DNA from: an uncultured Microbacterium sp. | Lineage (GTDB): Bacteria; Actinomycetota; Actinomycetes; Actinomycetales; Microbacteriaceae | Direction of reading: 5' to 3' | DNA: 33,586 nt | Assembly (NCBI RefSeq): GCF_913776565.1 | Contig: NZ_CAJYPF010000009.1 | Location: forward strand, 1-33,586 | Shown: positions 1-33,586 of the stretch, piece after piece | How the letters are laid out: the number at the start of each line of letters is the position of its first letter | Numbering within the stretch: the first letter of the stretch is position 1 | The notes under the pieces: generated by a model | Seen by the model: only the letters and a program-made list of their open reading frames with translations | What the model was told of the DNA's origin: nothing | The model's database searches: none | Made by a program: the position numbers and the translations under genes

Positions 1-2
1 CG

Positions 3-458
3 GGGGCAGGAGAGGCGGATGCCGCGCGCCTCCGCCGCGAGGTGATGGGTTTCGTCGACCAGGACTTTCCGCTGGTTCCGTTTCTCACCGCCGCCGAGAA
101 CGTCGAGCTGCCCCTGCGTCTGCGCGAGGCGGGAGTGCGCGAGCGGCGGTCGCGGGTAGCCGAGATGATCGAAGCGCTCGGCCTCGGCGATCATGCCGCC
201 CAGCGGCCGGAGGAATTGTCGGGCGGTCAGCAGCAGCGCGTCGCGGTGGCGCGCGCCCTCGTGCACCGGCCGAGGGTGCTGATCGCCGACGAGCCCACAG
301 CGCAACTCGACAGCGGTACGGCGGGATCCGTCATCTCGCTCGTGATCGAGCACGTGCGCCGCGACGGGATGGCGGCCCTCGTCGCATCGCACGACGCGAT
401 CGTCGCGGACCGCGCCGATCGGGTCGTCGAGATCCACGACGGGAGGGTGCGGTCCTGA
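3..458 (+). CDS. ABC transporter ATP-binding protein, C-terminal part (5' end outside window)
   Basis: This is the C-terminal two thirds of an ABC transporter ATPase that would hydrolyse ATP to power a membrane permease. The frame is open to the left edge, so the GTG at 42 in the ORF track is internal. Visible motifs are the Q-loop region (GFVDQDFPL), the ABC signature LSGGQQQR, Walker B VLIADEPT with the catalytic Glu, a D-loop (AQLDS), and the switch His in VASHD. Walker A lies outside the window. The short size and the FVDQD/ENVELPL spacing resemble the LolD/MacB-type exporter ATPases (family knowledge), but the permease is not visible, so the substrate is unknown. The stop at 456-458 is directly followed by the remnant of a dienelactone hydrolase. 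Confidence is high for the family and low for any specific role. Confidence 0.9.
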   Translation, partial: GAGEADAARLRREVMGFVDQDFPLVPFLTAAENVELPLRLREAGVRERRSRVAEMIEALGLGDHAAQRPEELSGGQQQRVAVARALVHRPRVLIADEPTAQLDSGTAGSVISLVIEHVRRDGMAALVASHDAIVADRADRVVEIHDGRVRS

Positions 459-958
459 CGAGTCTCAAGCGAGCCGACTGAGGACGTGCCGCGCGTGCGG
501 GCCCAGCAGATCGATGCGGGCGCCTGACCGCGGCGTTCGCCCGCATGCGGCAGGAGCTGTCGGTCGATCCGGAACGTACCGCGGCGATCGGCTACTGCTT
601 CGGCGGGTCGTCGGTGCTCGAGCTGGCCCGCACCGGTGCCGATGTCGACGCGGTCGTCAGCTTCCACGGTGGGCTGCTGACCGGGCCCGCCGGTGAGGCG
701 GCGCGAATCACGGCGAAGGTGCTCGTGCTGCACGGCGCCGCCGATCCGGTCGCTCCCGACGACGACCTGCTCGCCTTCGAGGACGACCTGCGCACCGCAC
801 CCGCCGTCGACTGGCAGCTCGTCTCGTACGCGAACGCGATGCACGCGTTCACGCTTCCGGATGCCGACGCGCCCGAGCAGGGAGCGCTGTTCGACGCCCG
901 CGCCGAGCGGCGTAGCTGGGCGGCGATGAAGGCGTTTCTGGCTGAGGTCCTCGAGTGA
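459..958 (+). pseudogene. Dienelactone hydrolase family remnant (5' truncated and frameshifted)
   Basis: An alpha/beta hydrolase of the dienelactone hydrolase family that looks broken. The ORF from 545 (137 aa) carries the nucleophile-elbow motif GYCFGG with the catalytic Cys, the Asp in GAADPVAP and the His in NAMHAFT. Intact members are about 230-250 aa, so roughly the first 80-100 residues are missing. Upstream homology-like sequence continues in two frames. Codons 482-544 (…LTAAFAR) join onto the ATG-545 ORF. Codons 462-524 in another frame read EDVPRVRAQQIDAGA and end at a TGA at 525-527. Together these look like one helix region split by a frameshift near 519-525. The reading begins right at the ABC ATPase stop, suggesting a deletion junction. 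A sequencing error could explain the frameshift but not the missing N-terminus. It is unlikely to be functional. Confidence 0.75.
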
Positions 959-976
959 CGAGCGCGACGGTTCCGG

Positions 977-1516
977 TCAGTCGCGGGGGTGATCGCGCGG
1001 CGGCGCAGAAAGCCTCCGCATCCCCTGCGATTCCGGATCGACGTCGTGTGAGCGGGGGAGGGCGAGGGCGAGGGTTCGTGCTGTTCGAGCGACCTCACGG
1101 AGCGCGTCCGGGTCGGCCCCGCTCATCGCGGACCGTAGACGCTCCGAGGCCGACTGCAGGAACGGACCCAGCCGGTTGAGCGCCTGTTCGGTGGCTCGCA
1201 GGGTCACGACGCGTCGGTCAGTGCTCTCTCGGTGACGTCCCACCAGATCACGTTGTTCAAGTCGGCCGATGAGCGCTGATGTTGCGCCGGATGTGAGTCC
1301 GATGCGCTCGGAAAGCCGGGCAGGAGAGAGCGGTGCGCCTTGTCGTTCGGCCCAGACCACCTCGCCGAGGCCGGCGCCGTCGGTATAGGGCAGCGACATC
1401 CATTCGGCAAGCCGGCGGGAGGACTCCTGGTAGGCGTGCGCAAAAGTGCGGAGTGCCTCGAGAGCTTCGAGTCCAGGATCGTTCGTGGGCATGCCACGTG
1501 TGATGTCAGCGCTCAT
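977..1516 (-). CDS. MarR family transcriptional regulator
   Basis: A 179-aa winged-helix repressor-type protein. The core matches MarR: a helical N-terminus (residues 15-45), helix-turn-helix LSPARLSERIGLTSGATSALIGRLE (63-87), and the wing DLVGRHRESTDRRVVTL (90-106), which contains the family's D-R-R signature. A dimerising C-terminal helix bundle follows. I chose ATG 1516 because it overlaps the TGA of the upstream monooxygenase in an ATGA arrangement, implying translational coupling; the longer 289-aa ORF of the track runs into the monooxygenase and is spurious at its start. The regulator is the second gene of a two-gene operon whose promoter carries a perfect inverted repeat (2752-2778), the obvious candidate binding site for autoregulation. 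The ligand is unknown; it could be a substrate of the monooxygenase. Confidence 0.9.
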   Translation of the reverse strand: MSADITRGMPTNDPGLEALEALRTFAHAYQESSRRLAEWMSLPYTDGAGLGEVVWAERQGAPLSPARLSERIGLTSGATSALIGRLEQRDLVGRHRESTDRRVVTLRATEQALNRLGPFLQSASERLRSAMSGADPDALREVARTARTLALALPRSHDVDPESQGMRRLSAPPRDHPRD

Positions 1517-2733
1517 GCGGCGCGCAGTTCGGGGTAATCGGGGAGCGTTGGTACGTGCTTCTCGCTCGTCAGCAGGTGCGACTGAAACAGGGTGCGCAGC
1601 GGCTTCGACGCCGCGAGACGCAGGGCCCCGCGCATGGCCGCGACGCCGACGCGCGACGAAGGGTGGAGCAGTCGTGCACCGCCAGGGGGGAGACCCTGTG
1701 CGGAGTCCGCGAAGCGCCGCAGCATCCGCTCGTAGCGGGCGAAGGCGCCTCGATGATCGTTCGGCGTCGTTGCGAGTTCGCCAGCCAGCACGTGTGCTCC
1801 GACGAGGGCGAGGGTCGTGCCCATGCCGGTGGGTCCGGAGCCCCACGCCGCATCGCCTACCAGCGCGACCCGACCTTTGCTCCAGGTTGAGACGACGACC
1901 TGTTCCATCCGCTGGGTGTAGAACTCTTCCGGTCGCTGCGTGAAGCCCTGCAGGATCCTCTGCGACTGCCAGGCGACTCCTCGAAATCGCTCCTCGAGGA
2001 CGTGCAGCTGCGCCTCGACGGGAAGGGTTTCAAAGCCCGACGGCTCGGACTCGAACGACATGCTCGCTCGCATGGTGCCGACGTTGTCGGGACGGAGGGA
2101 AGCGACGCGGCCGCGCGTCGCGGTGTGCCAATCCCAGGTGTCGCCGTCACCCTCATTCCGGTCGATCGTGCCGTACGTGATGCTCACGCCGTGATCGCGA
2201 AGCTGCGTCTCCTCGGCGAAGAGGAGGCGACGAGTGCGCGAGCTGCGCCCCTCCGCGACGAGGACGAGATCGAAACGCTCTTCCCGACCGCTGTCCAGCG
2301 TCACGTCGACGCCGTCAGCGTCCTGTTCCACGTCCACGACGAAGTCTCCATGTTTCACGGTGACCCCGTCGGGAACGATGCCGAGCATGATGCCCGCTAA
2401 CTGTCCGCGGAGGATCTCGATCTCCGCCGTCGGGCCGTCCTGCCCCTCCTGCTTCGGGAACGTGGCGAACGCACGACCGCGGTCGTCGACGTACCGCGTT
2501 CCCGACTCGCCGGTCAGGTGCTCCATGATCGTCGACTCGACACCCATGCGCCTGATGACGTCGCGACCCAGCCCCCGGATATCGATGTTCTGTCCCGTCT
2601 CGCGCGGCTCGCTCGATCGTTCGAGAAGCGTCACCTCCCACCCGGTTCGTTCGAGGCCCCAGGCGAGTGCCGGTCCCGCGATGCTCGCTCCCGTCACCAG
2701 CACTCGTCGTCGTGGGTGGGTCGTCTCAGCCAT
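1513..2733 (-). CDS. FAD-dependent monooxygenase (PheA/TfdB/TetX-like)
   Basis: A 406-aa flavoprotein hydroxylase predicted to use NAD(P)H and O2 to hydroxylate a small aromatic or polyketide-like substrate. Residues 10-40 form the Rossmann dinucleotide fold (GASIAG, then the acidic end ERS). The second FAD motif is near 155-165 (DLVLVAEGRS), and GRVALVGDAAWGSGPTGMG (287-305) is the conserved GD motif that contacts the FAD ribityl chain. Length is normal for single-component class A monooxygenases. ATG 2733 is preceded by a purine-rich AAGGGA ribosome site. The gene is first in an operon with the overlapping MarR gene, and the upstream inverted repeat suggests induction by a small molecule, as for many detoxification or catabolic monooxygenases. 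I cannot assign the substrate; a drug-modifying TetX-like role is possible but unsupported. Confidence 0.88.
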   Translation of the reverse strand: MAETTHPRRRVLVTGASIAGPALAWGLERTGWEVTLLERSSEPRETGQNIDIRGLGRDVIRRMGVESTIMEHLTGESGTRYVDDRGRAFATFPKQEGQDGPTAEIEILRGQLAGIMLGIVPDGVTVKHGDFVVDVEQDADGVDVTLDSGREERFDLVLVAEGRSSRTRRLLFAEETQLRDHGVSITYGTIDRNEGDGDTWDWHTATRGRVASLRPDNVGTMRASMSFESEPSGFETLPVEAQLHVLEERFRGVAWQSQRILQGFTQRPEEFYTQRMEQVVVSTWSKGRVALVGDAAWGSGPTGMGTTLALVGAHVLAGELATTPNDHRGAFARYERMLRRFADSAQGLPPGGARLLHPSSRVGVAAMRGALRLAASKPLRTLFQSHLLTSEKHVPTLPDYPELRAA

Positions 2734-2751
2734 GGCGCTTTCCCTTCGTCT

Positions 2752-2778
2752 GTATCTTTACCTTCACAGTAAAGATAC
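2752..2778. promoter_or_regulatory. Perfect 10-bp inverted repeat, candidate MarR operator
   Basis: Arms GTATCTTTAC (2752-2761) and GTAAAGATAC (2769-2778) are perfectly complementary and separated by 7 nt. A second overlapping pair, CTTCAC (2762-2767) and GTGAAG (2785-2790), extends the structure. The block is markedly AT-rich compared with its surroundings and lies 19-45 nt upstream of the monooxygenase start. Position, symmetry and the MarR gene in the same operon make it the likely autoregulatory operator. This is inference; binding has not been shown. Confidence 0.75.
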
Positions 2779-3024
2779 TTTTCAGTGAAGTGAACGGTTT
2801 GCGAGAGTTCCTCGGATCGAGTAACGAACGGCGACGACGTCGGGTCGGCGGCTCGCCCGCCTGGAACAAGGTTGCTCCCGTCGACTGCCTTCGTGGGCAG
2901 CTGCTCTCGCCTGGTTCGGCTACGCCGATAATGCACATTATGTCAGTTTACGATCGGCGAGACCGATGATCGCCAGTGCATCCCGCCCCTATCGCGGCCT
3001 TTGGGTCGCGGCGAGAATCGACAC
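2779..3024. other. Intergenic region with a second short inverted repeat
   Basis: No convincing gene is visible. The ORFs of the track here have atypical composition and no recognisable domain. At 2928-2941 there is an AT-rich inverted repeat (ATAATG-CA-CATTAT) that also contains a GATAAT-like -10 element, so it could be an operator or promoter. The remaining sequence shows nothing I can interpret. Confidence 0.4.
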
Positions 3025-3225
3025 GTGAACAAACTCGGCGTCGCGTTCGTGGTCGTGGGCCTGCTGCTGGTCGACGTCGTTCTCGCCGTCGTCGTCTTCC
3101 AGCGCAGCGACAGCCTGGTGCTCGCGGCGACCATCGGCCTCGCGACACCTGTGACGCTGCTGATCTGCGCCGTCGCTCTGCGCGGCGGCCGCTCGGGCCC
3201 GCCCCGCCGCCGCGACGATCCGTGA
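3025..3225 (+). CDS. Small two-helix membrane protein, hypothetical
   Basis: A 66-aa protein with two hydrophobic segments (about residues 4-23 and 29-52) separated by a short polar turn (QRSDS), and an Arg/Pro-rich, positively charged C-terminal tail (GGRSGPPRRRDD). It would sit in the cytoplasmic membrane with both ends probably inside. I take GTG 3025 rather than the track's 3001 start because the hydrophobic segment then begins right at the N-terminus. A -10-like GAGAAT (3013-3018) lies 6 nt before this GTG, as in other apparently leaderless genes of the window. I do not recognise the family, and neighbours give no functional clue. Confidence 0.6.
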   Translation: MNKLGVAFVVVGLLLVDVVLAVVVFQRSDSLVLAATIGLATPVTLLICAVALRGGRSGPPRRRDDP

Positions 3226-3284
3226 CGGACATCGCCGCGCGACCGCGACGGTTCGCGAGTGACGTCGCCGCGTCCGCGAGCCGT

Positions 3285-3313
3285 TTGCGTCATTAGAACA
3301 TCTGTTCGACAAT
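3285..3313 (+). promoter_or_regulatory. Promoter with overlapping LexA (SOS) box
   Basis: TAGAAC-ATCT-GTTCGA (3294-3309) differs at one position from the symmetric form TCGAAC-N4-GTTCGA of the LexA box known from Gram-positive and mycobacterial systems. It lies inside a plausible sigma-A promoter: -35 TTGCGT (3285-3290), a 17-nt spacer and -10 GACAAT (3308-3313). Six nucleotides follow before ATG 3320. A repressor bound here would cover the spacer and the start of the -10. The sequence pattern is seen directly; LexA control is inferred. Confidence 0.75.
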
Positions 3314-3319
3314 GGCGTC

Positions 3320-3577
3320 ATGGACATCGAAGGCCCGCGCTGGCACCCCCAGCTGCTGGCGCGCGAAGAGCCGCCCGCGCACTGGGTCATGCGCGACGCG
3401 CGTCACGCCGTCGCCGGCACGATCGAACTCCGCCGCACCGAGGACGGTCCGCGGTACCGGGTCGAGCATCGCGGCACCGTCATCGGATGGGCGGCGACGC
3501 TGAAGGTCGCCACCGAGCGCCTTCATCGCGCGATCATCTCCGAGGCCGTCCCCGGTGGTGGCGTCAACGGGCGGTGA
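3320..3577 (+). CDS. Small conserved-looking hypothetical protein, probably SOS-regulated
   Basis: An 85-aa soluble protein without membrane segment or signal peptide. It starts with a Trp/Pro-rich stretch (GPRWHPQLLAREEPPAHWVM) and continues with what looks like a small beta-rich fold (GTIELRR…YRVEHRGTVIGWAATL) followed by a helix (KVATERLHRAII). I cannot name a characterised family. ATG 3320 is chosen because a promoter with a LexA box ends 6 nt upstream, so the transcript would be leaderless. An overlapping ATG at 3312 is in another frame and gives an Arg-rich, unconvincing product. DNA-damage induction is therefore the only functional hint. It faces the convergent BKACE gene. Antisense ORFs across it are shadows. 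Confidence 0.7.
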   Translation: MDIEGPRWHPQLLAREEPPAHWVMRDARHAVAGTIELRRTEDGPRYRVEHRGTVIGWAATLKVATERLHRAIISEAVPGGGVNGR

Positions 3578-3633
3578 TGCGCCCACCGCTCCCCCGGCTC
3601 GTCCGCCCGGCGGCGGCGGCGGCGGAGCAGGCA

Positions 3634-4584
3634 TCAGGCGCGGATCTTGTACAGCTCCCGAGCTTCGTCCTGCGTCGCGATCGGGCGGCCCACCTCGCGG
3701 GCGATCTCTTGCGCCTGCTGCAGCAGTTCCAGATTCGTGGGGTTGCGCGCCGGGTCGTAGAAGAGCTCGAGGCCGGTCTTGATGTGTCCGCCGAGCTCGA
3801 TCGCCCGCCGCAGGATGTGCGTGTCGTCCAGGGCGCCCTGACCCCAGATCGAGATGTACCAGGGGTGCTGGACCTTCGCCTCCTCGATCATGTGCAGGTA
3901 GTAGTACAGGCTCTCCAGGCTGGGCTTCACACCGTTGGTCGCGATCGGCTCCGTCGCGGTCAGACCGTAGTCGCCGATCAGGTAGAAGTCCCACATCGAC
4001 CCGGGGGTCGACATGCCCTTGTTGACGTAATGCATCGCGTGACGCAGGTGCCCCGGCTCGTAGACCCCGTAGACCATGGGGATCTGCTTCTCGCGCAGCA
4101 TTCGCCACTGACTGCCGATCCGGGCGTAGTCGAAACCGAATTCCGGACCCACCAGGTACCCGTCCTCGTCCTCGTGCGTCGCGAAGAGGGTGAGACCCGT
4201 GTCGACACAGGCGATCTGCGCGTGCGCGTGCTCGTTCAAGGGCATCACGTGCTCGAGCCCGTTTTCGCTGCCGGTGAGGCGCAGGTTGTTGCACGTCGTC
4301 GGGTACCAGGTGATGTCGGGGTGTTTCTCGAGGACGGTGCTCCACGTGCGCATGTAGTCCTTGTAGGCGTTCTCGCCCAGCAGGTCGAAGCTGGTGTTGT
4401 GCGCGTGGATCGCCCCGGCGCCCGCCTCCCAGCAGCGGATCGCATCCTCGGCGATCTCGTCGTACCCGACCGGGGTATTCGGGTTCATCTCCTTGGTGCG
4501 CACGCCGTTGATGTGGGATTCGATCACGACCGGACCGTCCCAGTGCGGCTTCGCGTCGGCATACTTGTCGAGAGCGGTGGCCAT
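3634..4584 (-). CDS. Beta-keto acid cleavage enzyme (BKACE, DUF849 family)
   Basis: A 316-aa member of the 3-keto-5-aminohexanoate cleavage enzyme family. Known members are Zn(II) enzymes that react a beta-keto acid with acetyl-CoA to give acetoacetate and a new acyl-CoA. Visible features are the N-terminal strand VVIESHINGVRT, the metal-binding HAH (residues 60-62, GAIHAHN), the EPGHLRHA segment (175-182), and the late Glu in KTGLELFYDP (269-278), likely the third ligand. Length is typical. ATG 4584 has a strong AGGAGG site 5 nt upstream. The gene appears monocistronic; the upstream SDR is 103 nt away, and the intervening sequence carries an inverted repeat overlapping a possible promoter. 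The true substrate (carnitine/betaine, lysine fermentation or other keto acid) cannot be told from sequence alone. Confidence 0.9.
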   Translation of the reverse strand: MATALDKYADAKPHWDGPVVIESHINGVRTKEMNPNTPVGYDEIAEDAIRCWEAGAGAIHAHNTSFDLLGENAYKDYMRTWSTVLEKHPDITWYPTTCNNLRLTGSENGLEHVMPLNEHAHAQIACVDTGLTLFATHEDEDGYLVGPEFGFDYARIGSQWRMLREKQIPMVYGVYEPGHLRHAMHYVNKGMSTPGSMWDFYLIGDYGLTATEPIATNGVKPSLESLYYYLHMIEEAKVQHPWYISIWGQGALDDTHILRRAIELGGHIKTGLELFYDPARNPTNLELLQQAQEIAREVGRPIATQDEARELYKIRA

Positions 4585-4599
4585 GACTCCTCCTTGAGC

Positions 4600-4632
4600 G
4601 CATAACTACGTTGTAGGCGATTCGTTATGCAA
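4600..4632 (-). promoter_or_regulatory. Inverted repeat and promoter upstream of the BKACE gene
   Basis: Arms GCATAAC (4600-4606) and GTTATGC (4624-4630) are perfectly complementary with a 17-nt spacer; a smaller CTAC/GTAG pair is nested inside. On the minus strand TTGCAT (4632-4627) and TAGTTA (4608-4603) are spaced like -35 and -10 boxes (18 nt). A regulator bound to the repeat would therefore cover the promoter. No regulator gene is adjacent, so the binding protein is unknown. Confidence 0.5.
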
Positions 4633-4687
4633 ATCTAGCGCAGGTACCGGTCCCGCGTCACGACTCTCCTCAGCCGGAGGGCGCGGA

Positions 4688-5500
4688 TCACTCCCCCGGC
4701 TTCACCCATTCCGAGGTCACGCCGAGCACGCGAGAACCGTCCAGGTCGCCCAGCGACAGACCGGCGAATCGAACGGCCGCCTCGGACGTCTGCCACCGGA
4801 ACCTCGGGTTCGCGGTGGTGGCCGCCTCGATGACGGTCTGCGCGGCATCTCGCGCCGACTGCGCCGACGCGAACGACGTCGCCGTCCGATCCAGATACGC
4901 CTGCTGCTGCACGGCGTACGGTCCGGCGGGGGCACGATGCACCGAGTCGGTGAACGACGAGGCCACGGCCGCAGGCTCCACGACGGCGACCTCGACGCCG
5001 AACGGCGCGACGACGGGAGCGAGCGACTGCATGAGTCCCTCGACGGCGAACTTCGCGGCGCAGTACGCGTCGGCGAAGGGCTGGCCCACCGCTCCCCCGA
5101 CACTGGTCACTGTGACGATACGCCCTCTCCCCCGCTCGCGCATACCGGGCAGCACCAGGCGGGTCAGACGCGCGACCGAGAGGTAGTTCGTCTCGAGCTG
5201 CTCCTGCAGATCGGCGTCGCTGAGCTGCTCGAGCGTGCCGACCGCGCCGCGGCCGGCGTTGTTCACGAGGATGTCGACCGGCCCGGCGTCGGCGATCAGG
5301 GCGGCCGCCGCCGCGGCATCCGTCACCTCGAGCGACCGGATGTCGAGGTCGACCCCGGCCTGTTCGGCCGCCGCGCGCAGGGCATCGGCGCGAGAGGCGT
5401 TTCGGACCGTGGCGATCACCGTCACCCCCTGCCGGGCGAGTCCGATGGCCGTGTGCAGGCCGATGCCGCTGGAGGTGCCGGTGACGATCGCGCGAATCAT
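4688..5500 (-). CDS. SDR family NAD(P)-dependent oxidoreductase
   Basis: A 270-aa classical short-chain dehydrogenase/reductase, cytosolic, interconverting a hydroxyl and a carbonyl group on an unknown substrate. Visible motifs are the cofactor loop TGTSSGIG (7-14), the NNAG motif (80-83), the catalytic Ser in VTVTSVGG (about 133) and YCAAK (146-150). Arg33 in TVRNASRADAL after the second strand favours NADP(H) over NAD(H), but this is only suggestive. I take ATG 5500 because the Rossmann strand (IRAIVTG) starts right there. CACAAT ends 6 nt upstream, a possible leaderless promoter. The track's longer ORF (to 5596) has an unnatural N-terminus. No operon partner is evident. Confidence 0.9.
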   Translation of the reverse strand: MIRAIVTGTSSGIGLHTAIGLARQGVTVIATVRNASRADALRAAAEQAGVDLDIRSLEVTDAAAAAALIADAGPVDILVNNAGRGAVGTLEQLSDADLQEQLETNYLSVARLTRLVLPGMRERGRGRIVTVTSVGGAVGQPFADAYCAAKFAVEGLMQSLAPVVAPFGVEVAVVEPAAVASSFTDSVHRAPAGPYAVQQQAYLDRTATSFASAQSARDAAQTVIEAATTANPRFRWQTSEAAVRFAGLSLGDLDGSRVLGVTSEWVKPGE

Positions 5501-5574
5501 GCGCCCATTGTGCTCCCGCGAGCCGTGCGTGCGGTGTGCGGGTCGTCCCCAGTTTCGGCTGCCAGGGTGGCGCG

Positions 5575-6663
5575 ATGATGGATGATCCCGCCGCACCGCC
5601 CGCCCGTTCGCGGCCGTACGTCATCAGTCCCCGAGTGCTTCTGGTCGCGGCCGCGTCGCTAGCGGTCTCTCTCGGCGTCCTGGGGATTGTGTTCGCAGTG
5701 CCCGCGCTGAGCGGCGGGACGCGCGAGGTCCTGATCGGCGGGTGGGACGACGTTGCGATCGCGGTCGCGAGCGCAGTCGCGGCCACCGTGTCGATCCTCG
5801 TCCTGGTCCTCGCCGTCCGGGCGCCCCGGTGGTGGCTGGCGTTGTTCGTCCCCCTGCGGCTCGGTGCGACGGTGGCGGTCCTGGGAGCGCTGTTCGCGGC
5901 TCTGCTGTCGGCGGGCGGGACCGTGACGCCCCTGGTGGCGGGCGGATGCCGCACCGGCTACGTCGTCGCGGAGCGCGCCCTCCTGTTCTCGGCCTCCGTT
6001 CGCGTCCTGCGGCTCGAGGGACTCGTGGCCGAGGAGGTCGCGTCGCTCTCGACGAACGACGGGCACACCCCGTTCCGGAGGGGCTCGTACATCGCGATCG
6101 CCGACGCGCAGACGGTCACGGTGTGGCACACCTTCGACAACGACCGCGAGCGGCTGACGACGGACGGCGAGCCGAACGCGGTGCTGCCTCGCATCGAGGA
6201 TGCCGCGACGGCGACGTGCGGCGTTCCCGGGGGCCGAGACGTGGACGCGGTATCGGTCCCGCCGACCGCAACCTCGGACCCCTCGGCGGCTGTCACGGGT
6301 GAGGGGCCCGCCCAGGAGCCCGCGGGCGACGCACGGAACGAGGTGGCCGCCATGGCGGCGACCGCCCTCGATGCCGCAGTGGGGCCGGCGACGGACTCCG
6401 CCGGCAGCCCGCTGACACTCCCGAGCGCGACCGACCTGCCGTGCGACGGCACCACGGGACTCGACCTGTCCTTCACGACGGCGGACAACGCCGCCTCCTA
6501 CGCCGCGATCCTCGCCGCGTTCGACGCGGCCGGATACGCGGCCGATCGCGCCATGCAAGAGGACCTGCGCTCGAACGGGGTCGTTCGCCTGTCGGCGCGC
6601 GATCGCTCGAGCATCGACGGACTGCTGCACCTGTCGTTGACCGCGGAATGCGTGCCCGGCTGA
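5575..6663 (+). CDS. Membrane-anchored protein with extracytoplasmic domain, hypothetical
   Basis: A 362-aa protein (361 if ATG 5578 is used). Three hydrophobic segments occupy about residues 21-43, 59-81 and 87-112. They are followed by a polar region of about 240 residues containing a low-complexity Ala/Pro/Thr-rich linker (VPPTATSDPSAAVTGEGPA) and a compact C-terminal domain with a pair of Cys (LPCDGT … ECVPG) that could form a disulfide outside the cell. This layout resembles many uncharacterised actinobacterial membrane proteins with a sensor-like outer domain; I do not recognise the family. The upstream Cys-Gln-Gly-Gly in the longer ORF is an artefact of the earlier start and not a lipobox. 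It is divergent from the SDR gene and convergent with the GDSL hydrolase. Confidence 0.72.
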   Translation: MMDDPAAPPARSRPYVISPRVLLVAAASLAVSLGVLGIVFAVPALSGGTREVLIGGWDDVAIAVASAVAATVSILVLVLAVRAPRWWLALFVPLRLGATVAVLGALFAALLSAGGTVTPLVAGGCRTGYVVAERALLFSASVRVLRLEGLVAEEVASLSTNDGHTPFRRGSYIAIADAQTVTVWHTFDNDRERLTTDGEPNAVLPRIEDAATATCGVPGGRDVDAVSVPPTATSDPSAAVTGEGPAQEPAGDARNEVAAMAATALDAAVGPATDSAGSPLTLPSATDLPCDGTTGLDLSFTTADNAASYAAILAAFDAAGYAADRAMQEDLRSNGVVRLSARDRSSIDGLLHLSLTAECVPG

Positions 6664-6771
6664 GTCGGCGCGGTCTCGCACCGGGGATGCCGTCGACACG
6701 GCGTCACAGGATCCGACCACCGCGACGCGGCGAGAGCGGTGCGACAGCGCGGAGGAGACGTTCCGTCGGTG

Positions 6772-7536
6772 TCACCCGCGCGGCGTCAGCTCCACCCACC
6801 CGCCGCCGAACTTGGCGTGCCGGTCGTCGCCGGACGAGGTGCGGGTGAGCCGCCGACGCACCCACGGGCCGACGTGCTCGCGGTAGTAGGCGGTGCCCTT
6901 CAGTCTCTCGGTCTCGGGGATCTCGCGCAGGTGCCACCACGGTGCGGGCGCCGTGAACCCGACGGACTCGATCACGCGGGCGGCGACGCGATGATGACCG
7001 CGGGCGTTCATGTGCAGGCGGTCCACCGACCAGAACTCCCCGCCCGCCAGCTCGCGATCGAACCAGTTGTAGGCCGTGAGCACGTCGGGACGGTTCGCGA
7101 GCCGCTTCTCGACCGCGTGCGACAGGCGGTCGCCGCGCGCTTCGATGAGCGAGCCCAGCGGTAGCCCCGCCGACGGGTTCGCGCCCGAGAGGACGATCAG
7201 CTGCACGCCCTCTTCGTCGCAGCGGCGAACGACGTGGTCGAACAGGTCGACGATGCGCGCGATGCCCGTCCGCGGACGCAGCATGTCGTTGCCGCCGCCG
7301 TTAAACGACAGGTGGGTCGGCTTCAGCGCGAGCGCCGGCTCGAGCTGCTGCTCGACGATCGGCTGGATGAGTTTGCCGCGGATGGCGAGGTTCGCGTACT
7401 GGATCGGCTCACCCGCGGCATCCGCCCACCCCTGCGCCGCCAGGTCGGCCCACCCTCGGACGGTTCCGTCGGGAAGCTCGTCGCCGACTCCCTCGGTGAA
7501 CGAGTCGCCGATGGCGACGAAACGCACGGATGCCAT
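6772..7536 (-). CDS. SGNH/GDSL hydrolase family esterase
   Basis: A 254-aa predicted serine esterase or lipase of the SGNH fold. Block I is VAIGDSFTEG with the nucleophile Ser at residue 12. The block III GGND motif lies at 81-84. The catalytic Asp/His pair is in VDRLHMNARGH (Asp172, His175). A conserved Gly/Asn core (ANLAIRGK) lies near 48-56 as block II. There is no signal peptide, so it should be cytosolic. The C-terminal part after residue 195 (PWWHLREI…) is a family extension with no known role. TAGGCT sits 6 nt before ATG 7536, suggesting a leaderless transcript. It follows the MFS gene by 30 nt on the same strand but likely has its own promoter. The substrate is unknown. Confidence 0.9.
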   Translation of the reverse strand: MASVRFVAIGDSFTEGVGDELPDGTVRGWADLAAQGWADAAGEPIQYANLAIRGKLIQPIVEQQLEPALALKPTHLSFNGGGNDMLRPRTGIARIVDLFDHVVRRCDEEGVQLIVLSGANPSAGLPLGSLIEARGDRLSHAVEKRLANRPDVLTAYNWFDRELAGGEFWSVDRLHMNARGHHRVAARVIESVGFTAPAPWWHLREIPETERLKGTAYYREHVGPWVRRRLTRTSSGDDRHAKFGGGWVELTPRG

Positions 7537-7542
7537 GCGTCG

Positions 7543-7548
7543 AGCCTA
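7543..7548 (-). promoter_or_regulatory. -10 hexamer for a leaderless GDSL hydrolase transcript
   Basis: Minus-strand TAGGCT followed by six nucleotides (CGACGC) and then the ATG. There is no Shine-Dalgarno sequence between hexamer and start. The same hexamer and spacing occur before polA and the DUF885 gene. Confidence 0.5.
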
Positions 7549-7566
7549 CGGGCAGCGATAGGGGTC

Positions 7567-8901
7567 CTAGGTCAACGACCTGCCGCGCTGCTCGCGCAGG
7601 TAGAGCGCCGCGGCGACGGCCACCGCGAAGAAGCCCGCGAACACCACGAACAGCAGGGGCACTCCCCCGATGCCGAGCAGGGGCGGCACCGCGAGCGGGG
7701 CGAGGATCGACGCGATTCGGCCGATTCCTGCGGCCCATCCCGCCCCGGTCGCCCGCAGGGACGTGGGATAGGTCTCGGGCGTCGCGGCGTACAGTGCGCC
7801 CCAGGCGCCGAGATTGAAGAACGACAGCGCCATGCCCGCCGCGATCACGCCGATCTCGCCGGAGGCCGTGCCGAACAGCACCGCGGACACCGCCGACCCG
7901 GCGAGGAACGTCGCGAGCGTCGCGCGTCGGCCCCACGCCTCGATCAGCCAGGCCGCGACGGCGTACCCCGGCAGCTGGGCCAGCGTGATGATCAGCGTGA
8001 ACCCGAACGAGCGCACGAGGTCGTAGCCCTGGCTCACCAGGATCGTGGGGATCCAGATGAACGCCCCGTAGTACGAGAAGTTGACGCAGAACCACAGCAC
8101 CCACAGGCTCGCCGTGCGCGCCCGCAGAGCCGGGGCCCACAGGGCGCTCACGCGCGGACGAGGGGCGGGAGCGGATGCCGTGACCCCCTCGGTCGACGCT
8201 TCGAGGGCGATGCGCCCGGCGGCGGCTTCGAGGTCGCGCACGATCACGATCGCCTCGGCGTTGCGCCCGCGCGAGGCGAGCCACCGCGGCGATTCGGGGA
8301 GCCCCCACCGCACGACGAGCGCGTAGATCGCGGGGATCGCGCCGAGCGCGAAGGCCCACCGCCACCCGTCTGCCGACGACGGTACGACGAGGAAGCCGAT
8401 GAGCGCCGCCGCCGTCCACCCCACGGCCCAGAACGCCTCGAGCAGGACGATGAGCCGACCGCGCATCCGCGCCGGAGCGAACTCGCTCACGTAGGTCGAG
8501 GCGACGGGCAGTTCGGCGCCGAGCCCGAGGCCCACCACGAACCGCAGCACCAGCAGGGCTGCGAGCCCTCCGACGAGCGCGCTCGCACCCGTCGCGAGGC
8601 CGTACACCAGCAGCGTCAGCGCGAACACGTACCGCCGACCGAACCGGTCGGCGAGCAGCCCGCCCACGCTCGCCCCGATCGCCATGCCCGCGAACCCCGC
8701 CGACGCGATCCACGACGCCTCGGCCGGGGCCAGTCGCCACTGCACGCTCAGCGCGGCGATGACGAACGAGATGAGCCCCACGTCCATGGCATCCAGGGCC
8801 CAGCCCAGTCCCGATCCGCCCAGGATCCTGCCGTGCCGACGGGTGAACGGCAGGGCGTCGAGGCGGTCGGACACGCGGACGGTGTCGGTGCGGGTGCTCA
8901 C
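7567..8901 (-). CDS. MFS transporter (sugar/aromatic acid porter-like)
   Basis: A 444-aa major facilitator with about 12 hydrophobic segments. The loop between helices 2 and 3 shows the MFS signature GGLLADRFGRR. The central loop has LPESPRWLASRGR, a hallmark of the sugar-porter and aromatic-acid/nicotinate (NiaP-like) branches. The first helix region contains GWALDAMDVGL with an Asp typical of proton-coupled aromatic-acid porters. It would import or export a small organic compound. GTG 8901 lies 7 nt after the stop of the LLM oxidoreductase gene, so the two genes probably form an operon and the transporter may handle that enzyme's substrate (inference). There is no specific substrate evidence. 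Confidence 0.9.
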   Translation of the reverse strand: MSTRTDTVRVSDRLDALPFTRRHGRILGGSGLGWALDAMDVGLISFVIAALSVQWRLAPAEASWIASAGFAGMAIGASVGGLLADRFGRRYVFALTLLVYGLATGASALVGGLAALLVLRFVVGLGLGAELPVASTYVSEFAPARMRGRLIVLLEAFWAVGWTAAALIGFLVVPSSADGWRWAFALGAIPAIYALVVRWGLPESPRWLASRGRNAEAIVIVRDLEAAAGRIALEASTEGVTASAPAPRPRVSALWAPALRARTASLWVLWFCVNFSYYGAFIWIPTILVSQGYDLVRSFGFTLIITLAQLPGYAVAAWLIEAWGRRATLATFLAGSAVSAVLFGTASGEIGVIAAGMALSFFNLGAWGALYAATPETYPTSLRATGAGWAAGIGRIASILAPLAVPPLLGIGGVPLLFVVFAGFFAVAVAAALYLREQRGRSLT

Positions 8902-8908
8902 CGGGAGG

Positions 8909-9979
8909 TCACCGGATGCCGGCGAGATCGCCGTCGGAGGGGACGTCGGCCAGCATCTCCTCGACGAGGGGGCGCACCTTCGTGCCGTACAGCTCGATGC
9001 TCGACAGCAGACGGTCGTGCGAGATCGACCCGCTCGCGATCTTCATCTGGAAGCGCGAGTTGCCGAGAGCGCGCATGGTCGCGGCGATCTTGCGGGCCAC
9101 CGTCTCGGGCGAACCGACGTACATCGACCCCTCGGGACCGACATCGTGCTGGAAGCGCAGGCGGTTGTACTCGGGCCAGCCGCGCTCGCGGCCGATGGTG
9201 TTGTTCAGCTCGGCGACGCCCTCGAACGCCTCGTCCCAGGCCTGCTCGTCGGTCTCGGCGACGTGGCCGGGCGAGTGCACCGAGATGGGCATCTGCGGTT
9301 TGCCGAGCTCGGCGAGCGAGCGGCGGTACAGGTCGGCGTAGGGGCGGAACCGCGCCGCCGAGCCGCCGATGATCGCGAGGACGAGACCGTAGCCGTAGCG
9401 CGCGGTGCGCACGACCGACTCGGGCGAGCCGCCCACGCCGACCCAGGCTTTGAGGCCGTTCTCGGTCTTCGGGTACACGTCGGCGTCCGTCAGGGCGGCG
9501 CGGGTGCGTCCGGACCACGTGACGGGCTTCTCGTCGAGCAGCAGCGAGAACAGCTCGAGCTTCTCTTCGAACAGCTGCTCGTAGTCGCTCAGGTCGTAGC
9601 CGAAGAGCGGGAACGACTCGATGAACGACCCGCGCCCGAGGATCACCTCGGCGCGGCCGTTCGAGACGGCGTCGAGCGTGGCGAAACGCTCGTACACGCG
9701 GACGGGGTCGTCGCTGGAGAGCACGGTCACGGCGGTGCCGAGGTGGATATCCTTCGTGCGGGCGGCGGCCGCGGCCAGCACGATCTCTGGGCTGGTCACC
9801 GCGAAGTCCTTGCGGTGGTGCTCCCCGACGCCGAAGAACGACAGGCCGACCTCGTCGGCGAGCACCGCCTGGTCGACGACGTTGCGGATGGTCTGGGCAT
9901 CGCTCAGCAGCGTGCCGTCGGGGCCGCGCGAGATGTCTCCGAAGGTGTCGAGTCCGAGCTCGATGGTGTGATCAGCCAT
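8909..9979 (-). CDS. LLM class flavin-dependent oxidoreductase
   Basis: A 356-aa luciferase-like monooxygenase-fold protein predicted to bind FMN (or F420) in a TIM barrel. It begins ELGLDTFGDIS and contains LSFFGVGEHHRKDFAVTSPE, the Glu-His-His region typical of the family, then DIHLGTAVTVLSSDDPVRVYE and the segment GRGSFIESFPLFGYDL. The YKTENGLKAWVGVGGSPESV-like region marks the second half of the barrel. ATG 9979 is preferred to the track's 9994 because an AAGGAG ribosome site is correctly spaced before it. It is the first gene of a probable operon with the MFS transporter. The substrate is unknown; relatives are often annotated only as probable oxidoreductases. Confidence 0.9.
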   Translation of the reverse strand: MADHTIELGLDTFGDISRGPDGTLLSDAQTIRNVVDQAVLADEVGLSFFGVGEHHRKDFAVTSPEIVLAAAAARTKDIHLGTAVTVLSSDDPVRVYERFATLDAVSNGRAEVILGRGSFIESFPLFGYDLSDYEQLFEEKLELFSLLLDEKPVTWSGRTRAALTDADVYPKTENGLKAWVGVGGSPESVVRTARYGYGLVLAIIGGSAARFRPYADLYRRSLAELGKPQMPISVHSPGHVAETDEQAWDEAFEGVAELNNTIGRERGWPEYNRLRFQHDVGPEGSMYVGSPETVARKIAATMRALGNSRFQMKIASGSISHDRLLSSIELYGTKVRPLVEEMLADVPSDGDLAGIR

Positions 9980-10042
9980 GGGGTCTCCTTGCATTCGGAT
10001 GAATGAACTTTACGCGAGCCCGGGGTATTCCCCCGCATCGAG

Positions 10043-10070
10043 GAGGGGCGCCGCCGCGGCGACGCCCCTC
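10043..10070 (-). terminator. Hairpin after the DUF885 gene
   Basis: Arms GAGGGGCG (10043-10050) and CGCCCCTC (10063-10070) form a perfect 8-bp GC-rich stem starting 7 nt beyond the DUF885 stop. There is no U-tract, as is usual in high-GC actinobacteria. Confidence 0.6.
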
Positions 10071-10077
10071 GGGGAGA

Positions 10078-11754
10078 TCAGGCGGATGCCAGCGCCGCGC
10101 GCAGCGTGTCGAGTCCGACGCCGCCGATGTCCAGCGCGCGCGTGTGGAACTGCTTCATCGAGAAGTCGGCGCCCCGGCGCTCCTGCTCCTCGTCGCGCAC
10201 CTGCTCCCAGATGCGCTGACCGACCTTGTACGACGGCGCCTGCCCCGGCCAGCCGAGGTACCGATTGACCTCGAAGCGGACGAACTCCTCGCTCATGTTG
10301 ACGTTCTTCAGCATGAACGCGAGGGCGTAGTCGTGATCCCACGTGCCCGTGCCGTCCAGGCGCGGCTTCTGCAGGTGCACGCCGATGTCGAGCACCACGC
10401 GCGCGGCGCGCATGCGCTGGCCGTCGAGCATGCCGAGACGGTCGGCCGGGTCGTCGAGGTAGCCCAGCTGCTGCATCAGACGCTCGGCGTACAGCGCCCA
10501 GCCCTCGGCGTGACCGCTCGTGCCCGCGAGCAGCCGGCGCCACGAGTTCAGCTCGGCGCGGTTGTACACGGCCTGGGCGATCTGCAGGTGGTGCCCGGGA
10601 ACGCCCTCGTGGTAGACCGTGGTCAACTCGCGCCACGTGTCGAACGTGTCGACGCCCTCGGGCACCGACCACCACATGCGGCCCGGGCGCGAGAAGTCGT
10701 CGGTGGGGCCGGTGTAGTAGATGCCGCCCTCGTTGGTCGGGGCGATCATGCACTCGAGGCGGCGGATCGGCTCGGCGATGTCGAAGTGCGTGCGACCGAG
10801 CTCTTCGACCGCTCGATCGCTGGTGCGCTGCATCCACTCCTGCAGAGCCTCGGTGCCGCGGAGCTTGCGCGATTCGTCGCGCTCCAGGAACGCCACCGCC
10901 TCCTCGACGCTCGCGCCGGGGAGGATCTCGTTCGCGATCGCCTCCTGCTCGGCCACCATCCGGGCCAGCTCCTCCACGCCCCAGTCGTACGTCTCGTCGA
11001 GGTCGATCTCGGCGCCCAGGAATCGACGGGAGTGCAGCGCGTACATCTCGCGTCCGACGGCGTCGACGTCGCCCGCGGCAGGGGCCAGTTCGTTCGACAG
11101 GAACGTCGCCAGAGCGTCGTAGGCGAGACGGGCGGCGTTGGAGTTCGCGGCCAGGTCACGAGCGAGGGATGCCGGCAACTGCCCCTCGTCGGGGGCGGCG
11201 TCGCCGACGAACTCGGCGAAGAAGCCCGTGTCCGAGGTGTAGCGGGCGATCTGCGTCACCACCTCGCTCACCTGGCGCCGGGCGGGGACGACGCCCTCGG
11301 CGATGCCGCGGCGCAGCGTTTCGACGTAGCCGTCGATCGCCGCGGGCAGCGCCTTCATGCGCTCGGCGATCGTCGCCCAGTCCTCGATCGTCGAGGTGGG
11401 CATGAGGTCGAAGGTCGAGCGGATGTCCTGTGCGGGCGAGGCGATCACGTTGAGGTCGCGCAGGTGGGTCTTGGCCTCGTGCTGCTCGATCATCAGATCG
11501 AGCTCGCGGACGAGATCCATCTTCGTGACGGTGTCGATCGCGTCGACCGGCTCGGCGGCGTCGAGGGCGGCCCTGGTGGAGCGGGCCTCGCTCATCAGGG
11601 CGTCGGCGCCCTCGGGGCTGTAGTCGCCGAAGCGACCGTTGTGCTCGAACCGGCCGATGTACGTCGCCAGCGTCGGTTCGCGCTCGGCCAGGGTGTCCAC
11701 CCACGCGTCGGCGATCGTGTCGATCGGCGTGGGGGTGCGGGATGCGTCAGTCAT
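10078..11754 (-). CDS. DUF885 family protein, putative metallopeptidase
   Basis: A 558-aa mostly helical cytosolic protein of the DUF885 family. The hallmark is VYHEGVPGHHLQIAQ near residue 385, an HExxxGH-type zinc-binding motif, followed by GHAEGWALYAERLM about 40 residues later, which supplies a further Glu ligand. The family resembles gluzincin-like peptidases by fold, but the physiological substrate is not established. There is no signal peptide or membrane helix. ATG 11754 is preceded by TAGGCT and six nucleotides (CGAGGA), consistent with a leaderless transcript; the CGAGGA abuts the ATG too closely for a ribosome site. A hairpin follows the stop. It lies downstream of polA but probably has its own promoter. 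Confidence 0.9.
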   Translation of the reverse strand: MTDASRTPTPIDTIADAWVDTLAEREPTLATYIGRFEHNGRFGDYSPEGADALMSEARSTRAALDAAEPVDAIDTVTKMDLVRELDLMIEQHEAKTHLRDLNVIASPAQDIRSTFDLMPTSTIEDWATIAERMKALPAAIDGYVETLRRGIAEGVVPARRQVSEVVTQIARYTSDTGFFAEFVGDAAPDEGQLPASLARDLAANSNAARLAYDALATFLSNELAPAAGDVDAVGREMYALHSRRFLGAEIDLDETYDWGVEELARMVAEQEAIANEILPGASVEEAVAFLERDESRKLRGTEALQEWMQRTSDRAVEELGRTHFDIAEPIRRLECMIAPTNEGGIYYTGPTDDFSRPGRMWWSVPEGVDTFDTWRELTTVYHEGVPGHHLQIAQAVYNRAELNSWRRLLAGTSGHAEGWALYAERLMQQLGYLDDPADRLGMLDGQRMRAARVVLDIGVHLQKPRLDGTGTWDHDYALAFMLKNVNMSEEFVRFEVNRYLGWPGQAPSYKVGQRIWEQVRDEEQERRGADFSMKQFHTRALDIGGVGLDTLRAALASA

Positions 11755-11760
11755 TCCTCG

Positions 11761-11766
11761 AGCCTA
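11761..11766 (-). promoter_or_regulatory. -10 hexamer for a leaderless DUF885 transcript
   Basis: Minus-strand TAGGCT lies six nucleotides before ATG 11754, identical in hexamer and spacing to the polA and GDSL hydrolase starts. Confidence 0.5.
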
Positions 11767-11842
11767 GGCAAGGCGCACGGCCCGCGCACGCCCCTCTGCG
11801 CAGCCCCGGGTACCGCGCCGTGATCCCGTGGGTGCTCACTCC

Positions 11843-11895
11843 GCGCCCGGGCGGCGCCGGGCGGTGCGTCGCAGCGCGCCGCCGCGCCCGGGCGC
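11843..11895 (-). terminator. GC-rich inverted repeats after polA
   Basis: A self-complementary GCGCCCGGGCGC (11884-11895) lies 2 nt after the polA stop. It can also pair with GCGCCCGGGC at 11843-11852. Either form gives a very stable hairpin at the end of the polA transcript; no U-tract is present. Confidence 0.5.
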
Positions 11896-11897
11896 GC

Positions 11898-14534
11898 TCA
11901 GTGCCCGGCTTCGTCCCAGTCGCCGCCGCGCCCGATCTGCACGTCGAGCGGGACGGAGAGGTCGGCCGCGTCGGCCATGCGCGCGCGGACGATCCGCTCG
12001 ACGGCATCCCACTCCCCCGCCGCCACCTCGACGACGAGTTCGTCGTGGATCTGCAGCAGCACCCGCGAGCGCAGGTCGGCGGCGGCGAGCTCGTCGCGGA
12101 TGCGGAACAGGGCCACCTTCATGATGTCGGCGGCGCTGCCCTGGATGGGGGCGTTCAGGGCGGCGCGCTCGGCGTTCTCGCGCAGGACCCGGTTCATGCT
12201 CGTCAGATCGGGGAACGGCCGGCGACGACCGAAGATGGTCTCGGTGTAGCCGTCCTGACGTGCCTGCTCGACCGAGCCGCGCAGGTAGTCGCGCACCGCG
12301 CCGAACCGGGCGAAGTACTCGAGCATGAGTTTCTTGGCCTCGGACTGCTCGATGCGCAGCTGCTTGGACAGGCCGAACGCCGACAGGCCGTAGACGAGCC
12401 CGTACGACATCGCCTTGACCTTGGTGCGCATCGCGGGCGTGACGTCCTGCGGCTCGACGCCGAACACGCGCGCGCCGACGAAGCGGTGCAGGTCCTCGCC
12501 GGAGTTGAACGCCTCGATGAGCCCCGGGTCGCCCGAGAGATGCGCCATGATGCGCATCTCGATCTGCGAGTAGTCGGCGGTCAGCAGCGTCTCGTAGCCC
12601 TCGCCGACCTCGAACGCGGCGCGGATGCGCCGGCTCTCCTCGGTGCGGATCGGGATGTTCTGCAGGTTGGGATCGGTGCTCGACAGGCGACCGGTCTGGC
12701 TGCCGGTCTGCACGTACGTCGTGTGGATGCGCCCGTCGGGTCCGGCCGCGGTGTCGAGCGCGTCGATGATCTGCTTGAGCTTGGTCGCCTCGCGATGACG
12801 CAGCAGCAGGTCGAGGAACGGGTGATCGGTGCTCTCCTGCAGGTCGGCGAGGGCGGCGGCATCCGTGGTGTAACCGCTCTTGGTCTTGCGGGTCTTGGGC
12901 AGTTGGAGCTCGTCGAACAGCACCTCTTGCAGCTGCTTGGGGGAACCGAGGTTGACCTCGTGGCCGATCGCCGCGTAGGCGTCGCGCGCGAGGGCGTCGG
13001 CGCGCGCGCCGAGCTCGGCCGAGAAGCCCGACAGCTTCTCGTGCGAGACGGCGACGCCGGCGAGCTCCATGTCGGCCAGGGCCGTGAGCGTCGGCAGCTC
13101 GATGTCGTCGAGCACCGAGGCGACCTTGTCGGGCATCTCGGCCCGCTGCGCGTCGGCCACGCGCCGGGTGAACCACGACAGCTGCGCGGGGGTGGCGCCC
13201 TCGGTCTCGGGGACGAGCTGCGTCGGATCCGCGACGGGCAGTTTCTCATCGAGATAACGCTCGACCAGGTCGCCCAGCGTCTTGTCGTGGAAGCTCGGCC
13301 GCACGAGCCACCCGGCGAGGATCACGTCGAACGCCACGCCGGCCACCGCGACGCCCTCGCGCGCCAGCGCCTTGATCTGGGGCTTGGCGTCGGCGAACAC
13401 CTTGGGGGCATCGGATGCCAACCACCCGGCCAGCGCGTCGCGCACGGCCGGGGACCACTCGGCCTCGACCGCGGCGTCGGCGCTCGCCAGACCGACCGCC
13501 GTCGGCGCGGCTCCGGCGAGGGCGATCGTGACACCGACCTCGGCCTTCTGGTCGGCGGCCCAGGCGGCCAGGGCCGCCGCGTCGAGCCGCGCCGGGGCCG
13601 GGGCCTTCGCGGTGGGACGCGCCTCTTCGACGACGCCGCCGTCGGCGCCGAACGCGTCGAAGACGCGCGGTAGCAGCGTGCGGAACTCGAGCCGCGCGAA
13701 GATGTCGCGCACGGCCTGGCCGTCGAGGGGCTTGACCGCGAGATCGCCGGGACCGACGGGCAGCTCGACGTCGCGCAGCAGCCGGTTGAGCGCGCGGTTG
13801 CGCTTGACGGCGTCGAGGTGCTCGCGCAGGTTGTTGCCCACGACGCCGGTGATCTTGTCGGCGTTGTCGAGCAGCGCCTCGAGCGAGCCCCACTGCGTGA
13901 GCCACTTGACCGCGGTCTTCTCGCCGACCTTGGGAACGCCCGGCAGGTTGTCGCTCGTCTCGCCCACGAGAGCCGCGATCTCGGGGTACTGCGCAGGCGG
14001 CAGGCCGTACTTCTCGACCACGGCGTCGGTGTCGTACCGCTTGAGCTGCGAGACGCCCTGCACGTTGGGGTACAGCAGCGTGATGTCGTCGGTGACCAGC
14101 TGGATCGTGTCGCGGTCGCCCGAGCAGACCAGCACGGTGAAGCCCTGCTGCTCGCCCTGGGTGGCGAGGGTCGCCAGGATGTCGTCGGCCTCGAAGTCCT
14201 CTTTCTTGAGGACGGGGACGCCCATCGCCTCGAGGCACTCCTGCAGCAGCGGGATCTGGCCCTTGAACTCGGCCGGCGACTCGCTGCGGTTGGCCTTGTA
14301 CTCGGTGTACTCGCGCGTGCGGAACGATTGCCGCGAGGTGTCGAAGGCGACGGCGAGGTGGGTCGGCTTCTCGGCCTTGACCAGGTTGACGAACATCGAC
14401 AGGAAGCCGTAGATGCCGTTGGTGTGCTGGCCGTCCTTCGTCGAGAAGTTGTCGACCGGCAGGGCGTAGAACGCCCGGTAGGCCAGCGAGTGGCCGTCGA
14501 CGACGAGGAGAGTAGGCTTTTCGGCATCCGTCAC
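11898..14534 (-). CDS. polA: DNA polymerase I
   Basis: An 878-aa family A polymerase for Okazaki-fragment maturation and gap repair. The N-terminal 5'-3' exonuclease (flap nuclease) domain, about residues 1-290, shows LLVVDGHSLAYRAF, FEADDILATLA and VCSGDRDTIQLV with the metal-binding acidic residues, plus the helix-hairpin-helix GVPKVGEKTA. The middle domain lacks the DxE of active 3'-5' proofreading domains (KAEVGVTIALAG instead), as known for actinobacterial PolA. The polymerase domain has motif A DYSQIEMRIMAHLSGD, motif B RTKVKAMSYGLVYGLSAFGL and motif C QIHDELVVEV. The GTG start at 14534 is directly abutted by GGAGGG, too close for translation initiation, and TAGGCT lies 6 nt upstream, so the message is likely leaderless. 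It is divergent from the thioesterase gene. Confidence 0.97.
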   Translation of the reverse strand: MTDAEKPTLLVVDGHSLAYRAFYALPVDNFSTKDGQHTNGIYGFLSMFVNLVKAEKPTHLAVAFDTSRQSFRTREYTEYKANRSESPAEFKGQIPLLQECLEAMGVPVLKKEDFEADDILATLATQGEQQGFTVLVCSGDRDTIQLVTDDITLLYPNVQGVSQLKRYDTDAVVEKYGLPPAQYPEIAALVGETSDNLPGVPKVGEKTAVKWLTQWGSLEALLDNADKITGVVGNNLREHLDAVKRNRALNRLLRDVELPVGPGDLAVKPLDGQAVRDIFARLEFRTLLPRVFDAFGADGGVVEEARPTAKAPAPARLDAAALAAWAADQKAEVGVTIALAGAAPTAVGLASADAAVEAEWSPAVRDALAGWLASDAPKVFADAKPQIKALAREGVAVAGVAFDVILAGWLVRPSFHDKTLGDLVERYLDEKLPVADPTQLVPETEGATPAQLSWFTRRVADAQRAEMPDKVASVLDDIELPTLTALADMELAGVAVSHEKLSGFSAELGARADALARDAYAAIGHEVNLGSPKQLQEVLFDELQLPKTRKTKSGYTTDAAALADLQESTDHPFLDLLLRHREATKLKQIIDALDTAAGPDGRIHTTYVQTGSQTGRLSSTDPNLQNIPIRTEESRRIRAAFEVGEGYETLLTADYSQIEMRIMAHLSGDPGLIEAFNSGEDLHRFVGARVFGVEPQDVTPAMRTKVKAMSYGLVYGLSAFGLSKQLRIEQSEAKKLMLEYFARFGAVRDYLRGSVEQARQDGYTETIFGRRRPFPDLTSMNRVLRENAERAALNAPIQGSAADIMKVALFRIRDELAAADLRSRVLLQIHDELVVEVAAGEWDAVERIVRARMADAADLSVPLDVQIGRGGDWDEAGH

Positions 14535-14540
14535 CCCTCC

Positions 14541-14546
14541 AGCCTA
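14541..14546 (-). promoter_or_regulatory. -10 hexamer for a leaderless polA transcript
   Basis: Minus-strand TAGGCT, then GGAGGG, then GTG. The hexamer-to-start distance is 6 nt. hisE has the same layout (TACCCT-GGAGGG-GTG). Confidence 0.55.
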
Positions 14547-14593
14547 ACGAGGACCACGGACACTCCCCCGGCCCCGGCTCCCTGAAGGCGACG

Positions 14594-15025
14594 ATGAGCT
14601 CCACGACCCCCGACACCACCAGCGGACTCGACTGGGCACGCGAGCGCGGAATGGGTGCCCTCGCCCAGAAGATGGGCATCGAGTGGGTCGAGTTCTCGGT
14701 CGAGCGCAGCGTCGCGACCATGCCCGTCGAGGGCAACACCCAGCCGGTGGGACTGCTTCACGGCGGCGCGTACGTCGTGCTCGGCGAGTCGCTCGGCTCG
14801 ATGGCGGCGAACCTCTACGCCGGCTCCGGAAAGCTCGCCGTCGGCATCGACATCAACGCCACCCACACGCGTTCGGTGACGTCCGGCATCGTGACGGGCG
14901 TGTGCACCCCGATCCACCTGGGGCGGTCGCTCACCGTGCACGAGATCGCCGTCTCCGACGAGCAGGGCCGCCGGTGCTCGACGATCCGCATCACGAACAT
15001 GATCAAGGACGCCCCCGCGTCCTGA
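14594..15025 (+). CDS. Hotdog-fold thioesterase (PaaI-like)
   Basis: A 143-aa single hotdog domain predicted to hydrolyse acyl-CoA or hydroxyphenylacetyl/hydroxybenzoyl-CoA thioesters. Visible features are GNTQPVGLLHGGAYVVLGESLGSMAA, which contains the conserved HGG of the PaaI/4HBT-II branch with the catalytic acidic residue shortly after (GES), and VGIDINATHTRSVTSG for the central strand. Length is normal. ATG 14594 has GAAGG six nucleotides upstream. It is transcribed divergently from polA across about 60 nt and ends before a repeat and a strong hairpin shared with the convergent response-regulator gene. The substrate is not inferable; location next to polA is probably not functional linkage. 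Confidence 0.88.
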   Translation: MSSTTPDTTSGLDWARERGMGALAQKMGIEWVEFSVERSVATMPVEGNTQPVGLLHGGAYVVLGESLGSMAANLYAGSGKLAVGIDINATHTRSVTSGIVTGVCTPIHLGRSLTVHEIAVSDEQGRRCSTIRITNMIKDAPAS

Positions 15026-15040
15026 CGCCCGGGGCGTCCG

Positions 15041-15099
15041 GTGGCTTCGACGAGCTCAGCCACCTCGGCGCGGAGGACCCTGAGCCTGTCGAAGGGTCC
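15041..15099. repeat. Short palindromic dispersed-type repeat
   Basis: CTTCGACGAGCTCAG (15045-15059) and CTGAGCCTGTCGAAG (15080-15094) are complementary except for two positions. Each half also contains a small inverted repeat: GTGGC/GCCAC at 15041-15063 and GGACCCT/AGGGTCC at 15075-15099. The core TTCGACAGGCTCAGG word is familiar to me as a common intergenic palindrome in many high-GC genomes; the copy number in this genome cannot be judged from one window. Confidence 0.65.
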
Positions 15100-15108
15100 G
15101 GGCCCCAA

Positions 15109-15145
15109 CGAGAAATGGATGCCACCGACGTGGCATCCATTCTCG
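15109..15145. terminator. Bidirectional hairpin between convergent genes
   Basis: ATGGATGCCAC (15115-15125) and GTGGCATCCAT (15130-15140) form a perfect 11-bp stem with a 4-nt CGAC loop, extended by about five further pairs with one bulged A. It lies between the stops of the thioesterase and the response regulator and would serve both strands; AA/TT tracts flank it weakly. Confidence 0.8.
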
Positions 15146-15158
15146 AAAAGCGTTGCGC

Positions 15159-15779
15159 TCAGCCCTTCTTGGGGGCCAGCTGCTCGATGATCGCCTTGGC
15201 GACGTCCTGCATGGTCAGGCGGCGGTCCATGGACGCCTTCTGGATCCAGCGGAAGGCCTCGGGCTCGCTCAGGCCCATCTTCTCGTTGAGCAGGCCCTTG
15301 GCCCGGTCGACGAGCTTGCGGGTCTCGAAGCGCTCGACCATGTCGGCGACCTCGGCCTCGAGCGTGATGATCTGCTCGTACCGCGCGAGGGCGATCTCGA
15401 TCGCGGGCAGCAGGTCGTTGGGGGTGAACGGCTTGACGACGTAGGCCAGCGCGCCGGCCTCGCTCGCGCGCTCGACGAGCTCCTTCTGGCTGAACGCGGT
15501 CAGCAGCACGACGGGGGCGATGTGGTTCTTGCTGAGCTTCTCGGCGGCGCTGATGCCGTCGAGCTGCGGCATCTTGACGTCCATGATCACCAGATCGGGG
15601 CGCAGCTCGGTGGCCAGCTGCACCGCGGTCTCGCCGTCGCCGGCCTCGCCCACGACGTCGAAGCCGTTGTCGCGGAGGATCTCGACGATGTCGAGGCGGA
15701 TCAGCGACTCGTCTTCCGCGACGACGACGCGACGCGGTGCGGTCGGCGCGGTGGCGGGGGCGGCTTCTTGATCAGTCAC
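15159..15779 (-). CDS. pdtaR: ANTAR-domain response regulator (PdtaR-like)
   Basis: A 206-aa two-domain regulator. The receiver domain (about 16-135) has the acidic pair in VVVAEDESLIR, the phosphoacceptor Asp67 in VIMDVKMP, the conserved Thr in VVLLTAFS and the Lys in YVVKPF. A coiled linker leads to an RNA-binding ANTAR domain (about 143-200: RAKGLLNEKMGLSEPEAFRWIQK … TMQDVAKAII). In mycobacteria the homologue PdtaR, paired with kinase PdtaS, binds paired hairpins in mRNA leaders to act by antitermination; the same role is inferred here. The first 15 residues are an Ala/Pro-rich extension. GTG 15779 follows TAGGAT with 6 nt between, suggesting a leaderless message. No cognate kinase gene is in the window. 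Location beside pyk is typical for actinobacteria. Confidence 0.9.
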   Translation of the reverse strand: MTDQEAAPATAPTAPRRVVVAEDESLIRLDIVEILRDNGFDVVGEAGDGETAVQLATELRPDLVIMDVKMPQLDGISAAEKLSKNHIAPVVLLTAFSQKELVERASEAGALAYVVKPFTPNDLLPAIEIALARYEQIITLEAEVADMVERFETRKLVDRAKGLLNEKMGLSEPEAFRWIQKASMDRRLTMQDVAKAIIEQLAPKKG

Positions 15780-15785
15780 GGGACC

Positions 15786-15791
15786 ATCCTA
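15786..15791 (-). promoter_or_regulatory. -10 hexamer for a leaderless response-regulator transcript
   Basis: Minus-strand TAGGAT, six nucleotides (GGTCCC), then GTG 15779. Confidence 0.5.
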
Positions 15792-15838
15792 GAACGTGGA
15801 TTCGCGCACCCACGGGAAGCCGCGGATGCGATAGGGCG

Positions 15839-15919
15839 TACCGGTGGTGGGACTCGAACCCACACGTCTTTCGACAGAGCATTTTGAGTGCCCCGCGTCT
15901 GCCATTCCGCCACACCGGC
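15839..15919 (-). tRNA. tRNA-Leu (anticodon CAA)
   Basis: On the minus strand the sequence folds as a class II tRNA. The acceptor is GCCGGTG/CACCGGT with a terminal G-U pair. The D arm is GCGGAATGGCAGACGC. The anticodon stem GGGCA/TGCTC holds the loop CTCAAAA (anticodon CAA, reading UUG). A short variable arm follows, then the T arm GTGGG-TTCGAGT-CCCAC. The discriminator base is A. CCA is not encoded. UUG is a rare Leu codon in this GC-rich genome. Confidence 0.93.
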
Positions 15920-15933
15920 AAGTGTCGTCGTCC

Positions 15934-15939
15934 AGATTA
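15934..15939 (-). promoter_or_regulatory. Possible -10 element of tRNA-Leu
   Basis: Minus-strand TAATCT lies 14 nt before the mature 5' end of tRNA-Leu, in otherwise GC-rich sequence. I see no clear -35. Confidence 0.35.
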
Positions 15940-15968
15940 CCCGTGCACACGCGCGGGCGCTGAACGCG

Positions 15969-16002
15969 ACGACGCGCGCCGGGCGGACCCGGCGCGCGTC
16001 GT
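15969..16002 (-). terminator. Strong hairpin after pyk
   Basis: ACGACGCGCGCCGGG (15969-15983) and its exact complement (15988-16002) form a 15-bp stem with a 4-nt loop, beginning 5 nt after the pyk stop. This is the most stable hairpin I noticed in the window and a clear end to the gltB-gltD-pyk region. Confidence 0.85.
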
Positions 16003-16007
16003 GGGGC

Positions 16008-17453
16008 TCAGGCCTCCTGGTAGCCCGGGGCCGCACCGTGGACGGCGTCGCCCACGCGGTGCACGCGCAGGTCGTTCGTCGAGCCGGCGATTCCGGGAGG
16101 GGAACCCGAGATCACGACGACCTTGTCGCCGACCTTGGCCAGGTCGTTGGCGAGCAGGTAGTCGTCGACCTGCAGGAACATCTTGTCGGTGTGCGACACG
16201 TGCTCGACGAGGGTCGAGCGCACGCCCCACGTCAGCGCCAGGCGACGGCGGATGCCGGGCTCGGGCGTGAACGCGATCATCGGGATCGTCGAGCGCAGGC
16301 GCGACATGCGACGAGCCGAGTCACCGGACTCGGTGAAGACGCAGAGGTACTTGGCATCCACGAAGTCGGCGACCTCGACGGCGGCGAGGGTGATCGCACC
16401 ACCCTGGGTGCGCGGCTTGTTGGTGAGCGGCGCGATGCGCTCCAGGCCGTGCTCCTCGGTGGACTCCACGATGCGCGCCATGGTCTCGACGACGACGACG
16501 GGGTACGTGCCGACGCTCGTCTCGCCCGAGAGCATGACGGCGTCCGCGCCGTCGAGGACGGCGTTGGCGACGTCGGACGTCTCGGCGCGGGTGGGCACCG
16601 GGTTGGTGATCATCGACTCGAGCATCTGCGTCGCCACGATGACCGGCTTGGCCATGCGGCGGGCGAGCTCGACCGCACGCTTCTGGACGATCGGCACGGC
16701 CTCGAGCGGCAGCTCGACGCCCAGGTCGCCGCGAGCGACCATGATGCCGTCGAACGCGTCGATGATCTCTTCGAGGTTGTCGACCGCCTGCGGCTTCTCG
16801 ATCTTGGCGATGACGGGGATGTAACGCCCCTCTTCGGCCATGATCTCGTGGACGCGCTCGATGTCCTTCGCGTCGCGCACGAACGACAGGGCGATCAGGT
16901 CGGCGCCGGCCTTGAGGCCCCACCGCAGGTCGGCCTCGTCCTTCTCGCTGAGCGCGGGGACGTTGACGGCCACGCCGGGCAGGTTGATGCCCTTGTTGTT
17001 CGAGACCGGCCCGCCCACGATGACGCGGGTGGTGACGACGGTGCCGTCGGTCTCGACGACCTCGACGCGCACCTTGCCGTCGTCGATGAGCAGGAAGTCG
17101 CCGGGGCGGACGTCCTGGGGCAGGCCCTTGAACGTCGTTCCGACGATCTCCTTGGTGCCGAGGATGTCCTCGACGGTGATCTTGAAGATGTCACCGGGCA
17201 GCAGGTCGTGGGGACCGTTCTCGAACTTGCCGAGGCGGATCTTGGGGCCCTGCAGGTCCACGAGGGCGGCGACCGGGCGACCGGCGTCCTCCGCGGCCTT
17301 GCGCACGTTGGCGAAGTTGGCGTCGTGCACGGAGTAGTCTCCGTGGCTCAGGTTCAGGCGGGCGACGTCCACTCCGGCGTCGATGATGGCGCGAACCATC
17401 TCATACGACGACGTTGCGGGCCCGAGTGTTGCGACGATCTTGGCGCGTCTCAT
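16008..17453 (-). CDS. pyk: Pyruvate kinase
   Basis: A 481-aa glycolytic enzyme converting phosphoenolpyruvate and ADP to pyruvate and ATP. The N-terminus MRRAKIVATLGPATSS and VARLNLSHGD start the TIM barrel. LVDLQGPKIRLG marks the active-site region. The B domain spans roughly 70-165. IAKIEKPQAVDNLEEII holds the catalytic Lys, and VARGDLGVELPLE supplies the Mg-binding residues. MLESM…TRAETSDVANAVLDGADAVMLSGETSVG is the classic C-terminal barrel signature. The allosteric C domain ends the protein. Length is normal. Upstream is a 55-nt gap to gltD with a 12-bp palindrome; the leader has no obvious well-spaced ribosome site (GGAG is 12 nt away). A 15-bp hairpin follows the stop. Confidence 0.98.
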   Translation of the reverse strand: MRRAKIVATLGPATSSYEMVRAIIDAGVDVARLNLSHGDYSVHDANFANVRKAAEDAGRPVAALVDLQGPKIRLGKFENGPHDLLPGDIFKITVEDILGTKEIVGTTFKGLPQDVRPGDFLLIDDGKVRVEVVETDGTVVTTRVIVGGPVSNNKGINLPGVAVNVPALSEKDEADLRWGLKAGADLIALSFVRDAKDIERVHEIMAEEGRYIPVIAKIEKPQAVDNLEEIIDAFDGIMVARGDLGVELPLEAVPIVQKRAVELARRMAKPVIVATQMLESMITNPVPTRAETSDVANAVLDGADAVMLSGETSVGTYPVVVVETMARIVESTEEHGLERIAPLTNKPRTQGGAITLAAVEVADFVDAKYLCVFTESGDSARRMSRLRSTIPMIAFTPEPGIRRRLALTWGVRSTLVEHVSHTDKMFLQVDDYLLANDLAKVGDKVVVISGSPPGIAGSTNDLRVHRVGDAVHGAAPGYQEA

Positions 17454-17487
17454 CCGTTTTCAAGCTCCGTGAGGATTTTCGGGAAGT

Positions 17488-17499
17488 GGCCGATCGGCC
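17488..17499. promoter_or_regulatory. 12-bp palindrome upstream of pyk
   Basis: GGCCGATCGGCC is perfectly self-complementary and sits in the 55-nt gap between the gltD stop and the pyk start. It could be an operator for pyk or a weak gltD terminator. Short GC-rich palindromes arise easily by chance in this genome, so confidence is low. Confidence 0.3.
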
Positions 17500-17508
17500 C
17501 TTGCCAGC

Positions 17509-18975
17509 TTAGGCGGGCAGCAGGCCGATGGCGACATCGGTCGGGCGCACCGGTGCCGGCAGCACCGTCTCGCCCATGAGGAACGTGTCGACCTCGGCGG
17601 CGGCCGCGCGGCCCTCGGCGATGGCCCACACGATCAGGGACTGTCCGCGGCCCGCATCACCGGCGACGAACACCCCCGGCGTGCTGGTGGCGTAGGTGGC
17701 GTCGCGCTCGACGTTGCCGCGACCGGTGAACTGCGTGCCGAGCTGCTGCTCGAGCAGGTCGCGCTCGGGGCCGGTGAAGCCCATCGCGATCAGCACGAGG
17801 TCGGCGGGGATCTCGCGCTCGGTGCCGCTCTTGGGCACGCGACGGCCGTCGACGTATTCGGTCTCGGCGACGCGGAGAGCGCGCACCTCGCCCGCGGCGT
17901 TGCCGAGGAATTCCACCGTCGAGGCCAGGAAGGTACGCTCCCCGCCCTCTTCGTGAGCGGATGCCATCTCGAACAGGTTCGGCATCATGGGCCACGGCTG
18001 CTCGGCGGGGCGCTCCGACGGCGGCTGCTTGCCGATCGCGAGGTTGGTCACGCTGAGTGCGCCCTGGCGGTGCGCGGTGCCGATGCAGTCGGCTCCGGTG
18101 TCGCCGCCGCCGATCACGACGACGTGCTTGCCCTCGGCGGTGATCTGGTGCGGGACCTGGTCGCCCGCGACGGCCTTGTTGCCCTCGATGAGGTACTCCA
18201 TGGCGAAGTGGACGCCGTCCAGGTCGCGGCCCGGGATCGCCAGGTCGCGCGGCACCGTCGAGCCGGTCGCGACCACGACGGCGTCGTAGCGCGCCCGCAG
18301 GTCGCTCCACGACACGTCCTTGCCGATCTCGACGCCCGCGCGGAAGCGCGTGCCCTCGGCCTGCATCTGGCGCAACCGCTGCTCGAGGTGGCGCTTCTCC
18401 ATCTTGAAGTCCGGAATGCCGTAGCGCAGCAGTCCGCCAATGCGGTCGTCGCGCTCGAAGACGGCGACCGTGTGACCGGCGCGCGTGAGCTGCTGCGCGG
18501 CCGCGAGCCCTGCGGGGCCGGAGCCGACCACCGCGACGGTCTTGCCCGTTAGTCGCTCCGGCGGCTCGGGCTCGACCCAGCCGTTGCCAAACGCCTCGTC
18601 GATGATCGAGACCTCGACCTGCTTGATCGTCACGGCGGGCTGGTTGATGCCGAGCACGCACGAGCTCTCGCACGGGGCGGGGCACAGGCGGCCGGTGAAC
18701 TCCGGGAAGTTGTTCGTCGCGTGCAGGCGCTCGATCGCCGCGCGGCCCTCGCCGCGCCAGGTGAGGTCGTTCCACTCGGGGATCAGGTTGCCCAGCGGGC
18801 ATCCCTTGTGGCAGAACGGGATGCCGCAGTCCATGCAGCGACCGGCCTGGCGCTTGATGACGGCCGAGTCGCCCGGCTCGTACACCTCTTTCCAGTCCAT
18901 GATGCGCACGGGCACCGGTCGACGCTTCGGGAGCTCGCGCTCCGTGGTCTTGAGAAAGCCCTTCGGGTCAGCCAC
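17509..18975 (-). CDS. gltD: Glutamate synthase small (beta) subunit
   Basis: A 488-aa NADPH-oxidising subunit that passes electrons through FAD and [4Fe-4S] clusters to GltB for glutamate formation from 2-oxoglutarate and glutamine. N-terminal Cys-rich motifs [15 protein letters not shown] (Cys47, 50, 55, 59) and [11 protein letters not shown] (Cys98, 102, 106) bind the clusters. The FAD-binding Rossmann motif [17 protein letters not shown] starts near 149. The NADPH motif [17 protein letters not shown] follows, and [19 protein letters not shown] is the C-terminal FAD contact. The GTG start at 18975 overlaps the gltB stop by 8 nt, so the two are translationally coupled and made in fixed ratio. 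Length matches the family. Confidence 0.97.
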
Positions 18976-21900
18976 CCGTCACCTCCAGAATGCGCTTCCA
19001 GACGACGTCGCCGTCGGGGTCGAGCCCCTCGGTGACCGCCTCCTGGCGGGTCTGCAGCACGGCGGCGTAGTCGCGCGGCAGCACCCGGACGAAGTTGTCC
19101 ACCTCGGCCTCGAAATCGTCGAGCAGACGACGGGCCAGCGTGGAATCGGTCTCTGCGACGTGCTTCTCGAGCAGGTCGCGGAGGATCTCGGCATCCCCGG
19201 ATCCGAGGGCGCCCAGAACCAGCTCACCGGATGCCATGGCCTCGCGGTTGACCAGGTCGCGGTCGAGCTTGTAGACGTAGGCCTGGCCTCCGGACATGCC
19301 GGCGCCCAGGTTGCGGCCCGTCGAGCCGAGGATCACGGCCAGACCGCCCGTCATGTACTCCAGCGCGTGGTCGCCCACGCCCTCGACCACCGCGGTGGCC
19401 CCGGAGTTGCGCACGAGGAACCGCTCCCCCACGACGCCGTTCAGGAACATCTGCCCCTGGGTGGCGCCGTAGCCGATGACGTTTCCGGCGATGACGTTCT
19501 CGCTCGCGGCGAAGGTGGAGCCGCGCGGGGGGCGCACGACGATCGTGCCCCCGGACAGGCCCTTGCCGACGTAGTCGTTGGAGTCGCCCTCGAGCCGCAG
19601 CGTGATGCCGGCGGGCATGAACGCGCCGAAGGACTGACCGGCCGACCCGGACAGGCGGACGTCGATCGAGTTCTCGGGCAGACCGTGCTCACCGTGCGCC
19701 TTGGTGACGTGGTGGCCCAGCATGGTCCCCACCGCGCGGGCGGTGTTGCGGATCGGCAGGTCGATGGTGAGCTGACCGCCGTGCGCGATGACATCCTGCG
19801 CGCGCTCGATGAGCTGCACGTCGAAGTGGTCCTCGAGTTCGTGGTCCTGGTTGCGCGCGTGGCGACGCGGCTCGTCCTCGGCGAAGCGGGGCCCCTCGAG
19901 GATGGGCGCGAGGTTGAGCCCGCGCGCCTTCCAGTGCTGGATGGCCTCGTTCGCGTCGAGCAGTTCGGCGCGACCGACGATCTCGTCGATCGAGCGGTAG
20001 CCGAGGGCGGCGAGGTACTCGCGCACCTCCTGGGCGATGAACTCCATGAAGTTCACGATGTACTCGGCCTTGCCCGTGAAGCGCTCGCGCAGGACGGGGT
20101 TCTGCGTCGCCACACCCACCGGGCAGGTGTCGAGATGGCAGACGCGCATCATGATGCAGCCCGAGACGACGAGGGGCGCGGTGGCGAAACCGAACTCCTC
20201 GGCACCCAGCAGCGCGCCGATGATGACGTCGCGACCGGTCTTCATCTGCCCGTCGACCTGCACGACGACGCGGTCGCGCATGCCGTTGAGCATCAGCGTC
20301 TGCTGCGTCTCGGCCAGACCGAGCTCCCACGGGGTGCCGGCGTGCTTGAGCGAGTTCATGGGGCTGGCGCCCGTGCCGCCGTCCTGGCCCGAGACCAGGA
20401 TGACGTCGCTCAGAGCCTTGGCGACACCGGCCGCGACCGCACCGATACCGGACTGGCTCACCAGCTTGGTGTGGATGCGGGCCGAGGGGTTGGCGCGCTT
20501 GAGGTCGAAGATGAGCTGCTTGAGGTCTTCGATCGAGTAGATGTCGTGGTGCGGCGGCGGCGAGATGAGTCCCACCCCGGCGGTCGCGTGACGCGTGCGC
20601 GCCACCCACGGGTACACCTTGGTCGGCGGCAGCTGACCGCCCTCGCCGGGCTTGGCGCCCTGCGCGAGCTTGATCTGGATGTCGTCCGCCTCGGTGAGGT
20701 ACAGACTCGTGACGCCGAAGCGACCGGATGCCACCTGCTTGATGGCACTGCGACGCTCGGGGTCGAGCAGACGATCGACGTCTTCTCCGCCCTCGCCGGT
20801 GTTGCTCTTGCCGCCGATGCGGTTCATCGCGACAGCCAGCACCTCGTGCGCCTCTTTCGAGATCGAGCCGTAGCTCATCGCACCGGTGGAGAAGCGCTTC
20901 ACGATCGCCGAGACCGGCTCGACCTCGTCGATCGGCACGGCCGGGCGCGTTCCCGTGCGCAGACCGAACAGACCGCGCAGGGTCTTCAGCTCGTGCGCCT
21001 GGTCGTCGATCAGCTGCGTGTACTCGCGGAAGATGTCGTACCGGCGCTCGCGCGTGGCGTGCTGCAGACGGAACACCGTGTCGGGGTTGAACAGGTGCGG
21101 GGCGCCGTCGCGACGCCACTGGTACTCGCCGCCGGTCCACAGGCGCTCGTGCGCGCGGGCCGCGGCGTCCTGCGGGTAGGCGTACTCGTGGCGTGCGGCG
21201 TTCTCGGCCGCGATGACGTCGAGGCCGACGCCGCCGAGCTTGGTCTCGGTGCCGGTGAAGTAGGCGTCGATGAAGTCGCGCGAGAGGCCGACGGCCTCGA
21301 ACACCTGGGCGCCGGCGTACGACGACACCGTGGAGATGCCCATCTTCGACATGATCTTCAGCACGCCCTTGCCGAGCGCGTAGATCAGGTTTTTGACGGC
21401 CTTCTCGGGTGTGACGTTCGTGATGAAGCCCGCGCGCACGAGGTACTCGACGGTCTCCATCGCGAGGTACGGGTTGACCGCGGACGCGCCGTATCCGATG
21501 AGGGTGGCGACGTGGTGCACCTCGCGGACGTCGCCCGCTTCGACCACGAGACCGACCTTCATGCGCGTCTCTTTGCGGATGAGGTGGTGGTGCACCGCGG
21601 CGAGCATGAGCAGCGAGGGGATGGGCGCGAGGTCCTTGTTGGAGTCGCGGTCGCTGAGCACGATGAACTCGGCGCCGTCCTCGATGGCCTGATCGACCTC
21701 GGTGCACATCTGCGTGAGGCGCTTCTGCAGACCCTTGTGGCCGGCCTCGACGCGGTACAGACCGCGGATCGTCACCGACGAGCGCCCCGGCAGGGCCGTG
21801 TCGATGTGCTGGATCTTGGCGAGCTCGTCGTTGTCGATGACGGGGAAGTCCAGCGTGACGGTGCGGGTGTGGTCGGGACCCCAGTCGAGCAGGTTGCGCT

Positions 21901-23545
21901 CGGGACCGAGCCCCAGCGACAGCGAGGTGACGACCTCTTCGCGGATCGAGTCCAGCGGCGGGTTGGTGACCTGCGCGAACTGCTGCGAGAAGTAGTCGAA
22001 CAGCAGCCGCGGGCGATCGCTCAGCACGGCGACGGGCGCGTCGCTGCCCATCGCGCCGAGCGGCTCGGTGCCGCCCTGACCCATCGGGGTGAGCAGGATG
22101 CGCACCTCTTCTTCGGTGTAGCCGAAGGTGCGCTGGCGGCGCGTGATCGAGGCGATGGGGTGCACGATGTGCTCGCGCTCGGGGAGCTCGCTGAGCTTCA
22201 CGCGGCCCTTGTCGACCCACTCGCCCCACGGCTGGAGCGCGGCGAGGTCGGCCTTGATCTCCTCGTCCTCGACGATGCGGCGCTGGGCCGTGTCGACGAG
22301 GAACATGCGACCGGGCTGCAGGCGCCCGCGGCGCTTGATGCGCTCGGGGGCGAAGTCCAGCACGCCGGTCTCGGAGCCGATCACGACGAGGCCGTCGGTG
22401 GTCTCGGTCCAGCGACCCGGACGCAGACCGTTGCGGTCGAGGGTCGCACCGACCAGGGTGCCGTCCGTGAAGATCAGCGCCGCCGGGCCGTCCCACGGCT
22501 CCATCTGCATCGAGTGGTAATCGTAGAACGCGCGCAGGTCGGGGTCGATCGTGGCCTGCTTCTCGTAGGCCTCGGGGACCATCATCATGATGGCGTGCGG
22601 AAGGCTGCGCCCGGTGAGCGTCAGCAGCTCGAGGACCTCGTCGAACGACGCAGAGTCGCTCGCGCCCTCGGTGCAGATGGGCAGCAGGGGACGCACGTCG
22701 CCGATGAGCTCGGACTCGAGCTGCGACTGACGCGCGCGCATCCAGTTGCGGTTGCCCTTGACGGTGTTGATCTCGCCGTTGTGCGCGAGCATGCGCAGGG
22801 GCTGCGCGAGCGGCCACGACGGGAAGGTGTTGGTCGAGTAGCGCGAGTGCACCACGGCCAGCTCCGACGCGAAACGCTCGTCCGACAGGTCGGGGTAGAA
22901 GGGCTCGAGCTGCAGGGTCGTGACCATACCCTTGTAGCCGAGGGTGCGACTCGACAGTGAGACGAAGTACGCCTCGAGCTCGTGACGCGCGCGCTTGCGC
23001 AGACGGTAGACGCGGCGGTCGAGGGCGATGCCCGACAGCGCCGGCTGGTCGCCGACCGCGGGCCGCGACACGAAGAGCTGCTCGAACGCCGGCCGTGCTT
23101 CGTAGGCGAGCTTGCCCAGGTTCTCGGTCTCGACGGGCACCTCTCGCCAGCCGAGGACCTCGAGGTTCTCGTGGCGCGCGAGCTCTTCGATACCCGCCTT
23201 CATCGCGGTGCGCTCGTCATGACCGAGCGGCAGGAAGACCATTCCCGCGGCGTACTCCCCCACCGGCGGCAGGTCGAAGTCGACCACGGCACGAAGGAAC
23301 GCGTCGGGCATCTGCGTGAGGATGCCGGCGCCGTCACCGGTGCCCGCGTCGGAGCCGATGGCGCCGCGGTGCTCGAGGTTGCGCAGCGCCGTCAGCGCCA
23401 GGTCGATGATGTCGTGACCGGCTTCGCCGCGGAGGGTGGCGACCATGGCGAGGCCACAGGCGTCTTTCTCGAACGACGGGTCGTACATTCCCTGGCGGGC
23501 GGGGAATGCGCCTCCGACGGTGTCGGAACGCAGGCTGGAAGCCAT
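18968..23545 (-). CDS. gltB: Glutamate synthase large (alpha) subunit
   Basis: A 1525-aa glutamine:2-oxoglutarate amidotransferase. The N-terminal Ntn-amidotransferase domain has its nucleophile Cys30 ([12 protein letters not shown]), preceded by a short propeptide that should be removed. A central domain and the FMN-binding synthase domain follow, with [14 protein letters not shown], the conserved [12 protein letters not shown] and [10 protein letters not shown]. The 3Fe-4S ligands lie in [15 protein letters not shown], and a C-terminal beta-helix domain is rich in Gly repeats ([21 protein letters not shown]). I start at ATG 23545, not the track's GTG 23560, because GAGGA falls 8-9 nt before it. 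It overlaps gltD downstream and follows lgt by 52 nt. A 1491-aa antisense ORF across it is a GC-driven shadow. Confidence 0.97.
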
Positions 23546-23597
23546 ATCAACCGTCCTCACGTTGATGCTTCGAATGGGACGACGTCGGCCCAGAGAG

Positions 23598-24602
23598 TTA
23601 GTTCGTGGCGGGGCTGCTTGTGGCGCTGGTGCCGACGGTGTCGCTCGTCGCGGGCGGCTCGCTCACGTCGACGAAGTCAGAGGGGTCGCCTGAGTCTACA
23701 GCCCCCGGAGCCTTGGACTCGCGCCCCGGAACGTACGGAGAGGGCTCGAGGCCGAAGTGACGGCGCGACTGCACGATGAAGATGACGATTCCGAGGACCA
23801 CCCCGAAGATCGCGGCCCAGACGTTCGTCCGCAGTCCGAGGATGATGTCGCTGGGGTCGATGCGGATGGATTCCCAGACGATGCGGCCCGCGGAGTACCA
23901 GACGAGGTAGATCGCGAACTGCTTGCCCCACTGCAGGGTGAAACGCTTCCCGACGTACAGGATCACCGCGGCGCCGAGCAGGTTCCAGATGACCTCGTAG
24001 AGGAAAGTCGGCTGGAAAAGAGTGCCCGCTGGCAGTCCGACGGGGATGGCCGGGTTGCCCGCGGCGATCTCCAGACCCCAGGGCAGGTCGGTGGGCTGAC
24101 CGAAGAGCTCCTGGTTGAACCAGTTGCCGAAGCGGCCCATGGCCTGCGCGATGATGAGGCCCGGGGCGAGGGCGTCCGCGAAGGTCCAGAAGCGGATGCC
24201 GGTCCACCGGCATCCGAGGATCGCGCCGATCGCGCCGCCGATGAGGGCGCCGTAGATCGCGATGCCGCCCTCCCAGATCGCCCACACGGATCCCGGCTGC
24301 GTGATGTTCCACGGGTTCGAGTTCGGTCCGAAGTAGAAGCCCAGGTGGGTGACCACGTGGTAGATGCGCGCGACGATGATCGCGAGCGGCACCGCCAGGA
24401 GGCAGATGTCGATGACGACCCACTTCTCGGCGCCGCGACGCGTCAGACGGGCGTTCGTGAGAAGCACCGCGACGATGATGCCCGCGACGATGCACAGGGC
24501 ATAGAAGTGGATGCGGAGCGGGCCGAGATCGACGTAGGAGATCGACGGACTCGGGATGCTGGCGAGCACGCCGGAGGCGGCGCTCGAGAGGGCGAACGTC
24601 AT
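23598..24602 (-). CDS. lgt: Prolipoprotein diacylglyceryl transferase
   Basis: A 334-aa membrane enzyme transferring diacylglycerol from phosphatidylglycerol to the lipobox Cys of prolipoproteins. It has about seven hydrophobic segments. The family signature is [24 protein letters not shown], containing the essential Arg/Asn/Glu region, and LYEVIWN is another conserved site. The last 50 residues form a polar, Ser/Asp/Pro-rich cytoplasmic tail ([21 protein letters not shown]) that is longer than the catalytic core needs. ATG 24602 is chosen because the N-terminal helix starts soon after and a -10-like TAGACT lies 7 nt upstream. The track's 412-aa ORF reads through trpA antisense-frame sequence and is wrong at its N-terminus. 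It lies directly after trpA, an order common in actinobacteria. Confidence 0.96.
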
Positions 24603-24609
24603 GCAGACG

Positions 24610-24615
24610 AGTCTA
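24610..24615 (-). promoter_or_regulatory. Possible -10 of a leaderless lgt transcript overlapping the trpA stop
   Basis: Minus-strand TAGACT begins with the trpA stop codon TAG (24615-24613) and ends 7 nt before lgt ATG 24602. lgt lacks a ribosome site in the 10-nt gap. The gene may be read both from the trp operon and from this site. Confidence 0.4.
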
Positions 24616-25404
24616 GGCGCGCTGAACGGCGCCCGCGGACAGCTCCTTCGCGAGCGAGGAGAGCGCCTCGACACCGCCGTCGCGCAGGGCCTTGACCAGC
24701 GCGGTGCCCACGATCGCCCCGTCGGCGTACTCCACGACGCCGGCGACCTGCTCGGCGTTCGAGATGCCGATGCCGACGCACGCGTTCTCGGCTCCGAACG
24801 CGCGCAGACGCTCCACCAGGCCGCGGGCGGCGGCATCCAGTTCGGCCCGTTCTCCGGTGATGCCCATGGTCGAGACCGTGTACACGAAGCCCGTGGACGC
24901 GTCGACGATCATCTTCAGGCGCTCGTCGGACGAGGTGGGGGCGGCCAGGAACACGCGGTCCAGACCGGTGCGCTCGCTCGCCGTGATCCACGCTTCACCG
25001 GCATCGGGGGTGATGTCGGGTGTGATCAGGCCCGCTCCCCCGGCCGCGACGAGCTCGTCGGCGTAGCGATCGACGCCGTACTGCTCGACGAGGTTCCAGT
25101 ACGTCATCACTAGCACGGGCACCTCGGTGCGCGCGGTGACCTCGCGGATGATCGTGAACAGGTCGCGCATGCGGAAGCCGTTGGCCAGCGCCGTCTGCGT
25201 CGCCTCCTGGATCACCAGGCCGTCCATCACGGGATCGCTGTAGGGCGGGCCGAGCTCGATGACGTCGGCCCCCGCCTCGGCGAGGGCGACGGCCGCCTCG
25301 ATGCTGGTCTGCACGTCGGGGAAGCCGGCGGGAAGGTACCCGACGAACGCCCCGCGTCCGTCCCGGTGGGCCGCGTCGATCGCGGCGGCGACGCGTGAGG
25401 TCAC
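24613..25404 (-). CDS. trpA: Tryptophan synthase alpha subunit
   Basis: A 263-aa TIM-barrel subunit that cleaves indole-3-glycerol phosphate to indole and glyceraldehyde 3-phosphate, channelling indole to TrpB. Catalytic Glu is in [17 protein letters not shown] and catalytic Asp follows in the same segment. [39 protein letters not shown] and [11 protein letters not shown] are the usual phosphate-site and loop motifs. The start is GTG 25404, whose GTGA overlaps the trpB stop; the track's 387-aa version reads backwards into trpB and is spurious there. It is the last trp gene before lgt. Confidence 0.97.
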
Positions 25405-26744
25405 AGCTCGACCCCCGCACCGCTGGCCGCGTCGGGGGCGGCGGTGACGTCGACCGGCGATCCGGGGGCGGATGCCACGGTCTCGGCCGCACGCGTCTGC
25501 GCCCGGCCCTCGACAGTCTCGGGCGCGTGCTCGGCGTCGTAGAGGTCGAAGTACCGGGCCGCGGTGTCCATGTCCTTGTCGCCGCGACCGGACAGGTTGA
25601 TGGCGATCACGGCATCCGGGCCCAGCTCGCGGCCGATGCGCAGGGCGCCGGCGAGGGCGTGGGCGGACTCGATCGCGGGGATGATGCCCTCGGTGCGCGA
25701 CAGCAGCCGCAGGGCCTGCATCGCCTCGTCGTCGGTCGCCGGGATGTACTGGGCGCGGCCGATGTCGGCGAGCCACGCGTGCTCGGGACCGACGCCGGGG
25801 TAGTCGAGGCCCGCCGAGATCGAGTGCGACTCGGTGGTCTGCCCGTCCTCGTCCTGCAGCACGTAGGTGCGCGCGCCGTGCAGCACGCCGGGGCGGCCGC
25901 GACCGATGGAGGCCGCGTGCTTGGGCGTGTCGACGCCGTCGCCGGCCGCCTCCACGCCATAGAGGGCCACGCCCTCGTCATCGAGGAACGCGTCGAACAT
26001 GCCGATCGCGTTGGAGCCGCCGCCGACGCACGCGAAGACGGCGTCGGGGAGGCGGCCGAGCCGCTCGAGGAACTCGGCGCGGGTCTCTTCGCCGATGATC
26101 TTCTGGAAGTCGCGCACCATCGCCGGGAACGGGTGGGGACCCGCGGCGGTGCCGAAGATGTAGTTGGTCGTCTCGACCGAGGCGACCCAGTCGCGGTACG
26201 CCTCGTTGATGGCGTCCTTGAGGGTGCGCGAACCCGTGGTGACGGGCACGACCTCGGCGCCCAGCAGGCGCATGCGGGCGACGTTGAGAGCCTGACGCTC
26301 GGTGTCGACCTCGCCCATGTAGATGACGCAGTCCAGACCGAACAGCGCGGCGGCCGTGGCGGTCGCGACGCCGTGCTGGCCCGCTCCGGTCTCGGCGATC
26401 ACGCGGGTCTTGCCGAGGCGCTTGGTGAGCAGGGCCTGGCCGAGCACATTGTTGATCTTGTGCGAGCCGGTGTGGTTGAGGTCCTCGCGCTTGAGGAAGA
26501 CCCGCGCGCCTCCGGCGTGCGCGGCGAAGCGCGGCACCTCGGTCAGCACCGAGGGGCGCCCGGCGTAGTCGTGCAGAAGAGCGCGCAGCTCGGTCTGGAA
26601 CTCGGGGTCGGCCATCGCCGACTCGTAGACCGCGGTCAGCTCGTCGATCGCGGCGATGAGCGACTCGGGCATGTAGCGGCCGCCGAAGTCGCCGAAGAAC
26701 GGCCCCTTCTGGTCGCGGAGGTTCTGCGTGGGCAGGGTGGTCAT
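25401..26744 (-). CDS. trpB: Tryptophan synthase beta subunit
   Basis: A 447-aa PLP enzyme condensing indole and serine to tryptophan. [14 protein letters not shown] opens the protein. The PLP Lys is in [11 protein letters not shown], and the phosphate-binding loop is [25 protein letters not shown] and [19 protein letters not shown] are further family signatures. The conserved core ends around residue 400 ([13 protein letters not shown]); the remaining roughly 45 residues form an Ala/Pro/Ser-rich tail ([19 protein letters not shown]…) not needed for catalysis. ATG 26744 overlaps the trpC stop (ATGA) and the 3' end overlaps trpA (GTGA), a tightly coupled trpC-trpB-trpA chain. Confidence 0.97.
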
Positions 26745-27517
26745 GACGTCTCCTGGAGGAACGCGCGAAGGGTGGCGACCGGGTCTCCGGTCACGAGGGC
26801 CTCGCCCACGAGAACCACATCCGCGCCCGCGGCGCGATAGTGGGCGACGTCGGCGGGGGCGAGGACGGCGGACTCCGCGATCTTGACGGCATCCGCGGGG
26901 AAACGGTCGGCGAGTGAGCCGAACAGGTCCCGGTCGAGCTCGAAGGTCGAGAGGTTCCGCGCATTCACGCCGATGAGCTTCGCGCCCAACTGGCCGGCGC
27001 GGTCGAGCTCGTCGGCCGAGTGCGTCTCGACCAGGGCCGTCATGCCGAGCTCCGTCACGAGGGCGTAGAGCTCGGTGAGCGTCTTATGCTCGAGGGCCGC
27101 GACGATCAGCAGCACCAGGTCGGCTCCCGAGGCGCGGGCCTCGAGCACCTGATAGGGCGTGGCGATGAAGTCCTTGCGCAGCACCGGCACGCTCACCGCG
27201 GCGCGCACGGCCTCGAGGTCGGCGAGGCTGCCCTTGAACTTGCGCTGCTCGGTCAGCACCGAGATCGCCGAGGCCCCGCCCTCTTCGTACAGGCGGGCCT
27301 GCCGCGCGGGGTCGGGGATGGTCGCGAGGTCGCCGCGCGAGGGGCTCGCCCGCTTGACCTCGGCGATGACCTTGACCCGGTCGGCGGGGGCGAGCATCGC
27401 CAGCGCGTCGCGTGCCGGCGTCTGCGCGAGGGCGTCGCGCTCGACGTCGGCGAGCGATCGCGTCTGCCGGCGCTGCTCGGCGTCCTCTACCGCTCCGGCC
27501 GTCAGATCGGCCAGCAC
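26741..27517 (-). CDS. trpC: Indole-3-glycerol phosphate synthase
   Basis: A 258-aa TIM barrel catalysing ring closure of carboxyphenylamino-deoxyribulose phosphate to indole-3-glycerol phosphate. Motifs are [15 protein letters not shown] (catalytic Glu/Lys and phosphate site), [32 protein letters not shown] and IAESAV. The GTG start at 27517 lies 2 nt after the stop of the HGxxPAAW small-protein gene, and the stop overlaps trpB. The track's start at 27625 reads across that small gene and is rejected. It is not fused to trpF, and no trpF, trpD or trpE gene is in the window. Confidence 0.96.
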
Positions 27518-27519
27518 GG

Positions 27520-27750
27520 TCAGTGGGCCTTCGGGTTGGACTTCGCGCCGTTCGCGCCGTAGCCGGCCTTGGTCATGACGAAACCGACGATCGCCCCCAC
27601 GACGAGCAGACCGACCGACGCCCACACCAGCACCGGCATGTCGAGCCAGAAGAACAGCGTGCCCAGCGTGAAGGCGACGAGCATGATGATCACGGCCGTC
27701 CAGGCGGCGGGCGAGTGTCCGTGGCCGGGATCGCCGATGGGGTTGCTCAT
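27520..27750 (-). CDS. HGxxPAAW family small membrane protein
   Basis: A 76-aa protein with two hydrophobic helices (about residues 17-35 and 39-59). The N-terminus GDPGHGHSPAAWTAV carries the HGxxPAAW signature of a small actinobacterial family usually found just upstream of trpC, as here. Its biochemical role is not established. ATG 27750 has AGGAG 4 nt upstream. The stop is 2 nt before trpC, so they are cotranscribed. Upstream there is a 228-nt gap holding a nested-hairpin repeat, which makes this gene the likely first of the trpCBA transcript. Confidence 0.88.
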   Translation of the reverse strand: MSNPIGDPGHGHSPAAWTAVIIMLVAFTLGTLFFWLDMPVLVWASVGLLVVGAIVGFVMTKAGYGANGAKSNPKAH

Positions 27751-27895
27751 GGGGCTCCTAACAGTCGCGCGCGGGCGCAGGGGAAAGCGTGGAGTCCAGT
27801 CTACCGAAGCGCGCCCCGGCCCTCCCGCCGACGTCTCGATGTCGCGAGGTCGGGCTCGCGGCGGTCTGTTGCGCCGTCCGGGCGGCGGTCGTCGC

Positions 27896-27962
27896 CGAGG
27901 AACGCTGTTCGTGCCGAGACACGCGGCGTCGTGGCGTGTCTCAGCAGCGGCAGCGTTTCTCG
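27896..27962. repeat. Nested-hairpin intergenic repeat, copy A
   Basis: The outer stem is CGAGGAACGCTG paired with CAGCGTTTCTCG (one mismatch). The inner stem is GAGACACGC (27916-27924) paired with GCGTGTCTC (27934-27942), perfect over 9 bp. The sequence clearly resembles copy B at 30915-30985, which keeps both stems with different bases. It fills the gap between the Trp-associated membrane protein and the HGxxPAAW gene. It could be a dispersed palindromic repeat or a structured RNA or terminator. Confidence 0.7.
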
Positions 27963-27978
27963 CGCGGTGACGGAAGGC

Positions 27979-28566
27979 TCAGGCCGTGGGGTCGTCGCCG
28001 CGCGAGAGGTCGTCCCACGAGTCGATCGCGTCGTGCGGGCGGCCGGTGTCGGCTCCCGCCTCGGTGGCGGTGCGGTACTTTCGGCTCGCGCCCGACGCCC
28101 ACCGTCGCGCGGTCACGAGGGTGAAGACGGATGCCGCGGCCAGCACCAGCTGCGCGAGCAGCGTCACCGCCGGCCACGGGGTCAGCGACAGATCCGTCAC
28201 GAGCGAGGCGACGGCATCCGTCCCCGAGATGCCGGTCGCGTCGGTGACGGTCGCCGCCGTGGCCGACACGGGCGGCGAGACGAGCAGCTGCGCCGTGCCG
28301 AGGCCCACGAGCGCGGCGATCAGCACGCCCAACGCGCCGAAGACGTAGCGCAGGACCGGGCCGACGATCGACAGCGCCGCACCGAGAGCCAGGGCTGCGA
28401 GGCTCAGCGGTGTGAGGACCGGGAGGGCCTCGGCCCCCGGGACGGCGAGGGTCTGCTGGGCGCCGTCGTCGAGGGTCACGTCGATCCACGTCTGGGTCGA
28501 CGCGATGACGCCGATCGCCCCGGCCGCCAGCATCGCCAGCACCGCCGTCGATCGGGCGCGTCGCAT
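27979..28566 (-). CDS. Trp biosynthesis-associated membrane protein
   Basis: A 195-aa protein with about four hydrophobic segments: near the N-terminus (STAVLAMLAAGAIGVIAS), two in the middle (PLSLAALALGAALSIVG and VFGALGVLIAALVGLG), and one late (AVTLLAQLVLAAASVFTLV). The conserved TQTWIDVTLDDG follows the first helix on the outer face. This matches the actinobacterial Trp-associated membrane protein family, known from its place inside trp gene clusters; a role in tryptophan transport or supply is suggested by context only. The charged C-terminal tail ends in SWDDLSRGDDP. ATG 28566 overlaps the hisI stop (TGATG), so it is directly coupled to hisI; trpE is commonly found at this point in relatives and is absent. 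Confidence 0.85.
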   Translation of the reverse strand: MRRARSTAVLAMLAAGAIGVIASTQTWIDVTLDDGAQQTLAVPGAEALPVLTPLSLAALALGAALSIVGPVLRYVFGALGVLIAALVGLGTAQLLVSPPVSATAATVTDATGISGTDAVASLVTDLSLTPWPAVTLLAQLVLAAASVFTLVTARRWASGASRKYRTATEAGADTGRPHDAIDSWDDLSRGDDPTA

Positions 28567-28904
28567 CAGCGCTCCCCCACGACGGGGTGCAGGTCGTCGG
28601 CGTCGAAGCAGGTGTGGTCGCCGGTGTGACACGCGGCGCCGATCTGGTCGACCTCGATCAGCAGGGTGTCGCCGTCGCAGTCGAGCCGCGCACCCTTCAC
28701 GAGCTGGATGTGGCCCGAGGTGTCGCCCTTGCGCCAGTACTCCTGACGCGAGCGCGACCAGAACGTCACGCGGCCGGTGGTGAGCGTGCGGTTCAGGGCC
28801 TCGGCATCCATCCACCCGACCATGAGCACCTCGCGCGAGTCGAACTGCTGGATCACCGCGGCGACCAGGCCGTCGGCGTCGTACTTCACGCGGTCGACGC
28901 TCAT
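28566..28904 (-). CDS. hisI: Phosphoribosyl-AMP cyclohydrolase
   Basis: A 112-aa monofunctional HisI that opens the adenine ring of PR-AMP in histidine synthesis. Conserved features are [31 protein letters not shown], and the metal ligands CDGDTLL (Cys76, Asp77, Asp79) and [10 protein letters not shown] (Cys92, Cys99). ATG 28904 overlaps the hisF stop (ATGA). The track's 207-aa ORF has an Arg-rich artefactual N-terminus. HisE is a separate gene here, as usual in actinobacteria. Confidence 0.96.
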
Positions 28905-29665
28905 CGGCGCACCTCGATCCCCTCGGAGGCCATCGCGTCCTTGACCTGACCCACGGTCAACTGACCGGAGTGGAACACGGATGCCGCCAGCACGGCGTCG
29001 GCGCCGGCCTGCACGGCCGGGGCGAAGTGCTCGAGGGCGCCCGCCCCGCCCGACGCGATCACGGGGACCGCGGCGACCTGGCGCATGAGGCGGACGAGCT
29101 CGAGGTCGAAGCCCTGTTTCGTGCCGTCGGCGTCGATCGAGTTGACCAGCAGCTCGCCGGCTCCGCGCTCGACGGCCTCGCGCGCCCATTCGAGCGCGTC
29201 GAGGGTCGTCTCGGTGCGCCCGCCGTGGGTGGTCACGACGAAGCCGGAGGGGGTGGATGCCGCCCGCTTGACGTCGAGAGAGAGCACGATCACCTGCGCG
29301 CCGAAGCGATCGGCGATCTCGTCGATCAGCTGCGGACGAGCGATCGCGGCGGAGTTGACGCCGATTTTGTCGGCGCCGACCGCGAGCAGGCGCGCGACGT
29401 CGTCGGCGGAGCGGACTCCCCCGCCGACCGTGAGCGGGATGAAGACCTGCTCGGCGGTGCGGCGCACGACGTCGTAGGTCGTTGAGCGCTCGTCGACCGT
29501 GGCCGTGACGTCGAGGAAGGTGACCTCGTCGGCGCCCTGGTCGAAGTACAGTTTCGCCAGCTCGACCGGGTCGCCCATGTCGCGCAGGTCGAGGAAGTTG
29601 ACGCCCTTGACGACGCGGCCCGCGGCGACGTCGAGGCAGGGGATGACGCGACGCGCGAGGGTCAT
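28901..29665 (-). CDS. hisF: Imidazole glycerol phosphate synthase cyclase subunit
   Basis: A 254-aa TIM barrel that uses ammonia from HisH to form imidazole glycerol phosphate and AICAR. The first catalytic Asp is in [16 protein letters not shown] and the second in [42 protein letters not shown] and VIASGGAG are family phosphate and barrel motifs. ATG 29665 overlaps the hisG stop (TGATG). hisH and hisA are not in the window, so the partner subunit must be encoded elsewhere. Confidence 0.97.
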
Positions 29666-30507
29666 CAGAGCCTCGCGGCGAGGATCTCGGTGACGAGGAT
29701 CGCGCGCGCGCCGATCGCGTAGAGCGCGTCCATGACCTGGTTCACGTCGCGGCGCGGGCTCATCACCCGCACGGCGACCCACTCGGGGTCGCGCAGCGGC
29801 GAGATCGTGGGCGACTCCAGGCCCGGGGCCACGGCCACCGCCTGCTCGACGAGGGCGGCGGGCAGGTCGTAGTCGATGAGCACGTATCTGCGGGCGGCGA
29901 GCACGCCGCGCAGGCGCCGCAGCAGCGTCTCGGTGCCCTCGGCCTCCTGGGGGCCGGCGATGAGGACGGCGTCGCTCTCGAGCAGCACGGGGCCGAAGAT
30001 CTCGAGCCCCGCCTGGCGGAGCGTGGTGCCGGTCGAGACGACGTCGGCGACGGCATCCGCCACCCCGAGCTGCACGGCGGACTCGACCGCGCCGTCGAGC
30101 GGCACGATGTCGACGGCGATGCCGCGTTCGTCGAGGAAGGCGTCGACCAGGCCGGGGTAGGCGGTGGCGACCCGCAGGCCCTGCAGGTCCTGCACGTCGG
30201 TGAAGCGGCCGGGCCGGCCGGCGAAGCGGAACGTGGACCCGGCGAAGCCGAGCGACTCGATCTCGCGGGCACCGGGCATGCGGGCATCGAGCAGCAGGTC
30301 GCGGCCCGTGATGCCGACATCGAGCGCGCCGGAGCCGACGTAGGTCGCGATGTCGCGGGGGCGCAGGTAGAAGAACTCGACCTCGTTGACGGGGTCGACG
30401 GTGTACAGGTCTTTCGAGTCGCGTCGTCCGGTGTAACCGGCCTCCGAGAGCATCTCGGCGGCGGTCTCGGCGAGCGACCCCTTGTTCGGCACGGCGATTC
30501 GCAGCAT
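29665..30507 (-). CDS. hisG: ATP phosphoribosyltransferase (long form)
   Basis: A 280-aa first enzyme of histidine synthesis, condensing ATP and [23 protein letters not shown] starts the catalytic domain; [15 protein letters not shown] and [20 protein letters not shown] are conserved PRPP-site segments. The last 70-80 residues (including [19 protein letters not shown] and [12 protein letters not shown]) form the ACT-like regulatory domain of the long, HisZ-independent form, known for feedback inhibition by histidine. ATG 30507 has no strong ribosome site; it follows hisE by 46 nt. Confidence 0.96.
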
Positions 30508-30553
30508 GTCGGGGGCTTTCGTGTGGGGTGAGCGTGTGGGAGTCGAGGCGGAC

Positions 30554-30817
30554 TCAGAGATGTCGGTAGACGTCTTCGAGCGACAGTCCCTTGGCGAGCA
30601 TGAGCGTCTGCAGGTGGTAGAGCAGCTGCGAGATCTCCTCGGCCGCGGCCTCGTCGGACTCGTACTCGGCGGCCATCCACACCTCGGCGGCCTCTTCGAC
30701 GATCTTCTTGCCGATCGCGTGGACGCCCGCGTCGAGCTGGGCGACGGTGCCGGACCCCTCGGGTCGCTCGACGGCCTTGGCGCTGAGTTCCGCGAACAGG
30801 TCGTCGAAGGTCTTCAC
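30554..30817 (-). CDS. hisE: Phosphoribosyl-ATP pyrophosphatase
   Basis: An 87-aa all-helical MazG-like hydrolase that removes pyrophosphate from PR-ATP. The signature is [17 protein letters not shown] with the metal-binding Glu residues, followed by [18 protein letters not shown]. Length is typical of monofunctional HisE. The start is GTG 30817, immediately preceded by GGAGGG and, 6 nt upstream, by TACCCT, giving the same leaderless layout as polA. It is the first gene of the hisE-hisG-hisF-hisI chain. The track's 297-aa ORF extends over repeats and rpe and is wrong upstream. Confidence 0.95.
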
Positions 30818-30823
30818 CCCTCC

Positions 30824-30829
30824 AGGGTA
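30824..30829 (-). promoter_or_regulatory. -10 hexamer for a leaderless hisE transcript
   Basis: Minus-strand TACCCT, then GGAGGG, then GTG 30817. It would start the his operon inside the gap that contains the tandem repeats. Confidence 0.5.
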
Positions 30830-30862
30830 TCGGGTCGGCGGGGGTGGGGCTGTCCGCCGGGC

Positions 30863-30930
30863 GGCGGGCGACGCCCGGCCTCGACAAACGCCGTCGAGGC
30901 GGGCGACGCCCGGCCTCGACAAACGCCGTC
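30863..30930. repeat. 33-bp perfect tandem direct repeat
   Basis: Two identical 33-bp copies at 30863-30895 and 30898-30930 (period 35 bp), each beginning GGCGGGCGACGCCC and ending AAACGCCGTC. The second copy runs into the nested-hairpin repeat, so part of that element has been duplicated. Confidence 0.85.
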
Positions 30931-30985
30931 CCGTGCGAGACACGCGGCGAGACGGCGTTTCTGCACAGGCAGGGCGTTTATCGAG
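30915..30985. repeat. Nested-hairpin intergenic repeat, copy B
   Basis: The outer stem is CTCGACAAACGCC (30915-30927) with GGCGTTTATCGAG (30973-30985), one mismatch in 13. The inner stem is GAGACACGC (30937-30945) with GCGTTTCT (30955-30962), imperfect. It is related to copy A; the outer stem differs in sequence (GCC/GGC here, GCTG/CAGC there) while pairing is kept. It lies between rpe and hisE. Confidence 0.7.
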
Positions 30986-30999
30986 GTCGCGGGGGCGCC

Positions 31000-31665
31000 T
31001 CAGTGGCGGTGGCGCGCGGCGGAGGCGCGCAGCGACCGGATCGCCCGATCGGGGTCGTCGGCCCCGAACACCGCGGAGCCCGCGACGAACGTGTCCGCCC
31101 CGGCCTCGGCGGCCTGCGCGATCGTCGACTCGCCGATGCCGCCGTCGACCTGCAACCACACGCTCGAGCCGCGACGCTTCGCCTCGTCGGCCAGGGCGCG
31201 GAGCTTCGGCATGGTCTCCGGCATGAACGACTGTCCGCCGAACCCCGGTTCGACCGTCATGACCAGGATCTGGTCGAACTCGTCGAGCGCCTCGAACAGG
31301 TTCTGGACCGGCGTTCCCGGTTTGACCGCGACGCCCGCGCGTGCGCCGATCGACCGCAGCCGCCGCGCGAGCGCGATGGGCGAGGCCGCGGCCTCGAGGT
31401 GGAACGTGACGGATGCCGCACCCAGCTCGGCGTACGCGGGAGCCCACCGGTCGGGGTCGTCGATCATCAGGTGGACGTCCAGGGGGACGGGGCTGGTCTC
31501 CTGCACGCGGGTGACCATCTGCGGCCCGAAGGTGAGGTTGGGGACGAAGTGGTTGTCCATGACGTCGACGTGCACGAAATCCGCGCCGGCGATGCGAGCC
31601 AGCTCCGATTCCATGTTCACGAAGTCGGCGGCCAGGATGCTGGGGTTGATGCGCGGGGCGGACAT
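31000..31665 (-). CDS. rpe: Ribulose-phosphate 3-epimerase
   Basis: A 221-aa TIM barrel interconverting ribulose 5-phosphate and xylulose 5-phosphate in the pentose phosphate pathway. Motifs: [29 protein letters not shown] (catalytic Asp and metal His), [21 protein letters not shown] and WLQVDGGI with the second catalytic Asp. I start at ATG 31665 rather than the track's 31671 because GATAAT lies 6 nt upstream (leaderless layout) and the protein then begins MSAPRINPS as in relatives. It ends 182 nt before hisE. It is divergent from the plus-strand membrane protein. Confidence 0.97.
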
Positions 31666-31671
31666 GAGCAC

Positions 31672-31677
31672 ATTATC
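31672..31677 (-). promoter_or_regulatory. -10 hexamer for a leaderless rpe transcript
   Basis: Minus-strand GATAAT, six nucleotides (GTGCTC), then ATG 31665. It is AT-rich in a GC-rich context. Confidence 0.55.
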
Positions 31678-31735
31678 CCGTTCGCGGTGCGCGGCTCCGG
31701 CGGGGTGGCCGGCAGCGAGCCGACAAGGTGGAGCC

Positions 31736-32929
31736 GTGACGACACACGAAGACCCGCGAGCGGGCGAGAGTGCCGTTCCCGTCTGGGACGCCGAGCGCGG
31801 CCGGTGGGTGGCGAACGGCTACGGCTGGGACGGGGAGCGGGAGCGATGGCTCGCGCTGTCTCCCGCGGACACCACGGCATCCCCGCAGAGGACGACCCGG
31901 CCGGGGTTGCCGCGCTCGACGTCGCGCCGGCGCGTCGTCCGGGTCGTCGCCGCGGCCACCGCGGTGACGGCGATGCTCGCGGGCCTGGTGTTCGTCGGCC
32001 TGAACGCGCTCGGGCTCGGTGGTCGACCTCCGCGTATCGGCACCGACCCCGCGACCGTCGTGACGACCTACCTGGAGGCGATCGCGGATGCCGACGCGAC
32101 CACCGCGTTGGGGCAGCTCGCGCAGGTGCCCGGCGATCGATCGTTCCTCACCGACGAGATGCTGCGCGCCTCGGCCGGACACGCGCCGATCGCCGAGATC
32201 TCGGTCCTGCGCCCCCACCCCCGCACACCCGACCCGCTGCACCTCGACGTGACAGCGACGTTCAGCGTCGGAGGGACGCCCGCCACGGCGACCTTCCCGC
32301 TCGTGCGCACCGGCCTCGACTCCCCGTGGAGGCTCGGCCGGGGCACCCTCGAGGTCGTGATGCCGCCGGCGGCCGACGGGCTCGTGGTGACCGTGAACGG
32401 GCAGGCGGTCGGTGCGGACGTGATCGAGGTCTTCCCCGGAACGTACGAGCTGGCCTCGACCACCCCGGCGTTCGTCCTGCGCGGGGGCACCGTGCAGACC
32501 CTCGTCGATCCCGCATCGACGTCGCCCGCGTTCACCGACATCCGCGCCGAGCTGACCGACTCAGGCCTGGCGACCTTCCGGACCGCCGTGGCCGACGCGG
32601 TGCACGTCTGCGTGGCCGCGACGTCGCTCGCCGCCGGGTGCGGGCTCGACCTGCCCCCCACGACGAACGACGGCATCCGCCTCATCGACGGCACCGTCCA
32701 CCGCTCCCTGTCCGGTTCGACCGAGGCCGCGCTCGCGCACCTCGAACCCGACGGATCCTCCCCCGCCGCGCTGCAGATCGCCGCGAACCGGCTCGGCGAG
32801 GTGGACGCGACCGCCGACTGCGAGAAGGACGGTCGGCGCTATACCGGCTGTACCTTCCACGGCCTGCCGGGGCTGGGCTCACCCGTCGTCGATTTCTCCA
32901 CGAGCCCCCCGCTGGTGCGCTGGGACTGA
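31736..32929 (+). CDS. Single-pass membrane protein with extracytoplasmic domain, hypothetical
   Basis: A 397-aa protein. The cytoplasmic N-terminus (1-65) contains Trp-rich WDAERGRWVANGYGWDGERERW, reminiscent of short Trp motifs at the N-termini of other actinobacterial membrane proteins. A basic stretch (STSRRRVVR) precedes one transmembrane helix (about 67-89). The outer domain begins with a helical segment (TVVTTYLEAIADADATTALGQLAQ) like NTF2/DUF4878-type domains, followed by beta-rich sequence and two Cys pairs (HVCVAA…GCGLDL and DCEKDGRRYTGC). GTG 31736 is chosen by frame and by CAAGGT 6 nt upstream. I do not recognise a named family. It is divergent from rpe and convergent with rsmB, so it sits on the opposite strand between two genes that are usual neighbours. 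A 12-bp palindrome (32940-32951) follows the stop. Confidence 0.75.
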   Translation: MTTHEDPRAGESAVPVWDAERGRWVANGYGWDGERERWLALSPADTTASPQRTTRPGLPRSTSRRRVVRVVAAATAVTAMLAGLVFVGLNALGLGGRPPRIGTDPATVVTTYLEAIADADATTALGQLAQVPGDRSFLTDEMLRASAGHAPIAEISVLRPHPRTPDPLHLDVTATFSVGGTPATATFPLVRTGLDSPWRLGRGTLEVVMPPAADGLVVTVNGQAVGADVIEVFPGTYELASTTPAFVLRGGTVQTLVDPASTSPAFTDIRAELTDSGLATFRTAVADAVHVCVAATSLAAGCGLDLPPTTNDGIRLIDGTVHRSLSGSTEAALAHLEPDGSSPAALQIAANRLGEVDATADCEKDGRRYTGCTFHGLPGLGSPVVDFSTSPPLVRWD

Positions 32930-32969
32930 ACGCCCGCGCCCGCCCGGGCGGTTGGAGACGGCGGCCGGG

Positions 32970-33586
32970 TCAGCGCTTGCGCAGCAGAGCGATCGACATC
33001 GCGTCGGTGCCGTGGCGGTGCGGCCACAGCTGCGCGCGCAGCGAACCGTCCGCCTGGGCGGGCAGGTCGATGTCGTCGACCGCGATGTCGCGCACCACGG
33101 CTCGGGCGTCGAGCTCCTCGACCGCGGCGCCGAGTTCGCGCTTCACCTCGGCGAGCACCCCGCTGGTCTCGGCGAGGTGCGGCGAGCAGGTGACGTAGGC
33201 GACGACCCCTCCCGGGGCGAGGGCTCGGAACGCCGCCAGGACCAGGTCGAGCTGCAACGCGGTGAGATCGGGGACGTCGGACGGCGTCTTGCGCCACCGC
33301 GCCTCGGGCCGACGACGCAGTGCGCCGATGCCGGTGCACGGAGCGTCGACGAGGATGCGGTCGTACTGCCCCGAGGCCCGGGCCGCACGCTCACGTCCGT
33401 CCTCTTCGCTCACCTCCACCTCGAGCGGCACGGATGCCACGGCCTGACGAACGAGACCGGCGCGCGCCGGCGAGATCTCGTTCGCGTCCAGATGCGCGCG
33501 GTGGGTCAGCGCTTCGGCCGCGAGGAGTGCGGTCTTGCCGCCGGGGCCCGCGCAGAGGTCCAGCCAGCGCTCGCCCTCGCGCACGG
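32970..33586 (-). CDS. rsmB: 16S rRNA (cytosine-5)-methyltransferase RsmB-like, C-terminal part
   Basis: The C-terminal catalytic portion (about 205 aa visible; the gene continues past the right edge) of a NOL1/NOP2/Sun-type RNA m5C methyltransferase. The SAM-binding motif is WLDLCAGPGGKTALLAAEA, followed by an acidic ribose-binding region (LDANEISPARAGLV). Motif IV DAPCTGIGALRRRPEARWRK holds the Cys needed for product release, and motif VI VAYVTCSPH has the attacking Cys. RsmB modifies C967 of 16S rRNA in E. coli; the exact site here is inferred from family and from the usual fmt-rsmB-rpe order in actinobacteria. The N-terminal NusB-like domain would be outside the window. The GTG at 33584 is internal. 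Confidence 0.92.
   Translation of the reverse strand, partial: VREGERWLDLCAGPGGKTALLAAEALTHRAHLDANEISPARAGLVRQAVASVPLEVEVSEEDGRERAARASGQYDRILVDAPCTGIGALRRRPEARWRKTPSDVPDLTALQLDLVLAAFRALAPGGVVAYVTCSPHLAETSGVLAEVKRELGAAVEELDARAVVRDIAVDDIDLPAQADGSLRAQLWPHRHGTDAMSIALLRKR

Follow-up and report, generated by a model that had tools for sequence, protein, structure and literature searches.

The locus and its promoter

The window (the whole 33,586-nucleotide stretch of DNA that was analysed) belongs to a draft Microbacterium assembly of 3.03 Mb (86% complete; nearest relatives named Microbacterium). On its plus strand, a TTGCGT hexamer is followed by CAT, a LexA-type box (TAGAACATCTGTTCGA), a GACAAT hexamer overlapping the box, six bases, and the ATG (position 3320) of a short open reading frame, ORF1, of which the assembly contains one copy (Table 1).

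Table 1. Promoter elements and coding sequence of the ORF1 locus (window coordinates).
Feature	Position	Strand	Basis and remarks
-35 hexamer TTGCGT	3285..3290	+	Sequence; TTG is the part conserved across 13 orthologous promoters
LexA/SOS box TAGAACATCTGTTCGA	3294..3309	+	Sequence; half-sites conserved, spacer variable among orthologues
-10 hexamer GACAAT	3308..3313	+	Overlaps the box at its end; most relatives have GATACT
ORF1 (85 aa), putatively leaderless	3320..3577 (including stop)	+	ATG 6 nt past the -10 hexamer

An earlier sequence-only reading had placed a LexA/SOS box inside a promoter ahead of an 85-aa ORF, and the box is indeed there, 1 base away from the symmetric TCGAAC-N4-GTTCGA; at up to 3 mismatches, it occurs once in the window, against 0.04 occurrences expected from shuffling. 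The promoter proposed in that reading held up in its geometry, with 17 nt between the hexamers and the same layout in relatives, but the hexamers themselves are weak relative to the consensus (3/6 for TTGCGT and 4/6 for GACAAT), and the pair was not called in a generic sigma-70 scan set at 9 of 12. The promoter is nevertheless credible because its arrangement is conserved in relatives, with GATACT or GATAAT as the -10 hexamer. Comparison of upstream sequences places the start codon 6 to 7 nt downstream of the -10 in every close copy; since 6 nt is too short for any Shine-Dalgarno sequence, the ORF1 mRNA is probably leaderless, with transcription predicted to start at or beside the ATG. An Rfam search of the region gave no match. 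Farther upstream, a perfect inverted repeat at window positions 2752-2778 (GTATCTTTACCTTCACAGTAAAGATAC) precedes a FAD-monooxygenase-like gene and has the look of an operator, although the scan calls it a terminator.

Boxes of the same kind stand before genes of this genome that are recognisable as SOS genes. A degenerate palindrome, KMGAACNNNNGTTCKM, was found at 9 places in the whole 3.03-Mb assembly, compared with 2 for the reversed control; TCGAACCTTCGTTCGA lies upstream of recA, and TAGAACACATGTTCTA stands before imuA'-imuB, where the ImuB ORF has an IMS domain and the first gene is one that we take, from its sequence, to be imuA'. Across the 17 genomes examined, every recA promoter carried a box of this type (≤2 mismatches). 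The assembly contains one LexA match, and the window box agrees with the experimentally determined LexA motif of Streptomyces venezuelae (PMC9380542). We consider it very probable that ORF1 is under LexA control as a member of the LexA (SOS) regulon, and we infer from these sequences that LexA binds its promoter and that DNA damage induces it.

Two further loci of the genome carry boxes of their own. The lexA gene (L046; G000:C164, around locus position 1261) has only a poor, imperfect box, CCGAATCTATCTTCGA, which suggests that autoregulation may be weak. At a DUF222 gene (L049; G000:C163, around locus position 1090), TCGTACATTTGTTCTA overlaps a possible start codon and recalls the SOS boxes of mycobacterial 13E12 genes. 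The idea that SOS promoters of the DUF222/13E12 type had been captured was dropped: a comparable box was present at 1 of the 4 DUF222 loci of the genome, and it was differently placed.

Conservation of the box and extent of the family

A protein search matched ORF1 in 52 of 198 Microbacterium genomes, with 1 to 3 copies per genome, a patchy distribution, and occasional pseudogenes. The close subfamily comprises 13 intact copies, encoding proteins that are 62-98% identical, and 2 pseudogenes, and all 15 retain the box, the -10 hexamer (GATACT, GATAAT, GACAAT, or GACACT), and an ATG or GTG start 6 to 7 nt on. When the promoters are aligned, conservation reaches or approaches 2 bits at most half-site positions of the box and at two positions of the -10 hexamer; the 4-nt spacer of the box and the flanks are variable. 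A strict leaderless-SOS pattern had 11 matches in the 198 genomes and none in the reversed control, and 9 of the 11 precede this gene family; a match in G026 (L073) was set aside, as it lacked a convincing ORF. At another locus (L079; G061:C11, approximately 8474-8500, minus strand), a second leaderless-type SOS promoter, GAACTAATGTTCGATACTGTCTACATG, lies before another small ORF, which is divergent from a gene reading like a MobF/TraA relaxase (a putative assignment). The ORF1 coding sequence is constrained, with a median pN/pS of 0.27 and a Jukes-Cantor (JC)-corrected dN/dS of approximately 0.15 (76-78 pairs). Conservation of the box in orthologues and purifying selection on the ORF had been named beforehand as tests of the SOS proposal, and both came out in its favor, the former in the close copies and again in further genera.

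The promoter and ORF1 travel together into unrelated surroundings. Most copies resemble one another in DNA sequence from the promoter, approximately 15-65 nt ahead of the ATG, to a point past ORF1 (approximately +250) or, in five copies, past a second ORF of approximately 89 aa, ORF2 (approximately +550); the flanks are unrelated, save for those of the window and Microbacterium testaceum TPD7010, a strain with a 98% identical protein and a perfect box. ORF1 and ORF2 are remote paralogues (hhalign probability 91%, E = 9e-7), and the family hidden Markov model likewise retrieves the latter. ORF2 is lacking from both the window and TPD7010, and in genus g80, ORF2-like and ORF1-like domains share one open frame, with a box ahead in 1 of 2 cases. 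Compared with TPD7010, the window has approximately 1.1 kb between the ORF1 gene and the next shared gene (window 3634-4584), a stretch that holds a DUF849/BKACE-like gene. Elsewhere, one and the same ORF2 copy, identical also in its upstream sequence, occurs in four genomes, twice in G197 (L115, L116, L125, L127, and L128); ORF1 is there replaced by a frame whose other strand resembles a DUF305 protein, and this ORF2 copy reads as a spreading element.

The wider family, with proteins of approximately 85-100 aa, had no member outside Microbacteriaceae in a class-wide sample of 346 genomes. Within Microbacteriaceae, an alignment search recovered ORF1-type members from 49 of 300 genomes, representing 23 of 85 genera, and ORF2-type matches were obtained in 51 of the 300 genomes (24 genera), the two genome lists overlapping. 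About ten genera, Microbacterium included, have a box before family members: at ≤1 mismatch in g46, g17, g3, and g67, at ≤2 mismatches and close to the gene in g26, g64, g69, and g80, and approximately 110 nt upstream in g22 and g81. Two other calls, at L068 (-70) and L082 (2 mismatches, -81), were taken as chance. Half of the 20 loci fetched solely for ORF2 homology have, upstream of the gene, a box with ≤1 mismatch, which would occur by chance in a 170-nt stretch with a probability of approximately 0.0014. A tree built from 80 members groups the 13 close ones in a single supported clade in which all have the box, and over the tree as a whole, which is poorly resolved, the box label changes 9 times, compared with 21 in shuffles.

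Many relatives lack the box, including a Microbacterium lineage whose genes have ribosome-binding sites. By eye, a GGCCGG motif recurs in the 5' leaders of members without a box (e.g., L089, L092, L099, L102, and L109), and the same leaders may form a hairpin, TGCTCC...GGAGCA, enclosing the ribosome-binding site; this leader is perhaps regulatory. Because box-less relatives exist, the box is unnecessary for the protein, and this, together with the weak -35 and -10 hexamers of the window, would fit the view that the box is a by-product, in other words, a promoter that resembles a LexA site by chance or was inherited by copying with no regulatory role. We regard that view as highly improbable: the half-sites hold constant against a variable spacer and nearly saturated silent sites; the box recurs at related genes of about ten genera, in several cases outside Microbacterium ending 3 nt before the start and thus in a register shifted from that of Microbacterium; and 25 of 64 family genes have it against 0.09 expected, a count that is inflated in that some of the loci were fetched for their boxes.

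Genomic surroundings

Two kinds of neighbour bear on the function of the family. The order in all four g46 genomes is the box, an ORF2-type gene and, on the same strand and within tens of nucleotides, a gene for a bifunctional 3'-5' exonuclease/DNA polymerase, which was identified by sequence in two genomes and in one by its profile match (NF011538, E = 3e-214; PF00476). A gene for an SRAP protein (YedK/HMCES type, PF02586) lies approximately 0.3-1.6 kb from members at five distinct loci in four genera. SRAP proteins act on abasic sites, and HMCES on those in single-stranded DNA (ssDNA) (PMC9436759, PMC10250235). Since phage genes are also present at two of the five loci, the SRAP pairing may partly reflect phage cargo. 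The ORF1 gene of the window has metabolic neighbours only, and neither the g46-type polymerase nor SRAP adjoins it.

The surroundings of other copies raise the alternative that ORF1 is an accessory gene of a phage, integrative and conjugative element (ICE), or plasmid, e.g., a LexA-controlled antirepressor or escape factor responding to the host SOS response in the manner of the Salmonella Gifsy antirepressors, in which case the window copy would be stranded and either kept for its own use or decaying. Travel of promoter and gene together between unrelated flanks, the patchy distribution, the variable copy number, and the pseudogenes all agree with such a role, as does the precedent of small LexA-controlled prophage antirepressors (PMC3121763). 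Inspection of neighbouring ORFs placed box-bearing members in an ICE-like region, beside a phage holin, and on replicons that carry ParA. One box-less relative is gp70 of the inducible phage vB_MoxS-R1, and box-less Microbacterium members often stand tail-to-tail (convergent) with a tyrosine integrase gene (L173, L174, L175, L178, L180, and L184). Searches of sequence collections returned little more: the phage search with ORF1 found one phage, under two accessions, and that with ORF2 none; the plasmid collection gave no match; and the viral contigs yielded one prophage fragment (L083), the protein of which is the same as that of L029. Against this, the box-bearing Microbacterium members are not integrase neighbours, and integrase adjacency was rejected as a general feature of members with a box; ordinary chromosomal genes surround the copies in the window and TPD7010 and several of those in other genera; members have no conserved repressor gene next to them; and the protein is under strong constraint. 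On balance, we consider a primary role in mobile DNA rather unlikely.

Predicted protein, proposed function, and comparison with known systems

The ORF1 protein has a pI of 9.9 and a composition (GRAVY -0.57; best 19-residue hydropathy 0.54) that bears out its description as soluble in the sequence-only reading, which had also been unable to assign it to a characterised family. That judgement stands: searches of Pfam, NCBIfam, PHROGs, PADLOC, and the PDB sequences with ORF1, ORF2, and the family alignment gave chance-level matches only. The family is a real one, under constraint, and none of the family libraries searched includes it. The AlphaFold model of ORF1 comprises five strands and a C-terminal helix (pLDDT 83.8, pTM 0.71), and that of ORF2 has the same order of strands and helix (pLDDT 81.2). 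Foldseek comparison of the two models with the PDB returned nothing significant; the list for ORF1 included chromo-barrels, GNATs, YegP, and Pur-alpha (non-significant, E 0.05-1), and that for ORF2 was headed by the ssDNA-binding ThermoDBP-RP2, with MoSub1 lower (non-significant, E 0.35-1.4). The viral fold library contributed many small phage proteins, mostly with no named function, at E = 4e-3 or worse. The resemblance of the predicted folds to ssDNA-binding proteins hints at ssDNA binding but does not amount to evidence of it.

We propose, with a probability of approximately 0.48, that ORF1 encodes a LexA-regulated accessory factor of DNA-damage tolerance or repair that belongs to an undescribed family, seen only in Microbacteriaceae among the genomes sampled. 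In the undamaged cell, LexA bound between the -35 and -10 hexamers would block the leaderless promoter; upon damage, RecA on ssDNA would trigger LexA self-cleavage, transcription would begin at or next to the ATG, and the small soluble protein so produced might act by, e.g., binding DNA or ssDNA, or by binding a polymerase or nuclease at damaged sites. The earlier guesses were a division inhibitor, a DNA-binding modulator, or a repair accessory; the last is tentatively favored because of the neighbours, namely, the DNA polymerase operon of g46 and SRAP beside five members.

SOS regulons of other bacteria include inhibitors such as SulA, YneA, DivS, and ChiZ, and ORF1 might likewise encode a small, cytoplasmic damage checkpoint protein that is produced only under SOS conditions and inhibits cell division or replication. 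Its predicted SOS-only promoter, small size, and lack of a ribosome-binding site are compatible with this, and there is a weak fold match (E = 0.012) to N4 gp8, a phage inhibitor of host replication, but N4 gp8 is one among many weak matches to small phage proteins and was set aside. YneA, DivS, and ChiZ belong to the membrane or the wall, whereas the ORF1 protein is soluble; neither a sequence relation nor a significant PDB fold relation was found; and the neighbours of other members (polymerase and SRAP) suggest repair instead. A checkpoint role therefore appears improbable, and judging from regulation and neighbours, we rank the damage-tolerance accessory first, the mobile-element gene second, and the checkpoint inhibitor third.

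A more elaborate version of the damage-tolerance proposal is speculative and rather unlikely: the family, specific to Microbacteriaceae, would consist of one or two small sheet-plus-helix modules that are SOS-induced, attach to ssDNA, and either recruit an exonuclease/DNA polymerase dedicated to them or control it; plasmids, ICEs, and prophages would have captured these modules repeatedly, along with their LexA-controlled promoter.

SOS regulons vary greatly among bacteria, and their lineage-specific part is mostly unexplained. Here, a compact module combines a LexA-type promoter, found over about ten genera of one family, with an undescribed protein, a predicted fold, and a paralogous partner, and in one genus shares its direction of transcription with a 3'-5' exonuclease/DNA polymerase. 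A true role in damage tolerance would make this a new SOS effector family in Actinomycetota, and a role in the service of mobile DNA would reveal another route by which elements tap the host damage signal.

Several known systems resemble the module in part. DinI, SulA, YneA, DivS, and ChiZ are small SOS-induced modulators. The ORF1 protein is likewise small and, by its promoter, probably made upon damage, but it has no sequence match to them. No Pfam family was hit at E ≤10 by the window protein, and 22 relatives gave no match to the DinI family (PF06183) at E ≤1; the predicted fold is devoid of a DinI-like first helix, and DinI is absent among the fold matches shown. Traits of the YneA/DivS/ChiZ type were also lacking from the window protein, which has no hydrophobic segment and no Pfam domain. 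The Salmonella prophage antirepressors GfoA, GftA, and FsoA (PMC3121763) are the products of small genes under LexA control that mobile DNA carries in several copies per genome, a description that would also fit members of the ORF1 family, but no sequence relation was found, no repressor partner was seen, and many box-bearing copies lie outside elements. SRAP/YedK and the NF011538 exonuclease/DNA polymerase are recurrent or co-oriented neighbours of members but represent different protein families. The ssDNA-binding folds of the PC4, ThermoDBP, and PUR types are similar to the ORF1 and ORF2 models in having an antiparallel sheet followed by a C-terminal helix and in occurring in tandem or two-domain versions, although the Foldseek matches are non-significant (E 0.35 or worse) and there is no sequence relation. 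In the LexA regulon of S. venezuelae (PMC9380542), the operator is of the same class (there tCGAAC-N4-GNNCGa) and likewise lies over the promoter. Relative to the LexA regulon of Actinomycetota, the ORF1 protein matches no described SOS gene product, and its gene is set apart by an operator between the -35 and -10 hexamers and a predicted leaderless start 6 nt past the latter, a tight geometry that makes it a clean case for LexA acting on a putatively leaderless promoter.
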